Origin: a virus
Strand: one strand, 5' to 3'
IMG/VR virus record: IMGVR_UViG_3300024239_000355
Span: 124,001-188,000 of that record
DNA: 64,000 nucleotides
Below the pieces are notes generated by a model. That model had not been told where the DNA came from and searched no databases. It worked only from the letters and a program-made list of their open reading frames with translations. Each line of letters opens with the position of its first letter. Position 1 is the stretch's first letter. The position numbers and the translations under genes were made by a program. This document shows positions 1 through 64,000 of the stretch, one piece after another.

Positions 1-451
1 ATTTGCCGATCAAATGCAACTTTGGCGGACGGATCAACGCGATGACCATTGCCAGTTGCTCGACCGAACGCGGCTTCATGGTTTGGAGAACATCGGCACG
101 ATTGTGAATCTGCCAAATTTGCTGCCTTTCCACGAAGTCTTTATCTTGCAGCAGTTCCCAAATCGGCTCACGCGCCATCAATTCATCAAGATGTGCTTCA
201 CTCCGAACTCCATTGAAATAGGTTACATTGAGGAAGTCGATTTTGAAAAAACCCATATCCTCGGCTTCCTTGAACGGGATGCTACAACAACCCGTTACCG
301 GATCAACCGGGACATGATGGAAGTACACGCCGTTTGGATGGGATCGCAGATCATCCCGCTCCAAACGGCTTGCCGGAACATACCGCAATAGTTCAAGAAC
401 CTCCAAGCGGTCCCAAACGTCAATATCAATATCGGTGTTAGCGGCTTTCAT
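1..451 (-). CDS. DnaE-like catalytic-core fragment protein (partial, runs off the left edge)
   Basis: An open frame of 150 codons starts at an ATG at 451 and has no stop before the window edge. Near the N terminus it has a D-I-D-I-D run in the context TDIDIDVWDR, like the aspartate-rich metal-binding motif of bacterial DNA polymerase III alpha. It continues with GFFKIDFLNVTYFNGV and a KPRSVEQLAMVIALIRP stretch, similar to segments that follow the active site in DnaE/PolC. The start lies only about 50 residues before these later motifs, so this is not a full polymerase with PHP and N-terminal domains. It is the last gene visible in the minus-strand operon and overlaps the preceding gene by 14 bases. 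Family assignment rests on motif recall. Whether it polymerises DNA is unknown. Confidence 0.5.
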   Translation of the reverse strand, partial: MKAANTDIDIDVWDRLEVLELLRYVPASRLERDDLRSHPNGVYFHHVPVDPVTGCCSIPFKEAEDMGFFKIDFLNVTYFNGVRSEAHLDELMAREPIWELLQDKDFVERQQIWQIHNRADVLQTMKPRSVEQLAMVIALIRPPKLHLIGK

Positions 452-716
452 TTGCGGCAGCGACTATGTTTTCAAGCTTTGTTCGGAGTTCATCAACCAT
501 CGGGTTGAATGTCTCGGTGAAGAAACGCTGATGTTCGGTTTCCGCCATGGCGTTAAACCGCTCCATCCCCTCTGCTACCCCGGCGTACCGTGCCTTGTCA
601 ATTTCCTCGGCAATCGCGGTGATCAACCAATCAAACATCGACTTGGGCAATTTGGTTCCGGCGGCAGTGACAGCCCGCATTCCACGGGCTGTCTCCAACG
701 CTGCCTCAGAGGGCAT
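438..716 (-). CDS. hypothetical protein, 92 aa
   Basis: A small, mostly helical, acidic protein that I do not recognise. It has no cysteines, signal peptide or membrane segment. Its start codon overlaps the stop of the upstream gene (TAATG arrangement at 714-718) and its stop overlaps the start of the DnaE-like gene, so it is translationally coupled inside the left-end operon. The C-terminal half (residues about 55-90) is rich in E, K and R and could form a helix pair. No function is proposed. Confidence 0.7.
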   Translation of the reverse strand: MPSEAALETARGMRAVTAAGTKLPKSMFDWLITAIAEEIDKARYAGVAEGMERFNAMAETEHQRFFTETFNPMVDELRTKLENIVAAANESR

Positions 717-1426
717 TACGCGGTCACATCAACCGAAAGTACCGCCTGGGCGGTCATCGCGACCTTACGGGACACGGAGAACCCAGTCACATCATCACCA
801 CCAGCGGTTTCTTCACCACCGAGGTTGTTTCCGCCACCAAAATTGGTGGCTTCAAGCGAGGCTGCCGCTGCAAACTTTCCACCCTTCGGGCTGTTACCGG
901 AATACTGCGTGGCGATCTCAAACGGTGACAATGCCTCCGATACCTGACCGGCACTAAAGCGGACACTACCCACGCGGTATACGCGACCAAACGCCTTAAA
1001 AAGAGAGGTCAATTCGGTGCCGATGCGGGTATAGAGCATCTTGCGCAATTCAGCGTTCTTATTTTCCAGTTCAGCCTTGGTCGGGGTGTAATCGACCTTG
1101 GAAACACGAATTTGCAGACCCGGCTTGCTCACTGCCTTGCAGCGGGACGCCATGCCGTTGATTTCCTTCTCGGCAATGCGCTGCTGCACCACTGCCTGCC
1201 ACCGCTCAAAGCCCGTCGAGTCTGTATACTTCTGAAGGTTGATGAAGCGCCACTGAACATCAAGAATACCCTTTAGGGCATCCACGATTTTGTCACGGGC
1301 AGCTACCGCGTCCTTGGCCTCAATGGCGGCGTCGATGCGGAGGCTGATATCTGCCTCGGCTGTTTCAATCCAATCCTCGACTTCAAAATTTACTGTGATG
1401 CTGTCATCACGATTAGCGTTACTCAT
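716..1426 (-). CDS. hypothetical protein, 236 aa
   Basis: Unrecognised. Residues 1-120 look helical and charged. Residues about 140-170 are compact and basic, with FGRVYRVGSVRF. The C-terminal 50 residues are a glycine-rich, low-complexity linker (GGGNNLGGEETAGGDD) followed by a short hydrophobic end. The ATG at 1426 has a GTGAGAT stretch upstream that can serve as a ribosome site. It is coupled to the next gene by a one-base stop/start overlap. The glycine linker before a short tail resembles architectures with a flexible C-terminal interaction peptide, but that is inference only. Confidence 0.7.
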   Translation of the reverse strand: MSNANRDDSITVNFEVEDWIETAEADISLRIDAAIEAKDAVAARDKIVDALKGILDVQWRFINLQKYTDSTGFERWQAVVQQRIAEKEINGMASRCKAVSKPGLQIRVSKVDYTPTKAELENKNAELRKMLYTRIGTELTSLFKAFGRVYRVGSVRFSAGQVSEALSPFEIATQYSGNSPKGGKFAAAASLEATNFGGGNNLGGEETAGGDDVTGFSVSRKVAMTAQAVLSVDVTA

Positions 1427-1435
1427 ACATGTATC

Positions 1436-1891
1436 TCACTTCTTTGTATTGTCCACAACAACTGTTAGTTTTGGACGCGGTTGTTCTTCTTCGTAGCTCA
1501 TAGCAACCGTTTGATCGATTACCATTTCGAAATTAACCCGGTAATTACCCAGGTGCCGCAAACGCAAGAGATCAACATTATCACCAGTGAGCAGCATCAC
1601 TTTCAGGCACATCCCCGTGATGAGAAAACGAAGCTGCTCAACTTGTTCTACCGACATTGAATCAGTGTCATCAATTAATTCTTCAAGCGTCTGGATGATG
1701 AGTAACCGATACTGCATTGGGGGAACATCAGACCACTGTTGATATGGTTCCGCCATATCTGCGAAATAATTTCGCAACGCATCATCCGGACGAACCCACG
1801 CATCCATCATCCGATCATAATCAGTTTCAGAGATAACAAGAAAAATGCGAGTATCTTTACCAAATGCGTCAATATTTACTGCGGTTTCCAT
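1436..1891 (-). CDS. hypothetical protein, 151 aa
   Basis: Unrecognised acidic protein. It is predicted mostly alpha-helical by eye, with a hydrophobic helix around residues 85-105 (QLRFLITGMCLKVMLL), which is too amphipathic to call a membrane anchor. A proline and lysine-rich tail ends in VVVDNTKK. It lies 9 bases upstream of the next gene and 2 bases downstream of the coiled-coil protein gene, in the same minus-strand operon. No function is proposed. Confidence 0.65.
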   Translation of the reverse strand: METAVNIDAFGKDTRIFLVISETDYDRMMDAWVRPDDALRNYFADMAEPYQQWSDVPPMQYRLLIIQTLEELIDDTDSMSVEQVEQLRFLITGMCLKVMLLTGDNVDLLRLRHLGNYRVNFEMVIDQTVAMSYEEEQPRPKLTVVVDNTKK

Positions 1892-1893
1892 GG

Positions 1894-2232
1894 CTATCTC
1901 ACATAGTCCACTTTACCCGCGAGTTCTTTTCGAAGCGAATTTAACTCTGCATTAATCCGCTTATTCTCAGCTATAAGTCGATTCACTGTTGTCGTCAGAG
2001 TAGATATTGCTCGCTCTGATCTCTTCGCAAGCAATTCTACATCATAGACAAATTGGGGTGATGGGAGTGTTACCTGATCCTGCCCGACCTTCACAGTAAT
2101 GTGCCGCCGCGTCCGTGTAGAGGTCATATTGACCCCTTGTACCCTGTCGATAATTTCGGGCACGTTTTGTTCCCGTTCTACTTCTTCCGGTTCGGCAGCG
2201 TTATACATTGCGCTCAAATCGATATCGGACAT
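1894..2232 (-). CDS. hypothetical coiled-coil protein, 112 aa
   Basis: The N-terminal 35 residues are acidic and probably disordered. A short beta-like segment with RRHITVKVGQDQVTLPSP follows. Residues about 60-108 form a heptad-compatible helix (ISTLTTTVNRLIAENKRIN and on) typical of a coiled coil. The ATG at 2232 abuts the stop of the upstream membrane protein gene at 2233. An oligomerising virion or regulatory protein is possible, but nothing in the sequence decides this. Confidence 0.65.
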   Translation of the reverse strand: MSDIDLSAMYNAAEPEEVEREQNVPEIIDRVQGVNMTSTRTRRHITVKVGQDQVTLPSPQFVYDVELLAKRSERAISTLTTTVNRLIAENKRINAELNSLRKELAGKVDYVR

Positions 2233-2421
2233 TCAAAACCTCTTAAGAACTGAACCAATTATTTGGGTCAGATAGGCAACACCCAAAACCACCCCAAACA
2301 ACGGACCACATAAGAAAATAAAACCTTCAGAACTCTCAAGCAGCGACCCATTAGCGCGTCGCGCAAGTTTCACCGAAAAGAAACCAGCAATAAACCAAGC
2401 AATAATCCAGAATGCGGTCAT
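2233..2421 (-). CDS. small membrane protein, 62 aa
   Basis: Two hydrophobic segments can be seen. Residues 3-19 begin FWIIAWFIAGFF, followed by a positively charged KLARR stretch. Residues about 33-55 (FIFLCGPLFGVVLGVAYL) form the second segment, followed by a basic KRF end. This predicts a two-pass inner-membrane protein with a short loop. It sits directly after a hairpin that ends the upstream zinc-ribbon gene. Small phage membrane proteins of this kind include superinfection exclusion and lysis-control proteins, but none is recognised here. Confidence 0.65.
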   Translation of the reverse strand: MTAFWIIAWFIAGFFSVKLARRANGSLLESSEGFIFLCGPLFGVVLGVAYLTQIIGSVLKRF

Positions 2422-2441
2422 TTAACACCACCTTACGGGAA

Positions 2442-2467
2442 TATGGCGGGGAGAAATCCCCGCCATA
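2442..2467 (-). terminator. hairpin after the zinc-ribbon gene
   Basis: A 10-bp inverted repeat (TATGGCGGGG / CCCCGCCATA) with a 6-base loop lies just after the stop of the gene at 2472-2648 on the minus strand. No clear T-run follows, so it may be a partial terminator or an RNA-stabilising hairpin. Confidence 0.5.
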
Positions 2468-2471
2468 AATT

Positions 2472-2648
2472 TTAGACAGAAGCAACCTTTAAACCACCAA
2501 TCTCTGCTGCATATTCATCGGCATAAAACTTCTCTGCCTTCTCATGCATTTCCGCCAACTCCTTGCTGCACTTGGAGCAAACGTGCGCCTTTTCCTCATA
2601 CACAGGAGCGCCACAACGGATACAATCACGCAAAACCTTCTTCGACAT
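2472..2648 (-). CDS. small zinc-ribbon protein, 58 aa
   Basis: Four cysteines in two CxxC pairs (CIRCG near residue 9 and CSKC near residue 25) make a compact zinc ribbon. A charged helix containing ELAEMHEKAEKFYADEY follows. The ATG at 2648 is preferred over an in-frame TTG at 2669 because AGGTTTG lies just upstream of the ATG, and the TTG would lie inside the upstream gene. The upstream stop at 2650 is one base away. Many phage zinc ribbons of this size bind nucleic acid or RNA polymerase, but the partner here is unknown. Confidence 0.65.
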   Translation of the reverse strand: MSKKVLRDCIRCGAPVYEEKAHVCSKCSKELAEMHEKAEKFYADEYAAEIGGLKVASV

Positions 2649-2649
2649 C

Positions 2650-3378
2650 TTACAAACCTGCTTGTCCAAAAATATGACGAACTTCGTCTACATCCTCACG
2701 CCGAATGGAGAATTTCGGTCTCCATTTCGCCAGAGGGGCGAATTGCTCTGTTACGAGCTTAAGTTGTTCGGGTGACATCCGAGACAGTAATTGCTCTTGC
2801 GCACTGTCCAAGGTGTAAAGCACCCAAGGTGATATTCTTCCAGTCTTCACGTAATGAACCGCCATACCCGGTGATACCTTACTGAAGAACTCAGTCCAAT
2901 GCGCACCTTCCTCTTCTGCCCATTGGCGCATAAATTCGATATTTCGAATCATTGCCGTGCGGGCTGGTTCATTTTCAACGAAGCTTCGGATGTACAACTC
3001 GTAGGTCACATCCGTTGCCCAGTCATCCAACCGTATCCCATGCTTGATCACAAAGTCGATAAACTTTTTTGGCTCGACAATATTGTTTCGGAGCATGTAG
3101 TTGGCAAATTTCACGAACGCATCAAAGTAGTTGCTGTACATAAACTCTTCATAGTCAACTTTCTTTGAGTAATGAGCAGAATGGAACTGCTCAAACACAT
3201 GGTAAGCTAACTTGTTTTCGCGGTTATCCCGCCACAACCACCTCATGCGGTATTGACATGTGTGGTTCAGTAGCGCCTTTTCTCGGGAGAAATTCTTACC
3301 ACAGAACTCACACTGATGCGGGCGATCAGCCGGTGGTACTGGCCATTGCCCAACACGTTTTTTCTTAGCTTTCGCCAT
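2650..3378 (-). CDS. conserved phage zinc-finger protein, 242 aa
   Basis: The N terminus is basic (MAKAKKKRVG). A C2H2-like finger follows, with C-x2-C at about residues 23-26 (CEFCGKNF) and H-x-C at about 39-41 (NHTC). The rest is helical and rich in aromatic residues, with FDAFVKFANYMLRNN, PKKFIDFVIKHGIRLDDW and KTGRISPWVLY. From memory, the same layout occurs in a widespread protein of unknown function in T4-superfamily phages of marine bacteria. The gene overlaps the gp62-like gene by 14 bases, which suggests coupled translation and a role near replication or late transcription. The length (242) fits the family as remembered. Confidence 0.6.
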   Translation of the reverse strand: MAKAKKKRVGQWPVPPADRPHQCEFCGKNFSREKALLNHTCQYRMRWLWRDNRENKLAYHVFEQFHSAHYSKKVDYEEFMYSNYFDAFVKFANYMLRNNIVEPKKFIDFVIKHGIRLDDWATDVTYELYIRSFVENEPARTAMIRNIEFMRQWAEEEGAHWTEFFSKVSPGMAVHYVKTGRISPWVLYTLDSAQEQLLSRMSPEQLKLVTEQFAPLAKWRPKFSIRREDVDEVRHIFGQAGL

Positions 3379-3862
3379 GGCGCTTCTTCAATTCCGCTTT
3401 CAAAGCTTTCAAATCTTTGTCTGACCAAGCCAACGCTCGGGCAACCTCAATGAAGTCTTCATCGGTATTGATCTTCCGCATCACGTCCATTTCCGAATCA
3501 TTGGCATCTGGGTACTTACTACGGATCAGCGAATCAACCAATGACGATGATTTTTCCTTCTTCGCCATCGGTATCCATTGGTGGTACTGTTTTTCCCCAA
3601 ATCCCACCATCGACATGAGCAGCCATTGCAACTCTGGATGCTTTGTCAGTGACCAGAAGTGGACATTCACTAACTCATTGATGTAAGTTAGATAATGTTC
3701 TTGAATATCCCTCGACGCTTTTACCGATGACGCCCAGCGTATCACCGTGTATGGCGTAAAGGCTTTCTTTTCCTCATCGGGCAATTGGGTATAAAATTGC
3801 CGGTTCCCGTAATCGAGATTTTCCATCACCCGCCCAATGTCGAGCTTGTAATCTTTGCCCAT
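3365..3862 (-). CDS. 62: DNA polymerase clamp loader small subunit, gp62-like
   Basis: In T4, gp62 binds one copy per four gp44 ATPase subunits and helps load the gp45 sliding clamp. This 165-residue protein starts MGKDYKLDIGRV. It carries the segment DEEKKAFTPYTVIRWASSV, then a helix with YINELVNVHFW and LTKHPELQWLLMSMVG. It ends with a basic helix ALKAELKKRHGES. That order is what I remember for gp62 homologues of non-enteric T4-like phages. It is first in the minus-strand operon, behind a sigma70-like promoter at 3894-3923. No gp44 or gp45 is in the window, so the assignment depends on family resemblance alone. Confidence 0.6.
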   Translation of the reverse strand: MGKDYKLDIGRVMENLDYGNRQFYTQLPDEEKKAFTPYTVIRWASSVKASRDIQEHYLTYINELVNVHFWSLTKHPELQWLLMSMVGFGEKQYHQWIPMAKKEKSSSLVDSLIRSKYPDANDSEMDVMRKINTDEDFIEVARALAWSDKDLKALKAELKKRHGES

Positions 3863-3893
3863 TACACCCTATCCACCATTTGCTTGATAGCAG

Positions 3894-3923
3894 ATTATCG
3901 AATCGACACTCAGGTAGAGTCAA
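3894..3923 (-). promoter_or_regulatory. sigma70-type promoter for the left-end operon
   Basis: On the minus strand a TTGACT -35 element (3918-3923) is followed after 18 bases by a GATAAT -10 element (3894-3899). It points at the gp62-like start codon at 3862. This suggests early or middle expression of the left operon by host polymerase. Confidence 0.6.
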
Positions 3924-3975
3924 TTTATTCACCATAATGTTTTAACGCGATTTTAGCGAGTATTAGACCCATACT

Positions 3976-3983
3976 CATAAATA
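3976..3983 (+). promoter_or_regulatory. late-type promoter box CATAAATA
   Basis: CATAAATA differs by one base from the T4 late promoter TATAAATA. It lies 83 bases before the start of the structural-type gene at 4066. A small hairpin (CCCGG at 4005-4009 with CCGGG at 4018-4022) sits in the leader. The same box type precedes most adhesin genes here. Confidence 0.5.
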
Positions 3984-4065
3984 ACCTTGAAGATTGTACT
4001 TCAGCCCGGTCTAAGAGCCGGGTCTAAAAGATAGCCGTAATGGCACTGAAGCAAGGAATTATACA

Positions 4066-4428
4066 ATGGGTCGTCCATTATCAAAGCGTTTCTTTTCAAA
4101 TCCTACCAACACTGGTAAGCAAATCACGCTGACCAAGGCATTCATCCCTGGCGCCGCATCTTCCACCAACAATGCGTGGATTGTGGCTCAGAAGGGCGTG
4201 AACAAGTACATCGTTACCGATGGTACTCATACCGGTCTGGTTCGCCTGACCGATGGTAGCGCGGCTACCGCTGGCGAAGCATACATCGATGTCGCCGTCT
4301 TTGGCGGCGGTACCGAACATGCCAAGCAAATAAACGCGCACACTGTCAAGACCCATGCTGGGCATGTCTACCGCTGGTCCACCAGCGCGGCATCGAAGGC
4401 GGGGGAAGCTGACATTCCGCTCGTTTGA
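4066..4428 (+). CDS. small virion-type structural protein, 120 aa
   Basis: The protein begins MGRPLSKRFF and is rich in A, G, T and V, with beta-strand repeats such as KYIVTDGTHTGLVRL and AYIDVAVFGGGTEHA. This matches, from memory, a small abundant structural protein of cyanophages and pelagiphages that also starts MGRPL and has a YIVTDGTHTG-like motif. Its location after a late-type promoter box and before a strong terminator (4458-4490) makes it a monocistronic late gene, as expected for an abundant virion component. Its exact place in the particle is not known to me. Confidence 0.6.
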   Translation: MGRPLSKRFFSNPTNTGKQITLTKAFIPGAASSTNNAWIVAQKGVNKYIVTDGTHTGLVRLTDGSAATAGEAYIDVAVFGGGTEHAKQINAHTVKTHAGHVYRWSTSAASKAGEADIPLV

Positions 4429-4457
4429 TCACAACTTCGGTTGGTTTCTCAGGATGC

Positions 4458-4490
4458 CCCCGTGGAACATGTTCCACGGGGCATTTCTTT
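4458..4490 (+). terminator. terminator with 24-base perfect palindrome
   Basis: Positions 4458-4481 are a perfect palindrome (CCCCGTGGAAC / GTTCCACGGGG around a central AT), followed by CATTTCTTTT. It lies 30 bases after the stop of the structural gene and fits an intrinsic terminator. The perfect dyad could also bind a dimeric protein. Confidence 0.75.
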
Positions 4491-4502
4491 TGCCCGGTAG
4501 TA

Positions 4503-4531
4503 TTGACAATCGAAAGTTGGACACCTATACT
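4503..4531 (+). promoter_or_regulatory. strong sigma70-type promoter
   Basis: TTGACA (4503-4508), a 17-base spacer and TATACT (4526-4531) form a near-consensus promoter 25 bases before the start at 4556. It is expected to be used by unmodified host polymerase directly after infection. Confidence 0.8.
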
Positions 4532-4555
4532 TCCAAACATCTTCGGGAGACACCC

Positions 4556-4873
4556 ATGACCGTAATTGGCGACACTCTCCACCTATACGACCAATATACC
4601 AACCGCGAAACCGAGAAATGGCGCTCAATGCCGGTCACTAAGATCACCACACAGAGCTTCATCTGCGGCACCGGTTATGGTGAAATCAAAGTTCGTAAGT
4701 CGGACATGACCTATAGCACCGGTAATTACCGCTGCAAGGCGTTCACCGACGAAGGCAAGGCGGATTATCTCTGGGTGAGTGCGAATCAGCGTCGCATTCT
4801 CGAAATGGTCAGGACTGCTGACGCCCGTACCCTACGTGCAATCGAAGCGATGTTGACCAAGGGAGCCACCTAA
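4556..4873 (+). CDS. early-type hypothetical protein, 105 aa
   Basis: Unrecognised. The start at 4556 is chosen because GGGAG lies 6-7 bases upstream and the near-consensus promoter at 4503-4531 lies immediately before it; longer in-frame starts would span that promoter and the preceding terminator. The protein has beta-like segments (TKITTQSFICGTGYGEIKV) and a C-terminal helical half (ANQRRILEMVRTADARTLRA). The stop overlaps the next start (TAATG at 4871-4875), so the two genes are one early operon. Small early proteins of T4-like phages commonly target host machinery, but no target can be named. Confidence 0.7.
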   Translation: MTVIGDTLHLYDQYTNRETEKWRSMPVTKITTQSFICGTGYGEIKVRKSDMTYSTGNYRCKAFTDEGKADYLWVSANQRRILEMVRTADARTLRAIEAMLTKGAT

Positions 4874-5394
4874 TGAGCCGCAAGCTGACCCATTTCCATC
4901 AGTTCTGCACCGCTCGCTCGGAGCAGGAACATTTCCAACGATTTTTCGCGATGTGCGCGGTCGGTGAGGTCTGTACGTACTCCGAGGCATTTGACTTCAA
5001 CACGGTCAAGCGCATGGCACGAGAACACGGCGTCCTTGTGCGCTACTGCGAACCCGGCACCGTCGAGTACAAGGAATTCGGCTGCTTCAATTTCTTGGTC
5101 ATCGGTAAGACCCTGACCACTGAAAACATCGCTGCCATCGACGTAGGCACCGTCGTCTGTCGCACCATCGACGTGGAACCCGGTATGCTTCCGAAGCCGG
5201 ATGCACACTGGTCGAAGCCCGTCGCCGTGGTGGAGGTGTTTGCTCGCGGCGTTGATCGCGCCGGAAAGCCGTTCGTCGCTTTCTATACCCAACATGGTGA
5301 GAACGCCCGAATGTCGGCGTCCGCAACGGTGGGTGAAGGTCACATCCGCATCGAAACGTGTAGGGACACCGAACGTCGCGCACCAACCCTATAG
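4873..5394 (+). CDS. early-type hypothetical protein, 173 aa
   Basis: Unrecognised. The protein has alternating strands and helices, with clusters such as FHQFCTARSEQEHFQRFFAM near the N terminus and PVAVVEVFARGVDRAG in the middle. Its start overlaps the stop of the previous gene, and it is the last gene of this plus-strand early block. Its TAG stop and the TAG stop of the convergent gene at 5389-5805 share the hexamer CTATAG (5389-5394), so the two genes overlap tail to tail by six bases. Confidence 0.7.
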   Translation: MSRKLTHFHQFCTARSEQEHFQRFFAMCAVGEVCTYSEAFDFNTVKRMAREHGVLVRYCEPGTVEYKEFGCFNFLVIGKTLTTENIAAIDVGTVVCRTIDVEPGMLPKPDAHWSKPVAVVEVFARGVDRAGKPFVAFYTQHGENARMSASATVGEGHIRIETCRDTERRAPTL

Positions 5395-5805
5395 CGCCCC
5401 GCCCTTACCAGTTTTCGGATCGTACCAGACAGATCGGGCATCGTTTTTACCTTTGCGGCGGGCGGCTTTCCACACCTTGTCCCGACCGGTCTTCTCGTCC
5501 AAACCAGCTTCCACGGTTACTTCGACCTTCTCGATGTTCTCCTTAACAAAGCTGGTTTGGGAAAACAGCGTCGAGAGTCGCAGCCCGCGCTTACGCATTT
5601 CCGTTACCAAGTCGATCTTGGCATTGTGGATCATGTCTTGCAGCTTGCGGAAATCCCGGCGGAAGCGGAAGGCAGACAATTCCCTCTCCATGCAATGAAG
5701 CTTTTTGGTCATATCAACCAACATGTCGTCATCTATGATCGACATGTTGGTTGTTTGTTTAATCAGCCCGGAAATATCTTCAAAAAGTTCAAGTGCCCGC
5801 ATCAT
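5389..5805 (-). CDS. hypothetical protein, 138 aa
   Basis: Unrecognised. Residues 1-100 are largely helical and heptad-like. The C-terminal 30 residues are strongly basic (ARRKGKND and GKGG motifs), which suggests nucleic-acid contact. The start at 5805 is preceded by GAGGTGG at good spacing. It is the last gene of the minus-strand run that begins at the UvsW region, and it converges with the early plus-strand block. A TAAATA-like box at 5822-5829 could give it its own late transcript. Confidence 0.6.
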   Translation of the reverse strand: MMRALELFEDISGLIKQTTNMSIIDDDMLVDMTKKLHCMERELSAFRFRRDFRKLQDMIHNAKIDLVTEMRKRGLRLSTLFSQTSFVKENIEKVEVTVEAGLDEKTGRDKVWKAARRKGKNDARSVWYDPKTGKGGAL

Positions 5806-5821
5806 ACCACCTCACTGATGG

Positions 5822-5829
5822 TATTTAGG
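5822..5829 (-). promoter_or_regulatory. possible late promoter box CCTAAATA
   Basis: On the minus strand CCTAAATA overlaps the stop of the ATP-grasp gene and lies 17 bases before the ATG at 5805. The core matches boxes in front of the adhesin genes, but its position inside a coding end makes chance occurrence quite possible. Confidence 0.3.
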
Positions 5830-6583
5830 CTGCCATACTGTCCAATGCGGCGACATACTTCATAACGTCAGCCTGATACAATCCAGCATGGCAAATACAC
5901 CCCATTTCCACGATGCCAATCTCATCCCCGGCGACATAGGTATCCAGAACAAACGCACGAGCGGGACTCCAAATTGCAGCCATCCGTTCTGCAAAATTCA
6001 CAACATCCGTGTCAGCACCCTCGGAATAATTGACGGTTCCGCTAAGTTTATATCGGCTACTCGTGACAACTTCACCATCCACAATGTAGTGACGATGTTC
6101 CTGACCAATACGTTTCGGGGTAGCAATCAATACTTTCATAGCAGGAGAGAAAGAATTTGGAACGCCCGCAGTGGCATCGTCCCTCATACGATCAATTTCA
6201 TCACGAGACATAACCTTTCCGGTAAAGCTCTTATCGTCAAGCAAGGGGCGCACAAATGCTTTGTCTGATGTAATGTCAATCTCACCCAGGGTAGTGAAAA
6301 TCGCATCTCGGTTTAGAAGCCATTCCGAAAAATAGGGCTTCCATACTTCATAAGAAAAATTCTCATTAAACAAACTGCCCGGTTTCCATCCACGGGTAAT
6401 AGCGATATTTGACAGTGCAATAGAGCCATTAGTGATAATCGGTACATCAGCATCAACATCAGGGGAAATTTCCCCCGATGCCGCTTTCACCAACGCATAT
6501 GGAATTCCCATACGCTCTAAAGCTTGAACTAGATCATACCGGCGATTCTCAATGAACAAATCTTCTTGCACGACCCAAAACAT
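5825..6583 (-). CDS. ATP-grasp domain protein (DUF4343-like)
   Basis: A 252-residue protein with the layout of small phage ATP-grasp proteins. The N-terminal part contains PIITNGSIALSNIA. A central lysine-bearing segment contains MKVLIATPKRIGQEHRHYIVDG. The C-terminal core has RAFVLDTYVAGDEIGIVEM, where the acidic residues would bind magnesium, and then a small-molecule-site-like GCICHAGLY. Such enzymes join a carboxylate to an amine using ATP, and the substrate of the phage versions is unknown to me. Its start overlaps the stop of the upstream conserved gene by one base, so the pair is probably co-translated. Confidence 0.65.
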   Translation of the reverse strand: MFWVVQEDLFIENRRYDLVQALERMGIPYALVKAASGEISPDVDADVPIITNGSIALSNIAITRGWKPGSLFNENFSYEVWKPYFSEWLLNRDAIFTTLGEIDITSDKAFVRPLLDDKSFTGKVMSRDEIDRMRDDATAGVPNSFSPAMKVLIATPKRIGQEHRHYIVDGEVVTSSRYKLSGTVNYSEGADTDVVNFAERMAAIWSPARAFVLDTYVAGDEIGIVEMGCICHAGLYQADVMKYVAALDSMAA

Positions 6584-7131
6584 TAGAACAGCTTTCTAAT
6601 ATCTAATTGGTCAGGAATTTTATTGGTATCCTTCAAGAAATAGGCAACCATTGGACCCTGATCAACCCACCGTTGTGTTTTCTCGTCACGACGTGGTGCA
6701 TCCACACAATCCTCAAGCGGTACGGCAAGAATATGCCCATATTTTAGCTTGGGAACATGCCACTTTACGTCCGGATAACAATTCACGATCTCAATGTCGT
6801 TGAATTGGGGGATGAAACTGGCGAATGGATTGAAGCAGTACGCCGAAAACACTCGGTCGTTCAAACTCATCAAGCTGATAATCTCCACATCGCCTAGGTC
6901 TTTTTCGCCTATTACGATGCTCCAATCAAGTGGCATTTGAATGCGATACTTACCAATCTGGATGTCAACGGCAGGCGAAGAAAAAGTCTCAAGGAAGATC
7001 AGAGGAACCCACTGATAGTCCACGTCGTCGGGGTTGGAATAGTCCAACACGCAGTAGCGCACGTCATCAACTTCATCAGGGATATCGTTCATACTGAACG
7101 TTGTATTCTCAGCAGTCAGAATTCGCATCAT
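6583..7131 (-). CDS. conserved phage protein of unknown function, 182 aa
   Basis: The protein contains VPLIFLETFSSPAVDIQIG, then MPLDWSIVIGEKDLGDVE and SLMSLNDRVFSAYCFNPFAS, then VKWHVPKLKYGHILAVPL. I recall the same string of motifs (DWSI, LNDR, FNP, KWYVPKLK-GH-LAVPL) in a protein conserved across T4-superfamily phages with no assigned role. It is tightly coupled to the ATP-grasp gene downstream. The homing endonuclease gene upstream ends 4 bases away and appears to have landed in front of it. Confidence 0.55.
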   Translation of the reverse strand: MMRILTAENTTFSMNDIPDEVDDVRYCVLDYSNPDDVDYQWVPLIFLETFSSPAVDIQIGKYRIQMPLDWSIVIGEKDLGDVEIISLMSLNDRVFSAYCFNPFASFIPQFNDIEIVNCYPDVKWHVPKLKYGHILAVPLEDCVDAPRRDEKTQRWVDQGPMVAYFLKDTNKIPDQLDIRKLF

Positions 7132-7135
7132 TGAT

Positions 7136-8956
7136 TTAGTTACCTTTCAAAAGTATTTGGAATTTGATATGACCACAATCCCAAATTCGCCCATATCCAG
7201 CTTCCCGCATGATTTCTTGTTCGGTTTTATTCAGGTCCGCCCCTGCTTCAACCAACTTATGTTTCATAAACCGCTGTCGTGAATACCGTTGCTTGTTCAG
7301 GAAATAATAATACCCAGGAGTGGTATTTGATACGCGGTCAAACCCGATAGCTTCATACAGATTTCCCCGGCTCCACCGACGATCAGCATACGATATCACC
7401 CCGGTTGGATCGTATATTTTGATAAAGTGCTTCAAGAGTTTGCTTGCCCCACCAATCACATGAGCGGCAGATGCATACCGAACCAATTCAAACCAACCTT
7501 CCTGACCCTTTTCAAACCGAAGTCGCGAAAACGACATCATTGCTACCAAATTATTGGTTTCATCCCAAAGTCCCAAATTCACACTTGTCTTAGCGGTACC
7601 TTGAATATGATAGGTAGTATAGAAATCAGCGGTGGTAATGGCATCCACTTCTCGAACAACAGTTTTTCTAGCCGGAATAGCATGCGTACTTTTACGCAAA
7701 ATATGTGCTAGACGACGCTGAACTATGTCACGTTTTTCAATCCATTCATCTTCAAAGATGGTAATAAGCTGTATACCTTTATTTTCACAATAGTTCAATT
7801 TATTCAAGTGGTATTGTTTGCCAAGTTTATTTTCACTGTGCCAATAAAGACCACAATATTCAATTGCAACATCGTGCGCTGGCATGAAGATATCAAGCTC
7901 ATACGGTGCTATTACCCGACGATCATTCGAAACAACTTCAATCCCCAACCCTTTTACGAAATCTTCAATTTCGCGTTGCGGCTTGCTAATGTGTTTCGGA
8001 TAGCAGTTCAGGCATCGTGGAATACGCCCATTATATGTCATATCCACAAATTCTGTTCCACAATGATTACACCGCCATTCGTGCCACGCCCACGAACCTT
8101 GGTAGTCAGAAAGCAACGTCACAAATTGCTTAAGACGTTCCAACACTCTCGGTGCAGAAGCAAAAATCCGATTACAAGTAATTTTGGAACGTATTTCATT
8201 ATTACGCGCCACATTTGACACTCCATATCGATCTATTATGGTATGGCGCGTTTTTGTTCGAATGCTATCTACTTGCTGTGGATTACCGTGCCCGTACTTA
8301 GACAGTATAGTAGCTTGGTGTTTTTGGCGAAATTCATCAACTTGCATAGGGTTTGTTACCCCATACCGTTCAATAAAATTCTCCAAATACTCAGCTTTCA
8401 CCCTATCGGATTGCATAGGGTTTGTTACCCCATACCGATTTACTAATGTCGCGGATGCCTTTTCAACAATTTCATCAACTTGCATAGGGTTCGAAGCCCC
8501 ATAACGCTCCATCATGGTTGATGTTATTTTACTTTTGACTGCATCATTTTGAAAAACGTTCGCACAACCAAACCGATCTTGTACCGTTGACGTTCGCTTT
8601 TCCTTTATCTGAGTTTTTACCTCATCATTCTTCGCAACATAAGCCGCTTTTACTTTTGCAGCAACTCGTGACCGAACACATGTGCATACGGCGGCGGTCC
8701 CACAAAACCGATACCCTACCGAAAACGAAATAAACTTAACCGGGTTTCCAGAGGCGCATACGGGGGCATTTGTCATCTTATTAATGTATAAGTACAATGC
8801 CTCGCCATCAGTCATACCATCGCGACGTACTTCCTCCCACAAATCATGATTTTTTAAATATGGTATGATCTTCTTAGAATTTTTCAATTCCTCTACAACA
8901 TGACAAACTTCGTCATACCATTTGTAAGTAATCAATTTTGTGGACGGTGTGTTCAT
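7136..8956 (-). CDS. Hef-like homing endonuclease with Vsr-type nuclease domain, 606 aa
   Basis: Free-standing homing endonuclease. The N-terminal part has at least six copies of a 23-residue unit around RYGVTNPMQ (residues about 120-265), a DNA-binding repeat seen in phage homing enzymes. A zinc ribbon follows (CNHC and CLNC pairs), then a Vsr-like EDxHD nuclease core: PYELDIFMP, AIEYCGLYWHSE, YHLNK and TIFEDEW. A C-terminal domain with GGASKLLKHF and YADRRWSRG resembles the acetyltransferase-like end of T4 Hef. The start at 8956 lies 44 bases inside the 3' end of uvsW and is preceded by AAGAAGG. It is a paralogue of the gene at 61454-63223, which lies next to the fractured terminase. Confidence 0.8.
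   Translation of the reverse strand: MNTPSTKLITYKWYDEVCHVVEELKNSKKIIPYLKNHDLWEEVRRDGMTDGEALYLYINKMTNAPVCASGNPVKFISFSVGYRFCGTAAVCTCVRSRVAAKVKAAYVAKNDEVKTQIKEKRTSTVQDRFGCANVFQNDAVKSKITSTMMERYGASNPMQVDEIVEKASATLVNRYGVTNPMQSDRVKAEYLENFIERYGVTNPMQVDEFRQKHQATILSKYGHGNPQQVDSIRTKTRHTIIDRYGVSNVARNNEIRSKITCNRIFASAPRVLERLKQFVTLLSDYQGSWAWHEWRCNHCGTEFVDMTYNGRIPRCLNCYPKHISKPQREIEDFVKGLGIEVVSNDRRVIAPYELDIFMPAHDVAIEYCGLYWHSENKLGKQYHLNKLNYCENKGIQLITIFEDEWIEKRDIVQRRLAHILRKSTHAIPARKTVVREVDAITTADFYTTYHIQGTAKTSVNLGLWDETNNLVAMMSFSRLRFEKGQEGWFELVRYASAAHVIGGASKLLKHFIKIYDPTGVISYADRRWSRGNLYEAIGFDRVSNTTPGYYYFLNKQRYSRQRFMKHKLVEAGADLNKTEQEIMREAGYGRIWDCGHIKFQILLKGN
8342..8505 (-). repeat. direct repeats inside the homing endonuclease gene
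   Basis: A 26-base sequence starting at 8342 recurs identically at 8411, 69 bases (23 codons) away, and a diverged third copy starts at 8480. The identity at DNA level, including third codon positions, points to recent duplication of the RYGVTNPMQ protein unit or gene conversion between units. Confidence 0.7.
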
Positions 8957-11477
8957 ATTGAGCCTTCTTATAATATCTCTTTCGTTCTTTCATGTGCTTG
9001 TCCGAACTGCGTGTAGTGGCGCAGATGTCAAAGATCGCAACATCGTCTTTGTCTTTCGCTTTACGCAATCCTCGACCGATTGACTGAATAGTTCGAACGA
9101 AACTCTTCCCCGGTTCTATCAATACAAGATTGAATATTCTAGGAATATTTAGACCAACCGCAGCGACACCATAAGTGGCGATGACGATTTTCTCGTTAGC
9201 AACGTTGATTTCCTGATACTGTGTCTTACGGTTCTTTGTGGTCATACTACCACTAACGAAGACCGACCCAGGAAGGTACCGCATAAGAGCCTTTCCTGCA
9301 TCGAGGCGGTCCACCAGCACCAGGGTGTTTCCACCATCCGCCATCTTCTGGATCAGCCCAGCGATAAATTTCAAACGGGTTTCGTCCGACGTAAGATAGC
9401 GGATTTCGTCTTGGTATTGCGTTCCACTGAAATTGATCGGCTCAATCAATTGCAAGATGTCAATGGTACATCCCGCCAAGAACCCCTTATCCTGAAGCTC
9501 CTTAGCGGTCACGCTACCAACATTGGGACCGATGGCAGCCAATAGAGCAAAGAAATCGTAATCATCCTTCGGGATCGTACCAGTCAAACCCCAACGAAGT
9601 GGGATATGAGCCATCGGACCAGTCAGAAGCCTCTTCAGCACGTCGGACTTGGCTTGATGAACTTCGTCCACAATGACAGTGACAACGCCATCAAGGAAAG
9701 TGGCAATTTCCAAATCAGTAAGGTCTTGCTGTCCACGCGCAAGCTTCCAGTCCTTAGTCTTCTTATCGAGGACATTCAAGCTCTGCCATGTGCAGATGGT
9801 ATGAGTACGTCCAACCTCTTTGCGGTCGCCATAAAATACACCAACATCACGCCCAATTACCTTGAAGTCAGCTTCGGTCTGCTCCACAAGGTCTTTGTTC
9901 GGGACAATAACAATGGTTCGCCCATAAGGCTCGCATAGCTTGGATAGGGCAGCCGTCGTGATGGTGTTGTGTGTCACCACAAAATCATCAGTAACATAAA
10001 GATGCTCTGAATGATCCACCGCGATACATTGACACTCATCAACGCCTATCGGCTCTATCGACACAATGGCAAGACGGAAATGGTCCGCATATTGATATTT
10101 TTCGGATATACGTGAACGTTTACGCTCTAAACTCACTAGATTGCGTGGATTAGGATGCCGAATTTTGCAAGTATAAGATAACCGCCCGAGTCGTTTTTCA
10201 CCATTATGCGTATAGGAAGTCTGCTTTTCCTTTATAGAGCATTTTCCACCCAACGAACGCACCAGATAGCATACATTCTCTGCCAACATTTTGCTGGTCG
10301 TACTGAACGATAGATCACCGTACTTCCCGACATATCCATCGGTGTCCATCAACCCACGCAACAAATCATACCGTTGCGCCAATGATCCACGCAGGTATAC
10401 GTCTGGAATGAATTTCTCATGAGAATATTTCCCATGAAGGTTAAGTTCCTTGATGACTCGCATATAATGGTGCGACGATCCGACCTGTTTCTTCTGAAAA
10501 TCAGTGTCGCGATACTCTTCAGTCATTCGCAAACGATAATCATAGTCGCAACTATGGGCAAGTTCATACCCTGGCAGCAACCGCGATGAAACGTTGTCTA
10601 ATATTTCCTGATCGGCGGAAGAAATATAGATCGACTTATGCCGCATACCACCATCCCCGATCATCACACCAATAACGTATGGATCGATAGGAAGGTCAAC
10701 GTCGAAACCATTACTCGGAGTGTAGACCGGGATGTGGTAAACTTCTTTTGTCGAAGTCATTTTTTCCCGAATTTGGTCAAGTGTCCAAACCCGATTTTTC
10801 TGCTTCCAGTGCTTGTTGTAAACTTCCCACAGATGATCACCAGTAGAAACGGCGCTACGCCCATCTGCAAATGTGATCCTGAAAATTTCTTTTTGTCCTT
10901 GCGGGAAAATACCAATCACCGTAGTTTCAGTACCATCTCGCGCAATTATCTTATCCCCAATGCGCAGTGCCCCCATTGTGGTCCACCCACAATGGGTCAA
11001 AATCTTCGACCATAATGGTTGTGCCTTACCTGCGCCGGTACTCACTTCCTGAAGTGACTGCTTGTAGAGCATACAGTTGTTGATGGTACGAACCTGATGC
11101 TCTTCGAGCATAATAGGCTCACCCTCAAAACGATGCCCTTTCGGCCAACGGTATTCACTTAGGTAATTTGAATCGATTTGCGGGAGTTCTTTGGGGATAT
11201 CCCATGACTGGCGCAAATCCACCAGTTCCATTTCATCCTGGCGATACCCAGACTTTTCAAGGATGGGGATGATACGGTCAAGCAAATTGACGAAGGTACC
11301 GCCGCCGACTGTGCAATACGATACGGTGCCGTCCCACCTCCCAAGCTTATAAGCTTGGGAATGGCGTGCTTTTGGAATAAAGAATTTGAGTTCTTTGACC
11401 ATTCGTTGGCGCGTAGCGACATCCACACCATCGAACTTGACATTTACCTCATCACGTACAGTCAGAGTACACTTCAT
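8913..11477 (-). CDS. uvsW: UvsW-type DNA/RNA helicase interrupted by an intein
   Basis: The 854-residue precursor comprises an N-terminal UvsW domain (residues 1-130), a P-loop STGAGK-T split by an intein (residues 152-504), and then the helicase core: DEVH box (VIVDEVHQAK), motif III GLTGT, and C-terminal motifs QSIGRGLRKAKD. After splicing the extein is about 501 residues, close to T4 UvsW. UvsW unwinds branched DNA and R-loops and switches replication from origins to recombination. The ATG at 11477 is chosen over a TTG at 11537 because family members start near this point and a terminator hairpin lies at 11505-11530. The homing endonuclease gene overlaps its 3' end. Confidence 0.88.
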   Translation of the reverse strand: MKCTLTVRDEVNVKFDGVDVATRQRMVKELKFFIPKARHSQAYKLGRWDGTVSYCTVGGGTFVNLLDRIIPILEKSGYRQDEMELVDLRQSWDIPKELPQIDSNYLSEYRWPKGHRFEGEPIMLEEHQVRTINNCMLYKQSLQEVSTGAGKAQPLWSKILTHCGWTTMGALRIGDKIIARDGTETTVIGIFPQGQKEIFRITFADGRSAVSTGDHLWEVYNKHWKQKNRVWTLDQIREKMTSTKEVYHIPVYTPSNGFDVDLPIDPYVIGVMIGDGGMRHKSIYISSADQEILDNVSSRLLPGYELAHSCDYDYRLRMTEEYRDTDFQKKQVGSSHHYMRVIKELNLHGKYSHEKFIPDVYLRGSLAQRYDLLRGLMDTDGYVGKYGDLSFSTTSKMLAENVCYLVRSLGGKCSIKEKQTSYTHNGEKRLGRLSYTCKIRHPNPRNLVSLERKRSRISEKYQYADHFRLAIVSIEPIGVDECQCIAVDHSEHLYVTDDFVVTHNTITTAALSKLCEPYGRTIVIVPNKDLVEQTEADFKVIGRDVGVFYGDRKEVGRTHTICTWQSLNVLDKKTKDWKLARGQQDLTDLEIATFLDGVVTVIVDEVHQAKSDVLKRLLTGPMAHIPLRWGLTGTIPKDDYDFFALLAAIGPNVGSVTAKELQDKGFLAGCTIDILQLIEPINFSGTQYQDEIRYLTSDETRLKFIAGLIQKMADGGNTLVLVDRLDAGKALMRYLPGSVFVSGSMTTKNRKTQYQEINVANEKIVIATYGVAAVGLNIPRIFNLVLIEPGKSFVRTIQSIGRGLRKAKDKDDVAIFDICATTRSSDKHMKERKRYYKKAQYEHTVHKIDYLQMV
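9966..11024 (-). other. class 3 intein with LAGLIDADG endonuclease (353 aa) in UvsW
   Basis: The intein begins with Ala (AQPLWSKIL) after GAGK and ends VVTHN before Thr. It lacks the usual Cys or Ser at position 1. It has the three residues that define class 3 inteins: Trp in block B (GDHLW, residue 217 of the precursor), Cys in block F (QCIAVDH, residue 484) and Thr in block G (VVTHN, residue 502). In class 3 inteins the block F Cys performs the first attack. Endonuclease motifs are VIGVMIGDGG (about residues 268-277) and LLRGLMDTDGYVG (about 372-384). It interrupts the ATP-binding loop, so the helicase is inactive until splicing. Confidence 0.85.
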
Positions 11478-11504
11478 TCTCGTTTTGTTCTTCCACAATC
11501 CAAG

Positions 11505-11530
11505 AAAATGCCCGTCAAAACGGGCATTTC
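11505..11530 (-). terminator. hairpin between the 111-aa gene and uvsW
   Basis: A 9-10-bp inverted repeat (AAATGCCCG / CGGGCATTT) with a 6-base loop lies 37 bases after the stop of the gene at 11567-11902 on the minus strand. The region 11478-11566 otherwise holds only the uvsW leader. Confidence 0.6.
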
Positions 11531-11566
11531 TCAGCAATTTACCTATATGTACTTATCCTTGCAATT

Positions 11567-11902
11567 TTATTTCTTCACAGAATTGCAATGACATACAGGG
11601 AGTTTTTTAAGTAGATCAATGATTTCAGCGTGTATTCGCTGCGCTTCTTGATTGGACTTGGTGTGGATGTACTTGGTACCCCCATCAACTCCAATCTGTA
11701 CCATTGCATGACGCCAATGGCTTGATCCTCTCTTTGGTTTCAACAGAGGTTTTTTAAGCGCGGCACGTATCCAGTTTTTGAATTGGAACATGTTGATCTT
11801 ATTAGACCAAAACACTCGGTGTCCCGGAACCCAACGCACTTCGGTCACATAATACAACGATATTACGGCATGTACCGATGAATCAGGGATGGTATAGAGC
11901 AT
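11567..11902 (-). CDS. hypothetical protein, 111 aa
   Basis: Unrecognised basic protein (KKPLLKPKRGSSHWRH in the middle, KLPVCHCNSVKK at the end). A tryptophan and arginine-rich segment and an IHTKSNQEAQRIHAEIIDLL helix suggest a small nucleic-acid or protein binder. GGAG lies at proper spacing before the ATG at 11902. It follows pyrB by 53 bases, in which nothing else is seen, and it is ended by the hairpin at 11505-11530. Confidence 0.6.
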   Translation of the reverse strand: MLYTIPDSSVHAVISLYYVTEVRWVPGHRVFWSNKINMFQFKNWIRAALKKPLLKPKRGSSHWRHAMVQIGVDGGTKYIHTKSNQEAQRIHAEIIDLLKKLPVCHCNSVKK

Positions 11903-11955
11903 GACGTGTTCTCCGATTTGGCCGCAGTCTACCCCAGTGCCGTTTTCATACGCAA

Positions 11956-12840
11956 TTATCTCAATACTACGTGCGCCAATAAAGCCATGCGCATAAACAG
12001 TCCATGCCGCATTTGACGGAAATATGCCGCGCGCGGGTCCGGGTCGATCTCGGCTGGTATCTCGGTTACACGCGGCAACGGATGCATCAGCACCATATCT
12101 GACTTTGCCGCAGCCATATGGTCTACGGTAATCCCGTAGTCATCGGCGGTTTCAGTACCCGTGGTAGCGAATCGTTCCTTTTGGACGCGGGTCATGTACA
12201 CCACATCAGCGGTTGCAATTACATCATCCAGGCGGCTGTATTTGGTTTCACCCGCCATAATGTATTGGTCTGGTATCTGCAAGACATCAGGGGCTACAAA
12301 GCTGATTTTAGCCCCGTACAGACGCAGAAGCTTGGATAGGGAGTGAACGGTGCGCCCATGGAGCAAATCGCCTACCATGACCACGTGAAGCCCATCCAGC
12401 GAGCCGCGTTCCTTAAAAATCGTGTACAGGTCTAAAAGTGCCTGGGTGGGATGTTCACCGGTACCATCTCCTGCGTTAATCACGGGGACATCAATCACGT
12501 CGGCAGCACGTTGAGCAGCACCAACCTCGGAATGGCGAAGCACAATCACGTCTGCATAGCACGACAGGGTACGAACCGTGTCTTCAAGTTTTTCACCCTT
12601 GACCACCGAGGAATACCGAACCTCGTTAATCGGAATTACCGACCCACCAAGCCGCACCATTGCAGAATAGAAACTGGATGATGTGCGGGTCGATGGTTCA
12701 TAGAACAAATTGGCCAGCACTTTACCGCGCAACGGCTCACTATGCTTGGTGGGATCATATTCATATCGGTAGTAATCTGCACACGCGATAAGGTTCTCAA
12801 TGAAAGTACGGTCAAATTGATCGACGGAAATGATATCCAT
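11956..12840 (-). CDS. pyrB: aspartate carbamoyltransferase catalytic chain
   Basis: Cytoplasmic enzyme that condenses carbamoyl phosphate and aspartate, the committed step of pyrimidine synthesis. The 294 residues are nearly the usual 300-310. All main active-site motifs are present: YEPSTRTSSSF (residues 47-57) for carbamoyl phosphate, the SSVVKGEKLEDT loop (77-88), HPTQALLD (130-137), GDLLHGRTVHS (157-167), VYMTRVQKE (214-222) and HPLPR (253-257). No regulatory chain gene is visible nearby. It abuts the stop of the gp4-like gene (12841), so it is expressed with DNA-metabolism genes. Likely acquired from a bacterium to raise nucleotide supply. Confidence 0.93.
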   Translation of the reverse strand: MDIISVDQFDRTFIENLIACADYYRYEYDPTKHSEPLRGKVLANLFYEPSTRTSSSFYSAMVRLGGSVIPINEVRYSSVVKGEKLEDTVRTLSCYADVIVLRHSEVGAAQRAADVIDVPVINAGDGTGEHPTQALLDLYTIFKERGSLDGLHVVMVGDLLHGRTVHSLSKLLRLYGAKISFVAPDVLQIPDQYIMAGETKYSRLDDVIATADVVYMTRVQKERFATTGTETADDYGITVDHMAAAKSDMVLMHPLPRVTEIPAEIDPDPRAAYFRQMRHGLFMRMALLAHVVLR

Positions 12841-13212
12841 TCACTTACCCTTTTTAGTCATCTGGTCTTCGAAAATTACCTTGAATGTCAAACCCTTGCT
12901 CACTGCAAATGCTTCAGCAGCTTCCCATTTCGCTAGATGGTCTACCATGGCTCTGCGCGTTGCCACCTCAACGATTTCGCCTCTGCTTGGTGTATCGTCT
13001 GACGGCGCATAGATGACAAGAAAGCTCGGGTGGTAGAGGTGCAATATCCCGTCTTCCGCCCTGTAAGGTATGGCAAGCGGTCTGAACCCCCATTGTTGAA
13101 TCGAGGGGTGTAGATCGAACATCTTCATCAAAGTAATTTGCCGTGCGGACCCTTCAAGAACCCCGGCGGACAACACTTTTGACGGATTCGTTGGCTTGTA
13201 TAATTGTTTCAT
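12841..13212 (-). CDS. 4: gp4-like / TnsA-type PD-(D/E)XK nuclease, head-completion candidate
   Basis: This 123-residue protein starts MKQLYKPTNPSKVL. It then has a helix ending HPSIQQWGFRPLAIPYRAEDG, a strand HLYHPSFLVIY, a strand GEIVEVATRR, and a helix-strand end KWEAAEAFAVSKGLTFKVIFE. This order is that of TnsA-like nucleases and of the phage head-completion protein gp4 (basic start, W-x-x-x-x-x-IPY, P-D-F-L-V, E-V-K, K-W-x-A-A). The usual PD is PS here and EVK reads EVAT, so catalysis is uncertain. In T4, gp4 helps finish filled heads before tail joining. GAGGTGAGG precedes the start. Confidence 0.5.
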   Translation of the reverse strand: MKQLYKPTNPSKVLSAGVLEGSARQITLMKMFDLHPSIQQWGFRPLAIPYRAEDGILHLYHPSFLVIYAPSDDTPSRGEIVEVATRRAMVDHLAKWEAAEAFAVSKGLTFKVIFEDQMTKKGK

Positions 13213-13229
13213 TCCTCACCTCACGAAAA

Positions 13230-13271
13230 AACCCCGGTTGGCTATGGATAGGGACATTGCCAACCGGGGTT
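13230..13271 (-). terminator. strong intrinsic terminator after the uvsX-uvsY operon
   Basis: A 13-bp perfect stem (left arm 13230-13242, right arm 13259-13271) is followed on the minus strand by TTTTTTCG. It ends the transcript of uvsX, the 80-aa gene and uvsY. Confidence 0.88.
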
Positions 13272-13294
13272 CAAAAACCATTGCGGTACTTCGA

Positions 13295-13771
13295 TTAGTA
13301 TTCGATCACAGCATCTTCAACACCAGCCACCCGCAATTTGGTGATGTTAGTTAGCTGGTAATGCTTGATCTCATACGACCGAATCTTGCCTTCGTACTGT
13401 TCGTAGAGGTATTGCACTTCGTTGACGAGAATCTTCATAGCCACGACTGACTGATCACCGTCTACATACTGCTTGATTTCAGTAGTCTTGAGATCGCGCG
13501 GATAGTGCTCAGCAAATTTAATGTACGATTGGCTCTTTACATCGTCCAACTTGATGGTGAGCAGTTGAAGCACACTTTTAATGGACTTCAACTGCTCAAG
13601 ACGATAGTCGAAAATACCAGGGAGACGTGCCAGCGATTGTTCCAAATTTCCACGAATTTCAGCCTCTTCGTGCATGTCTTCCAGTTCCTTCTCATAGAAC
13701 TGAACCATATCCGCAATGAGAACCAAATCGTTCGGGTTATTGGAAACCCGTCTGAACCATCCATCAACCAT
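13295..13771 (-). CDS. uvsY: UvsY-like recombination mediator
   Basis: UvsY loads UvsX onto gp32-covered single-stranded DNA. This 158-residue protein is helical with acidic and basic patches. Its C-terminal half (FAEHYPRDLKTTEIKQYVDG, then VAMKILVNEVQYLYEQYEGK, then YQLTNITKLRVAG) follows the pattern of UvsY-like proteins from non-enteric T4-like phages, where the KYV-GD core is followed by a helix and a final N-ITKLR motif. It is in one operon with uvsX, as in many relatives, separated by an 80-codon gene and overlapping it by one base. Confidence 0.65.
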   Translation of the reverse strand: MVDGWFRRVSNNPNDLVLIADMVQFYEKELEDMHEEAEIRGNLEQSLARLPGIFDYRLEQLKSIKSVLQLLTIKLDDVKSQSYIKFAEHYPRDLKTTEIKQYVDGDQSVVAMKILVNEVQYLYEQYEGKIRSYEIKHYQLTNITKLRVAGVEDAVIEY

Positions 13772-14013
13772 TAGTCATCCTCACTATACCCGTATTCGTC
13801 TTCCTCTTCTTCAACTTCATCATCGATGTAGTCTAAAAGAGCATCATCAATCCACTTATCTTCGCCGCGCAATTCACCGAATTTGTCGCTGAAACCATGA
13901 TCATCCATAATCTTCAGCAACCGCACAGCAGCATCACCGCGATGTTTTTCGGTGACTGTTTCTTTAAGAAGTTCCCATACCTCTAGAATCATATTCGTCT
14001 CGTTACTCATCAT
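13771..14013 (-). CDS. small acidic protein, 80 aa
   Basis: Unrecognised. The first 50 residues are helical (ILEVWELLKETVTE, DAAVRLLKIMDDHGF). The last 25 are extremely acidic (DEVEEEEDEYGYSEDD). Its start lies inside the 3' end of uvsX (overlap 14003-14013) and its stop overlaps the uvsY start, so it is translationally coupled to both. An acidic tail next to recombination genes could compete for DNA-binding surfaces, but this is inference. Confidence 0.65.
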   Translation of the reverse strand: MMSNETNMILEVWELLKETVTEKHRGDAAVRLLKIMDDHGFSDKFGELRGEDKWIDDALLDYIDDEVEEEEDEYGYSEDD

Positions 14014-15100
14014 CTTCCAATATTTCTCCCGTTTCGGGATCGAAATCTACACCAGTGGTGAGCTTCTGATCCTTGGCACCGGAGCCATACCGCCGATCTT
14101 CTTGTTCTTTCCATTCGTCCATGATTAGGTGGAAGAACTCCGGTGTCATACCTTTCTCTTGGTACTTATGCACTTTACCGGAAAGATCGGTATAAGCGTA
14201 CCATGCGCCATTCTGCTGAATGGCTTTCTTGTCCTTGAGAAGGTCCAACAGACCGGAATACGGGTCTAGTCCACCGACATAAGGGATGTCGATTTCAGTC
14301 AGTTCATTAGGCTTTGCGTAACGGGACTTGAAAACCTTACAGACCGACTTGATACCAATGCTTTTCTTGGAATCGTCCTTCAGGTTCTTCTTGCGCATTG
14401 CCACGATGATCGAGGCAGCGTAGATCGGACCATCACCACCCGACAGCTTCGGCTCCGGATTGTACATATCCTGAGACGCATAGCTGTGATTGGTCATGAT
14501 CATACCGATTTCCTCACCAGTGATCTGGGAGACAATCTGGGTGACCAACTGCTTAAGCTGCTTGGGCTTGTGACCCATATCGCCCTTGAGATCGCCCTTT
14601 TTAAACTGCTCTACCGCGATTGGCGTAGACAACATGCCCAGCGAATCAAGAACGAACAACACGCGCTGTTTTTCCTCTGGCTTCTTACCCTTGTTGTCAG
14701 CCTTGTATTGCTCGATGAACGAATTCATGATTTCCGCGACCTGACCGATCATACGGGCTTCAATACGCATGAAGTTATTTTCAGGGTCGATACCAACATC
14801 ACGCAACCACTTGTCGTCCAACGCACCTTCGGTGTCGATCATGACAACCGTGATACCTTCGCGTTGGGCTTCCTTAGCGATGTTGGCCGAGATATACGAC
14901 TTACCAGCGGCAGGCTCACCGGCAAGGATCATCACCTTACCGAACGGAACAGCCTTATAAAAGTCCTGCGCCAGAAAGAAATTCAGGGCATAGTTGCCGG
15001 TGCTAAGCCAAGTATGCGGGTCATATGTCCCGATAAACACACCGTCGATTTTCGAAACATCCTTTAGAACTTTTCCGAGGTTGAATACTGGTCCTGCCAT
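14003..15100 (-). CDS. uvsX: UvsX RecA-like recombinase
   Basis: ATP-dependent strand-exchange protein that forms filaments on single-stranded DNA. The 365 residues include Walker A GEPAAGKS (61-68), a conserved VVMIDTEGALDDKWL segment (Walker-like acidic strand), RVLFVLDSLGML (Walker B), a DNA-binding loop region GDMGHKPKQLKQL, and GMIMTNHSYASQDMY followed by SGGDGPIYAAS. The ATG at 15100 has AGGTGA just upstream and is preferred over an in-frame GTG at 15109. It ends with an acidic tail. It lies between gp32 and uvsY in the usual recombination cluster. Confidence 0.93.
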   Translation of the reverse strand: MAGPVFNLGKVLKDVSKIDGVFIGTYDPHTWLSTGNYALNFFLAQDFYKAVPFGKVMILAGEPAAGKSYISANIAKEAQREGITVVMIDTEGALDDKWLRDVGIDPENNFMRIEARMIGQVAEIMNSFIEQYKADNKGKKPEEKQRVLFVLDSLGMLSTPIAVEQFKKGDLKGDMGHKPKQLKQLVTQIVSQITGEEIGMIMTNHSYASQDMYNPEPKLSGGDGPIYAASIIVAMRKKNLKDDSKKSIGIKSVCKVFKSRYAKPNELTEIDIPYVGGLDPYSGLLDLLKDKKAIQQNGAWYAYTDLSGKVHKYQEKGMTPEFFHLIMDEWKEQEDRRYGSGAKDQKLTTGVDFDPETGEILEDDE

Positions 15101-15133
15101 TGAGATCACCTATAATAGTCGAAACGTGAAAAA

Positions 15134-15162
15134 AGGGGTCGGGGATTTCTCACCCGACCCCT
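15134..15162 (-). terminator. strong intrinsic terminator after gene 32
   Basis: A 10-bp stem (AGGGGTCGGG at 15134-15143 with CCCGACCCCT at 15153-15162) is followed on the minus strand by TTTTTTCACG. It lies 12 bases after the gp32 stop and should separate gp32 from the uvsX transcript. Confidence 0.88.
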
Positions 15163-15173
15163 GTACCATCACC

Positions 15174-16223
15174 TTAGGAGGCGGAACGTGCCTTGATCAG
15201 GTCAAGGATTGCCTGGGCATCAGCCTTCGGCTTCTCGGCAGTAGTGGCTTCCTCACCAGAGGCAGCCGCCGTAGCAGCAGCACGTGCCTTCAGGGCTTCC
15301 AACGGATTAACCGAGACAGCCACCGAGGCTTCCTCAGTCACCGCAGGCTTGCTGACTGCAACAGTGGTAGTGGTCTTCTCGCCACCGTCTTCCGTGCCGG
15401 TGGCAGCAGAATCACCACGCAGACCATTCGGACGGTAATGCTCACCCCACTTCTTCAGGTCGTATGGCTGACCGGCGATGCTGGCTTCAAACATCTCGAA
15501 GATCATCTTCTGCTGAGCATCAGTCGGCTTCTGGGGCAGGAAGTCCTTCAGGTTGAACAAGCCATGCTTCTCAATCGCCTCAAGTTCTGCCTGGGCAAGC
15601 GAACGCTCCTTGAACGACCACGTAGAAGTGGTGTAATCGGCGTACTCACCGCGACGGGTCTTGGTGATCTTGAAGTCGCGACCGCGAGTATAGTCGGTCG
15701 GCAGTTCTTCCATATCGGGGTTCATCAAGGAGTCCTTGATGAGATTGAAAATGGAGGGGTTGATAATAAAGCGACGGATCGGGTTCTCCGGGGCTTCCTT
15801 TTCTTCGAGGGGATTGTCAACAACAAAACCCTGGAACACGAAAGAACGCTTGATCCAATACTTGCGTGCAAGTTCCTTCAGTTCATCATCACCGTCCCAC
15901 CAATCCTTGGTCGCAGCCAGGATCGGATCAGCCAGCGGCTTACCATCAGCACCCTTCCACATACGCAAGCACGGGACAGTGACAGTAACTTCCTTGTTCT
16001 CGTCCCCACCCAAGACACCCTGGAAGGGAAGACGAATTACCATGCGCTCCTGCCAAAAATACTCGGCATCCGGAGAGCCATCCGGAAGGAAACGAACAAC
16101 CGCAGTTTTATTTTCGGGAATGTCCCAGAAAGGGAAGACGGACTTATCACCGCCAGAACCGTTGGATTCGGACTGCTTTTTAGCAGCAGCAAGCTTTGCA
16201 CGAATTTCAGCCAATGTGGGCAT
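15174..16223 (-). CDS. 32: gp32-like single-stranded DNA-binding protein
   Basis: Coats single-stranded DNA cooperatively in replication, recombination and repair. The N terminus (MPTLAEIRAKLAAAKKQ) fits the self-interaction LAST-type basic segment. The core carries KSVFPFWDIPENKTAVVRFLPDG, VPCLRMWKG, KRSFVFQGFVV and IRRFIINPSIFNLI, as in gp32 relatives. Residues 260-349 are an alanine, threonine and glutamate-rich tail that would be the protein-interaction arm. Only one cysteine is seen in the region where T4 gp32 has its zinc ligands, so the zinc site appears lost. The leader holds three direct repeats (16237-16280), perhaps for autoregulation. The length (349) is a little above T4 gp32 (301). 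Confidence 0.88.
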   Translation of the reverse strand: MPTLAEIRAKLAAAKKQSESNGSGGDKSVFPFWDIPENKTAVVRFLPDGSPDAEYFWQERMVIRLPFQGVLGGDENKEVTVTVPCLRMWKGADGKPLADPILAATKDWWDGDDELKELARKYWIKRSFVFQGFVVDNPLEEKEAPENPIRRFIINPSIFNLIKDSLMNPDMEELPTDYTRGRDFKITKTRRGEYADYTTSTWSFKERSLAQAELEAIEKHGLFNLKDFLPQKPTDAQQKMIFEMFEASIAGQPYDLKKWGEHYRPNGLRGDSAATGTEDGGEKTTTTVAVSKPAVTEEASVAVSVNPLEALKARAAATAAASGEEATTAEKPKADAQAILDLIKARSAS

Positions 16224-16236
16224 TTGATTTCTCCTA

Positions 16237-16280
16237 ATTTTGAGCCTGTATTTTGAGCCTAAGTTTTGCTTATCGAGCCT
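16237..16280 (-). promoter_or_regulatory. direct repeats in the gp32 leader, possible autogenous operator
   Basis: On the minus strand AGGCTCAAAAT occurs twice (16250-16260 and 16237-16247) and a diverged AGGCTCGATAA lies upstream (16270-16280). The nearest copy ends 13 bases before the start codon, directly against the ribosome site TAGGAG. T4 gp32 represses its own mRNA through an unstructured A/U-rich leader next to a pseudoknot, so an analogous role is plausible. The rest of 16281-16460 shows no gene and no clear promoter. Confidence 0.45.
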
Positions 16281-16460
16281 TAGACACCGCGTTCACTTTT
16301 TGTTCCCGCGATGACTTTGTTGTAAATCATGTGTTGGCCGTTCCGCAATTTATTTTTTTGGAGGTCAACACTCGATCTACATTCTTAATTATCTGTGTGT
16401 TTTTGGTATTAACACCACACATAACCAACCACCGTCATCAATAGCATCTTGCGGATACTA

Positions 16461-16484
16461 GAAGAGGGGCGAAAGCCCCTCTTC
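16461..16484 (-). terminator. hairpin with GAAA loop after the 712-aa gene
   Basis: A perfect 10-bp stem GAAGAGGGGC / GCCCCTCTTC with a 4-base loop immediately follows the stop at 16488 on the minus strand. No T-run follows. Confidence 0.7.
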
Positions 16485-16487
16485 TCC

Positions 16488-18626
16488 TTACTTTCTGTAG
16501 TCGCTTAACTGGATCACCTTGTCCCGGAATGATGACATTTCACCAACAATACCTCGGTCGATATCATTAGGGTGATGAAGCTCGATTGCCGCTTTCTTGT
16601 CCTCTTCGGACTGAAAATAGAACGTGCAGTCATCGACGGAAAAATCAATCCCTGCGTCGTCCAGACGGCTGATCATCGCGTCCACATCATACTCTTTCAC
16701 TTCATACGGGAAGCCGGTGAAATTAGGACGATTTGCGTCCCGTTGACGCCGGTATTTCGGGCTGACATCAGCGATGAAATCATCACCCATGTCACCGCCC
16801 ATCACATCCTCGTTGAAGGGAATTCGATACTCTTTCAGTAGCCGTGCTGCGTTAACGCATGCATCGGCGTCGTGGAATTCAAGTACCAGAGTTTCGTAGT
16901 CCGCGTCAAAATTTACATTTACTGTCTGAAGGCGCCGTGTTGACACAATCAAATCAGCAGCAGTCTTAAACCCTATTTGCGTTGGGCGAGTATCCTCGAC
17001 TATTTCAGCAAGGGTCGTCAGTTCATCCCACTCGGTTTCGATCTTCTGCTTAACTTGACGCCCCTCCATAACGACGCGACGAATTTCGTCCGCGACGTTG
17101 GGCATCCACATAGTTCCAATGGTTTCCAGCACTGCTGCAAGTTGTTCATCACTGATTGACTCGGAAATTTCGCGCAGAACATCCGGATGAGATCGCCATT
17201 TCACCAACGTCGCTGCCGCTTCCCATACTGTATCCGGCTTATTCACGGACACCGTTACTTCATCGGGGTTCTCCTTGACCTTTGCGGCAATATTAAACCC
17301 ATAAATCTTTTTAACAGTACCATCCTCAAGCTCACACTCAACCACATCAAGCGTTCCACGCTCGACCGGTTCCTTCAACGTGACGCGGGTTGACGGCTTG
17401 GTAATCCAATTTGCTTCCGGGAACACCCCACGATTGATGTCCGGTGTCGGTACCAAGGTAACCAACGATCCTTCGTCAAATTGATCGTCATTAGATTCCG
17501 GGTCGTTAGCTGTATCACCCTCGGTCAAAAACCGGTCAGGATCGAACTGATTGAGCCATTCGGTGAATTGCCCATATTCATCCAATCCACCCACCACATC
17601 ACCCACGGTTGGCTCGTTGATTGGAGCAACTACGTCCGTGGCACCCTCGGCGGCTTTCTTACGGGCGGAATACCGCGCGAGGGCATCAATCCCCTCGTGG
17701 AATGCTTCATTGCCTTCTTCAAGGCACAGAAGGGACTTAATGTGTGAACTTTCAGTGGCTACCACCGAGCTATCCACATCATCACCCTCAACCAAACTTT
17801 CGCGAGCAGACCCATACCCACGGCTACCACTCATGCTCTTGAAGGTTTCATTGATCTCGATAATTCGTTCACGAACCATTTCCCGTAAACGACGGGTATT
17901 ATCGTTATCTCCAAGCACCTTGATGTTCTCTGATATATATTTGGCAATCCCACGCAAATTGGCCCACTCAGTCATCATCTTTTTGATGCGCGATCCACAA
18001 TCATCATCAACCGCACCACCTTCCGCTAGGTGCCGTGCCATTGCCCGTCCACCATTGAGGTGTGCTTGTGGCATTAAAAACCGTTCACCAAGCTTGTTTT
18101 CAATATACACGGCATGAATATTGCGCCCACGCGCACCGATTTTTTTATCGTCTACTGGCTGGGAATGGCGAACAACAAGACGACAATCTCCTATCGGCTG
18201 ATAAGATGTCTTGCTATACCCGCTCATTTTTTCCATGACAGTATCCATGCTACCTCCTAGGTCGGATTCTTTAACACGCCCTTTTTCAATCTCAGCCTGA
18301 TAGGCGAAATCCTTTGGCGTGATCTTTCGACCGAACTTACGAACGGTGTACTTCAGGTTATAATGAACCGCAGTTTTGCGAAGGCTGAGAAGCAACCGCT
18401 GAATTTCTTCAATCTTGATACCTTCATGCAGATAAACCTTGATCTCAGAATCATCACCGGCTTCTCGCACCGTCACCATCATGTGTTCCGGCTGTACGAA
18501 AAAACGACGGCATTTCTCAGGGTCGAAAACCTTGTTTCCAACCTCATCGAACATCTTGACCTTACGACCGCCGCCCTTGACGATGGCAAATACACGCAAG
18601 GACACTTTAGCGAAGGAAATAGACAT
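16488..18626 (-). CDS. large hypothetical, probable virion protein, 712 aa
   Basis: Not recognised with certainty. It has a late-type promoter box 32 bases upstream and a hairpin downstream, so it is expressed alone and late. Residues 1-110 are a compact beta-rich part with KVSLRVFAIVKGG and KYTVRKFGRKITPKDFAYQ. The middle (residues about 270-400) is acidic, low in structure and rich in D, E and S. The C-terminal 200 residues alternate helices and strands (TLVLEFHDADACVNAARLL, NFTGFPYEVKEYDVDAMI). No signal peptide or membrane segment is seen. A virion-internal or tail-associated protein is the best guess from context. Confidence 0.6.
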   Translation of the reverse strand: MSISFAKVSLRVFAIVKGGGRKVKMFDEVGNKVFDPEKCRRFFVQPEHMMVTVREAGDDSEIKVYLHEGIKIEEIQRLLLSLRKTAVHYNLKYTVRKFGRKITPKDFAYQAEIEKGRVKESDLGGSMDTVMEKMSGYSKTSYQPIGDCRLVVRHSQPVDDKKIGARGRNIHAVYIENKLGERFLMPQAHLNGGRAMARHLAEGGAVDDDCGSRIKKMMTEWANLRGIAKYISENIKVLGDNDNTRRLREMVRERIIEINETFKSMSGSRGYGSARESLVEGDDVDSSVVATESSHIKSLLCLEEGNEAFHEGIDALARYSARKKAAEGATDVVAPINEPTVGDVVGGLDEYGQFTEWLNQFDPDRFLTEGDTANDPESNDDQFDEGSLVTLVPTPDINRGVFPEANWITKPSTRVTLKEPVERGTLDVVECELEDGTVKKIYGFNIAAKVKENPDEVTVSVNKPDTVWEAAATLVKWRSHPDVLREISESISDEQLAAVLETIGTMWMPNVADEIRRVVMEGRQVKQKIETEWDELTTLAEIVEDTRPTQIGFKTAADLIVSTRRLQTVNVNFDADYETLVLEFHDADACVNAARLLKEYRIPFNEDVMGGDMGDDFIADVSPKYRRQRDANRPNFTGFPYEVKEYDVDAMISRLDDAGIDFSVDDCTFYFQSEEDKKAAIELHHPNDIDRGIVGEMSSFRDKVIQLSDYRK

Positions 18627-18657
18627 ACGAATCCCTCAAAAAATCCAGCAGTTCTGG

Positions 18658-18665
18658 TATTTATC
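18658..18665 (-). promoter_or_regulatory. late promoter box GATAAATA
   Basis: GATAAATA on the minus strand lies 32-39 bases before the ATG at 18626. It is the same octamer as in front of the genes starting at 24822, 52885 and 57311. Confidence 0.65.
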
Positions 18666-18672
18666 AATTGGT

Positions 18673-19680
18673 TCAGAAGAACATTGCAACGACGGCACTG
18701 TTTGCACCCGCACTCGTACCAGTGCCGACCAACGACGGACTCACTGATGCAAGTTTGAAATGAGTCGCAGCATTCGCAGTCGTATATATGACATCTTTCA
18801 CGGTGGTGGGATAACGCAACCGCCATTCATTGGTATTAACGGTAGATGCGCCCCAGAAAGTCACCCAGGTCGGCGGACGCCCTACAGTATGTTGTAAAAT
18901 GATGTCAGTATTACCCGTTGAAATTACGTTTAAGGAGGCAATTGTCCATCCGGTTGGGAGTCCCGTGACACTGGTTACATTACCTGAACTATCAAAATTC
19001 AGCGTTGCTGTGAAAATCTCTAATGGGCGCCCTGATGTATACGAAAGCCCGTCCGCGCCGCTATTAACTACAATCCCCTGCCCCGCATGTCCGGTAAACG
19101 CGCCAGGACCATCCGTGAGGGCAATAAACGACGAAACACCACCACTAGCACCCTTTGTACCGATATAGCGGTAGCCTTCGATATAAACGCCGTTTGTGGC
19201 GACGCCAGAAGGAACCGTGTTGGGAAAGTGTAGAACACCGCTGGTGTAGTCGAATACCCATTCCTGATCAGTAGTGAGTGGGTTTAAAAGGATGCCGCCA
19301 GAACTCGGATTACCCGCGTACACCTTGACCTGATACAAACTATTGAATGTCGGCGGAATCCAGTCACCCAATTGGTTGGTCACATCGATAGTAGCATTGT
19401 AGTCGGCAACCGTCACCCAGGTGTGATTTCCAGATACCGTACCATCTACCTTACAACGATTTGCGGTTCCTTCACTATATACCTGCACAATAGTATCAGA
19501 AGAAACAGGCGGTATAGCTGATATTGACCCTGATTGCGCAAGAATAGTATGTCCATAAATCGGCAGCGGGGACGCAATAGATTCGTTCGGACCTGCTTTG
19601 TCAGAAACACTAGTTTCAGCAACTCCGTACATAATTTTCTTCCAGAGGAAATCAAGCTTTTGACTATCTGTAAGCGGCAT
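18673..19680 (-). CDS. tail-fibre-type protein, 335 aa
   Basis: The N-terminal about 55 residues (KLDFLWKKIMYGVAET, then KAGPNESIASPLPIYGH) match the start of the much larger fibre encoded at 24889-28038, and the similarity runs on to about residue 180 (VFDYTSGVLHFPN and GYRYIGTKG). A linker SFIALTDGPGAFTGHAGQGI follows. The C-terminal domain (GWTIASLNVISTGNTDI, TWVTFWGAS and a final VVAMFF) resembles the end of the fibre at 30952-34914. It therefore looks like a short mosaic of two other fibres. GGGAG precedes the ATG at 19680 and a TAAATA box lies upstream. Confidence 0.7.
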   Translation of the reverse strand: MPLTDSQKLDFLWKKIMYGVAETSVSDKAGPNESIASPLPIYGHTILAQSGSISAIPPVSSDTIVQVYSEGTANRCKVDGTVSGNHTWVTVADYNATIDVTNQLGDWIPPTFNSLYQVKVYAGNPSSGGILLNPLTTDQEWVFDYTSGVLHFPNTVPSGVATNGVYIEGYRYIGTKGASGGVSSFIALTDGPGAFTGHAGQGIVVNSGADGLSYTSGRPLEIFTATLNFDSSGNVTSVTGLPTGWTIASLNVISTGNTDIILQHTVGRPPTWVTFWGASTVNTNEWRLRYPTTVKDVIYTTANAATHFKLASVSPSLVGTGTSAGANSAVVAMFF

Positions 19681-19703
19681 CCATAATCTCCCTCAACACC
19701 GTC

Positions 19704-19711
19704 TATTTAGG
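19704..19711 (-). promoter_or_regulatory. late promoter box CCTAAATA
   Basis: CCTAAATA on the minus strand lies 24-31 bases before the ATG at 19680, overlapping the gap after the DUF4376 gene stop. Confidence 0.55.
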
Positions 19712-19713
19712 CG

Positions 19714-20262
19714 TTAAGGCCATCCAACGGTGTAATCATAGTTCTCTACTTGATCAAGGGTAGTTAAGGCATCAACTGCATCTTTATGTGCCCAACACGC
19801 TCCATAACATTGATTAACAAAATACATTGCGGCAACACCCAATGCCTTCACATCATCCGCATCCATTGAAACGTAAGTATTATCCTTTGCTCGCCACACA
19901 AAATTTGATGGTATCATAATCCCATTTGCAATAGCAGCAGCCATACCGGAAATATTTTGACGGGCACGTGTATCGCTGTCAAATATATGACCCATAAATA
20001 CAAACCCACCAACTAAACGAACTTCACGATATTGATTGATTTCTTCTTTTTTGGTATTTTTAGCGTCTTCAATATACGCTTCATCTTTTTCTACCTGGGT
20101 CATTTCACGGATAACATCATTTTCGTCTATTATCCAATATTGCGAATCAACACCATCAACCGCTGATAGATCAGGATTGATAACCCAATTACCATCCATA
20201 TAGTCCGGAGTATTTACACTCTCTAAATATAGTTTAGACTGGCGATGTAATACATTAGCCAT
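19714..20262 (-). CDS. DUF4376-type tail-fibre-associated protein, 182 aa
   Basis: The N-terminal 65 residues include a QYWIIDENDVIREMTQVEKD segment as in phage tail-fibre assembly-type proteins. Residues about 73-170 fit DUF4376: NQYREVRLVGGFVFMGHIFD, SDTRARQNISGMAAAI, FVWRAKDNTYVSMDADD and CWAHKDAVDAL. Proteins with this domain are usually encoded next to tail fibres and are thought to assist or decorate them. It follows the LamG gene by 6 bases and GAAGG precedes its start. Confidence 0.7.
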   Translation of the reverse strand: MANVLHRQSKLYLESVNTPDYMDGNWVINPDLSAVDGVDSQYWIIDENDVIREMTQVEKDEAYIEDAKNTKKEEINQYREVRLVGGFVFMGHIFDSDTRARQNISGMAAAIANGIMIPSNFVWRAKDNTYVSMDADDVKALGVAAMYFVNQCYGACWAHKDAVDALTTLDQVENYDYTVGWP

Positions 20263-20268
20263 AGGAAG

Positions 20269-20949
20269 TTACCTTCTTGCTGAACGTTGTGTAAGTAAAG
20301 ATTGTGTATAAGTTATGGTATTCGAGGGGTTACCATGCAAACCATATGCACCAACATCAACAAGACTACCAGTCGTGCTAATTGACCCATTACCCGACAT
20401 CGGATATCGCATTAACAAACCACCCACAATAACATCCCCACCACGAATGGTGTACACAGTCATGATTTCTTCAGCAGCGAGCGCCCGTGAATACACACGC
20501 ACATCTTCAATCCATGCAGATACATATTCACCAGGGATGCCACCATTAATATCACACCCAATTGATACCGGTGAAGTATCGGGGGCAAATGCCCCCGACC
20601 ACGCAGAGGTGACATATTTCACACCATTAATATATAATGAAATAGTTGTTCCATCATATGTTGCTGCTATGTGATACCAAGTATTCCGAGTAAGCGTCGG
20701 TCCCCCTTCAACATTAATGACGCCGTTTACATCCCCGAAAATTATACGAGCTTTGGAATTTCTATAGTTTAGATGCCACCATTCATCTTGCGCAGTACCA
20801 GATATGGATCGGCTGATGATAGCTTGTAATGAACCACTCCCGGTTCGGTATACCCACGCCATGATCGTGATAGAGTTAGTCAGGGTATTCATCGCCGTGG
20901 ATGTTGGAACTAACGCATAATTCGAGGTGCCGTTAAATATCAGAGCCAT
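20269..20949 (-). CDS. LamG/concanavalin-like adhesin, 226 aa
   Basis: A single laminin-G-like jelly roll. It begins MALIFNGTSNYALVP, then SITIMAWVYRTGS, NTWYHIAATYDGTTISLYIN, GVKYVTSAW, and ends WIEDVRVYSRALAAEEI, the usual LamG signature. Such domains bind sugars or surface proteins. The ATG at 20949 is chosen because it gives the LamG start and lies just after the stop of the upstream fibre (20951). Longer in-frame starts would overlap that gene. The C-terminal 40 residues are an extra beta-rich extension. Confidence 0.8.
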   Translation of the reverse strand: MALIFNGTSNYALVPTSTAMNTLTNSITIMAWVYRTGSGSLQAIISRSISGTAQDEWWHLNYRNSKARIIFGDVNGVINVEGGPTLTRNTWYHIAATYDGTTISLYINGVKYVTSAWSGAFAPDTSPVSIGCDINGGIPGEYVSAWIEDVRVYSRALAAEEIMTVYTIRGGDVIVGGLLMRYPMSGNGSISTTGSLVDVGAYGLHGNPSNTITYTQSLLTQRSARR

Positions 20950-20950
20950 C

Positions 20951-22297
20951 TTAGGTAAACCACACACCAGTTTCGAACAGCAACCAATCACCAACCAAGG
21001 TGTCCGACCCGGAACCGCCGTAGCGCGTCATTTCAATCAAATATAGGGTTCCCGTGGTCAACCCAAGTGTAGACAACGCAATCGATGTAGTTGCATACTG
21101 ATAGTTTGCATTTGCCGGAATACTAAGCGTTGCCAACGTCGTCGCCGCACTCCATGTCCCAACCGCAGCGTTATTTGGGACAGTTCTACGGTAGAACCGC
21201 ATAACAACATTTCGCGCGGTTGATGGCGCGGTTGATGCTCGATGTTTAAATGAAAAATTCATTGTCGTCACACCGGTCGGGACGGTAATTGGGAACCCAA
21301 TCCCTTCTTCTTGGGTATCGTCAAACGCACGCACTGTCATACTTATACGGGACGGATCAGATTGTGCGGGAGCCACGAGCGAAATCGCCCAATCAGCGCC
21401 AGGATTATCAAACGACCCGGCATAAAATGTCGTCGGTGCGGTTACCACTTGACTTCCGCCAGTTGCAGAAACAGTAATAGTATCGTTGTCAGAAATTATG
21501 GATACATTTTCCCCCGCAACAAGAGATTTTAATTGCGCACTATTCGCGGTGGTTTGAGCATATATCCCGGTACCCGTGCCTACATTTGAAACAGATGCCA
21601 GTGGAGAATACCCCAGTGCCGTTGTAACTTCGGACGATGATAGCGAAGTTCCCGCAGTCACACGACCCTTGGCGTCAACCGTGAGCTTGGTGTATGTACC
21701 AGCAGTTACCCCAGTATTCGCCAATGTTAATGAAATAGAAGTTGTGCCTGAACCAGAGGCATCACCGGTTATCGAAATGATTTGATTACCCGTGAGGTAT
21801 CCTTGCCCCTTGACGAATGCTGTCGTGGCAATCGTGGTATCATTCGAGGTCAACACCGGGGTAGGCGCGGTCGGCACCCCAGTAAAATCAGGCGAATTTG
21901 TTGGTGCGGCATCGGACGATATCGTGATCGTATCACCGCTCGTAGAAAGAGAGATCAGCGAGCCTGCTGCAATAGATTTGAACTGAAGTTCAGTCCCATC
22001 CGTCTGCGCATATAACCCGGTACCCGTTCCCAAATTCTTTACGGATGTGTTGGTAACACCTTGGAACGACAACGACCGCCATTGGCCACCAAGATACGCC
22101 TCAAGGTTATCTTGTTCGGAATTGTATCTAAGATGCCCAGATGTTCCAACAGTCGGACGCTCAAAAGTCGCCCCACCTGGGACAAGAATAGCCCCGGATG
22201 CAGCACTCGACCAAATATTACGTCCATCCTCAAATACAATAACGGAACCAATTTGCGCACCGCCATTATTCAATTGCTTTATCGCTATTTTAGTCAC
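20951..22297 (-). CDS. tail-fibre protein, 448 aa
   Basis: GTG start at 22297. The N terminus (KIAIKQLNNGGAQIGSVIVF) is followed by a LRYNSEQDNLEAYLGGQWRS repeat typical of phage fibres. Two NLGTGTGLYAQ-type repeats and a trimeric spike-like segment with LTLANTGVTAGTYTKLTVDA and GRVTAGTSLS come next. Residues 270-448 form a beta-sandwich-like head domain with TFYAGSFDNPGADWAISL and VVMRFYRRTVPNN, the likely receptor-binding tip. The 22298-22388 leader is AT-rich with AATAAAAATA but no clean TAAATA box. Confidence 0.75.
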   Translation of the reverse strand: MTKIAIKQLNNGGAQIGSVIVFEDGRNIWSSAASGAILVPGGATFERPTVGTSGHLRYNSEQDNLEAYLGGQWRSLSFQGVTNTSVKNLGTGTGLYAQTDGTELQFKSIAAGSLISLSTSGDTITISSDAAPTNSPDFTGVPTAPTPVLTSNDTTIATTAFVKGQGYLTGNQIISITGDASGSGTTSISLTLANTGVTAGTYTKLTVDAKGRVTAGTSLSSSEVTTALGYSPLASVSNVGTGTGIYAQTTANSAQLKSLVAGENVSIISDNDTITVSATGGSQVVTAPTTFYAGSFDNPGADWAISLVAPAQSDPSRISMTVRAFDDTQEEGIGFPITVPTGVTTMNFSFKHRASTAPSTARNVVMRFYRRTVPNNAAVGTWSAATTLATLSIPANANYQYATTSIALSTLGLTTGTLYLIEMTRYGGSGSDTLVGDWLLFETGVWFT

Positions 22298-22388
22298 TTC
22301 TCTCTCGCCTTTGTGTTTTCATTTTACGCGACAGAAAAAGTCAACTCTATATTTTTATTGTTTTATGTGACTTCCCGCTCGTAGATGG

Positions 22389-22420
22389 ATAGGTGTACGG
22401 GAATGACCCCGTACACCTAT
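22389..22420 (-). terminator. 13-bp hairpin after the 641-aa fibre gene
   Basis: A perfect inverted repeat (left arm 22389-22401, right arm 22408-22420) lies 12 bases after the stop at 22432 on the minus strand. There is no strong T-run, but its position between two fibre operons fits a terminator. Confidence 0.7.
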
Positions 22421-22431
22421 TTACTCACTGG

Positions 22432-24357
22432 TTAGACCTGATATTCGTAGGTAGCTGCCACGACATCGGTTGTCTCAACCGAATACCCGATGGTGTCGAT
22501 GTCCAGAATGAGGTCCATCCCAGAAACCGAGAAATTTGCAGTCTTCAGACGCAGACCATTGAAGGTTGCGGCAACGCTTCCAGCCAACGGGGCATGAGCG
22601 AAGAACGCAGCCAGGGTAACGGTACCCGTAGCAACGGTCGCACCAGAGTATTCCCATTCGTCATTAGCAACCTTGCGGTTGATGGCGGCGTCTTGTGCAT
22701 CAACATAGCCCTTTGTGGTCAGAGCTTCTACCGGAGCAGCAGCCATGGTATAACCAGTCGGAGCCAGTACGAAACCAGCGCCCTTCGGTGCAAGAACCAG
22801 ATCAATAGAGCTATCCGTGCCGTCTACCCCAATAACCACATCGCCAGCGGCAGCGGCATTGGTCACGGTCAAATAATTAACCGCATTAATGACATTGATG
22901 CCGTCAAGGATCATGGTGGAACCACCAGCCGAACCATCATCGAAAGTCAGGTTATCGGTATGGAGGTTGTCGGCCAGCTTAGTGATCTCGGCATCAACAT
23001 AACCCTTGGGGGTCAGAGCATTGTCCGGATCGGTGGCATCCAGGGTAACATAACCAGCATGACCCAGAACCAAACCCACACCCTTGCCTTCCAGCTTCAG
23101 GTCAATGTTCGAATCGGTGCCGGTAGCAGCGATCTTCACCGCGCCACCAGTAGCAGACGTGGAAACGGTCAGGATGTTGTCAACGCCGCCAGTGGCATCA
23201 ACGTCCAGGGTCAGAGCGCCAGCAGCATTACGCAGGGAGCGAACATACTGGTAAGCAACCGAGGAACCCAGGCTGGTCAGAACGGTGTTGGCATCGCCCA
23301 TAGACAGCTTATCGAGACCATTGGTGGTATTACCAACAAGCAGATCACCCGTGGTATAACTATCGAAGCCAGTACCGCCGTTCACCGGACGCAAAATGCC
23401 AGTTACAGCTTCGTTGTTTGCCAGATCAAGGGCGCCCCACGCAGCTTCAGCGCCAACCACACCGGTCGAACGAAGAACCTGACCAGCAGTACCACTCGAT
23501 GCAACAATCACATTATCCGTGATGTCCACATTGACGGTGGTCGAAGTGTTGACGTGGAAAGTATCACCAACCTTATTAAGACCATTACCAGCTTTCAGCA
23601 GACCAGGGGTCGAAAACTGGGTCCACTGCATCGGTGAAGTACCAACAGTGATCGGGTTGTTGGTCAGCACGACCCAACCGGTATCAGCCCAGGTAGCGCC
23701 TTCTTCAACGAATACGAACGCATTAGCAGTGACTTCAGACGGCTCATCGAAGTCGGCAGAACGAGTCCACTCACCAGACGCAACAACGTAGATACCGTTG
23801 GTTGCATCACCGGTTTCAACATCACCGCCCTGACCCGCAACCAACACGCGGTCACCAGCCTGAAGGGTCACACCGTCAACAGTCTGAACGCCGCTCAGAG
23901 TAATGGCGGTTGTCGCCATTGCACGGACGGATGCCTTAACATCCAGACCATTAGTAGCAGCAGTCACCTTATCATCGACGTACTTCTTGTGGGTCAGAGC
24001 ATAATCACTGACCGGAGTGTAGCTGGTCGGAACCAGCACTTCACCAACACCCTTCGGCGCGAGATTCAAGTTCAGATCGGTATCGGTACCGATTGCAGAA
24101 ATAGTCGGGCTGGAACCGGATGCGGCATTACCAACCAGAACGTGGTTCACTGCATTGGCGTCGCCGGTAGTTTCAACAACAAGCACGCCAGCGGTGTCCC
24201 GCAAAGCGCCCATATATTCATAAGCAAGGGTCGAACCACTGCTTACCGCAACCTTGTACTGTTCACCGAGTGAAAGTACCCGACCGTTTCCAGCGGCACT
24301 ACCAACGATGATTTCGCCTTCAAGTAGGCGAATCTGTTTAGCCTTAAGCATAGACAT
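22432..24357 (-). CDS. tail-fibre protein, 641 aa
   Basis: Repeats of the pattern TDTDLNLNLAPKGVGEVLVP, then a KYVDDKV or GYVDAEI motif, occur at least three times (near residues 95, 405 and 520). This is the usual shaft repeat of cyanophage-like tail fibres. A VLVAGQGGDVETGDATNGIY segment (residues about 165-185) is a small beta domain found in many phage fibres. The C-terminal 90 residues form a compact end with FFAHAPLAGSVAATFNGLRL. GGAGG lies 9 bases before the ATG at 24357. It is in one operon with the small gene 24379-24822. Confidence 0.78.
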   Translation of the reverse strand: MSMLKAKQIRLLEGEIIVGSAAGNGRVLSLGEQYKVAVSSGSTLAYEYMGALRDTAGVLVVETTGDANAVNHVLVGNAASGSSPTISAIGTDTDLNLNLAPKGVGEVLVPTSYTPVSDYALTHKKYVDDKVTAATNGLDVKASVRAMATTAITLSGVQTVDGVTLQAGDRVLVAGQGGDVETGDATNGIYVVASGEWTRSADFDEPSEVTANAFVFVEEGATWADTGWVVLTNNPITVGTSPMQWTQFSTPGLLKAGNGLNKVGDTFHVNTSTTVNVDITDNVIVASSGTAGQVLRSTGVVGAEAAWGALDLANNEAVTGILRPVNGGTGFDSYTTGDLLVGNTTNGLDKLSMGDANTVLTSLGSSVAYQYVRSLRNAAGALTLDVDATGGVDNILTVSTSATGGAVKIAATGTDSNIDLKLEGKGVGLVLGHAGYVTLDATDPDNALTPKGYVDAEITKLADNLHTDNLTFDDGSAGGSTMILDGINVINAVNYLTVTNAAAAGDVVIGVDGTDSSIDLVLAPKGAGFVLAPTGYTMAAAPVEALTTKGYVDAQDAAINRKVANDEWEYSGATVATGTVTLAAFFAHAPLAGSVAATFNGLRLKTANFSVSGMDLILDIDTIGYSVETTDVVAATYEYQV

Positions 24358-24378
24358 TTATCGAGTCCTCCGAATGGG

Positions 24379-24822
24379 TTATTCCCTATAAAAAATAATC
24401 AATTCATCTCCTTGTTCTAACTCATAACCTTCAGTGCTTGGGTTAAAAACGAGATTCGGTTTGTTAAACGAAAAGTGCGTCGTCTCCAAACCGTTGATGG
24501 TAACCGCCAATACTTCCAGAATTTCATCTGGAAGCATAAAAGTGGTCTGCCCATCCAGAGGATAGGCATAAATTTTCTTGTACCTTGCGAGAGCTTCTTT
24601 ATCGATCCCAATGACAATTTTCTTTTGTGGGGTTGGATGAATACCGCTATCAGCATCAACCACGTCAATGGTCACACCTTCCCCGGCTTCGAGGGCGCGC
24701 ATAACAACAACGCCGCGCTTGAGATCAAAGCGGTCAACAACGTTTGCTACTCGTCCTGGCGCGTCCGGACGAGTAGCAATAAATGAGGATATGAAATGGT
24801 CTGTTAAGTATTTGTCCGCCAT
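24379..24822 (-). CDS. small fibre-module protein, 147 aa
   Basis: Residues 1-65 (ending VVDADSGIHPTPQKKIVIG) are the N-terminal module shared with three giant fibres of this locus. The second half (FMLPDEILEVLAVTINGLET and ELEQGDELIIFYRE) is a small beta domain. The ATG at 24822 is chosen because its relatives start MxDK at this point and because a late promoter box (24852-24859) would otherwise lie inside the gene. It may be an adaptor that carries only the attachment module plus a cap. Confidence 0.7.
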   Translation of the reverse strand: MADKYLTDHFISSFIATRPDAPGRVANVVDRFDLKRGVVVMRALEAGEGVTIDVVDADSGIHPTPQKKIVIGIDKEALARYKKIYAYPLDGQTTFMLPDEILEVLAVTINGLETTHFSFNKPNLVFNPSTEGYELEQGDELIIFYRE

Positions 24823-24851
24823 GGCATCCCCAGTCCCACTATAATCCCAGG

Positions 24852-24859
24852 TATTTATC
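24852..24859 (-). promoter_or_regulatory. late promoter box GATAAATA
   Basis: GATAAATA on the minus strand lies 30-37 bases before the ATG at 24822. Confidence 0.65.
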
Positions 24860-24888
24860 ATATAGTTGTATGACTGAGGACTACGGCT

Positions 24889-27800
24889 TTATTTGGCAAA
24901 TCCAATACCCGTAATTAGATTACCGGCTACCATCTTAAATCGAACAAGAATGATATTGTTCGAAGAGTTGGTAGAGGACTGGGTACCCAGCGAACAGATA
25001 TAGGAACCAGTAGTACCGTTCATCGCAGTACCGACCGCGCAACCATTACTCCCATTACCGCCAGCAACCGTGTTGTCACCAGGGACACCGACACCAGTAT
25101 AAAGACCAAACATATTCCACCAACCATTTGTGGTATTGGTAGTGTCAGTAATACCAGGGAGCTTCACCCAACACCCCGAGTATGTCCCATTAACAACAAT
25201 TTTGAACTGCGATACTGCACTACGACGGAACATAAAGGTCACGTACTGTGTTGCATCCTGTGTAAAACTATAATCAGGACCAACCGGTAAATATGTTGAA
25301 TAATCAGTAATTTCATGCTTCAGCACACCAGCCACCACCGCAGCATCATAAGAAGCAAGGGTACTGGAAGAATTCCAATCCGGAGCGGTTAGTGATCCCT
25401 TGTTATCTGCCGGGGTATCCCCTGAATTCATAACAACACGACCGGCATTGGTTTGCGCCCCGGACGGTATTGTGCCCAAGGTGGCATCAACATAAATCGA
25501 CATCTCCATAACTGGACCTGAGGTATTAGCAACAGGCGTCCCCGACATTACGTTAACGATCTTCGAAGTATTAGCCCAGTTTCCATCTACCGCCGCATTG
25601 CGCCCACGACAACGAATGTTGCCATTTGTGTGAACGGTACCACCAACGGTAAACGTCACATTGGAAACAGTTTGTGGTGACATCCCCGAACTAAAAATCG
25701 TCGGTAGACCATTTTGCCCAGGATCAAGGTTAACTTGCGAACCAAAATTCGTAGTGGAAGATATTTGAATAACCCCATTCGCCAGATATGTTTTTCCGGC
25801 AAGGTTCGACACTGTTGCGCCACACTTCAGGGTTGCCCCCGCATTGTAGTGTGGAACGCCACTTGAATAAGCGAGAGTGCCAGGGGTGCCTTCCGTCAGA
25901 GTAAGACCCGATGCAACCGGAGCAGTGCTGAAATCGTCATAAACGAAAACTGCTTCATTTGTAGAACCAGTTTCACTGTGGATAAGTGCAAACTTATTAA
26001 TACCAGCAGTAACCATGGTACTAACCTTGGCATCCAAATCCTGCCAGAAGCCGGGCTTATCCACCGGATATGCATCATCGCGACTTACTACAAGACTACC
26101 AAAGGTGCCAACATTCGACCCGGTAGTTAATGTCACCGTACCAGTCGGAGTTCCATTGACGTGAGCGGTTAGCTGTCCAGTAGTCCCGCTCCCAAACGAT
26201 GTAATAATTGCCGAATCAACTGAAGATGTCCCGACACGAGTAATCTGAGTACCCGCAGCCGGTGCCGTTGATCCAGTGAAATTGGTCACACCACTTGACA
26301 ATAGAATATCTGACCCACCACGGATTGTAGCACCATTACTGATACTAAGTATTTTAGAAGACAAATCGGCGGGCTTCGATGGTATCAACAACCCAAGTAT
26401 CTCATTCAAATCATCAATAGCATCAGAATATGTCGTAGCCCCTGCTGCCCATGACGTGATGGCGCCGTCTGCAAAAGTTCCATCGGTTGGGGTCTGAAGC
26501 TTGTTTGATGCACCCGACGCCAATGTATCAACGTAAGCCTTTGTCGCTACCGAATTCAGAGCGGTTACTTGATACGTTGCAGGAACAACAAGCTGTCCAG
26601 ACCCCTTTGGTCCAATACCAATATCAATATCGGTATCCGCGCCTTGCGCAAGGAATTCGAGCGCAAACCCAGTTGGGGAGTTGTTGAATTGGAAGTAATT
26701 GATGGAATCATTGTACCCGTCAATGGTGATCACATCTTGCCCGGCGGCATCTTGGAGGCGCACCGTCCCACCAAGCGCACTATTGCTGATCCCACCCCGT
26801 AGGATAACATCTGCGCCATTCCCCACATCACCATTACCGCCGATCAACAGCAACGGTTGCGCAGGATTTGTACCCCCCGTGCTGTCACCACCCCCAACGT
26901 ATGTCGTCGCACCAGGGATAGCAGTAATAATGCCATACCCAGTGCCGCCGTCACCGATCCGAACCCCGCCGAACCCTTTCGGATCAAGTATTATCGTTGT
27001 ATTGGTATCAATACTATCTGCGATCAAGCGTATCCCTTCACCGCTTGGCGCGTTCTCAACTACCAAATGATTTACTTTAGGTCCGCCTGCGGCGCTATCC
27101 CGCACGACAATAACATCTGCTCCATCGGTATCCTGAATTCGGACAGAACCAGGGGTTACACCAGCACCACCACGAATTTCCACATCTGAAGTGATGCCAC
27201 CATACAGCGACAACGTAGTCGCGCCGACAATTGGACCGTCCGCAATAATAGATTTTCCGCTGGTTGGCTTTAAACGGATGTCTACCGGTGCCGACGCAGT
27301 ACCATATCCTTGAAGTTGTACTTCCCCATCGGCATTGGTAATCAGCAACCCCTCATCCGCAGTCGCAGTAGTACCCTTTGTGACACGGAATATTTTCTGC
27401 CCATCGGAACTGATAACGACCGAACCAGTTTCGAGCGCGGTATCTACAAAAGTATTTCCATCGGTGGTATCTTCTATTTTGGTTGTTAACCCACCACCCC
27501 CGGACACACCCTTTGTTCCGGTATAGCGATACCCAATAATATAAATGTCATTCGTATTAACCGCAGTCGGGACATTATTCGGAAAGTGAAGAACACCAGC
27601 CGCATAATCGAATACCCACTCTTCATTCGTCGCAAGTGGATTCAATAATATACCGCTTGCATTCGGATCACCCGCATACACCTGAACGGCATATGTAAAA
27701 TGTACCGATGGGGCAATCCAGTCCTTCAGACGAGTGGTGTCCGAGATTGCCGCCACAATATCTGTCACCGCAACCCACGTGTGCTTCCCCGCCACGCTTG

Positions 27801-28038
27801 GATCATCCTTACACTGTACTGCATTTATTCCAGTGTACACCGTTACAACACCATCAGTTGAAGCAGGCGCGATTGCTGGTATCAGGGAGCTTTGGGCATA
27901 AACTTCGTGTGCGAACACCTGAATAGGAGACGCAAAGATTTCATTCGGACCAGCCTTACCAGTGGTATCAGTCTCGGTAACACCATAAGCAATCTTTTTC
28001 CAGAGGAAATCAGTCTTTTTTTGATCAGATATTGCCAT
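24889..28038 (-). CDS. large tail-fibre protein, 1049 aa
   Basis: The N terminus (KKTDFLWKKIAYGVTETD, KAGPNEIFASPIQVF) is shared with the 335-aa fibre at 18673. Residues about 200-510 are shaft repeats (RLKPTSGKSIIADG, IILDPKGFGGVRIGDGG). Residues about 512-1049 form a large C-terminal module, about 535 residues, beginning KLQTPTDGTFADG with DDLNEILGLL soon after. It ends with FMFRRSAVSQFKIVVNGTYS and NNIILVRFK. The same module ends the neighbouring fibre 28041-30938, so the two genes arose by duplication of this part. AGGTG precedes the ATG at 28038. Confidence 0.75.
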   Translation of the reverse strand: MAISDQKKTDFLWKKIAYGVTETDTTGKAGPNEIFASPIQVFAHEVYAQSSLIPAIAPASTDGVVTVYTGINAVQCKDDPSVAGKHTWVAVTDIVAAISDTTRLKDWIAPSVHFTYAVQVYAGDPNASGILLNPLATNEEWVFDYAAGVLHFPNNVPTAVNTNDIYIIGYRYTGTKGVSGGGGLTTKIEDTTDGNTFVDTALETGSVVISSDGQKIFRVTKGTTATADEGLLITNADGEVQLQGYGTASAPVDIRLKPTSGKSIIADGPIVGATTLSLYGGITSDVEIRGGAGVTPGSVRIQDTDGADVIVVRDSAAGGPKVNHLVVENAPSGEGIRLIADSIDTNTTIILDPKGFGGVRIGDGGTGYGIITAIPGATTYVGGGDSTGGTNPAQPLLLIGGNGDVGNGADVILRGGISNSALGGTVRLQDAAGQDVITIDGYNDSINYFQFNNSPTGFALEFLAQGADTDIDIGIGPKGSGQLVVPATYQVTALNSVATKAYVDTLASGASNKLQTPTDGTFADGAITSWAAGATTYSDAIDDLNEILGLLIPSKPADLSSKILSISNGATIRGGSDILLSSGVTNFTGSTAPAAGTQITRVGTSSVDSAIITSFGSGTTGQLTAHVNGTPTGTVTLTTGSNVGTFGSLVVSRDDAYPVDKPGFWQDLDAKVSTMVTAGINKFALIHSETGSTNEAVFVYDDFSTAPVASGLTLTEGTPGTLAYSSGVPHYNAGATLKCGATVSNLAGKTYLANGVIQISSTTNFGSQVNLDPGQNGLPTIFSSGMSPQTVSNVTFTVGGTVHTNGNIRCRGRNAAVDGNWANTSKIVNVMSGTPVANTSGPVMEMSIYVDATLGTIPSGAQTNAGRVVMNSGDTPADNKGSLTAPDWNSSSTLASYDAAVVAGVLKHEITDYSTYLPVGPDYSFTQDATQYVTFMFRRSAVSQFKIVVNGTYSGCWVKLPGITDTTNTTNGWWNMFGLYTGVGVPGDNTVAGGNGSNGCAVGTAMNGTTGSYICSLGTQSSTNSSNNIILVRFKMVAGNLITGIGFAK

Positions 28039-28040
28039 CT

Positions 28041-30938
28041 TTACACCTTCTTGAAAGACAGTGCCGTAATAGACTGTCCGGAAGTAAGCTTAAACCGAAC
28101 CAAAATAATGTTGTTGGTCGCATTGGTTGAGGTTTCAGTACCAAACGTTGCTGTATAAGTCCCAGCATTTCCATTCATAACCGATCCCAATGCACATCCA
28201 GACGATCCATTCTGTCCGGGAACACCGTTACCATTATATAGCTGATACATGTCCCACCAACCATTGGGGGCAGTTCCAACGGCAATCCCTGGCATCTTCA
28301 CCCAACACCCAGTATAGGTGCCGGTGACTTGAATTTTGAACTGTGACACGGCGCTACGACGGAACATAAAGGTCACGTATTGGTTTGCTGCGCCAGATGA
28401 CCGATCTATTCCAACCGGGAGATACCCCGTGCTGTAATTAGTGACATCATGCTTCAAAACACCACCAACAACCATTGCTTCGTGATCCGCTGCCGTAACG
28501 GTCGATACCCAGTCAGGTACCGTTAAGGATGCCTTGTCATCAGCCGGGGTATCACCGGTTGCCATGGTGACACGACCAGCATTTGTCTGGGCACCGGACG
28601 GGATCACACCCATAGTGGCATCCACCGGGATCGACATTTCAATAACCGCCGAGGACGGCGAACCCGACATAACGTTGATCTTTGTAGCAATGGCGCTTGC
28701 GGCGCTATCTGCTGCTGCATTACGGGCTTTTACCGAAATCTGCGATGTGGCATGCACCGTCCCAGACAAGGTAACCGTCTGCGTGAAACTCTGCGCTGCC
28801 ATGTTCTTCGAGAACTGGGCGGGTAAACCACCAGCGCCAGGGTTTACATCAACCTGTGCGGAAACCGCCGGGGACGATGTGATTTGCAGAACACTGGACC
28901 CGAGATAAGTTTGCCCAACCAAGCCGGATACCGAGCCAGAAATCGTAAGAACGGCGTTGGCGTTGTAGTGTGGTACACCGCTCGAATATACCATAGTACC
29001 CGGTGTGGTTTGGACGACTGCCGTACCAGACAAAGTGGGGGCAGTCCCGAGGTCATCATAGACCACGACCAGCGAATTAGTCGTTCCGGTTTCGCTGTGC
29101 TGCATCTTGAGGCTGTTCACACCAACTAGCAGCGTCCCATTGATATTGGCGTCCAAGTCTTCCCAGAACCCAGGGGTAGATGACGGATAAGCACCATTGC
29201 GTGTAATCTGCAAGCTGCCGTTGGTCCCGGTATTGTCGGATGAATCAAGCGTGATCTGTCCCACCGCAGTTCCGTTGACCATTGCCGTAAGAGTGCCGCT
29301 ATTACCGCTTCCAAAACTGGTCACAGCATCCGTCGATACCGATGCGGTACCAACACGAAGCACCTGGGTTCCTGCCGCTGTGCCAGTGGTGGCATTGTCG
29401 GTCACACCAGACGCCAACAGAATGTTCGAACCCCCACGAGTATTCACAGCAGACGAAATAACCAACATCTTAGTGGACAACGCAGGCGGGGAAGGTGGGA
29501 GAAGCAGACCAAGAATTTCATTCAGGTCATCAACCGCGTCACTGATCTTTGTTGTCCCAGCGATCCAAGTTTTCACCGCCGGGTCTTTACCAGCGCGTCC
29601 ATCAGTCAACGAGCCATCAGTTGGAGTATCAATGAATTGTGATCCGCCGCCGGATGCTGCCGCATCACGCCAGAAAAGGTTTCCAAGACCATCGGTCGAA
29701 AGAACCTGATTTTCAGACCCATCCGCACTCGGGAAAGTAAACCCATTGATGATCACCTTACCCGGACCCACACCACCGGTCCCGGCACGAATAACAACAT
29801 TCCCGCTGTTGGTTGACGATCCGGTTTCTGGTGTGAACCCATTACCACCTTCAAGAACTAAATCGCCTGCATTTTCAACATCAGTACCATCACCACCTTT
29901 AAGCTTCAATTCACTGCCGTAGAACGCTTGAATTGCCCCCGGTCCAGTACCATCAATTTCAACATACCCAGTGCCACGCGGGTTCAAAATGATGTTTTCA
30001 GCATCCTCGCTGTAAATCTCATAACCATTAACGCCTAGATCACCACCAAGCTTTGGCGCGATGTCCTCTACAACAGAACCAATACCCGCACCGCCGCCGC
30101 CAGCACCGGACACCTGAATACCCTTGGTCGCGCTGAGCTTGATGTAAAGTGGCTTTGCATTCGCAGGCTTGGATGCCGTCAAGGCACCAACACTGTCTAG
30201 ATAAATGAAAGCGCCGTCAGTACCGACCGTGCTTAAATCCACATCAACTAAACGTCCAATTGGGCGATACGTAAAGTTTTCTGGACCCGGAATGCCGATT
30301 GATGAGACAAAACCCACAATACGCTGAACTGCATCAGTCGCAGCAGTTGCCTTTTCATAACCGGTCGGAGTCAGTATCAGGGGATCATTTACCGCGAAAC
30401 CATGCCCTGGCTGTATAACAGGGACATACGTAGTAATCTGATTACGAAGACGAAATCGACTTTCTATTTGCTGCGTCACATAAGGAGATACAAGATCACT
30501 GATGTTATGGAACACCGGCAATCCATCATCAGAAAGTTCAGCGACGAAACAATCAAAATTCCCAGGCGAACTCGCCCCACCAATTCCGGAACCAGTTTGT
30601 ACCGGGTCCACGAACAAGTTAAAACGATCAACGTCTTCAACTACGCATTTGACATAAGCATCAGATTGCGTGGTATTATCAACTGATACAATTTTTAATC
30701 CGAATTTTTCATTCCCGAAAATAAGCCAATTATCAACAGTAATATCAAAGCCATTAAAAGTAAATGGCGTTGTGGTCGCATGACTGGAATGAGACTGAGC
30801 CTCAACCGTCATTTCAACTTCCCACTGATATGGCATCCCAACCCACGGGTCTCCCGTCGCATCATCGGTAGTCCAAAATGCGACGGGATTAATGGAGGTG
30901 ACCTCAACTCTCAGACATTTAGGCGGACGAATAGCCAT
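28041..30938 (-). CDS. large tail-fibre protein, 965 aa
   Basis: The N-terminal about 200 residues form a distinct domain (PKCLRVEVTSINPVAFWTT, WLIFGNEKFGLKIVS, DVDRFNLFVDPV). This kind of start is seen in fibres that join a baseplate or another fibre. The shaft (residues about 290-430) has IAPKLGGDLGVNGYEIY, ENIILNPRGTGYVEIDG and a FPSADGSENQVLSTDG repeat. Residues about 433-965 are the large C-terminal module shared with 24889-28038. It lies 13 bases after the 1320-aa fibre, in the same operon, with AGGAC upstream of the start. Confidence 0.75.
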   Translation of the reverse strand: MAIRPPKCLRVEVTSINPVAFWTTDDATGDPWVGMPYQWEVEMTVEAQSHSSHATTTPFTFNGFDITVDNWLIFGNEKFGLKIVSVDNTTQSDAYVKCVVEDVDRFNLFVDPVQTGSGIGGASSPGNFDCFVAELSDDGLPVFHNISDLVSPYVTQQIESRFRLRNQITTYVPVIQPGHGFAVNDPLILTPTGYEKATAATDAVQRIVGFVSSIGIPGPENFTYRPIGRLVDVDLSTVGTDGAFIYLDSVGALTASKPANAKPLYIKLSATKGIQVSGAGGGGAGIGSVVEDIAPKLGGDLGVNGYEIYSEDAENIILNPRGTGYVEIDGTGPGAIQAFYGSELKLKGGDGTDVENAGDLVLEGGNGFTPETGSSTNSGNVVIRAGTGGVGPGKVIINGFTFPSADGSENQVLSTDGLGNLFWRDAAASGGGSQFIDTPTDGSLTDGRAGKDPAVKTWIAGTTKISDAVDDLNEILGLLLPPSPPALSTKMLVISSAVNTRGGSNILLASGVTDNATTGTAAGTQVLRVGTASVSTDAVTSFGSGNSGTLTAMVNGTAVGQITLDSSDNTGTNGSLQITRNGAYPSSTPGFWEDLDANINGTLLVGVNSLKMQHSETGTTNSLVVVYDDLGTAPTLSGTAVVQTTPGTMVYSSGVPHYNANAVLTISGSVSGLVGQTYLGSSVLQITSSPAVSAQVDVNPGAGGLPAQFSKNMAAQSFTQTVTLSGTVHATSQISVKARNAAADSAASAIATKINVMSGSPSSAVIEMSIPVDATMGVIPSGAQTNAGRVTMATGDTPADDKASLTVPDWVSTVTAADHEAMVVGGVLKHDVTNYSTGYLPVGIDRSSGAANQYVTFMFRRSAVSQFKIQVTGTYTGCWVKMPGIAVGTAPNGWWDMYQLYNGNGVPGQNGSSGCALGSVMNGNAGTYTATFGTETSTNATNNIILVRFKLTSGQSITALSFKKV

Positions 30939-30951
30939 TTACGTGTCCTCT

Positions 30952-33900
30952 TTAGAAGAAGAATACTGCTTTGAACTCACCATCATTGATGGTACCGTAG
31001 TTCGCGGGTGTACTGGTTGCTGTCAAGAACATCTGAGCGCCATCGTATTCAAGATCGGCAATAGAAGTCGAATTGCGTTGCTGATAACGAGTTCCCGATG
31101 TTGATGTTTTACCCCAGAAAGTTGCCAGCACAGGAGTAGAACCGACATTATGTGTAATGGTGATGACACTACTCGAATAGGTTGCTGCCCAACCAGATGG
31201 CACCGTGAAGTTAGTTGGCACCGCCGCAACGTAGCCGACAATTACTTCATACTTGGTCAGTCCACCGCTACCACCCGATGCCACCGCCACATTAGCAACA
31301 CCAGAGCCGCCATCGGTTACCGTGACCGCAGAGCCGGTGAAGTTAATAGTGGTGGCACCAGCAACAATAGACGTACCATCCTTCTTAACATCTACACCGC
31401 CCGTGCTTGGTCCACCGCCATTGGTATCCCATGTAAAAGCAGAACCAGTCCATTTCAGGTAAGTATTAGTGCCCGTTGGGGCGAGGCTGGTTAACGCACT
31501 CGTACCATTACCAAGGATCAGGGCGTTGGCTGTGAATGTGGTCGCACCGGTACCGCCCTTCGCAACACCCAGCGTACCGCCAATGTTGTTCAACGACAGG
31601 TTGGCTTCATTGACATCAACCGAAGCAGCAGTCAACACAGCCCCAGTGCCACCAGTGACCGATACCTTATTTGAACCAGCAGTCAAATTAGCTCCGGTCG
31701 GCGCCCCACTAGCAGCAGCCCATGTAAACGCGGAACCATTCCACTTCAAATAAGTATCTGCGGTAGTTGGCGCAGCGGTTGCGCTGATACCACCCGTCCC
31801 ATTTCCAAGCAACACACCATTAGTGGTGAGTGTTGTTACACCCGTACCACCCTTTGCAACACCCAGGGTGCCACCAATGTTGTTGAGAGCCAAATTGGCT
31901 TCAACTACATCAATATCAATTTCATTATTTGTCGTATCATCGGCAACCGAAATCTTAGTAGACCCTGCATTGATTTTTTTGAATTCAAGGGTACCGCCAT
32001 TTACTTGTTTGAACACACCAACACCAGAATTTCCGATGTTAGATGCGGATGCCGATGCGGTTACCTCTGCCCATTCAAACGCGGTTCCGTTCCAATGCAG
32101 ATAGGTATTAGAAGACGACGGAGCCACAGTGGTGGTCAATGCATTCGCACCATTACCGATCACAACACCATTGATCGTAAAGGTAGCAACACCAGTACCG
32201 CCCTTATTGACGTTCAACGTGCCACCCAGGTTGTTCAAGCCGATATTGGCTTCCACAACATCAACCGTCACATCATCAGTTGTGGTGGCAACCGAAACCT
32301 TGGACGAAGCCGCCTTCAGTGTACGGAATTCCAAAATACCCGCATTTTCTTGCTTGTATATCGCAGACCCAGTACCAACGTTGTTTGCACCGGACACGTC
32401 ACCCGTACCACCCGACACAGTAGCAAATTCCAGCCCGGTGCCATCCGTCTTCACACGAACATACTGACCAACAGCGCCAGTGTACGAAGACGGCGTATCG
32501 GTCAGACCCAGGAACGTAGTCGCACCACCGGTCGCGGAAACTGCCTTGGCAATCCACTTGCTGGTTGCGGTATCCCAGGTAAGAACATGCTGATCAGTCG
32601 GAGAAGCTGCATTGACATCCGCGAGGTCATCGAGACCAACCACACGCCCGGAAAGATCGCTGTAAAGACCGCTGGTGGCGACCGCAGCAAAGTTCGGCTT
32701 GTTGGTAAGATCAGCATAGCTGCCAGTCTTAGCGACATTCGCCGCGCCCGACAGATCATTGATGCTCCCAGTGGTTGCAACAGTTGCCAACGCAGTAAAA
32801 TCCAGTCCAGTAGCCCCGCTATTGACGGTCACTACTTTATTGGCATGCCCTGTATACGCAGTCGGGGTATCCGTAAGCCCAAGGAAATCAGACGAGCCAG
32901 AACCACCCGTTGCCGAAATTGTTACTGTAGTACCATCGCTTGCCAGGGTGACATTAGAACCCGCAACCAGCGACTTGAAGTTCAAGGTCGCGCCAGTTTT
33001 CCCAGCATAGAGACCTGTACCAATACCTAGATTTGCACCATCATTGGCTTCACCACCAGAACCACCAGAGCCAGGGGTCGCCCAGGACAAATTCCCAGCA
33101 CCATCCGTTGCAAGGAACTGACCATTGGTGCCGTCTGCCGAAGGCATCACTAAACCATTCAGGGTAACGGTGCCCTGTGCTGTCAGATTGGTAAAGGTGC
33201 CAGCGGCAGCAATAGACCCACCGATGATCGCACCATTAATAGTGCCGCCGGTAATGGATACTGCATTGGCATTCTGGATTGCCATTGTACCAAGACCAAG
33301 CACCGACCGAGCGCCAGCCTGATTGGTAGTGACATCAACACCAAACCCACCATTTGCAGCAGAAAGCGGTCCACCGCCCAATGCATTGCGGTCGATATTG
33401 GCTTCAACAACATCAACCTCAACGGTCCCACCGGTATTACCAACAGTTACTTTGTTGCTCTTTGCAGCAAGAGAGCGAATTTCAATATTGGTGCCGCTCA
33501 TACCCTGGTAAATCGGAGTACCGGAACCAACGCTGACACCATTGTTCACTTCACCCGACCCACCAGAGCCAGTAACGGTTGACCAGTACAGTGCGCCAGC
33601 ACCATCCGTGGTCAATACTTGCCCATTGGTGCCATCAGCGGACGGCCATGCCATCCCATCAAGAACAACTTGACCAGAACCATTCGGGCTGATGTAGATA
33701 TCACCGTTACTTACCGATGTAATAGCATGACCATTTACATCAAGATCACCACCAAGCTGCGGCGCAGTATCGGAAATTATCGACGCCATACCAGACCCAG
33801 AACCGTCAATTATAACTGCATTCGACGTTTCGGTAATCGTAATATTCGAACCGGCTTTGATGCGCTTGAATGGCAAATCGGTTCCGTTCTTAGTCCCAAC

Positions 33901-34914
33901 TATACTTACACCATCACTTTCGGTACCAAGTGCCGATGTGGTATTTGCCTCACCCACATCCGCCGAAATCGTGATCACACCCGCATCTTCACCAACCGAA
34001 ATCGACCCACCACCCTGGATGGTCTTAAACTGCATTTGTCGATCAACAACACCCGAAAACACGGCAATACCAGATGCACCAACGTTCGTACCACCAGTAA
34101 TATCACTGGAAGCATCAATTAAGATGCTATTGGCATTCTCGGTCAGCGTGACGTTCGACCCTGCTTCAAGCGTGCGAAAATTCAGCACTGCACCAGCTTT
34201 GTCGCGGTATATTGAGCGGCCAGTACCCAAATTGTTACCAACATTCACTTCGCCAGTTGACGCGGCGCTGATAATAATTTCCTGTCCGTCCTGGGTGATT
34301 GAAATGTTGGCACCTTCAGTCAAACGCTTAAACTGAAGATTGGAACCATTCTTCCCAGCGAAGATTTCCGCTTTACCGGCGCCAGCAATTCCGAGATTCA
34401 AACCATCGTTGGTTTCAGCCGTGGTGTGGATAACAACATCACCACCAACCTGTTCTACCGAGATTGCACCAGTGCCTTTAATATTACGAAACTCAAGGGC
34501 AGACCCGGTTTTTTGCGCGAATAGTGCCGCGCCAGTACCAATGTTCGATGCATTGGTTATCCCTGTGCTGTCAATGGTGATCGAATTTGGACCAACAACT
34601 AGATCGATATTGTTTCCAGCAATAAGACTTTTAAACTGAAGGTCTACGCCAGATTTTTGCGCGAACAATCCAACACCAGTTCCAAGATTAGAAGCAGTGT
34701 TTACTTCACCACTCGTCCCCTGGGCAGCCGCCGAAATCACAATCTTCTTCTGGGAAGTTGCAAAAAGATTTTGGTCAGCATCAACTACTTGAATAGAAAT
34801 ACCGGGACCAGCTTCCAAACCACGAAGAACAAGAAAACCACGGTCGGGATCAAAGCGATCTACGATATCAATGCCGTTGCTTTCCGATGTGGTGGATAGG
34901 ACTTTATCAATCAT
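30952..34914 (-). CDS. giant tail-fibre protein, 1320 aa
   Basis: The start at 34914 (MIDKVLSTT) begins the shared module DRFDPDRGFLVLRGLEAG ... QKKIVIS; longer in-frame starts would cover the late promoter box at 34950-34957. GGGAG lies upstream. Then come more than ten repeats of an about 45-residue unit with NLGTG-x-x-LF ... L-x-FK-x-L-x-AG, plus LGGDLDVNG, PSADGTNGQVLTTDG and GGTLGVAKGGTGVTTL variants. The C-terminal domain (VIVGYVAAVPTNFTVPSGWA to a final EFKAVFFF) resembles the end of the fibre at 18673. No catalytic motif is seen. It is first in a three-fibre operon. Confidence 0.78.
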   Translation of the reverse strand: MIDKVLSTTSESNGIDIVDRFDPDRGFLVLRGLEAGPGISIQVVDADQNLFATSQKKIVISAAAQGTSGEVNTASNLGTGVGLFAQKSGVDLQFKSLIAGNNIDLVVGPNSITIDSTGITNASNIGTGAALFAQKTGSALEFRNIKGTGAISVEQVGGDVVIHTTAETNDGLNLGIAGAGKAEIFAGKNGSNLQFKRLTEGANISITQDGQEIIISAASTGEVNVGNNLGTGRSIYRDKAGAVLNFRTLEAGSNVTLTENANSILIDASSDITGGTNVGASGIAVFSGVVDRQMQFKTIQGGGSISVGEDAGVITISADVGEANTTSALGTESDGVSIVGTKNGTDLPFKRIKAGSNITITETSNAVIIDGSGSGMASIISDTAPQLGGDLDVNGHAITSVSNGDIYISPNGSGQVVLDGMAWPSADGTNGQVLTTDGAGALYWSTVTGSGGSGEVNNGVSVGSGTPIYQGMSGTNIEIRSLAAKSNKVTVGNTGGTVEVDVVEANIDRNALGGGPLSAANGGFGVDVTTNQAGARSVLGLGTMAIQNANAVSITGGTINGAIIGGSIAAAGTFTNLTAQGTVTLNGLVMPSADGTNGQFLATDGAGNLSWATPGSGGSGGEANDGANLGIGTGLYAGKTGATLNFKSLVAGSNVTLASDGTTVTISATGGSGSSDFLGLTDTPTAYTGHANKVVTVNSGATGLDFTALATVATTGSINDLSGAANVAKTGSYADLTNKPNFAAVATSGLYSDLSGRVVGLDDLADVNAASPTDQHVLTWDTATSKWIAKAVSATGGATTFLGLTDTPSSYTGAVGQYVRVKTDGTGLEFATVSGGTGDVSGANNVGTGSAIYKQENAGILEFRTLKAASSKVSVATTTDDVTVDVVEANIGLNNLGGTLNVNKGGTGVATFTINGVVIGNGANALTTTVAPSSSNTYLHWNGTAFEWAEVTASASASNIGNSGVGVFKQVNGGTLEFKKINAGSTKISVADDTTNNEIDIDVVEANLALNNIGGTLGVAKGGTGVTTLTTNGVLLGNGTGGISATAAPTTADTYLKWNGSAFTWAAASGAPTGANLTAGSNKVSVTGGTGAVLTAASVDVNEANLSLNNIGGTLGVAKGGTGATTFTANALILGNGTSALTSLAPTGTNTYLKWTGSAFTWDTNGGGPSTGGVDVKKDGTSIVAGATTINFTGSAVTVTDGGSGVANVAVASGGSGGLTKYEVIVGYVAAVPTNFTVPSGWAATYSSSVITITHNVGSTPVLATFWGKTSTSGTRYQQRNSTSIADLEYDGAQMFLTATSTPANYGTINDGEFKAVFFF

Positions 34915-34949
34915 ATGTGCGTCTCCCGGTAAATATTCGATCCACCTCT

Positions 34950-34957
34950 TATTTAGT
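34950..34957 (-). promoter_or_regulatory. late promoter box ACTAAATA
   Basis: ACTAAATA on the minus strand lies 36-43 bases before the ATG at 34914, just downstream of the terminator for the protease operon. Confidence 0.6.
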
Positions 34958-34979
34958 TGAACCAACGAATCCAAAAAAC

Positions 34980-35007
34980 CTAAGGGGTGGTTTTCACCAC
35001 CCCTTAG
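34980..35007 (-). terminator. intrinsic terminator after the protease gene
   Basis: An 11-bp perfect stem (CTAAGGGGTGG at 34980-34990, CCACCCCTTAG at 34997-35007) is followed on the minus strand by GTTTTTTGG. It ends the giant-fibre and protease operon. Confidence 0.88.
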
Positions 35008-35011
35008 ATAC

Positions 35012-36325
35012 TTATGTATATCGTAGACCCATCAATCGTACTGCACCCGTCTGGCGCAATGCTCGGGACACATACTCCGAATATAGCAATCTGTTTGGGG
35101 TACCTGCTATGATTTGGTCAGCCTCCGGGTTAAAACATCCTGTGGTGGCATTTGCAACAATCCAATCATGTATTTCTTGGACATAGGTTGCAGTGGTCCC
35201 AATATCATATTTTTGAAGACGAAGGGCAACAACACCAGCAACATGCGGCGTTGCCATACTCGTACCGCTCATTCGAGTACCGTATCCCTCCATCATTGCC
35301 GACGCACAAATATCGTACCCCGGCGCAACCACATCAATCATCGTACCATAATTAGTGGACTCCCAAAAAGAGTCATACATATCAGCACGATCAACCCCAA
35401 TATTAGCATTACCAAACGCACACGCTGCAACCGTAATTGCACGTGCAATTTCCGCCGGGTATTCATCATTCCCAGGAGCATCCAAATTTAACCCACTATT
35501 ACCGGCGGCAGCACAAACGACGATCCCATTGTTGATACAACTATCCACCGCAACATTCAGAGCAGTATCGTCTCCACCAAGACTAAGGTTCATAACCGAG
35601 GGACGTTTATTTCCCGAGGAAATTTTTGCCAAATGATGGGTTAAGGCAGCATCAATACCATTAAGTACAGATTCATAAGTTGTTGATGATGATGAATCAA
35701 ACACACGACATACCTGAATAGTCGCACCCTTTGCAACCCCGAAAAACGAACTCGCAATTATCGACGCAACATGCGTCCCGTGTCCGTTCACATCAACCCC
35801 ATACGCTTCATCACCCACCGTGCGATAACTGTCATGCAACATATTATAACGTCCGGAAAATTGGGTTATCGGTGCCAACCCAGTATCCACCACATAAACA
35901 TCAACACCAGACCCATCCCTAACATAGAAATAATCCGATGTACGAGGGTATTCGTCACCGGTTGGTGCCAGCCATGCCGTTGGCATATCAGTAATCTTAC
36001 GGCGACAAATACGAGCAAGTCCCCAGTTACCACCCCATCCATTGGAAAGAAGCGAAATATTCTGCGTCGGACCACCTTCCAAGGTCATGACGTGCGGTTC
36101 AGTACCGTGGCTCACGGTACCCAAACTCACAATAGTACCCGCCAGTTTGATCGAATACGTGCGTGTGTCGTTCTGAACACGAACCGCAATATCAGGGGGA
36201 CATTCGATGACAATATGCTGATATAACGCACCATAGTCGTTGACGATATCCGCCCCTAATGAGGTAAGATAAGGCAGGTATTCTGCCTTATCCACACCCT
36301 TCTGCATTACAACAATGTACCGCAT
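35012..36325 (-). CDS. subtilisin-like serine protease (peptidase S8), 437 aa
   Basis: The catalytic triad is intact: Asp147 in VYVVDTG, His182 in NGHGTHVAS and Ser356 in SGTSMATPHVAG, with the oxyanion Asn276 in AAAGNSG. The spacing is that of the proteinase K-type family. Residues 1-65 (MRYIVVMQKGVDKAEYL and on) resemble an I9-type inhibitory prodomain, and no secretion signal is seen. The C-terminal 50 residues are extra. The gene starts 3 bases after the stop of the 2108-aa fibre, so it is co-translated with it and ended by the same terminator. It may mature virion adhesins or act on the host surface. Confidence 0.9.
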   Translation of the reverse strand: MRYIVVMQKGVDKAEYLPYLTSLGADIVNDYGALYQHIVIECPPDIAVRVQNDTRTYSIKLAGTIVSLGTVSHGTEPHVMTLEGGPTQNISLLSNGWGGNWGLARICRRKITDMPTAWLAPTGDEYPRTSDYFYVRDGSGVDVYVVDTGLAPITQFSGRYNMLHDSYRTVGDEAYGVDVNGHGTHVASIIASSFFGVAKGATIQVCRVFDSSSSTTYESVLNGIDAALTHHLAKISSGNKRPSVMNLSLGGDDTALNVAVDSCINNGIVVCAAAGNSGLNLDAPGNDEYPAEIARAITVAACAFGNANIGVDRADMYDSFWESTNYGTMIDVVAPGYDICASAMMEGYGTRMSGTSMATPHVAGVVALRLQKYDIGTTATYVQEIHDWIVANATTGCFNPEADQIIAGTPNRLLYSEYVSRALRQTGAVRLMGLRYT

Positions 36326-36328
36326 GGA

Positions 36329-39300
36329 TTACATCCAATTCCGAGTGCTATATTTGATAACAGGATCATCACCCGTCGCAGTCGAAGTATATTGAAGATT
36401 AATCAGACTACCAACACAGGTGACACTAATAGTCACACCGATTGTTCCCCCTACATCAACCCCGGTATCGACCAATGCCACGGTTGACCCAGTACGAGCA
36501 ATAAGCAATGTGCCCGTGCGAGCAGACGTTCCGCGAGAAATTGAGTAATCGACATACAATGCAGTCGCCTCAATTGCCGCAATCGTCGCAGCGGTAATTT
36601 GATTGTCATTGAGGTCAACAGTAGTCAATCGACCATAAGTCACCCCACCAAGGATCACGACACCAGTAGAAGCACCACCAGTACCACCATCAATAACAAT
36701 ATTTCCGGAATTAAAAGACCCCGACCCTGCGCCACCTTGCAGAATTAGGTCACCCGCATGACCGCTCTGCCCGGCGCCGCCCTTGACCGTCAAATCAAAC
36801 GTCGGATCAGGTTCCAGGGCGCCAACCGAAGCCCCACCAAATCGTACCTGTCCAGTACCATCCGGAGCAAAAACTATATCCTTGTTCGAGGTGGAAACGA
36901 TGCGGTAATCACCAACATCCAAATCACCACCCAACACCGGAGCCGTTTCATTCGTCAACCCAGAAACAACAATAGTCCCGGCACCGGTCGAATTTGTCGT
37001 ATAGACCGATGACCCAATGAGATAGACTTCAATATTGTTGGTCGAAGTTGCCGTTAGATTAATAATAGACGAGCCAAACACCTCTACCAGGGAATACAAT
37101 CCACCGAAGTCGAAGATAGCCTCGTTATCATTCAAAACCAAACTATTGAACTGGCTATTGAAGATATTTACCTTCACGCCCGCAATAGTTACCGTTGCTG
37201 GGCTGATATGCCCGCTGATGCGAATACGATCACGCCCCGCACCATCGCCATATATTTCGGTTCCGGATAGATCAGAACAATTCTCCATAATTACGGTCAT
37301 CGGGAATGCAACGGGAGTCACACGATCTGCCGCAACATGTTCAATAGCAAGTCCAGAGTCGGCAAAATCAATGTTCTTTAGAGCAATCACACCACCTTCG
37401 GTATGATCAATCGTCAATGAAACCGGAGCATAACCACCGCCACCGTCACTCCGACGAATAATCGTATGAGCCGTAGTCGTACCAAAAACACTCACATTCG
37501 GTTTAAGAACAAACGACACATCCTCATCATACAAACCGGGTCCGACCAACACTGCGTACTGATCAATCATCGTTGCATCCGAAATTGCGTCTATAGCCGC
37601 TTGGACAGTCAAGTATGGACGCCCTAGTGATCCGTCCGCTGTGCTATTATTCCCGTTCTTACCCACGTGAACAGTATGGCGGATTGCCGGAACAGTCGCA
37701 CTAGCAAGCTTTGTATCAATTGCCGAAAGATGCGCAGTAATTGTCGTATCGACCGGAACGTAATTTTCAGCAATATGGTTTGTCTTGACGCCTTGACCAG
37801 TAAGAACAGAGTCAATACCAGCCAAGTGATCACTGACTGTATTCGTCGCAGCGGTGTAATTCACAGCAACATGTGAAGTGGGTAATGCCTGGGCAGTCAA
37901 CTTGGCATCAATACCCGTGAGGTGCGCCTTCAGATTGTCACCAGACACCGTATAATTGATCGGGGTGTACGTAGTTGCAAAATCGTTTGCTGGAATGGCA
38001 TCAAGGATATCCACGGTGGCTGCGCCGCCGAGAAGCCCACCGTTCTGCTGGAACATCTTATAGGTTGAACCATCAACGCGGAAACTATTGGCTGGACCGC
38101 TGAAGACCCCAGACACGCTGGAACCGAAAATGCCGCTCGGGGTGCCGATGCTGGTATCCACCGCCGAAGTTACAGTCATTCCAGAAATCTTGCTGTTCTT
38201 AATCGCGCCAAACGACTTGACCGCCACCAACGCATTGAACACCGTATCAGACACGTCGTACAGACGACCTTCCGTCACCGAAATCTGATCGCCAGTATAG
38301 ACATTGTGGAAATAGAGTCCTACCTCACTGGTCTGGGTGCCCGAAATGGTGCCAAGTACACGCGCATTAACCAAGCACACATCGACCGCCGACGCCGTAG
38401 CAGACGGGCTAAACACGATATTACCAGAAACAGTCACCCCATTCGCAGCGGCACTGCGATCCTGACCCGCAGTGACTTCACCATGCCCTATGATGCTGAA
38501 GCATGGACGAAGTTCCGACGACAGAACGGTAGCCCCATCCGTGTTGATTACGATGTTGCGCGGAACTGTTGGTGCAACCGCATCCCCCAGGGTCCACGGA
38601 CCAAGCCCGAACAGGGTCACAGTGCGCCCGGCTGGAACCGACAGGTTCTCGTTGTAAATACCCGGAGCGATATGTACCAACCACCGCTTATTTTGCTCAG
38701 CAGCAGTTTTAGCGGTAGCGCCAATCACGTCCAGAGCCTTTTGGATAGTCAAGTACGGCGCATTAGCATCACCGGTATTGGCATCACTACCGTTCTTGTC
38801 CACGAACACCACTTGCTGATAGCGCACCAACCCGGTGTTTGACGCCAGAACCGCAAGCTTAGAGTCAATCCCAGCCAAATGACCTGGGATAGTATCTTCG
38901 GTGATGTTGTAGGAAGACGGACTGTAGTTGGCCTTAATGTCAGTACCCACACGACCATAGAACGAGCGTGTACCGGTCAAAACGTCCGCAGCCGGATTGC
39001 GTGCTACGTCATTGAGAACGTAGGAGCATGCACCAGTTTTGCTAATGGCACCATAGGTTCCATCGGTCTGAACCAAACTTACATTATCAAGCGTCAGGCG
39101 GTTACCGATGGCAGTACCGACCGGTGCGTTCGAAACAATAGAATTGCCCGCGAATTTGGCAATACGACCCACGTTGCGCAGAGTCAGCATACCAGCTTCA
39201 TGGGTCACCACGCCGATTTCAGCGCAGTTCTCAACGATAGTGACGGCACTTTCTTTCTTGGTGGTGATGCGGGCATTATTGTTTTCAATATCGCGGATGA

Positions 39301-42300
39301 TCACCTTCTGATCGCCTGACAACTCCACCGTGGCATTGATATCCGCCTGGAAATAAATCTTACCAGCAACAGTGCTACTATCAACCTTCACCACGACCTG
39401 TTCAGCGCCATCAGTACGATTGATCACGCAATCAGTGAAAATAATGTCAGTCGTGTTATTGATCCACAACGCATTGGCACCGGTATTGATCAAGGACATA
39501 TTTTGAACGGCAAAGCCGTTACTCAATGAACCTGATATCACCAGACGACCATTCAGAATAACCTTGCCCATACCAACAAGATAAAGAGCCTTGTTGTTTA
39601 CCGACACGTTTTCAATATAGGTACCTGGGTGGACAATAATGACCGAACCAGTGGTTGCTACCGCAGTGGCTTTTCCAATAGTCAAATAGGGGTTGGTGAA
39701 CGTACCAGTCCCGTTGCTATCGTTACCGTTCTTTGCGACGTAGACAGCGTTCTGTGGATTGACCAATGCGGATGACGCCTTGACTTTCTTCGCCAATTCG
39801 TCCAACGCATCCTGAACTTGGGCAGGAGTTACCGTAGCAAATGCCCAATCAGTTGGCGTTGCCGGGTGATAATTGATTGCCCGCGAATACGTCAGATGGT
39901 TCAGTACCGCAGTACCAGCAATAACCAACCGAGCCGCATCCGGGGTCGAAGTCGCATCCAGATTTACCACCGAGGCACCATCACCGGTAATTGTACCGGA
40001 TACTGCTGTACCAACAACCGTCAGTCCAGTTGTCCCCGCAGTCGTGATATTCCCAACCGAAGACCCACGGACAACCAAAGCGGTCATCTGACCCGCTGTA
40101 TTAGCGAACGTACCGCTGCCAGTTGACGTGGTAATATCACCCACCAAAGTGCTTCCGACCACCGTTGTGGACGTACTAGCGAGTGTCACTGCACCATCGA
40201 TTTTTGAGTTGATGATCGTAACAAGATCACGCCCTGCACCAATACCCGCAACTGCCAACCCACCAGCGCCGATAGAAACGCCGTTTAGGGAAAGAACAAA
40301 AGCGTTGCCGGTTGCACTGGTGTGCTGCACCGTCAGTCCGGACATACCGAGCGAGACATTGCGGAACTCGAAAGTACCACTGTCCGATATGGTCAATTGA
40401 TGAGACTGATAACCGCCACTGCCGTTCTGGCGCTGGATTGTGGTCATATCGGGAGATGTTGCACAAATGCTTACAAAGGCTTTCAAGGCAAACCCGGATA
40501 CTTCGTCATATGTACCCGGACCAACCATTACAACGTATTTCTTGGTAGACGATGCATCAGTAATGGAGTCTACCGCTTTCGTCACCGTATGATACGGGCT
40601 GGACATCGTTCCAGTCCCGGTGTCATCATTGCCATTTTTCGACACATATACTACAGATTCAACGGTAACAATCCCACCAGCGGAAGCAAGAACATCATCA
40701 ATTGCTTGAAGATGTGTCTTCAATGCGTCGTCGGTAACGTTGTAATGGTTCGGAACAAAACCGGCACCAATATCTTCAGCATATCGCCCAAACGCAAGAC
40801 GCGAACCTGTGATCGTATCGAATTGAGAAAGACGATTACAATCAGTAATAACGAACTGACACGTTCCGGTCTTCAAAATCTTACCAAAGGTAAGGTCATC
40901 CTGTTGAAGATCAACATTCTCTATTACCAGCAAATTACTACCAGATACCGGCAATGCCGAGGTGGAAATAACTGAGTTCCCAGCGGAATTCTTAACAATT
41001 TTTCCAACATTGTTCAGGCGCAACACACCATCCAAATGGCTCAAATAACCAATGACCGGACAATTAGAAACCATCGTCGTAGAGAATTCAGTTTGGGTGC
41101 GAAGGTGCATAGTTGCCCCACCACCACCATTGATCAGAATCGTCCCACCATTACCGGCACTCACAACTTCACCGACCACCGAGCAATTGTTAAACTCGAC
41201 ATTTCCGTTAATGTTACCACTGATATTAATTGCTACGGATGTTTCAGTGGAACGCCCAAACGAACAACCCTGGAAAACATGCCCAGAACCACTCACAATT
41301 GATAGAGCATAATCTGTAGTATTGACCACTCTGATCCCGGACATGGTGATGCCCATGACTGAACCAAGGGTGATCATACCTCGAATTTCGACCGTCCCAC
41401 CGAGGTTCACAAACGTCAGGTTTGACTTTGTAACCGAAACATTCTCAGTGTAGATACCCGCTTGTACAAGAATAACCTCCCCTGAATTGGCAACTTGCAA
41501 AGCCTTTCCGATAGTCGCAAAAGGCATGGATAGAGAACCAGTCCCCGTAGAATCATCACCATTCACAGACACAACATAAGTATGAGAAAGCCCAATTTGC
41601 ATTTCGTTTGGCGCAACTTTAGTATCTAGTGCTGCCAAATGTGAGTTCAAATCATCGGAGGCGGGGCTGTAGTTTGTCGGTGCGTAATTCACCAAAATGT
41701 CCACCGACTGCCCATCAAACGCCTTACGAATGCCAGTAAATACCGACGTTGTATCATAATTTACATTGATCAAGGTGTACGGGCAATCACCAGTCTTTAC
41801 GATCTTACCGTAAGAAAAATCAGATTGCTGAAGGTTGATACCCTCCAACAAAAGTTTGTTGGTTGGCGCCACAAGGTCCGCCGAGCTATTGATGCTGATG
41901 CCATTTACATCCTTACCAAGCTGTCCAATGTTCCGAAGGAACAATCCGCCAGCTAAATGCTCGACCACGTTCAGTCGGGGGCAGTTATCAATATATACAG
42001 AACCGCCAACCGTATTTGCACGTACACTAGTTTCATCAGACATCACCCCGGAAACCCGAAGCGTACCACCAACACTCGTGCTTTCGATAAATCCAGTGAG
42101 TTGACCTCCAATTATCCAATTTTCACCAGAAATCGCCCCTTTCTGAGACACGGTGACGGTTGTAGTGTTGGCCCGACGATAATAGGAATTATAAGACCGA
42201 AACCCAGCAGCGCCATCGAGTTCAAGACACGGGTCTGCATTATTATCTACCTTCAAATCGAAGAAGGTGACATTAGCAGAAGTCACCGAAATTTTACCAA

Positions 42301-42655
42301 ATATTGTCACAAGCCCCGAACCACGAAGAGTCAACGAATTGGCACTGATGATAATGTTCTCAACGTAAGTACCAGTGGCAATGACTATGGTAGTAGGTAC
42401 GACTGCACTCGTTACCGCTTTTTGAATACTCTTAAACGGTTTTGTGATCGAACCATCACCGGTTGTATCATCACCAGTAAGCGCAACATAAAACACCGAT
42501 GGCACATTCAGCGATGCCCAGGCAAGATGCCCCGCACTTTCCGTGGTCAGAATTTGACCATTTTGCCCATTGGTAATTGGAAATGCTTGACCTTCTAACC
42601 GTAGACCGTTGGTCGCAGTAATATTGCCGCTCTTGTTGTCGAGATTTATACCCAT
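36329..42655 (-). CDS. giant tail fibre with six pectin-lyase-like beta-helix domains, 2108 aa
   Basis: It begins MGINLDNKSGNITATNG with a FPITNGQNGQILTTESAG shaft repeat. Six copies then follow of a DUF1565-like unit that starts a right-handed beta-helix, in the pattern YV-x-x-x-GND-x-TGTG-x-x-x-PY-x-TI-x-KA ... PGTY-x-EN (near residues 55, 357, 672, 972, 1285 and 1665). Between them are hinge segments containing YSPASDDLNSHLAALDTKV-type motifs. The C-terminal 230 residues have LGGDLDVGDYRIVS and a small end domain. Such beta-helices commonly bind or cut polysaccharide, but no catalytic residues could be assigned. GGGGAG precedes the ATG. It is the longest gene in the window. Confidence 0.82.
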   Translation of the reverse strand: MGINLDNKSGNITATNGLRLEGQAFPITNGQNGQILTTESAGHLAWASLNVPSVFYVALTGDDTTGDGSITKPFKSIQKAVTSAVVPTTIVIATGTYVENIIISANSLTLRGSGLVTIFGKISVTSANVTFFDLKVDNNADPCLELDGAAGFRSYNSYYRRANTTTVTVSQKGAISGENWIIGGQLTGFIESTSVGGTLRVSGVMSDETSVRANTVGGSVYIDNCPRLNVVEHLAGGLFLRNIGQLGKDVNGISINSSADLVAPTNKLLLEGINLQQSDFSYGKIVKTGDCPYTLINVNYDTTSVFTGIRKAFDGQSVDILVNYAPTNYSPASDDLNSHLAALDTKVAPNEMQIGLSHTYVVSVNGDDSTGTGSLSMPFATIGKALQVANSGEVILVQAGIYTENVSVTKSNLTFVNLGGTVEIRGMITLGSVMGITMSGIRVVNTTDYALSIVSGSGHVFQGCSFGRSTETSVAINISGNINGNVEFNNCSVVGEVVSAGNGGTILINGGGGATMHLRTQTEFSTTMVSNCPVIGYLSHLDGVLRLNNVGKIVKNSAGNSVISTSALPVSGSNLLVIENVDLQQDDLTFGKILKTGTCQFVITDCNRLSQFDTITGSRLAFGRYAEDIGAGFVPNHYNVTDDALKTHLQAIDDVLASAGGIVTVESVVYVSKNGNDDTGTGTMSSPYHTVTKAVDSITDASSTKKYVVMVGPGTYDEVSGFALKAFVSICATSPDMTTIQRQNGSGGYQSHQLTISDSGTFEFRNVSLGMSGLTVQHTSATGNAFVLSLNGVSIGAGGLAVAGIGAGRDLVTIINSKIDGAVTLASTSTTVVGSTLVGDITTSTGSGTFANTAGQMTALVVRGSSVGNITTAGTTGLTVVGTAVSGTITGDGASVVNLDATSTPDAARLVIAGTAVLNHLTYSRAINYHPATPTDWAFATVTPAQVQDALDELAKKVKASSALVNPQNAVYVAKNGNDSNGTGTFTNPYLTIGKATAVATTGSVIIVHPGTYIENVSVNNKALYLVGMGKVILNGRLVISGSLSNGFAVQNMSLINTGANALWINNTTDIIFTDCVINRTDGAEQVVVKVDSSTVAGKIYFQADINATVELSGDQKVIIRDIENNNARITTKKESAVTIVENCAEIGVVTHEAGMLTLRNVGRIAKFAGNSIVSNAPVGTAIGNRLTLDNVSLVQTDGTYGAISKTGACSYVLNDVARNPAADVLTGTRSFYGRVGTDIKANYSPSSYNITEDTIPGHLAGIDSKLAVLASNTGLVRYQQVVFVDKNGSDANTGDANAPYLTIQKALDVIGATAKTAAEQNKRWLVHIAPGIYNENLSVPAGRTVTLFGLGPWTLGDAVAPTVPRNIVINTDGATVLSSELRPCFSIIGHGEVTAGQDRSAAANGVTVSGNIVFSPSATASAVDVCLVNARVLGTISGTQTSEVGLYFHNVYTGDQISVTEGRLYDVSDTVFNALVAVKSFGAIKNSKISGMTVTSAVDTSIGTPSGIFGSSVSGVFSGPANSFRVDGSTYKMFQQNGGLLGGAATVDILDAIPANDFATTYTPINYTVSGDNLKAHLTGIDAKLTAQALPTSHVAVNYTAATNTVSDHLAGIDSVLTGQGVKTNHIAENYVPVDTTITAHLSAIDTKLASATVPAIRHTVHVGKNGNNSTADGSLGRPYLTVQAAIDAISDATMIDQYAVLVGPGLYDEDVSFVLKPNVSVFGTTTAHTIIRRSDGGGGYAPVSLTIDHTEGGVIALKNIDFADSGLAIEHVAADRVTPVAFPMTVIMENCSDLSGTEIYGDGAGRDRIRISGHISPATVTIAGVKVNIFNSQFNSLVLNDNEAIFDFGGLYSLVEVFGSSIINLTATSTNNIEVYLIGSSVYTTNSTGAGTIVVSGLTNETAPVLGGDLDVGDYRIVSTSNKDIVFAPDGTGQVRFGGASVGALEPDPTFDLTVKGGAGQSGHAGDLILQGGAGSGSFNSGNIVIDGGTGGASTGVVILGGVTYGRLTTVDLNDNQITAATIAAIEATALYVDYSISRGTSARTGTLLIARTGSTVALVDTGVDVGGTIGVTISVTCVGSLINLQYTSTATGDDPVIKYSTRNWM

Positions 42656-42741
42656 CAGATGCTCCCCGTCGCGCCATTGCGCAGTTTAGGTTAAGACCGC
42701 CACCCCCGTCGCATCGACAGCGGTTTAGGGGTCGCTTTAGG

Positions 42742-42749
42742 TATTTAGC
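42742..42749 (-). promoter_or_regulatory. late promoter box GCTAAATA
   Basis: GCTAAATA on the minus strand lies 87-94 bases before the ATG at 42655. It is the only box in the divergent region that points towards the giant fibre. Confidence 0.5.
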
Positions 42750-42815
42750 GAGACGGCAGAAATCTGATAGTTGCTCTATAAAAAGAACGCATTTGCAATT
42801 TTTCACAGTATTTGC

Positions 42816-42844
42816 TTGACGTGTCAGGTGTCGTCTGTTAAATA
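42816..42844 (+). promoter_or_regulatory. sigma70-type promoter with flanking inverted repeat, small RNA 1
   Basis: TTGACG (42816-42821), a 17-base spacer and TAAATA (42839-42844). A perfect 7-bp inverted repeat, TCGTCTG (42831-42837) and CAGACGA (42850-42856), brackets the -10 element and the likely start site, the layout of a repressor operator. The -10 also contains the TAAATA core of the late box, so early and late polymerase forms might both use it. Confidence 0.65.
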
Positions 42845-42850
42845 ACTCTC

Positions 42851-42992
42851 AGACGACAATGATAATGTCATTCTCCAAGCGGCGTGATATCGGACCTCAA
42901 TTGAGGTGATCAATCCAGAGTTGGGAACGGGTGGAGCCTACCCGGTAAAATAAGTGTCCAAAAACACCGCAGTCACCGACTGCGGTGTTTTT
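42851..42992 (+). ncRNA. candidate small structured RNA 1 (about 142 nt)
   Basis: Bounded by a sigma70-type promoter and a strong intrinsic terminator, with no convincing reading frame. Visible hairpins in the transcript are AATGA/TCATT near 42858-42872, ACCTC-AATT-GAGGT at about 42894-42907, and CGGGT/ACCCG at about 42929-42945. The last lies inside a G-rich segment followed by GTAAAATAAG. It is directly followed by a second unit of the same kind. I do not recognise the family. It could act on host RNA polymerase, bind a protein, or pair with mRNAs. Confidence 0.65.
42961..42992 (+). terminator. strong intrinsic terminator of small RNA 1
   Basis: A 14-bp perfect stem (42961-42974 with 42978-42991), a 3-base loop and a T-run. 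GTGTCC (42954-42959) and GGACAC (42999-43004) can extend it. Confidence 0.92.
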
Positions 42993-43005
42993 GTATGTGG
43001 ACACC

Positions 43006-43034
43006 TTGACGCCCATACGCCATCATGGTATATT
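43006..43034 (+). promoter_or_regulatory. sigma70-type promoter, small RNA 2
   Basis: TTGACG (43006-43011), a 17-base spacer and TATATT (43029-43034), 14 bases after the terminator of small RNA 1. Confidence 0.75.
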
Positions 43035-43040
43035 TGTATG

Positions 43041-43185
43041 GTTGACGTAGCTTAAATGGCAAAAGCCGCCCCGTAGGGGGAATACAAGAGCCTGAATGGG
43101 AAAGGCGGACCCCGAAAGGGTCGGTGGGTGGTTCGTTTCCAACAGTATTCCTAGAAAACGCCGTGGCGTAAGCTGCGGCGTTTTT
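43041..43185 (+). ncRNA. candidate small structured RNA 2 (about 145 nt)
   Basis: A separate unit with its own promoter and terminator. Hairpins are GGC-AAAA-GCC (about 43058-43067), CCCC-GTA-GGGG (about 43070-43080) and GACCC-CGAAA-GGGTC (about 43108-43122). The first two lie near a longer-range pairing CCGCC with GGCGG. GGAATAC (about 43079-43085) can pair with GTATTCC (about 43145-43151), closing the molecule. The density of nested complementarity is far above what coding DNA here shows. Short frames on either strand look like shadows. The family is unknown. Confidence 0.68.
43155..43185 (+). terminator. strong intrinsic terminator of small RNA 2
   Basis: AAAACGCCG (43155-43163) pairs with CGGCGTTTT (43176-43184). 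The stem extends through two G-U pairs to a GTAA loop and is followed by TTTTT. Confidence 0.9.
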
Positions 43186-43196
43186 ACTTGGTGGTC

Positions 43197-43224
43197 TTGA
43201 CATTCTCCCGTCAACGTATATTAT
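43197..43224 (+). promoter_or_regulatory. sigma70-type promoter of the early gene block
   Basis: TTGACA (43197-43202), a 16-base spacer and TATTAT (43219-43224), 28 bases before the ATG at 43252, with GGAG upstream of that ATG. Confidence 0.78.
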
Positions 43225-43251
43225 TCACGAGTATTCATTAGGAGACGTGTC

Positions 43252-44277
43252 ATGGGATTGAGTGGCAACGAACGGCGCAATGGCATCTATTTCTGTGTGG
43301 ATCGGTTGACCAAGTTGGCGCGTGACCTCGATACTACTGATCATGTCGCTCATTTTTCGGAAGGTGCCATTCCTCGCCTGAAGGAAATCTGTGAATCCGC
43401 GCATCTGTGGCACGCCTTCATTGGCGACCAGTCCAATTCGGCGCACTGGCTGTTCGGCTCCGAAGCTGGAAACGTGGTAACCAGCGAGTCGAATGGTCCG
43501 TGGGGCACTGCTGTCATGACCACCATGCGCGAATGGCGTGAAAGCATGTCCGATAGTGTGCTGCGGCTGGAACGTAGTGGCAAATTCAATGCCTTCGATC
43601 ACTTCCTGTCCATTTCGGGGTTGTTGGGTCAGTGGTCAAAGACCGCCGGAACCATCTTCGACATTTATACCACCGCCGAAAACATGAACTATTACTTGCG
43701 CCGCTACAAGGACGGCATGCTCGCGCAGCATCATGCGCTGAACGTCACCTTGTCCGAAATCGGTGGACTGTGCTTCGGTGTATTCACGGAAAATCGCCAA
43801 TTCACCCTGGCATATCTGGTGCATGAAATTGCCAAGATCGTTTACGGCGACACGTCATATAACGAGTTTCCGGAAAATCAGGACTGGGTGACCCAATGGG
43901 CGGATAAGAATTGCATCCATCACTATATGAGCCGTCCGCTGGCTGATCGATTGAATGATAAACTGTTCACGGTAGTGGCGAAGACGCATGCCCATCTGAC
44001 CACGCGATGGATCAATACCGGTCGTACCCACAAGAACATTCCGTTCGAGAGAGTGGTGGCGGCGGTCATTCTGTCCGGTCGCCGGTTTGAATATGACCAT
44101 CAGCACCGCGCTCTGCGCAAACTGTGCGTTGAAAACGGGTTTACCGCTGAACAGATTACCGAACTGAATGGGTATTTGCGGCGGTGCGTTCGCGACCACG
44201 AACGACGTTCGACGGATGATCGTGAACATTTCCGTCGCGATTACGACCGTCGCGAACTGTCCATTCATCAGGAATGA
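43252..44277 (+). CDS. early-type hypothetical protein, 341 aa
   Basis: Unrecognised. The protein is mainly helical, without membrane segments, and rich in H, W and R. It has an N-terminal RLTKLARDLDTTDHVAHF segment, a central YTTAENMNYYLRRYKDGML and a very basic C-terminal region RRCVRDHERRSTDDREHFRR. It is first in a plus-strand block of five genes behind a strong sigma70-type promoter, so it should be expressed at once after infection. The basic tail suggests nucleic-acid or ribosome contact, but no function can be assigned. Confidence 0.72.
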   Translation: MGLSGNERRNGIYFCVDRLTKLARDLDTTDHVAHFSEGAIPRLKEICESAHLWHAFIGDQSNSAHWLFGSEAGNVVTSESNGPWGTAVMTTMREWRESMSDSVLRLERSGKFNAFDHFLSISGLLGQWSKTAGTIFDIYTTAENMNYYLRRYKDGMLAQHHALNVTLSEIGGLCFGVFTENRQFTLAYLVHEIAKIVYGDTSYNEFPENQDWVTQWADKNCIHHYMSRPLADRLNDKLFTVVAKTHAHLTTRWINTGRTHKNIPFERVVAAVILSGRRFEYDHQHRALRKLCVENGFTAEQITELNGYLRRCVRDHERRSTDDREHFRRDYDRRELSIHQE

Positions 44278-44285
44278 GGTGATTT

Positions 44286-44549
44286 ATGACCATCCCAACC
44301 CACGAAGACTACGAACGCGCTGCCCGCGAAGAGCGGGATTGGGACAATCGCCGTAAGTATATGTGCGAAGTCCACTACAAAATCGTGCGTTGGAAGATCG
44401 CCTCCCGTGAAGGCGAACAAAATGGTCATTTCGAATTGACCGACATTGCCAGCCTGGATGCGTTCATGCAGAAGCAGAAGGTGGCGTTGTTGAATGGGTA
44501 TGGCTGCACCACGACGGTGGAAACCCACGTTCGGTACGTTCCCAAGTGA
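44286..44549 (+). CDS. early-type hypothetical protein, 87 aa
   Basis: Unrecognised small charged protein with a helical N-terminal half (HEDYERAAREERDWDNRR) and a beta-like end (GCTTTVETHVRYVPK). GAGGT lies 6 bases before the ATG. It is 8 bases after the 341-aa gene and 7 bases before the next start, so all are one operon. Confidence 0.65.
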   Translation: MTIPTHEDYERAAREERDWDNRRKYMCEVHYKIVRWKIASREGEQNGHFELTDIASLDAFMQKQKVALLNGYGCTTTVETHVRYVPK

Positions 44550-44556
44550 GGTAAAA

Positions 44557-45075
44557 ATGAGCGGCGATGAGGCGGACTTTCTCAAGATCGTAAAGCTTTT
44601 TGGGAACACCCCGCTTCCCAAAAAACCAAAGCCGTATCGTCATTTTCGGCGTGGACGCAACAAAGGCGGTCCCCTCTTCCCGTTCTATAAACCGGATCGG
44701 GGCGGTCCCATGATCGCCGCGTTCTTCAAGATCATCACGGATAAGCCGATCTACCGCCAGAACCAACGGCGGGTATTTGTGCGGATCACACGCTTGCAAG
44801 AGCAGTATGTGATCACCGTACTTCCGGAATACGCACCCACGCGACTGTCCCTGCTGATCACCGAGACGGATCAAGCCGTATTCGTGACACAATGGGAAGA
44901 GGACGCCACGAAACGCTATGGTAAAATCCCGGCGGGTAACAAGTTTTTCGAAGATGCACGACGAAACGCCAAGTCATTTTCTTCAACGGGTGATGTCGCC
45001 GGTCAAGCTACTCGGATGGCTGACTTTGTTCTTCAAGCTATCGGACTATTCGTCAAGTATGGCGAAGTCGAATAG
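44557..45075 (+). CDS. early-type hypothetical protein, 172 aa
   Basis: Unrecognised. The ATG at 44557 (MSGDEADFLK) is chosen because GAGGT lies just upstream and an upstream in-frame ATG would overlap the previous gene by 56 bases. The N-terminal half is basic (KKPKPYRHFRRGRNKGG). A beta-rich core carries RVFVRITRLQEQYVITVLPE. The C terminus is helical. Its TAG stop directly abuts the -35 element of an internal promoter (45076-45104). Confidence 0.65.
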   Translation: MSGDEADFLKIVKLFGNTPLPKKPKPYRHFRRGRNKGGPLFPFYKPDRGGPMIAAFFKIITDKPIYRQNQRRVFVRITRLQEQYVITVLPEYAPTRLSLLITETDQAVFVTQWEEDATKRYGKIPAGNKFFEDARRNAKSFSSTGDVAGQATRMADFVLQAIGLFVKYGEVE

Positions 45076-45104
45076 TTGACAAATACAACCACAATCTGTA
45101 TAGT
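45076..45104 (+). promoter_or_regulatory. internal sigma70-type promoter
   Basis: TTGACA (45076-45081), a 17-base spacer and TATAGT (45099-45104). A GGAGG ribosome site and the ATG at 45127 follow. It should boost the last two genes of the block. Confidence 0.82.
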
Positions 45105-45126
45105 CAAGTTAAATTTGGAGGTTCCC

Positions 45127-45357
45127 ATGCCAATCTTGCCATATGATCATCCGCATCGTAAAGCAATGAACTCGCACGAGCGCAAACACTGGGAACTCTT
45201 CCTGCGCAACGGACGCTGGGGCACCTGTGTGGATTGCCCGATGGACAGCGACGGAAAGCAATATCCCGAACTATGCGAACATACCGCCCGCAGCGACCAT
45301 CACTTATCCATTGAAGCCTTGGTGGAACGCTACCGCCGCACCGTACCGAAAGAATAA
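45127..45357 (+). CDS. early-type hypothetical protein with CxxC, 76 aa
   Basis: Unrecognised. The start at 45127 is set by the preceding GGAGG; an in-frame TTG at 45076 is part of the promoter and is rejected. It has a histidine and arginine-rich N-terminal half and the cysteine set C-x2-C (CVDCP) plus a later C-x2-H (CEHTARSDHH), which may bind zinc. Its size and early promoter fit a small host-takeover protein. Confidence 0.65.
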   Translation: MPILPYDHPHRKAMNSHERKHWELFLRNGRWGTCVDCPMDSDGKQYPELCEHTARSDHHLSIEALVERYRRTVPKE

Positions 45358-45362
45358 TCGCC

Positions 45363-46262
45363 ATGAACGTTCAGGACGAAATCAAGAAAATCCTCGGCGC
45401 CGACATTCCGTGGCGTGCGAAGAACCGCAATCTCCATTTGCTCGCCTACGAGTGCCGCGACAACAACGATATGGACGGCTACGCCGCCGTGCTGGACGCA
45501 ATTCCCCAGGTAATCAATGACCAAGATCGTCCGTGCCACTTCCAGCCCTACCGGGCGTTCAAGATCATGTACGATGTGGACCAAAACGGCACCAAGGTCT
45601 TGATGTGCAAGGAAAAGCACGCCACCCGAATGTTCGACGTGTCCACGCCCCTCAACTTCGCCAACGCCTGCCTGATGCTGGTGGACGAACGCCTGGGCGA
45701 AGGCTGGTACGCCCAGAGCGCGCCGTATCTTAGTGGCACGCTTGATCCCCTGATCGAAGTGTTCCTGCGCCAACTGGCGCACAAGCCCTACATCATGGAG
45801 GTTCATGCGGACTTGGCACCGCGCGACCTTTCGGCGCTGTGGACCAACGACGACTACCAGTATATCCGTGGACACCAAGCCATTGGGTCTGGTGCGCTGT
45901 TTCAGTTCATGACTATGGTGGTGAATGAGACGAACGAAATCAGCCAGGATATGCCGGGCTGGCATTTCAACAACAATCTCGTGGCGTTTCTCGGCTACAT
46001 GATCCACGCCATCAACAGCGACTATGATCCGGCGCTATACGACGCCATGATGAAGTTGAATGACCGTAACGCCATGGTCACCCGGATCATCAACAATTTA
46101 TCCAAGAGTCATGAAGAACGGGTTTGTGATCTGTTGGAAGTCGCAAACTCGAATATTCTCAAAGCGGGGCGTTTGGCTTTCGACTTCTTAGAGGAACGGA
46201 AGAAATACCAGTACGAACACGTCGAAGTCGAGACGCTGGAAGTCGCAAGCTTCGAACCGTAG
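45363..46262 (+). CDS. early-type hypothetical protein, 299 aa
   Basis: Unrecognised. It is helical with a balanced composition and no membrane segment. Notable stretches are NLHLLAYECRDNNDMDGY, LNFANACLMLVDERLGEGWY and an acidic C-terminal tail. It is the last gene of the plus-strand early block, 5 bases after the 76-aa gene, and ends at a terminator shared with the convergent LamG gene. Codon use (many GGC and CTG codons) looks like that of the other early plus-strand genes and richer in GC than the fibre genes. Confidence 0.7.
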   Translation: MNVQDEIKKILGADIPWRAKNRNLHLLAYECRDNNDMDGYAAVLDAIPQVINDQDRPCHFQPYRAFKIMYDVDQNGTKVLMCKEKHATRMFDVSTPLNFANACLMLVDERLGEGWYAQSAPYLSGTLDPLIEVFLRQLAHKPYIMEVHADLAPRDLSALWTNDDYQYIRGHQAIGSGALFQFMTMVVNETNEISQDMPGWHFNNNLVAFLGYMIHAINSDYDPALYDAMMKLNDRNAMVTRIINNLSKSHEERVCDLLEVANSNILKAGRLAFDFLEERKKYQYEHVEVETLEVASFEP

Positions 46263-46292
46263 AAAAGGGGGCTTTCGCCCCCTCTTCTTTTA
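46263..46292. terminator. bidirectional terminator between convergent genes
   Basis: GGGGGC (46267-46272) and GCCCCC (46277-46282) with A-rich and T-rich flanks form a hairpin with a T-run in both directions. It serves the early block on the plus strand and the LamG adhesin on the minus strand, whose stop lies inside it. Confidence 0.85.
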
Positions 46293-48290
46293 CACATTTG
46301 GATACGGTCCCGATGGGACGAAGCTGCTCGTGTACCGAGCCACGCCCTTGGTGATGCGAAGTTCGTCTATATTACCGTTTAACTCAGATTCCCACGATGG
46401 GTACAGTTCAGAGCCAAGCAACAATTCATTTTTACCAATCACCTCATCAGACGGTGTTACATTGTTAGAACCGGTTGGTTGAAGCACCCCGTCAATAAAG
46501 AGGTAAAAACTGCCGTTATAGCGACATGCCGCGTAATGATGCCATTCACCCAATTTGATCGTGGGTGGTTCGGTACAGCCCAAGCCTGCCCATTGCAATC
46601 CACCATTATTTTTCACATACATGAAATTAATATTCACCTGACCGCTGTTTGGATCATCACCTACCTGTTGATTATATATGTAGAATGTCCATCCGTAGTC
46701 AGTCCCCATTTGCTTTGCGCAACTGACCATGATGGAACGGCGATTACCATTATAAGATTTCGCCCATCCATTTATCTTCACCCATCCTTCAATGGTGAAA
46801 TTCCCTGTTCCGAAACTATACATAACTGGACGCAAATTCTTGTATTGCGCATAGTCACCAGTACCATCAAATTTAAGTGATGCGGTGCCATACTTGGTGC
46901 TTGACGTATCAACAACCGCATTACCATACAATGCAACATCAGCACTGCTTTGATCATTAAGATCATCGGTGAACGGCAGGCATAATCGGCAATGCTGCCA
47001 ATTCGGGTCAGAACTACCAATTGGTTGAATAGTAGATGGCGCCGTAAAATTACCAGTATATTTCGCAACACCAATATAGATGCGGAAATCATTGATTAAC
47101 AGGTTTGCGTTACTACTATTACCGCTTAGTAAGATAGTCCCGGTTTCTTTGGCTGAATATACAGAACCACTAAATGTACCAGATGTAACAAGAACCCCGT
47201 CAATGAAAATACGCCATGTTGAGCCTTGGCGAGTTGCAGCCAAATGGTATCGACGGTTCATTTGCCATGTGATCGGGTAATTACACACCTGACCATGACT
47301 ACCACTCGGTCCTGCCGCACCGAGATATAGGTTGTTACCATTCAAATCAAATTGAAATGGTGAGTTTTGGTTATCAAGTGTCCACTGAGTGATGATTGAA
47401 GACCATGCTTCAGGAGTGCTGAAAAACGTAAAGTGTCCTTCTATAGTCCAATCACTTGCACCAACGCGAAGATCATAACGCGAGGTGGCTGAGTACCCGA
47501 CATAACCGTTTGTGAAGGTACCACTGTACAGTCTCGCGCCTTTGCCCCCAGCAAGACCCCCATCTACGATGGTTGGACCCCCATTGCTCCACTCAATGGT
47601 TTTGCCATACCACCGATCATCACGAAGATAAGTATCGGTTGGTGAACCATCGAAATGCACCAATGTAGACACCGATCCAATATTAGTGTCATTTGCTGCC
47701 TGGACGGTCATTGAGAACGCACGATCTACATTTCCACCCTTTCCATCAGATGCACGTATAGTGAAATTCGCAGTTTCGACCAACAGCGGTGTCCCGGAAA
47801 TTATTCCGTTCACCAGTGTAATCCCGGACGGCAAATCACCGGAAACTACAGTATAGGTAATCTGATCGTTGTTCGGGTCAGTTGCCTGAAGCGTGATTGA
47901 AGACGACATTCCCACCGTGAATGTCCCCAGCGACCCCGCCGCCGTAACCCAAACCGGGGTCTGATTTGTCACTTCAAGTTGAAATGACCGATCTGTGCTT
48001 GAATATCCGTCAAAACAACGAATAGTGAAGCTATATACCCCCGGAATATTCACCGGGGTACCAGAGATAATCGTACCAGCAATAGAAAGCCCAGCAGGCA
48101 AAGAACCCGAAATGACCGTTAACATCAACGGCGCATTCTCGGGATCAGACACGAGAAGGTTCAATGTATACGGCTGACCACCATTTGCGGCACCCAACGA
48201 TCCCTCGGTGGTACCCCAGATCGGTGGAATGTTAGTTACGACTTTAAAAGCACCAACCGGTGCAATCCCACCTTTAAATGACAAACCCAT
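46290..48290 (-). CDS. adhesin with two Ig-like (He_PIG/cadherin-like) and two LamG domains, 666 aa
   Basis: After MGLSFKGGIAPVG, two Ig-like domains (residues about 25-195) carry the typical VISGSLPAGLSIAGTIISGTP and VVSGDLPSGITLVNGIISGTP motifs. Two LamG-like jelly rolls follow. The first (about 205-430) has WTIEGHFTFFSTPEAWSS and WRIFIDGVLVTSG. The second (about 445-660) has FTIEGWVKINGWAKSYNG, HYAACRYNGSFYLFIDGVL and IDELRITKGVARYTSSF. Such chains are surface adhesins that bind sugars or proteins. The ATG at 48290 is preferred because a GGGGG ribosome site precedes it and a TAAATA box lies 32 bases upstream. Confidence 0.82.
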   Translation of the reverse strand: MGLSFKGGIAPVGAFKVVTNIPPIWGTTEGSLGAANGGQPYTLNLLVSDPENAPLMLTVISGSLPAGLSIAGTIISGTPVNIPGVYSFTIRCFDGYSSTDRSFQLEVTNQTPVWVTAAGSLGTFTVGMSSSITLQATDPNNDQITYTVVSGDLPSGITLVNGIISGTPLLVETANFTIRASDGKGGNVDRAFSMTVQAANDTNIGSVSTLVHFDGSPTDTYLRDDRWYGKTIEWSNGGPTIVDGGLAGGKGARLYSGTFTNGYVGYSATSRYDLRVGASDWTIEGHFTFFSTPEAWSSIITQWTLDNQNSPFQFDLNGNNLYLGAAGPSGSHGQVCNYPITWQMNRRYHLAATRQGSTWRIFIDGVLVTSGTFSGSVYSAKETGTILLSGNSSNANLLINDFRIYIGVAKYTGNFTAPSTIQPIGSSDPNWQHCRLCLPFTDDLNDQSSADVALYGNAVVDTSSTKYGTASLKFDGTGDYAQYKNLRPVMYSFGTGNFTIEGWVKINGWAKSYNGNRRSIMVSCAKQMGTDYGWTFYIYNQQVGDDPNSGQVNINFMYVKNNGGLQWAGLGCTEPPTIKLGEWHHYAACRYNGSFYLFIDGVLQPTGSNNVTPSDEVIGKNELLLGSELYPSWESELNGNIDELRITKGVARYTSSFVPSGPYPNV

Positions 48291-48321
48291 AACAAAGCCC
48301 CCTGTTCTGGACAATATCTCT

Positions 48322-48329
48322 TATTTAAG
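48322..48329 (-). promoter_or_regulatory. late promoter box CTTAAATA
   Basis: CTTAAATA on the minus strand lies 32-39 bases before the ATG at 48290 and after the stop of the preceding fibre gene. Confidence 0.55.
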
Positions 48330-48344
48330 CGAACGCAACTATCA

Positions 48345-49667
48345 TTAACCAGACACTTCAGCAGTGTGAACGAAAGCCACCCAGCGAATAATTTTACCAG
48401 CCTCACCGGTTACTTTAATCACAAGTGCATTTCCAGTATTTTCGGCTTCAACAACCGCATTCCATGCATTCTGATCTTCTGCCATCAGAATAGTCATCGG
48501 TTCTCCAACCAGCGAAACTATTCCAGCATTATTATCAATAGCGCCTTCTATCTTGTATGCCGCACTTTCATCATCACCATCAACACGTCGCGCAGCAATT
48601 TGAACAATAAAACTCCATGTAGTGTCTGTTGGAATGGGCAGAGCAGGTAATGATGTCAGAACACCATCCGCTGTTTCACCTTTCACAACATAAAGCCCTG
48701 ACCGACAATTAGTGTCCCCTATGATTGAAACATTGCTGTCAATAGCAACGGTACCAGTAGAAGACATGATTGTTTTATTATTCACATCAAGGTTGCCACC
48801 CAATGTTGGTGCCGAATCCAACTCCATAGAGCCGCCACCAGATGTCCATACGAGATTACCAGCACCGTCAGTTCCAATAACTTGTCCAGCAGTTCCATCC
48901 GCAGCAGGAAAAGCCAATCCCTTAATGACCACACGCCCGGTACCATTGGGGGTAAGGATGATGTTTTCGTTATTCACGCTGACAATGGAATGTCCATTGA
49001 CATCAAGATTTCCGCCCAATTTGGGGGTTGTATCAGATACAACATTGGCAGTACCGGTTCCACCACCCACTGCATCAGCATCCCAATAGAGCGACCCTGC
49101 ACCATCTGTCTTCAGCACTTGACCGGCAGACCCGTCCACAGTCGGGAAACGCATTCCGTTCATAATCACGCGCCCGCCCATTACAGTCGTCAGGGTGATA
49201 TTGGTAGTGCTGGTAATCGTTTTACCATTGACATCAAGATTGCCGCCGAGTTTCGGTGCAGAGTCCGCCTGTACACTGGTTAATGCCGTCATCCAACTCA
49301 AACTACCAGCACCATCAGTCTTCAATACCTGATTAGGCGCACCATCAACATTGGGAAACCTAATAGTACCGAGAACAATTTTACCAGTCGGAAACAGAAC
49401 AAGATCACCGGTACTGATGATTTGCTTTCCATTTACATCAAGGTCTGCGCCCAATTTAGGTGCGGCATCGGTGGACAGCTTGGTGGTCGGGCTACCCCAC
49501 GTGAGGTTTCCAACGCCATCGGTGATTAACGCCTGCCCAACTGTACCATCACCCGCTGGGAACTTAATCGCCCCTAGCGTACCAATCGATAAAGACGGAA
49601 TATTAACATAGCCAGTGACGGCTTTGATTTCGGAAGTGTTGTGATCAATAATCAAACCAGTCATCAT
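48345..49667 (-). CDS. tail-fibre protein, 440 aa
   Basis: Five shaft repeats of about 65 residues carry the pattern PKLGGNLDVNGKTITS ... FP-x-VDG-x-x-GQVLKTDGAGSL-x-W. The C-terminal about 130 residues (CRSGLYVVKGETADG, ARRVDGDDESAAYKIEGAID and a final RWVAFVHTAEVSG) are a module shared with the end of the upstream 1069-aa fibre. GGAG lies just before the start and the gap to the upstream stop is 8 bases, so both are one operon. Confidence 0.75.
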   Translation of the reverse strand: MMTGLIIDHNTSEIKAVTGYVNIPSLSIGTLGAIKFPAGDGTVGQALITDGVGNLTWGSPTTKLSTDAAPKLGADLDVNGKQIISTGDLVLFPTGKIVLGTIRFPNVDGAPNQVLKTDGAGSLSWMTALTSVQADSAPKLGGNLDVNGKTITSTTNITLTTVMGGRVIMNGMRFPTVDGSAGQVLKTDGAGSLYWDADAVGGGTGTANVVSDTTPKLGGNLDVNGHSIVSVNNENIILTPNGTGRVVIKGLAFPAADGTAGQVIGTDGAGNLVWTSGGGSMELDSAPTLGGNLDVNNKTIMSSTGTVAIDSNVSIIGDTNCRSGLYVVKGETADGVLTSLPALPIPTDTTWSFIVQIAARRVDGDDESAAYKIEGAIDNNAGIVSLVGEPMTILMAEDQNAWNAVVEAENTGNALVIKVTGEAGKIIRWVAFVHTAEVSG

Positions 49668-49675
49668 ATGGCTCC

Positions 49676-52600
49676 TTAACCCTTAACCTCAACAACAGTC
49701 ACATAAGCAACCCACCGTATAGACTTTGAAGCCTCGCCGGTCACAAATACCTTGAGAGTATCAGAGGTATTGTCTGGTTGGAAGTTTACGTCCCACGTCG
49801 TTTTGTCACGGGCAAAAATCTGTTTCGCCTGCACACCAACAATAGCCGTGGTACCGGTATTGTTATCCAGGCAAACTGTTATTTCAAAAGCTGCACTTTC
49901 ATCGTCCACATCTGTGCGACGCGCAACAATGTACGATTTCGCCATCCATGTGGTGTCAACCGGAACCTGCATACGGGCGCCCGAACCATCCAAGTAGAGT
50001 TCAGCCGGTGCCGCACCGCTAGATTGACCACGCAGTACGTACATAACCGTGCGAGCATCACCGTAAACCGCGAAATTCCCGTTGCTGAGTGCAAGAGGGC
50101 TATCAACCACGAGGTTGGTAGCCGGATTGATCACAATGTCCCCAGACTGGCTTGTAATCGCCTTACCATTGACATCAAGATCAGCACCAAGTTGTGGCGC
50201 CACATCAGTGGAGAGAGTGGTTACCCCCGCATTGATCAATTTCCCGTCAATCGCCTGAAGGTGTGACCGTAGCGATTCGTTTGACGGAATATAATTGTTT
50301 GGAATGTAGCCAGCCGCGATGTCATGGCTCGAACGACCGAAGAACGACCGAGTACCCGATAGCGAATCCACCAACGGATCACGGCTAGTATCGGTAACGG
50401 AATATGGACTGTTGGAAAGCTTATTGATACGCCCAAAAGTACCATCAGGTTGACGCAGACTTACCCCATCAATGTTCAATGCATGGGTGGATTGACTTGC
50501 ACTAGATTGAATACTATATCCACTACTGTCTTTGATAATACAACCAATAGAACGCAGATTCATCACACCCGCATCATGACGAACCCATCCAATAGTTGTA
50601 CAATTCTCAATTAAAGTCGAAGCATTACCAGTGAGGTTTTGAACCTGCATATCAGGATTGTTGGCACCTTGTATAACCAGCATCCCGGTACCAGACCCAG
50701 AATGGGCATTAACAACCGACCCAACCACAAAGGTATCCTTAATCAGCACAACCCCATCTACTGCCCCATCAAGACGAACCGCATCAGTATTGACCGACCG
50801 GACAAACGAACAGTTGGTGATTGTGGTGGCACCAGGGTTGGTCAACTGCAAGCACACATCCGTGTTGACCACCTTGATGTTGCTAATCACGGTATCGGTC
50901 AGACCGGTGCAACTAATTTTACCGTTGATGATGACGCGGCTTGAGGTGTGAGCGCCATAACCGATCAATACCAGACCAGTAAGGGTCGGGAAGGTCAAAC
51001 TCTCATTATATGTACCGGGCATGACCAGTACGACCGTATTGGCGATTGCCGCACCCAGTGCCTTGTTAATCGTCGCGTAAGGTTTTGCCAAGCCGCCGTC
51101 GCCGGTCGCATCATTGCCATTCACTGCAACATAAAGAATGTTGCTGGCTTTAACCATCCCAGAAAGAGATGACCACACTAAATGTCCGAAACCATCGGTG
51201 GTCAAAACTTGTCCCGAGTTTCCGTCAACTGTCGGAAACGCAATACCGTTGAGGTTAATTACCCCTGACGCGGTAAAATCGGTGGCATTAATCACTTCAG
51301 GGGCAGACCCACCAATCACTACTCCATTAAGAGTACCACCCGTAATTACAACTGCGTTGGCGTTCTGCTGCGCCATATTCCCAAGACCGAGATTGGACAC
51401 CAGAGACGTTACATCAGTAGCCCCGGTACCACCCTTGCTAATCGACAGCGGACCACCACCAAGATGATTGATATCCAGGCTTTCTTCGACCACATCAAGC
51501 GCAACCGTATCGCCATCCACAATCGACAGCTTGGATGACCCAGTAATAGATTTAAAATGAAAATCAACCCCGTCTTTCTGCTTGAACAGACCGGTACCAG
51601 TACCAAGGTTGGTAACGGTGTTTGCTTCACCAGACCCGGACACCCCAACGGCATCATCCGCCCAACCCAGTGTACCGGCACCATCAGTCTTGAGGACTTG
51701 ACCCGGCAACCCATCAGTATTTGGGAAACTTATTCCCGCGAATTGAAGAACCGGTGCATCAAGTACAATGGCGGTGGAACTAGTGATTTTCTTACCATTG
51801 ACATCCAAATCGCCACCCAGAACCGGGGCGACATCATCGGATACCCGCATGTTTCCAGTGGTTGATAGAGCGCGGGCTTCCCACTTGGAGGCAAGCTCAT
51901 TCCAAGTCAGCACTTGCCCATCAGTTGGATTGGCGGCGACATTGGCGAGATCGTTCAGAACCGAAGGTATTGTTGGAATCGTTGGGATATCTGGCTTGTT
52001 GATAAGTTCTTCATAGTTCCCTGAGAACGCCACATCAGCAAAGTCAGGCTTTCCAGTCAGATCACCATAAGCACCCGTCTTCGCAACCGGCGCAAGAGCC
52101 ATAAATTCCAATCCATTACCAGTCGCTCGTACCGACAACACAGTACCTTCGGCACCCGTATAATCATCGGGAACGTCAGTAAGGTGAACAAATTTCGTAA
52201 CCGCTGTTGCGGGGATGTCCACGTCAATGGTAATTGTGTCGCCAATACTGACCAGATTGACGTTCTGACCAGCCTGAAGGGATTTGAACTTCAGATCAAC
52301 GCCAGCTTTTTCTTTGAATAGACCAACCCCAGTACCAACATTGCTCGCGGTATTGGTTTCACCAGGGACAGTGATATTCTCAATGACCAATGCCCCATCA
52401 TCTTCATAAATGTTGACGCCGCCACCGGCTTTCAGAGAACGAAACTGAAGTTCAGTATTGTACTTGCCGTTATATAAACCAAACCCGGTTCCTATATTTG
52501 TTCCAACGTTAACTTCCCCAGATACGGCAGCACTGATGGTGACCGAATCATTATCTGAAGTTAGGAGAATGTTTTCTCCCGCACGAAGACGTTTAAACTC

Positions 52601-52885
52601 AAGGTCAGCCCCGGATTTCTGGAAGAATAACCCCTCACCAGCACTCCCACGATTGCTCGCGGTATTTGACTCCCCGGCGATAACCGGCGGAATACTGCTA
52701 CTAATAACAATCTTCTTTTGGTTTGTCGTCGGTCCTATGACGCCATCCGCGTCAACAACGTCAATGTCGATACCAACACCAGCTTCAATACCACGAAGTA
52801 CGAGAACACCCCGGTCGGCGTCGAACTTTTCAATCAGGCTGGACTTCTGGGCGCCATCGCGGAGGGTGGAAACGATAGTGGTCAT
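49676..52885 (-). CDS. giant tail-fibre protein with one beta-helix domain, 1069 aa
   Basis: The start at 52885 is preceded by GGGG at good spacing; an in-frame TTG at 52891 is less likely. The N-terminal module is EKFDADRGVLVLRGIEAG ... NQKKIVIS. Shaft repeats of NLGTGTGLFKQKDG type follow. One DUF1565-like beta-helix is seen near residue 585 (YVAVNGNDATGDGGLAKPYA and MPGTYNESL). After a hinge, the C-terminal about 130 residues (TVMYVLRGQSSG, RWVAYVTVVEVKG) are shared with the next gene. It combines elements of three other fibres in the locus. Confidence 0.78.
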   Translation of the reverse strand: MTTIVSTLRDGAQKSSLIEKFDADRGVLVLRGIEAGVGIDIDVVDADGVIGPTTNQKKIVISSSIPPVIAGESNTASNRGSAGEGLFFQKSGADLEFKRLRAGENILLTSDNDSVTISAAVSGEVNVGTNIGTGFGLYNGKYNTELQFRSLKAGGGVNIYEDDGALVIENITVPGETNTASNVGTGVGLFKEKAGVDLKFKSLQAGQNVNLVSIGDTITIDVDIPATAVTKFVHLTDVPDDYTGAEGTVLSVRATGNGLEFMALAPVAKTGAYGDLTGKPDFADVAFSGNYEELINKPDIPTIPTIPSVLNDLANVAANPTDGQVLTWNELASKWEARALSTTGNMRVSDDVAPVLGGDLDVNGKKITSSTAIVLDAPVLQFAGISFPNTDGLPGQVLKTDGAGTLGWADDAVGVSGSGEANTVTNLGTGTGLFKQKDGVDFHFKSITGSSKLSIVDGDTVALDVVEESLDINHLGGGPLSISKGGTGATDVTSLVSNLGLGNMAQQNANAVVITGGTLNGVVIGGSAPEVINATDFTASGVINLNGIAFPTVDGNSGQVLTTDGFGHLVWSSLSGMVKASNILYVAVNGNDATGDGGLAKPYATINKALGAAIANTVVLVMPGTYNESLTFPTLTGLVLIGYGAHTSSRVIINGKISCTGLTDTVISNIKVVNTDVCLQLTNPGATTITNCSFVRSVNTDAVRLDGAVDGVVLIKDTFVVGSVVNAHSGSGTGMLVIQGANNPDMQVQNLTGNASTLIENCTTIGWVRHDAGVMNLRSIGCIIKDSSGYSIQSSASQSTHALNIDGVSLRQPDGTFGRINKLSNSPYSVTDTSRDPLVDSLSGTRSFFGRSSHDIAAGYIPNNYIPSNESLRSHLQAIDGKLINAGVTTLSTDVAPQLGADLDVNGKAITSQSGDIVINPATNLVVDSPLALSNGNFAVYGDARTVMYVLRGQSSGAAPAELYLDGSGARMQVPVDTTWMAKSYIVARRTDVDDESAAFEITVCLDNNTGTTAIVGVQAKQIFARDKTTWDVNFQPDNTSDTLKVFVTGEASKSIRWVAYVTVVEVKG

Positions 52886-52921
52886 CGGCAAATACCCCGT
52901 AGATTATTTTGATCTCCGAAG

Positions 52922-52929
52922 TATTTATC
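52922..52929 (-). promoter_or_regulatory. late promoter box GATAAATA
   Basis: GATAAATA on the minus strand lies 37-44 bases before the ATG at 52885, in the gap after the 333-aa gene. Confidence 0.65.
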
Positions 52930-52949
52930 GACACCACCGCCGTTTAGTG

Positions 52950-53951
52950 TCAGGACAATATGGTACTCAAATCGTAGAACTTGTGTTGCCCATCATCAAA
53001 CCCATATCCAATGAAATCGGTCGAAACCTGAGTAATGTGATTTCCCACTTCTACAACCCCACCGGTTTGTCCATCAGTCGGGTATAAGAATGTATGCCCT
53101 GCATTATTCGCCAACAAATACCGCCCACCACACACAAATATCGGCATGGATGGTAGCCCAGTTACCACTACCATTGATGTTATACCATTCTCATTAATCG
53201 TTTGGTAAACATAGTCAATACCACTTGGGAAAACTGTCTTCAACACACCAGAATCCGTCAAAAAAACATCACTGATAGTACCAAATCCGGAGGTATCAGT
53301 GGGAACGGTCTTTACCGCAGTACCAGAACTCCAATCAATGAAATCAAATCTTGTAAGACCGGTATTATCAGTGTAGACCATCGCACCATATACAGTGCTA
53401 GGCGATGCTATTTTCTTAACTAAAGTACCAGTTTGGCGGATAAACCCATACTGCGTTGAATAGGCAGTTGCATCCGCGAACCAACTTGAGTACCGGCGCC
53501 AATGATAGGTTTGCGCATCATACCGATCTACCGCCATTGCCATACCACCATCCCCTGATGGGTTGATCACAAATTCAAGGTCATTGGCGTTCGTTACATT
53601 GTAGAATGTGGATGGAACACCCCAAATCCCTTGTGAATCCTGTGACGACCACCGCATTTGCGCAATATACGGAGACGTTTTGTAGTTGATTTCCACGGCA
53701 GTTTTACCGTTCGACACAATAAGATATTTATACATCAAATTTGATGTAAAAACTGGTTCTGTCGAATCAATAAAGCTGTTTCCAGATTTCTCATAGAGAT
53801 CAAATCCCACCAGAAATCCGGTACCGTCATCAAATAAGGTACCATCAACGGTTCCTGCCAATGTCTGGGTGGGTACCAACGTAATAATGTCGGGTGCGTC
53901 TACTTGCACACCCCCTGCCATGTAGTAATATGGAACGGGAAAGAACATCAT
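52950..53951 (-). CDS. virion-associated beta-rich protein of unknown function, 333 aa
   Basis: Not recognised. It starts MMFFPVPYYYMAGGVQ, a hydrophobic stretch too broken by proline and tyrosine to be a clear signal. The rest alternates short strands with aromatic and glycine residues (HWRRYSSWFADATAYSTQYG, TGLTRFDFIDWSSGTAV, FVCGGRYLLANNAGHTFLY), which could form a beta-propeller. It is 9 bases downstream of the 1116-aa fibre and shares its late transcript. A fibre-tip or fibre-decorating protein is plausible. Confidence 0.6.
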   Translation of the reverse strand: MMFFPVPYYYMAGGVQVDAPDIITLVPTQTLAGTVDGTLFDDGTGFLVGFDLYEKSGNSFIDSTEPVFTSNLMYKYLIVSNGKTAVEINYKTSPYIAQMRWSSQDSQGIWGVPSTFYNVTNANDLEFVINPSGDGGMAMAVDRYDAQTYHWRRYSSWFADATAYSTQYGFIRQTGTLVKKIASPSTVYGAMVYTDNTGLTRFDFIDWSSGTAVKTVPTDTSGFGTISDVFLTDSGVLKTVFPSGIDYVYQTINENGITSMVVVTGLPSMPIFVCGGRYLLANNAGHTFLYPTDGQTGGVVEVGNHITQVSTDFIGYGFDDGQHKFYDLSTILS

Positions 53952-53960
53952 TATACCTCG

Positions 53961-56900
53961 TTAGCTAAAATTCACCCCAGAAAGCGCACCATACCAAGTT
54001 ATCCCCTGATCCCAGGTGGTTAATACTACGAGGTCCATCGCATCCGCACCGGTAGAGAGAACCGGTGCAACGCCCCCTGCCCACTTCACAGAACCCGGCC
54101 AAGTCACCAACCGTCCACCAATCGCATCCTGCTTCAACCACACAGATAGCGACACCGCTTTCAGATCGGGCATCGTCTGGCTAAACGATACCGTTGTGTC
54201 CGCATCTAGATGCACACAATGGTTGGAAATCTGAACATCCAGTGCATATGCACCGGTTGAAGTACCTTCCTGATGGGTGACAGCAACATTCTTTTCAAAT
54301 TCCACAATACCGTTACTGCTCGTGATTCCCCATTGAGCAACATCTAGAGCAGCCGCAAGTTTTGGCGCCAAATCATCTTCCAGCTTGGTTAAACCAACGG
54401 TAATTTCATCGTGCCACGCCAAACTACGCCATGCAGACCAATCGGGCTGGGTATCATCCTTGACGCGAATTGCAACATGATCCATTATGGAACCATCATT
54501 GCAATCCCAATTGACGGTCATTTGGGCACCACGATTGCCATACATCATCGTCCAACCAGACCGGTAGTCAGTCGGCTGATCAGAGGCGGAATAAGCGTCA
54601 AGACCAGAAAGACCATTGGCGAACAAAGTCGGCGCTGTACCCCCGGCTGGCGCGACATAATACAAGGAATGTCCGTCAACATACCCTTTGGTCACTGCAT
54701 GATTTACCGCCGTTGGGTTGCCTACCAACATAAGGTCACCCGTCATAGTACCACCGCTAAATGATAACTTCCCATCCAGGGCAATTTCCGCATCAGCCAT
54801 ACGGGTTTTCAGACTATCAATCTCACCCACGAACCCGCTATCCGCAGTTCCCAGTAAGGACAATTTCTGGTCAATCCCATACAGGTGCCCGGAAATATTG
54901 GTGTCGGATGCCGTGTAATTAGCAGATGTGTACTCCGCAGCAATACCCGAACCACCAACCCACGACAATTCCCCGCCACCATTAGTGCGAAGAACCTGAC
55001 CAGCAGTGCCATCGGTATTCGGCCAGAAATGCCCATCCAGGCGAACCTTACCGTTACCATCAGGCACAAGGGCAATATCCCCATCAACCTCGGTCGTCAC
55101 AATAGCGAACCCGTTGACATCGAGATTGCCACCAAGAGCCGGGGTCGTGTCTTCTTCAACACTATGCAGCAAACCAGTGACGCGAACCGTCAGATCATCC
55201 GCCGTAGCATCAATCGCCACGTCGGTACCTGCCTTGATGGTCTTCAGAACAAACGCTGGTCCAACGCCGTCTGTGACCAACGAGTTCCCACCAGTAGTGC
55301 TGGTGACGCTATAGACGACCGGTGTATTCCAGAATAGATTACCAGTACCATCGGTGGTCAATACTTGCCCATTGATCCCATCAACCGATGGAAGCTTCAT
55401 TCCATTCAAACGAATGGTTCCGTTTGCCGCCAAATCGGTAAACTTGGCTTTGCCAGCCAACCCATATCCAATCTCAACGCCATTGATCATACCACCCTGG
55501 ATGTCAACGTTCGCCTTGGATTGGATTGCCATATCGCGCAGACCAAGAGCCACACGTGCGGACACCGGATCGGTCAGGTCGGAGAGGTTATTGGAAATAC
55601 GCAGGTATCGCGTGTCGTTGTAACCACGGTTGGCAACATGGACATCTTGGTTCGGTGCATTTGTGACCGCCAAATACCCAGCACCAGGGGTCCAATATTC
55701 GTTGTTTTCATCAAAGAACCATGTGGCATCCTGTTGGGTGCCGCGCTCGATATGCAGCCCGGCAACCCCATAACCGGCAGTACCCGGCTTGTTCAGAATG
55801 ATACGAGGGGTGTCGAAATTCACCACCGCAGACTTGACGGTAGTATTTGCGCCCGTCACCAACAGGTTGGTCCGAATGGTCGTCATCGTTTCATCGACGC
55901 CAATACGCTGAACACCCGCAGTGGACAGCCCAATAGAGTTTGGACCCGCTAGATAAAGACCATTGTCGCTATCCGCAAACGTCAATGCAGGCTGCGCTTC
56001 AGTACCATCAGTAAGAACAACCCGACCAACAGAGAACGAAAGATCACCCGACATTGTATCGCCGGTCACGTTGACGTAGCGAGCATCAGACTCGGCACTA
56101 TCATAGAACCCAACGACTTCAAGGTTTAGGGTAGAACTCATCAAATCAGTAATCGTGACCGAACCCGAGGCATCGCCCGCTAGAGTGATGGTGAAATCAT
56201 CCACATCAATCAACGGGTTCCCATCAATTCCGTTTCCGTTGGCAACAGTCAAACCAGCACCAACCGTGATAGCGCGACGAGTGAACGTATCATTGCCAGA
56301 CTTGACGACTAAACCATCCCCAGCCCCATTAATGGAGTCCAAAACCGCGCCATCCACATCCAGATCACGCCCGTCTATTTTCTTCCCGGTAGCCACGGCA
56401 AAATCATTGGAGATCGTCCACGCCCCCGTAATCGTAGCGTTCTCAACCTTACGGGGATAATCCGAAGGTTCATAGTTACCCAAATGGAGAGCATTGGTGG
56501 CGTCCCCATCAAAAAGCGTCGCCTTCAGGGTTGAATTACCCACGGAACGATCCGAGGCGCCCGCTGAGACGAAATGGAATACCTTGTCGTCAGTATCATA
56601 CCAGAATTGATCAAATCCGGGCGCGGCAGGCGTCTGGAATCGGATGCTGTGGGTATCGAGGAACAATTCTTCCGTCGCACCATTAGGTCCATGATTTAAA
56701 AACCGAGCATCAGATTCGGACTTACTGTATACGTCGATGTTCGAGCGAGCCGCAGCGGCATCGGTTAAGTCAGAGAGGTTAAGCGTTTGCTGTGTATATC
56801 GAGCGTCATTATAATTACGATCACCAACCTGAGTACCACTGATCGGAGCGGCAATATTCCCAAGGTTCTTTTGGCTGAATGTCCATTGATCTTGGACTTC

Positions 56901-57311
56901 TTCCCAGATAAACCCAACACGCGGCTTTGACCCGCGATCAATTTCTATTCCTGCAAGCCCCAGACTGACCCCGGCACCAGTCTCGCCCTTGTTGAGAAGG
57001 ATTTTGTTATCTTTTACCTCAAGGTCAACTGAGTTGATTTGCGTCTTTACGCCAGCGACATTCAAACCACCCGTGACGGTAAGATCACCATCAATGGTCA
57101 TCGCATCGAAAATTGGGTTGGTTGCTACATGGATGACAATTTTCTTCTGGGCAGTACCAACCAAACCATCAACGTCAGTCAATACCAAATCGCAATTCTT
57201 CCCAGCTTCAATACCACGAAGAACTACAAACCCACGGTCTACGTCAACACGATCTATGATTCCAAGCTGGTTATACCCATCATCTAGGGTGGAGAAAAAT
57301 TTATCAACCAT
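53961..57311 (-). CDS. giant tail-fibre protein, 1116 aa
   Basis: The start at 57311 (MVDKFFSTL) has a perfect GGAGGT upstream and begins the shared module DRVDVDRGFVVLRGIEAG ... QKKIVIH. Residues 70-320 contain two copies of a unit with KSAVVNFDTPRIILNKPGT-like and NDARYTQQTLNLSDLTDAAA-like motifs. DARYVNVTGDTMSGDLSFS repeats follow, of the kind found in many phage fibres. Residues about 930-1010 (SASDQPTDYRSGWTMMYG, WSAWRSLAWHDEIT) form a pyocin-knob-like domain. The C-terminal 90 residues form a separate beta end. It heads the adhesin locus. Confidence 0.78.
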   Translation of the reverse strand: MVDKFFSTLDDGYNQLGIIDRVDVDRGFVVLRGIEAGKNCDLVLTDVDGLVGTAQKKIVIHVATNPIFDAMTIDGDLTVTGGLNVAGVKTQINSVDLEVKDNKILLNKGETGAGVSLGLAGIEIDRGSKPRVGFIWEEVQDQWTFSQKNLGNIAAPISGTQVGDRNYNDARYTQQTLNLSDLTDAAAARSNIDVYSKSESDARFLNHGPNGATEELFLDTHSIRFQTPAAPGFDQFWYDTDDKVFHFVSAGASDRSVGNSTLKATLFDGDATNALHLGNYEPSDYPRKVENATITGAWTISNDFAVATGKKIDGRDLDVDGAVLDSINGAGDGLVVKSGNDTFTRRAITVGAGLTVANGNGIDGNPLIDVDDFTITLAGDASGSVTITDLMSSTLNLEVVGFYDSAESDARYVNVTGDTMSGDLSFSVGRVVLTDGTEAQPALTFADSDNGLYLAGPNSIGLSTAGVQRIGVDETMTTIRTNLLVTGANTTVKSAVVNFDTPRIILNKPGTAGYGVAGLHIERGTQQDATWFFDENNEYWTPGAGYLAVTNAPNQDVHVANRGYNDTRYLRISNNLSDLTDPVSARVALGLRDMAIQSKANVDIQGGMINGVEIGYGLAGKAKFTDLAANGTIRLNGMKLPSVDGINGQVLTTDGTGNLFWNTPVVYSVTSTTGGNSLVTDGVGPAFVLKTIKAGTDVAIDATADDLTVRVTGLLHSVEEDTTPALGGNLDVNGFAIVTTEVDGDIALVPDGNGKVRLDGHFWPNTDGTAGQVLRTNGGGELSWVGGSGIAAEYTSANYTASDTNISGHLYGIDQKLSLLGTADSGFVGEIDSLKTRMADAEIALDGKLSFSGGTMTGDLMLVGNPTAVNHAVTKGYVDGHSLYYVAPAGGTAPTLFANGLSGLDAYSASDQPTDYRSGWTMMYGNRGAQMTVNWDCNDGSIMDHVAIRVKDDTQPDWSAWRSLAWHDEITVGLTKLEDDLAPKLAAALDVAQWGITSSNGIVEFEKNVAVTHQEGTSTGAYALDVQISNHCVHLDADTTVSFSQTMPDLKAVSLSVWLKQDAIGGRLVTWPGSVKWAGGVAPVLSTGADAMDLVVLTTWDQGITWYGALSGVNFS

Positions 57312-57337
57312 TAGTGACCTCCAAGCAACGCTCAGAG

Positions 57338-57345
57338 TATTTATC
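57338..57345 (-). promoter_or_regulatory. late promoter box GATAAATA
   Basis: GATAAATA on the minus strand lies 27-34 bases before the ATG at 57311. Confidence 0.65.
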
Positions 57346-57367
57346 GGTACCCTGTCTAAATAAAGAC

Positions 57368-58237
57368 ATGAAGATATTCGAAGTGACTGAACCAAAAAGC
57401 TCCGTTTTCTACCACGTGACATTCAAAAGTCGGCTTAAGTCGATCATGAAGAACGGGATTACATCTGGACATAAGCGCAACTGGAATAACCGTTTCGGTT
57501 CCAAGCTTGGCAGCACTAGACTGATCTATTTGTTCAGCGACTATACGTCGGCAGTGCGGTGGGCAGCCCGGATGGAATGGGACTTCCGCGACCAGGGCAA
57601 TCCCGAAATCGTCATCATCCGCATCCAATTCACCGGTTATGGTCGGCGGGACGAACACTGGGAAAATGATGGGTCATGGTGGACTACGGTGGACCCCATT
57701 CCACCGGATCAGATCATCGACGTGATCCCATTGACGCTCGAAATGAAGCGGGAAGTGGCACAAACTGATAAGGCAACTCCACCAGCCCTGCCACTTGATG
57801 AAAAAGTCAAAGTCTTGACTATCCATTCCGGATGGACACGCCTTGGTGGTTCCCCCATTATGGCGGAAAATCTACGGGTATTCGAGAATCCGCTACGGAA
57901 AGAATTCGAGGTAGCTGTCCAAGAAGTATATGCGATGGATGGTGAACCGAGCTTACGGGGCATTGCTCATGATGGGCGTGTTTGGGTATGGAATGCCGAA
58001 AAAGCAACCCATGATGCCTTATTACAAAATCTCGGTCTTCATGATCCAACGACAGGTGATTTTAACTACAAGAACCCAGCCTTCTGTTTCTTCATGGTAT
58101 ACACGTCAACCAGTTCCGATCACCCATTAGTCCTAAGCTATAACGGCGTGGCAAACAACATCGAGGTTCTAAAGAACACCGTAGCCAAACGCTGGAAAGT
58201 CAAAATAATTGATGGTGGACCTTTCATGGCACGTTAA
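57368..58237 (+). CDS. protein with ADP-ribosyltransferase-like N terminus, 289 aa
   Basis: Residues about 8-120 have the look of an ART-fold domain: FYHVTFKSRLKSIMKNGI (a YH-x-T then L-x-x-I-x-x-x-G-I start), TRLIYLFSDYTSAVRWAARM (strand then helix) and EIVIIRIQF (strand). The same start is typical of DarT-like and related NAD-using enzymes. T4 carries Alt and ModA/B of this fold, but this protein is not close to them. The C-terminal half (EVYAMDGEPSLRGIAHDGRV, SYNGVANNIEVLKNTVAKRW) is unrecognised. An in-frame GTG at 57314 is rejected because it would overlap the fibre promoter. No ribosome site is seen at 57368; a TCTAAATA box ends 6 bases before it. Confidence 0.55.
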   Translation: MKIFEVTEPKSSVFYHVTFKSRLKSIMKNGITSGHKRNWNNRFGSKLGSTRLIYLFSDYTSAVRWAARMEWDFRDQGNPEIVIIRIQFTGYGRRDEHWENDGSWWTTVDPIPPDQIIDVIPLTLEMKREVAQTDKATPPALPLDEKVKVLTIHSGWTRLGGSPIMAENLRVFENPLRKEFEVAVQEVYAMDGEPSLRGIAHDGRVWVWNAEKATHDALLQNLGLHDPTTGDFNYKNPAFCFFMVYTSTSSDHPLVLSYNGVANNIEVLKNTVAKRWKVKIIDGGPFMAR

Positions 58238-58242
58238 AACAG

Positions 58243-58274
58243 GAAACCCCCGGACCTTTCGAGCCGGGGGTTTC
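58243..58274. terminator. bidirectional intrinsic terminator
   Basis: An 11-bp perfect stem (GAAACCCCCGG at 58243-58253, CCGGGGGTTTC at 58264-58274) has T-rich flanks on both strands. It ends the ART-like gene on the plus strand and the structured RNA unit on the minus strand. Confidence 0.9.
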
Positions 58275-58601
58275 TTTATTAGGGAGAGCGTCGTTTTGGG
58301 ACATCGCTCTCTGTCTGTCCGGTCTTTCATCTACGTGTCGCAGCAACAAAGTGTTGCTCTACTTACGGTCCTTGCGGCATCATGGGGAACTCCCCTGTAG
58401 CGGCCAGTTCGGGTCGCGGATGGCGTCCATCCCGCGTGGTGGTTGTCGGCGCCCGTAGCTCTTCCGTCAGATTTGGTGGCTAGGGGCGCACTTGGCTTTC
58501 TCTCTGCCTGTCGTCCATAAAAGTCGGTAACTTACCTCGGGGGACCGGTCTTCATGGCGTTGGCTCCGCTTTACTTTTGAAGGACTTGAGCGCCCCTCAC
58601 A
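58243..58601 (-). ncRNA. candidate large structured RNA (about 360 nt)
   Basis: A near-consensus promoter and a strong terminator bound a GC-rich segment without a convincing gene. In the minus-strand transcript AGGGGCGC (58597-58590) pairs with GCGCCCCT (58489-58482). Within it GTCC and AAAAG pair with CTTTT and GGAC, closing a nested domain. Further hairpins are CGCGG-ATGG/CCAT-CCGCG (58415-58436), GGGG/CCCC (58384-58395), AGCAACA/TGTTGCT (58342-58358) and GAGAGCG/CGCTCTC (58305-58311 with 58284-58290). GGACA/TGTCC in the last region would form a pseudoknot or alternative fold. I cannot assign a family. Short stretches recall RNase P RNA, but too weakly to call. Confidence 0.7.
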
Positions 58602-58607
58602 GACATC

Positions 58608-58636
58608 AATCTACAGGTTGCAAACCCCCTTGTCAA
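58608..58636 (-). promoter_or_regulatory. strong sigma70-type promoter of the structured RNA
   Basis: On the minus strand TTGACA (58631-58636), a 17-base spacer and TAGATT (58608-58613) predict a start near 58601. Confidence 0.82.
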
Positions 58637-58655
58637 CAGGGTCAGCGAATTTTTT

Positions 58656-58663
58656 GATAAATA
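58656..58663 (+). promoter_or_regulatory. late-type box GATAAATA upstream of the leucyl-tRNA synthetase
   Basis: GATAAATA on the plus strand is the same octamer as in front of four fibre-locus genes. It lies 168 bases before the ATG at 58831. A TTGACC directly follows, but no well-spaced -10 was found for it, so late-type transcription is more likely. Confidence 0.45.
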
Positions 58664-58701
58664 TTGACCATAACTTACTTTTGGGATACTGGGTTCTCAT
58701 C

Positions 58702-58776
58702 ATGTGGACCAATATTCGGATCAACCTTCGACTTATCCTCCCAGTCGCGTTAGCGGCTGGGTCACGCATGAGTTGA
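58702..58776 (+). CDS. possible leucine-rich leader peptide, 24 aa
   Basis: A short frame MWTNIRINLRLILPVALAAG, followed by SRMS and TGA, sits in the leader of the leucyl-tRNA synthetase gene. Four of its residues 9-17 are leucines. A 22-base hairpin (58740-58761: CCCAG/CTGGG and CGC/GCG) overlaps the leucine codons, and a second hairpin (CCAACC/GGTTGG, 58782-58798) lies between the stop and the ribosome site. This is the layout of an amino-acid attenuator. There is no strong ribosome site, so translation is uncertain. Confidence 0.3.
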   Translation: MWTNIRINLRLILPVALAAGSRMS

Positions 58777-58830
58777 TCGATCCAACCTCGGTGGTTGGTC
58801 GGTAGAGATCACCATAAGTCTGAGGTTGCC

Positions 58831-60102
58831 ATGAATTCCCAAGAATACATTTGCGTCATGTTCCCGTACCCGTCTGGGGCGGGCTTGCATCTGGGTCACT
58901 ACTACAACTACGCCATCATCGATTCGTACTGCCGGTGGCGGCGCCTGCAAGGGGCGTCCGTGTTCCAACCGTTTGGGTACGATGCCTTCGGGCTGCCTGC
59001 CGAGAACTATGCCCGACAGATCGGCGGCGACCCGGCGACCGTCACCTATGACAACATCACCCGGTTCCGCCAGCAGATGGAGCGCATGAATACCCAATAC
59101 GTCGAACGCGCAGTCACGTGCGACCCGAGTTACGTCAAATGGACCCAATGGGTATTCACCAAGATGATGGAACGTGGGCTGGCGTACAAAGCCTGGGGCG
59201 ATGTTAATTGGTGTCCGTCCTGCGGGACCGTCCTGGCGAATGAACAGGTGGTTGAGGGTAAGTGCGAACGATGCAGCAGCACCGTTGAGCAGAAACACTT
59301 GAACCAATGGTACCTGCGCATTACCGACTACAAAGATCGATTGATCGCCAATCTTGACTACATCGACTACCCGGAATCCACCAAGAAACAGCAGCGCAAT
59401 TGGCTGGAAAACCTGCGCGACTGGTGCGTATCACGTCAACGCAATTGGGGCTGCCCAATTCCGGTGGAAGGTGAAACCGACACCCTGGATACGTTCGTTG
59501 ACTCGTCCTTCTATTATCTGCGCTATCTGACCGATTCGGACAGCGAGTTCCTGCCGATAGAAAATTACCGGCAAGTTGATCTGTATGTTGGCGGTCCAGA
59601 ACACGCCTGCATGCATCTGATCTACGCCCGGTTCGTCCACATGTTCTTGTACGACATCGGGGTGGTGCCAGTCGAAGAGCCATTCAAGCGGGTCATCCAT
59701 CAAGGAATGATCACAAAGGACGGCGCCAAGATGTCCAAGTCCAAAGGTAACGCGGTCAATCCGGATGAATACGACCCGGACGAACTGCGCATGTATCTGA
59801 TGTTCCTGGGTCACTACTTCGATGGGGGCGATTGGTCCGACACTCATATCAGCGGGGTACGCCGGTTCTTCGGGCGCATGAAGCGATGGCTGGCTGACAC
59901 TTCAGGTGAGGCTATCGACCTGACCGCGTTCGAGAAGCAGTTGAACTACAACGTCGAGAACTTCAAGTTCAACAAGGTGGTCAGTGGCTTCATGGAGTTC
60001 TACAACAAGAACAGCAAGAAACCGGTAGACCGGGTAACCGCAGACCGAATCATTGATTTGCTGCGGGTATTTGCACCGGGGTTCGACGTAGGGGAGGGTT
60101 AA
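58831..60102 (+). CDS. leuS: miniature leucyl-tRNA synthetase lacking the CP1 editing domain, 423 aa
   Basis: Class I synthetase core. It has FPYPSGAGLHLGH with the HIGH-type motif HLGH (20-23), YDAFGLPAENYA (50-61), a zinc site C128/C131/C145/C148, DTFVDSSFYYLRY (220-232), the leucine-site region GGPEHACMHLIYARF (254-268) and KMSKS (300-304). Bacterial LeuRS is about 860 residues. Here the sequence jumps from QQRNW (187-191) to LRDWCVSRQRNWG (195-207), precisely removing the about 190-residue CP1 editing domain. The anticodon helical bundle is cut to about 80 residues and the C-terminal domain is absent. GAGG precedes the ATG. Charging of tRNA-Leu or another acceptor is likely but unproven. 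Confidence 0.92.
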   Translation: MNSQEYICVMFPYPSGAGLHLGHYYNYAIIDSYCRWRRLQGASVFQPFGYDAFGLPAENYARQIGGDPATVTYDNITRFRQQMERMNTQYVERAVTCDPSYVKWTQWVFTKMMERGLAYKAWGDVNWCPSCGTVLANEQVVEGKCERCSSTVEQKHLNQWYLRITDYKDRLIANLDYIDYPESTKKQQRNWLENLRDWCVSRQRNWGCPIPVEGETDTLDTFVDSSFYYLRYLTDSDSEFLPIENYRQVDLYVGGPEHACMHLIYARFVHMFLYDIGVVPVEEPFKRVIHQGMITKDGAKMSKSKGNAVNPDEYDPDELRMYLMFLGHYFDGGDWSDTHISGVRRFFGRMKRWLADTSGEAIDLTAFEKQLNYNVENFKFNKVVSGFMEFYNKNSKKPVDRVTADRIIDLLRVFAPGFDVGEG

Positions 60103-60110
60103 CCCTCCCC
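60091..60110 (+). terminator. hairpin overlapping the leucyl-tRNA synthetase stop
   Basis: A perfect 20-base palindrome (GGGGAGGG TTAA CCCTCCCC) contains the TAA stop at 60100-60102. There is no T-run, so it may be a stability hairpin or a weak bidirectional terminator between convergent genes. Confidence 0.5.
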
Positions 60111-60152
60111 TGGACTCGTCCGGTCATCCCTCCCCTGGACTCGTCCGGTCAT
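60103..60152. repeat. perfect 25-base tandem duplication
   Basis: Two identical 25-base copies lie head to tail (60103-60127 and 60128-60152). The second encodes the C terminus of the small membrane protein; the first is almost wholly outside any gene. It looks like a recent slippage or gene-end duplication. Confidence 0.92.
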
Positions 60153-60324
60153 CCCAGTTGGAAACCACATAATAGAGCGTGTACGGGAAGACAATCCACC
60201 CAAGAAAGAATGCCGCGATCTTCACCCATCCCGGCATTTCTTTGTCAAAATGGACGAAGTGGTAATAATGCCACCACGTAGACGTGAATCCCATCCCGGC
60301 AATTATCCAAAGCAACAGCCCCAT
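60124..60324 (-). CDS. small membrane protein, 66 aa
   Basis: Two hydrophobic segments can be seen. Residues 1-13 (MGLLLWIIAGMGF) form a short first one. Residues about 33-55 (VKIAAFFLGWIVFPYTLYYVV) form a clear transmembrane helix. Between them is a tryptophan and histidine-rich stretch (STWWHYYHFVHFDKEMPGW). It lies 13 bases after the terminase stop and converges with the leucyl-tRNA synthetase gene. The function is unknown; small proteins next to the terminase are sometimes holins or exclusion factors, but nothing specific is seen. Confidence 0.6.
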   Translation of the reverse strand: MGLLLWIIAGMGFTSTWWHYYHFVHFDKEMPGWVKIAAFFLGWIVFPYTLYYVVSNWDDRTSPGEG

Positions 60325-60337
60325 TAGCCCACCTATA

Positions 60338-61450
60338 TTAGATCAGGAAGCTCACCGGCATTGGTTCAACTTCCATATCTGTCGTATCAATTGATTCCTT
60401 CAGCTTCTCGCTGAAATCGTCGTCCCAGTTCTGGATAATCTCCATCATGCGGACAACCAGCAATGTAGCAGAAATCAAGTCGTCGTGTGTCCCAGATTTG
60501 GCTTCGAACCCATCAGCCTTTGCAACAAAGGTTTTCAGTTCCTTAACCAACCGCATACTGTTCAAACCAATACGCGCACTCTCCACCAAGCTTTTGAAAC
60601 GCATACAGGCAGTCAGCTTGTTGCGCGGAGTGGTATTCAATCCATAACGCTTCCTCCCGCCACCACCATTCCGCTTTGGCTCAAGGATGAATTCACCAGG
60701 GAAGACCTCAAGACCGGTATCGTTGATCACGACCATCGCAGCGTCACCGTAACCACCATTGTTTTCGAACGACCAATAGATGGATGGTTCTGAGATTTGG
60801 AGTGGATGTTCCCTGAGTTCACGGTAGAGCCGGTGGAGAACCTTCAGCAACACGCTGACCTGACCACGGATATCGGTGCTGTTCGAACACCACTCAGCCA
60901 CCTGTTTGAAGTCGGGTAGCTGATAGACTTGGATTGCGGAGAAATCGCGCCCGACACCACCACCCGGATCAAGACCCACTATGTAGGCGTGGTTGGGCTT
61001 GATATCGTCGTAGAAACGTATCTCGCCTTCCTTCCATTTGGGTTCCACGCCGAACATATTTTCAAGGACCATACCCGAGATCAGGGTTTCGTCCTTGGTC
61101 ACGAAACGGCAATTGTGGCTCAATACCTTGTTGGTAAAATATCGCTCAACGCCATCCACCCCGATGATGTCGTAAACTGGTTCTATGCGCCCAGTATCAA
61201 CCAGATTTGATATGAGCAAATCGGTCGGCACTGCATAGATTCGATCACCAATCGAAAGGTCTCTAACTTCAACCTCTTTATGGTCATAGCGGAACAGTAC
61301 GTGATTATCAGTACATTCCAAGTATGACCCACCGGCAAATTCTACTCGGTAAATCCGGCGATCACCCATATAGGCAATACCTTTGAAATCCTTATACCCT
61401 TGATCCGTAAGGATTTTATATCCTTTGGTATTCTCTTTAAATGTTTGCAT
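60338..61450 (-). CDS. terL: large terminase nuclease half fused to a split C-intein (fractured terL)
   Basis: Residues 1-113 are a C-intein ending LSHN, followed by Cys114 as the first extein residue. Residues 114-370 are the C-terminal part of a gp17-like terminase: the end of the ATPase region (CRFVTKDETLISGMVL) and an RNase H-like nuclease with Asp161 (IVGLDPGGG), Glu228 (YWSFENNGG) and Asp323/Asp324 (THDDLISA). T4 gp17 ends similarly with a short PVS motif. The ATPase half is not in the window and must come from a separate gene. The start at 61450 is fixed by an in-frame TAA two codons upstream, which is the stop of the homing endonuclease. Function needs trans-splicing. Confidence 0.88.
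   Translation of the reverse strand: MQTFKENTKGYKILTDQGYKDFKGIAYMGDRRIYRVEFAGGSYLECTDNHVLFRYDHKEVEVRDLSIGDRIYAVPTDLLISNLVDTGRIEPVYDIIGVDGVERYFTNKVLSHNCRFVTKDETLISGMVLENMFGVEPKWKEGEIRFYDDIKPNHAYIVGLDPGGGVGRDFSAIQVYQLPDFKQVAEWCSNSTDIRGQVSVLLKVLHRLYRELREHPLQISEPSIYWSFENNGGYGDAAMVVINDTGLEVFPGEFILEPKRNGGGGRKRYGLNTTPRNKLTACMRFKSLVESARIGLNSMRLVKELKTFVAKADGFEAKSGTHDDLISATLLVVRMMEIIQNWDDDFSEKLKESIDTTDMEVEPMPVSFLI
61112..61450 (-). other. atypically split C-intein of TerL (113 aa)
   Basis: It starts MQTFKENTKGYKILTDQGYK and contains the block B motif ECTDNH (45-50), a linker with DLSIGD (64-69) and the C-terminal blocks VYDIIGVDG and VLSHN. Because block B is here, the partner N-intein must be very short (about 25 residues with block A only). 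This is the arrangement of the known AceL-TerL-type inteins from environmental phages. It has no internal endonuclease. Confidence 0.85.
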
Positions 61451-61453
61451 TAG

Positions 61454-63223
61454 TTAACCTTTGTTGTTTCTCCATATAAATTTGTAATGTCCACAATCCC
61501 ACAGACGATGAAACCCACGTTCCAACATAATTTCCACTTCTGTTTTAGAAGGATCAAAACCCTCTTTTACTAATTTATGCTTCATAAATTTCTGTCGGGC
61601 GTACCGATAGCCTCCATTAACCCAAAAATATCCCGGCTTGGTGACCGACACTAACTCAAAACCCATTGCCCGATACACCGTACCATCGTTACTCCACCGT
61701 CGATCTGCGTAACTCACAACCGATGTAGGATTTTCTTGTTTAACAAAATATACAAATAAACGTGATGCCCCGCCAACACACCGGGTCGAGGTAGCATAAC
61801 GAATTAACTCCCAGCCATCACCATTGAAGCGATTGCGCCCAAACGTCATTAAGGCAACAAGTTCGTCACCATAATATAGCCCCACCGCAACAGAAGATGG
61901 GGTATATCCTTGCGAATGGTACAACGATAAGAACAAACGTTCAGCTTCAACATCAACCGGTGCAATAACACATTGACGCGCATAAACCGCCTTCTGGTTT
62001 ATACCCAATGCCGTGCGAATACGTCCTTCCACTAATGGTCGGTTGGTAAGCCACTCATCTTCAAAAATAGTCAGAAGATGAATATTCTGCTCATTACAAC
62101 GTTCCAATTTCATCAAATGATAATTACGATCCTTACCATTGGCTTCCGAATGCCAATACACACCACAATATTCAATTGCGATATTTTTTTGAGGAACGTA
62201 AATGTCCAATTCATACGGTGCAATGATACGTCTCGAATTCCGGATCAAATCAAAACCACAGGTTTCAACAAATTTCGCCATATCCTCTTCCCCAATTGAA
62301 GTCCTTTTGGGGTAGCACGATGGACACCGAGGCATACTACCAGCATATAAATCATCAAAAAATTCAGTCGAGCACTCATTACACCGCCATTTATGGTCGA
62401 TACAAATCCCCCCATATTCTTCCAACGTGAATAACGGCGTGACATTCCCGACACGCCCCGCCAATGCCATATACGTGTGACGCATTCGACTTGCGGCAAT
62501 CGCCCGCTTTACCACATCATTTTGAGAAGCATATTCAGTCCCAAACCGCTCTTGTATAGATTTTCGTCCTTTTTCGCGCGTTGGTTTATGTAATAGGGTT
62601 GTACAAACCCCATAGCGATCAAGATTCGTCTGAACAACTTTTTCACGCACAGCCGTATCAAACATATGATGACCACCATATTTTTTCTGCTGTACCTCCT
62701 TAATTTGTTCTTGCACCGTCAACGCAGACAGCGGTGAAGATGTTCCATACCGCTCGTTACACGTTGTTCGGACCTTTTTGCGCACTTCCTCCGACGACAT
62801 TGGCGTATTTCCGCCATACCGTTCCATATTGGTACATGCCGCTTTTTCACGCACTTCTTTTGATGCCATCGGAGTGTTCCCACCATACCGCTCCGTATTA
62901 GTCTGCTGGCGCCGTTGGTTAATTTCTTCCACGGCACTACTTGTGCGCCGATCCCATGTCCACCGCGCAGCACATTCTTTCGAACCACATGTGTTGGCGT
63001 AACTATGATCCTTTTGATAGAATTTCTTGGAAGTACCACAATAGGGGCAACTTTCCATCACACCAGTGATGAAAGTTTCATAATACGCTTGGTAAGTGAA
63101 ACCATGGTCGCGCAAATGCCGTGTAAACGCCCCAGTCTTACGTGAGTATGGTTTACCATCTATACGCGATATAACAACTGGTTGTAAAAGTTCGTCGCAC
63201 ATAACAAACCCACAAAGCTTCAT
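61454..63223 (-). CDS. Hef-like homing endonuclease with Vsr-type nuclease domain, 589 aa
   Basis: Paralogue of the enzyme at 7136-8956. The N-terminal zinc site has CPYCG and CGSKEC. About six RYGGNTPM-type repeats (residues about 110-260) follow, then a zinc ribbon (CNEC, CPSC). The Vsr-like core has PYELDIYVP, AIEYCGVYWHSE, YHLMKLERC and TIFEDEWL. The C-terminal domain has GGASRLFVYF and YADRRWSND. The ATG at 63223 is chosen over a TTG at 63235. It ends in the same frame as the terminase half, 3 bases before its start. It probably spreads the fractured terminase locus by cutting intein-free or uninterrupted alleles. Confidence 0.8.
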   Translation of the reverse strand: MKLCGFVMCDELLQPVVISRIDGKPYSRKTGAFTRHLRDHGFTYQAYYETFITGVMESCPYCGTSKKFYQKDHSYANTCGSKECAARWTWDRRTSSAVEEINQRRQQTNTERYGGNTPMASKEVREKAACTNMERYGGNTPMSSEEVRKKVRTTCNERYGTSSPLSALTVQEQIKEVQQKKYGGHHMFDTAVREKVVQTNLDRYGVCTTLLHKPTREKGRKSIQERFGTEYASQNDVVKRAIAASRMRHTYMALAGRVGNVTPLFTLEEYGGICIDHKWRCNECSTEFFDDLYAGSMPRCPSCYPKRTSIGEEDMAKFVETCGFDLIRNSRRIIAPYELDIYVPQKNIAIEYCGVYWHSEANGKDRNYHLMKLERCNEQNIHLLTIFEDEWLTNRPLVEGRIRTALGINQKAVYARQCVIAPVDVEAERLFLSLYHSQGYTPSSVAVGLYYGDELVALMTFGRNRFNGDGWELIRYATSTRCVGGASRLFVYFVKQENPTSVVSYADRRWSNDGTVYRAMGFELVSVTKPGYFWVNGGYRYARQKFMKHKLVKEGFDPSKTEVEIMLERGFHRLWDCGHYKFIWRNNKG

Positions 63224-63244
63224 GTATAATGACAATAAACCAAC

Positions 63245-63346
63245 TTAGGCTCCGCTCATAGTAATATTCTTATCGCCATGTTGTTCAGTGCTTTTTGCAA
63301 AAAATTTTTCAATTCCAAAACGGTAAGCGATTTCAATAAGCCTCAT
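63245..63346 (-). CDS. possible small protein between the homing endonuclease genes, 33 aa
   Basis: A frame beginning MRLIEIAYRFGIEKFFAKST starts inside the stop of the partial endonuclease gene (ATGA overlap at 63343-63346) and ends 21 bases before the next start. The coupling overlap supports it as a real gene. It is too short to classify. Apart from this frame the interval 63224-63342 shows nothing. Confidence 0.3.
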   Translation of the reverse strand: MRLIEIAYRFGIEKFFAKSTEQHGDKNITMSGA

Positions 63347-64000
63347 TTGATGACCTCATATTTGTCAGCCGCATCAAACACCCAGAATTCAAATACGAAT
63401 CCTGCATCCTCACAGGCTTTTTTCTTGCGTCTGTTGTTCTCAATCCGACTTTCATACCCTGGACGCCCACCCGCGTCGTACCACCACCGACTCTTCACTT
63501 CGATAATGCGGTTCTCCTTGGGTATGTAGATGTCTGGGTAATATTTCGAATTCCGATTTGGTACGGCTATGTACGGAATGATTGGGACTTCGACATCCTT
63601 CAAAACATAGCTGTCATGTACCTTGATCTCGTCTTCGACGTATTGTTCCAGTAATAATGAAACAACTCGCCCCTCAAAACCACGAATACCAATTACACGT
63701 CCTGACGGTAATGTGTAGTCGTAAATACTTGCATTACCCTTAGCCGATTGCCGAATACAACTCGGATGCAAATACATATTCTCGATACCATACCGATCAA
63801 GATTTGTCTTACGGCGTTTGTCGATAATTTCTTCTTTACGAGCAACAGTATGCTTGGCAAATTGCTTCATCGTCTGGTCATGGTTGTTGTAGTTTGGATC
63901 GCCATAACGAGCTTCCTTGGTTTCTCGTGACTTCAGATTGCCCCGCTGCCACCCATCCAGCCCGTTCTCATCAAGCTGGCGGTTGGTCGCTACTCGGCGT
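63343..64000 (-). CDS. homing endonuclease of PD-(D/E)XK type (partial, runs off the right edge)
   Basis: The frame is open to position 64000 and the visible 218 residues are the C-terminal part. RYGDPNYNNHD and DRYGIENMYLHPSC repeats are of the same DNA-binding kind as in the two Hef-like enzymes. The nuclease core reads YYPDIYIPKENRIIEVKSRW, a D ... E-x-K motif, followed by KKKACEDAGFVFEFWVF, the usual helix and last strand of this fold. It lies upstream of the second endonuclease and terminase half, so it is probably part of the material inserted between the two terminase gene halves. Confidence 0.72.
   Translation of the reverse strand, partial: RRVATNRQLDENGLDGWQRGNLKSRETKEARYGDPNYNNHDQTMKQFAKHTVARKEEIIDKRRKTNLDRYGIENMYLHPSCIRQSAKGNASIYDYTLPSGRVIGIRGFEGRVVSLLLEQYVEDEIKVHDSYVLKDVEVPIIPYIAVPNRNSKYYPDIYIPKENRIIEVKSRWWYDAGGRPGYESRIENNRRKKKACEDAGFVFEFWVFDAADKYEVIK

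Follow-up and report, generated by a model that had tools for sequence, protein, structure and literature searches.

The window analysed here, a 64,000-nucleotide stretch corresponding to positions 124001–188000 of a 195,192-bp IMG/VR record that is itself a fragment, contains an uninterrupted open reading frame near its 3′ end that encodes a shortened leucyl-tRNA synthetase, referred to as mini-LeuRS herein (Table 1). The reading frame begins with ATG, and a GAGGT sequence ends 4 nt 5′ of the start codon. Upstream on the same strand lies a gene for a 289-aa protein with no Pfam match (57368–58237, +), which is followed by a terminator-like hairpin that separates it from the mini-LeuRS leader. 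The region beyond mini-LeuRS is occupied on the opposite strand by an apparently interrupted gene for the terminase large subunit (60338–63235, −). Here the 60338–61450 reading frame has an intein-like start (weak PF14890 match) and a terminase nuclease-like domain at its end, and a second frame (61454–63235; DUF7487) separates it from one more terminase-like piece, located farther upstream (record positions 188430–189341).

Table 1. Features of the mini-LeuRS locus, in window coordinates.
Feature	Position	Strand	Basis or remark
Terminator-like hairpin of upstream + strand gene	58244..58273	+	Sequence; consensus scan
Leader element CGACTT-N5-CCC-hairpin-GGG (tentative)	58729..58761	+	Also upstream of relatives L003 and L077
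Leader hairpin, 3′ arm holding Shine-Dalgarno GAGGT (tentative)	58784..58827	+	Three sequences only
Mini-leucyl-tRNA synthetase gene	58831..60102	+	Uninterrupted 423-codon ORF plus stop; family profile match, AF2 fold
HLGH (HIGH motif, residues 20–23)	58888..58899	+	H20, G22 and H23 invariant in 44 sequences
Four-cysteine zinc site (C128, C131, C145, C148)	59212..59274	+	Sequence motif
Site of the missing CP1 editing domain, junction of codons 193/194	59407..59412	+	Thermus residues 226–417 missing; PF13603 absent from whole record
Second missing insertion (about Thermus 437–486), approximate junction	59464..59469	+	Alignment to Thermus LeuRS
Absent leucine-specific insertion (about Thermus 579–635), approximate junction before KMSKS	59713..59727	+	Alignment to Thermus LeuRS
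KMSKS (residues 300–304; K300, K303)	59728..59742	+	Sequence motif
Shortened C-terminal helical bundle, no further C-terminal domain	59839..60072	+	AF2 model, helices 337–355, 365–376, 380–394, 401–414

Using a family profile search, we found that the protein matched bacterial leuS (TIGR00396) best (E = 1e-123, 414 bits), followed by valS (151 bits), ileS (139 bits) and metG (132 bits). The score lies below the curated NCBIfam cut-off of 548, a length-dependent annotation threshold for a model that spans CP1 and the C-terminal domains, because half of the model is missing from the protein. Mini-LeuRS carries the leucine-pocket motifs MFPYPSG, G-x-DAFGLPAEN (here GYDAFGLPAEN) and VGGxEHAxxHLxYARF, with DTFVDSSFYYLRY and YVGGPEHACMHLIYARF also among its LeuRS motifs, and its HIGH and KMSKS motifs sit in the Rossmann catalytic domain. 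Judged by family score and leucine-pocket motifs, mini-LeuRS is a class Ia LeuRS of the bacterial type, and not a ValRS, IleRS or MetRS.

Mini-LeuRS shares its core motifs, zinc site, leucine pocket and KMSKS with bacterial LeuRS (TIGR00396; Thermus, E. coli), which is about twice as long (878 residues in Thermus versus 423 here). An HMMER alignment with the T. thermophilus (Tt) enzyme shows three jumps. Adjacent query residues 193 and 194 pair with Tt 225 and Tt 418, a second jump starts at about query 212/Tt 436 and resumes at about Tt 487, and the third separates about query 295/Tt 578 from query 299/Tt 636. The first of these removes the 192 residues of CP1 and leaves no linker; the two other insertions (about 50 and 57 residues) and most of the C-terminal part are also gone. 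An AF2 model built from the family alignment (pLDDT 92.4, pTM 0.89) contains four helices in the short C-terminal part and nothing regular beyond residue 414. These results agree with the initial annotation, which had described an enzyme of half the normal length that keeps HLGH, the four-cysteine zinc site and KMSKS, with CP1 cleanly deleted, the anticodon bundle shortened and the C-terminal domain gone. The same annotation had proposed that missing proofreading together with little anticodon contact could lead to mischarging of tRNA; bacterial LeuRS works without reading the anticodon, and a short bundle alone therefore does not imply this.

The best match of the model among solved structures was the LeuRS of Mycoplasma mobile (3ziu; TMq 0.91, E = 3e-38), followed by other LeuRS. 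This enzyme is likewise a LeuRS catalytic core without CP1 and also lacks the leucine-specific insertion domain (PMC5059758), but at 637 aa it has a longer C-terminal part, and about 40 residues that precede its T-D/N-T motif have no counterpart in mini-LeuRS.

The same form of about 400–430 aa was found in 43 further IMG/VR contigs of up to 607,744 bp, in three contigs binned with bacterial genomes (L077–L079) and in the 634,780-bp GenBank uncultured huge phage LR745206; a 735,411-bp record gave a longer LeuRS match. Lengths across the family were 398–429 aa, with one member extended to 487. Within an alignment of 44 sequences, which includes a more distant relative at 40% (L056), the histidines and glycine of HLGH, both KMSKS lysines and several leucine-pocket residues were invariant. 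Among unsaturated pairs dN/dS was 0.03–0.15, and the family is thus under purifying selection. The initial annotation had allowed for a frameshift or assembly error in this genome alone, yet the reading frame is intact, and an assembly artefact is excluded because dozens of independent contigs show the same architecture. The editing-free mini-LeuRS is a conserved family, not an oddity of one genome. The gene has decayed in some relatives, one retaining only residues 7–58 and 379–420 (L073, 6001–6326) and another only the first 48 residues (L075, 6001–6144), both amid tRNA-Leu genes; mini-LeuRS is therefore dispensable in places.

A comparison with cellular, huge-phage and Mycoplasma LeuRS had also been proposed. 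A FastTree tree was calculated from 421 shared columns, with 44 mini-LeuRS sequences taken from the window, 42 loci and LR745206. All 44 formed one clade, which has a long stem and a support of 1.0. M. mobile LeuRS fell outside this clade, among CP1-bearing cellular enzymes, although support is weak both at the node nearest to it and at the deep nodes. Its position suggests that CP1 was probably lost separately in M. mobile and in the phage enzymes; parsimony gave at least three losses, a count subject to the weak deep nodes and to possible attraction of long branches. Longer CP1-less LeuRS (506–638 aa) occur in other phages (L053–L055, L057, L068), and three actinobacterial genomes carry a second, CP1-less LeuRS copy beside a CP1-bearing one. 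These Promicromonospora/Antribacter paralogues (L080–L082) resemble mini-LeuRS in being without CP1 and differ from it in their length of up to 615–638 aa, fuller C-terminus, 36% identity and coexistence with a CP1-bearing LeuRS in the same cell. They are possible self-resistance genes.

As previously noted, the 64-kb window is free of tRNA genes, and a search of the whole 195,192-bp record, itself a fragment, gave no tRNA-Leu. The RNA genes of this record are five tRNA-Glu, three tRNA-Asp and one tmRNA, and it also encodes a CysRS-like (460 aa) and an ArgRS-like (575 aa) protein, both named from sequence only. Relatives have mini-LeuRS in or adjoining tRNA-Leu arrays (L005, L006, L019, L022, L026, L027, L029, L041, L078 and others). 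tRNA-Leu made up 44 of the 85 tRNAs lying within 2 kb of mini-LeuRS, against 17 of 198 in the remainder of seven contigs (Fisher p = 8e-15, a value that counts tandem copies, which are not independent), and tRNA-Leu was present at 11 of the 15 loci with any tRNA within 2 kb. For many family members, no tRNA lies closer than 6 kb. Among the relatives retrieved in full, the closest (L003 contig, 607,744 bp; 77% identity) encodes a broad class II tRNA-Leu set with anticodons CAA, TAA, GAG (two), TAG and CAG. The linkage to tRNA-Leu in relatives is our main reason for reading mini-LeuRS as an enzyme that charges tRNA-Leu.

The tRNA-Leu of mini-LeuRS phages fell into two separate length groups, of 72–76 nt (28 genes), without a long variable arm, and 79–90 nt (58 genes), and 82 of the 86 have A73. 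We considered whether mini-LeuRS is a dedicated partner of the short, class I-shaped form, and found no support for this, as the short form is also common in ordinary phages. Its D-arm motif matched at least 120 IMG/VR stretches, nearly all in tRNA-Leu of 73–75 nt, and mini-LeuRS was found in none of 23 control contigs longer than 100 kb, 13 of which were chosen by the short tRNA-Leu motif. The short form is thus not specific to mini-LeuRS phages.

Searches with PF00133 and other synthetase families revealed that mini-LeuRS phages carry other aminoacyl-tRNA synthetases (aaRS), many of them trimmed, along with many tRNAs. CP1-less ValRS-type enzymes occur in three forms, of 509 aa (L239), about 495 aa (L225) and about 462 aa (L237), the last being closest to the PRK13208 type. 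The L003 contig encodes a 488-aa ThrRS without the N-terminal editing region, together with a HisRS-like enzyme of 185 aa, a GlyRS-like enzyme of 252 aa and a GluRS of 295 aa. The possibility that the short phage GluRS is a GluQ-RS was rejected, as the gltX profile scores better (254 versus 137 bits). On a single contig of 507,910 bp (L024), LeuRS, ValRS, ThrRS and ProRS all lack editing domains (L505–L507, L239): the ThrRS is a 405-aa reading frame whose match to the thrS profile starts at position 171 of 565, and the 368-aa ProRS has no PF04073. An IleRS-like protein of 749 aa on this contig retains a CP1-like region. HisRS-like (211 aa) and GlyRS-like (266 aa) mini enzymes are encoded there as well.

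As an editing activity might instead be supplied in trans by the phage, we looked for editing domains elsewhere on these contigs. The CP1 domain of LeuRS (PF13603) gave no match above the cut-off in 21 phage contigs and was found in 14 of 14 control genomes, which argues against CP1 supplied in this way. Freestanding YbaK-type and AlaX/ThrRS-type editing factors were ruled out on 15 mini-LeuRS contigs, none of which had PF04073 (controls 12/14) or PF07973 (controls 14/14). Since the contigs may be fragments, these absences count per contig. The host's own editing enzymes are still in the cell.

The reading that we favour, with a probability of roughly 80%, is that mini-LeuRS is a phage LeuRS cut down to its catalytic core that leucylates tRNA-Leu, most likely the phage's own set. 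The analysis establishes the gene, its architecture and family, its conservation and fold, the linkage to tRNA-Leu in relatives and the missing editing domains; from these we infer the activity, the substrate, the loss of fidelity and the benefit. Composed of a catalytic Rossmann core, a zinc-binding core and a short helical bundle, the enzyme would activate leucine with ATP and transfer it to tRNA-Leu, which would keep phage translation going if tRNAs or charging of the host became limiting or came under attack. Isoleucine, valine, methionine and norvaline would have to be rejected by the synthetic site alone, so that accuracy would rest on the pocket. Because CP1 is missing and the phage appears to supply none in trans, a mischarged product would go unedited by mini-LeuRS. 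Charging is thus predicted to proceed without post-transfer editing, and reduced fidelity would be a reasonable expectation.

Resistance to LeuRS-targeting inhibitors, a role raised in the initial annotation, is possible, and nothing points to it. More broadly, mini-LeuRS might be kept as an escape from an agent that disables host LeuRS; this could be a toxin, an effector of phage defence, or an inhibitor acting at the editing site or the catalytic site. Inhibitors that target CP1 could not act on mini-LeuRS because the domain is absent, the three actinobacterial genomes pair a CP1-less paralogue with a CP1-bearing LeuRS, and AgnB2 provides a precedent for a second LeuRS as a self-immunity gene (PMC5059758). 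However, we identified no gene for resistance or for an antibiotic in the vicinity of mini-LeuRS, and the parallel trimming of the enzymes for Val, Thr, Pro, His, Gly and Glu calls for a more general reason, so we consider this explanation unlikely. Low fidelity could itself be selected, with isoleucine, valine, methionine or norvaline placed on tRNA-Leu to diversify phage proteins. In keeping with this, several aaRS of the same phage lack editing domains, and Mycoplasmas with degenerate editing mistranslate (PMC7373986). We regard it as distinctly unlikely, since phages may merely tolerate the loss of editing as the cost of shorter genes, the host's LeuRS is still present with its editing activity and may deacylate in trans, and the leucine pocket is strongly conserved.

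The initial annotation had also put forward charging of a non-tRNA acceptor. A further alternative of this kind is that mini-LeuRS activates leucine for an acceptor other than the 3′ end of tRNA-Leu, such as a modified base, a protein, a small RNA or a metabolite. Truncated aaRS paralogues are known to have such roles, GluQ-RS, a truncated GluRS paralogue that acts on the queuosine base of tRNA-Asp, being one example; the domain loss in mini-LeuRS is extreme, and an RNA with stable hairpins lies upstream of the gene. We find this very unlikely, as tRNA-Leu genes are the preferred neighbours of mini-LeuRS in relatives and the catalytic and leucine-pocket motifs are conserved in 44 sequences. 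The AF2 model also retains a four-helix C-terminal bundle, so that, unlike in a GluQ-RS-like enzyme, the anticodon-binding domain has not been lost as a whole, and the parallel trimming of other aaRS in the same phages favours a general slimming instead. The upstream RNA itself was rejected as a known or conserved acceptor: it belongs to no Rfam family, had no phage match, and its pair of hairpins recurs in only two relatives. Finally, we give next to no credence to the view that mini-LeuRS is what decay has left of a LeuRS captured from a host. The truncated L073 and L075 copies might speak for this view, but it is contradicted by about 45 intact copies of the same architecture, by purifying selection and by a confident AF2 fold.

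Taking mini-LeuRS as a core-only enzyme for tRNA-Leu, a wider picture is possible rather than probable, in which huge phages run charging free of proofreading, with Leu, Val, Thr and Pro editing lost in one genome. Core-only mini-LeuRS would then charge both class II and short-variable-loop tRNA-Leu, and phage translation would no longer depend on host tRNAs, with an error-tolerant proteome as the price.

Phage aaRS and a CP1-less LeuRS are each already known, the former from huge phages with up to 15 aaRS and 67 tRNAs per phage (Al-Shayeb et al. 2020, PMC7162821) and the latter from M. mobile (3ziu). The main text of Al-Shayeb et al. does not mention truncation, proofreading or LeuRS, nor is LeuRS mentioned in a jumbo-phage survey (PMC7824862). 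Our search of the open literature, with subscription papers mostly outside it, found no report of a CP1-less phage LeuRS; neither a core-only LeuRS family spread across phages nor a single replicon in which several editing domains are lost together turned up in it. The phage enzymes make fidelity testable: according to a 2020 review (PMC7373986), loss of three or more aaRS editing activities is not known from any Mycoplasma, whereas four aaRS of one 508-kb phage are without an editing domain. At about 400–430 aa, compared with 637 in M. mobile, the phage enzymes look like the smallest natural LeuRS. To our knowledge, no shorter one has been described. Close in idea to engineered 'urzyme' cores, they offer a natural test of how little LeuRS suffices for tRNA charging, and work on the genetic code would profit from compact aaRS/tRNA pairs that are possibly orthogonal.

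The leader region (58640–58850, +) folds better than shuffled sequences (z about −3.8). The window, L003 and L077 have in common a CGACTT...CCC-hairpin-GGG element that precedes a hairpin at the start codon. The CGACTT element occurs once per genome, before mini-LeuRS, in the two genomes scanned, and an exact-pattern scan of viral contigs gave no match. From these three sequences, the Shine-Dalgarno hairpin is a tentative candidate for translational control and a lead for autoregulation, which is known for E. coli thrS.

Unusual tRNAs were also noted. Ordinary phages widely carry a tRNA-Leu that lacks the long variable arm (L253–L372; 73-nt core, D-arm TAGCCCAATTGGTAGAGGC). Second tRNA copies with long variable arms occur for Asn (86–87 nt), Thr (85–86), Met (85–90), Lys (83–87), Val (87) and Gln (85), at L026 3055–5615, L183–L193 (L029 contig), L163–L182 (L003 contig) and L019 11562–11646, which gives the impression of tRNA sets duplicated in a different shape. 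The tRNAs at L026 4378–4775 and at L012 5949–6025, the latter in the window's own genome, have the T-loops ATCGTTA, ATCGTAA or ATCGTCA in place of TTCGANT.
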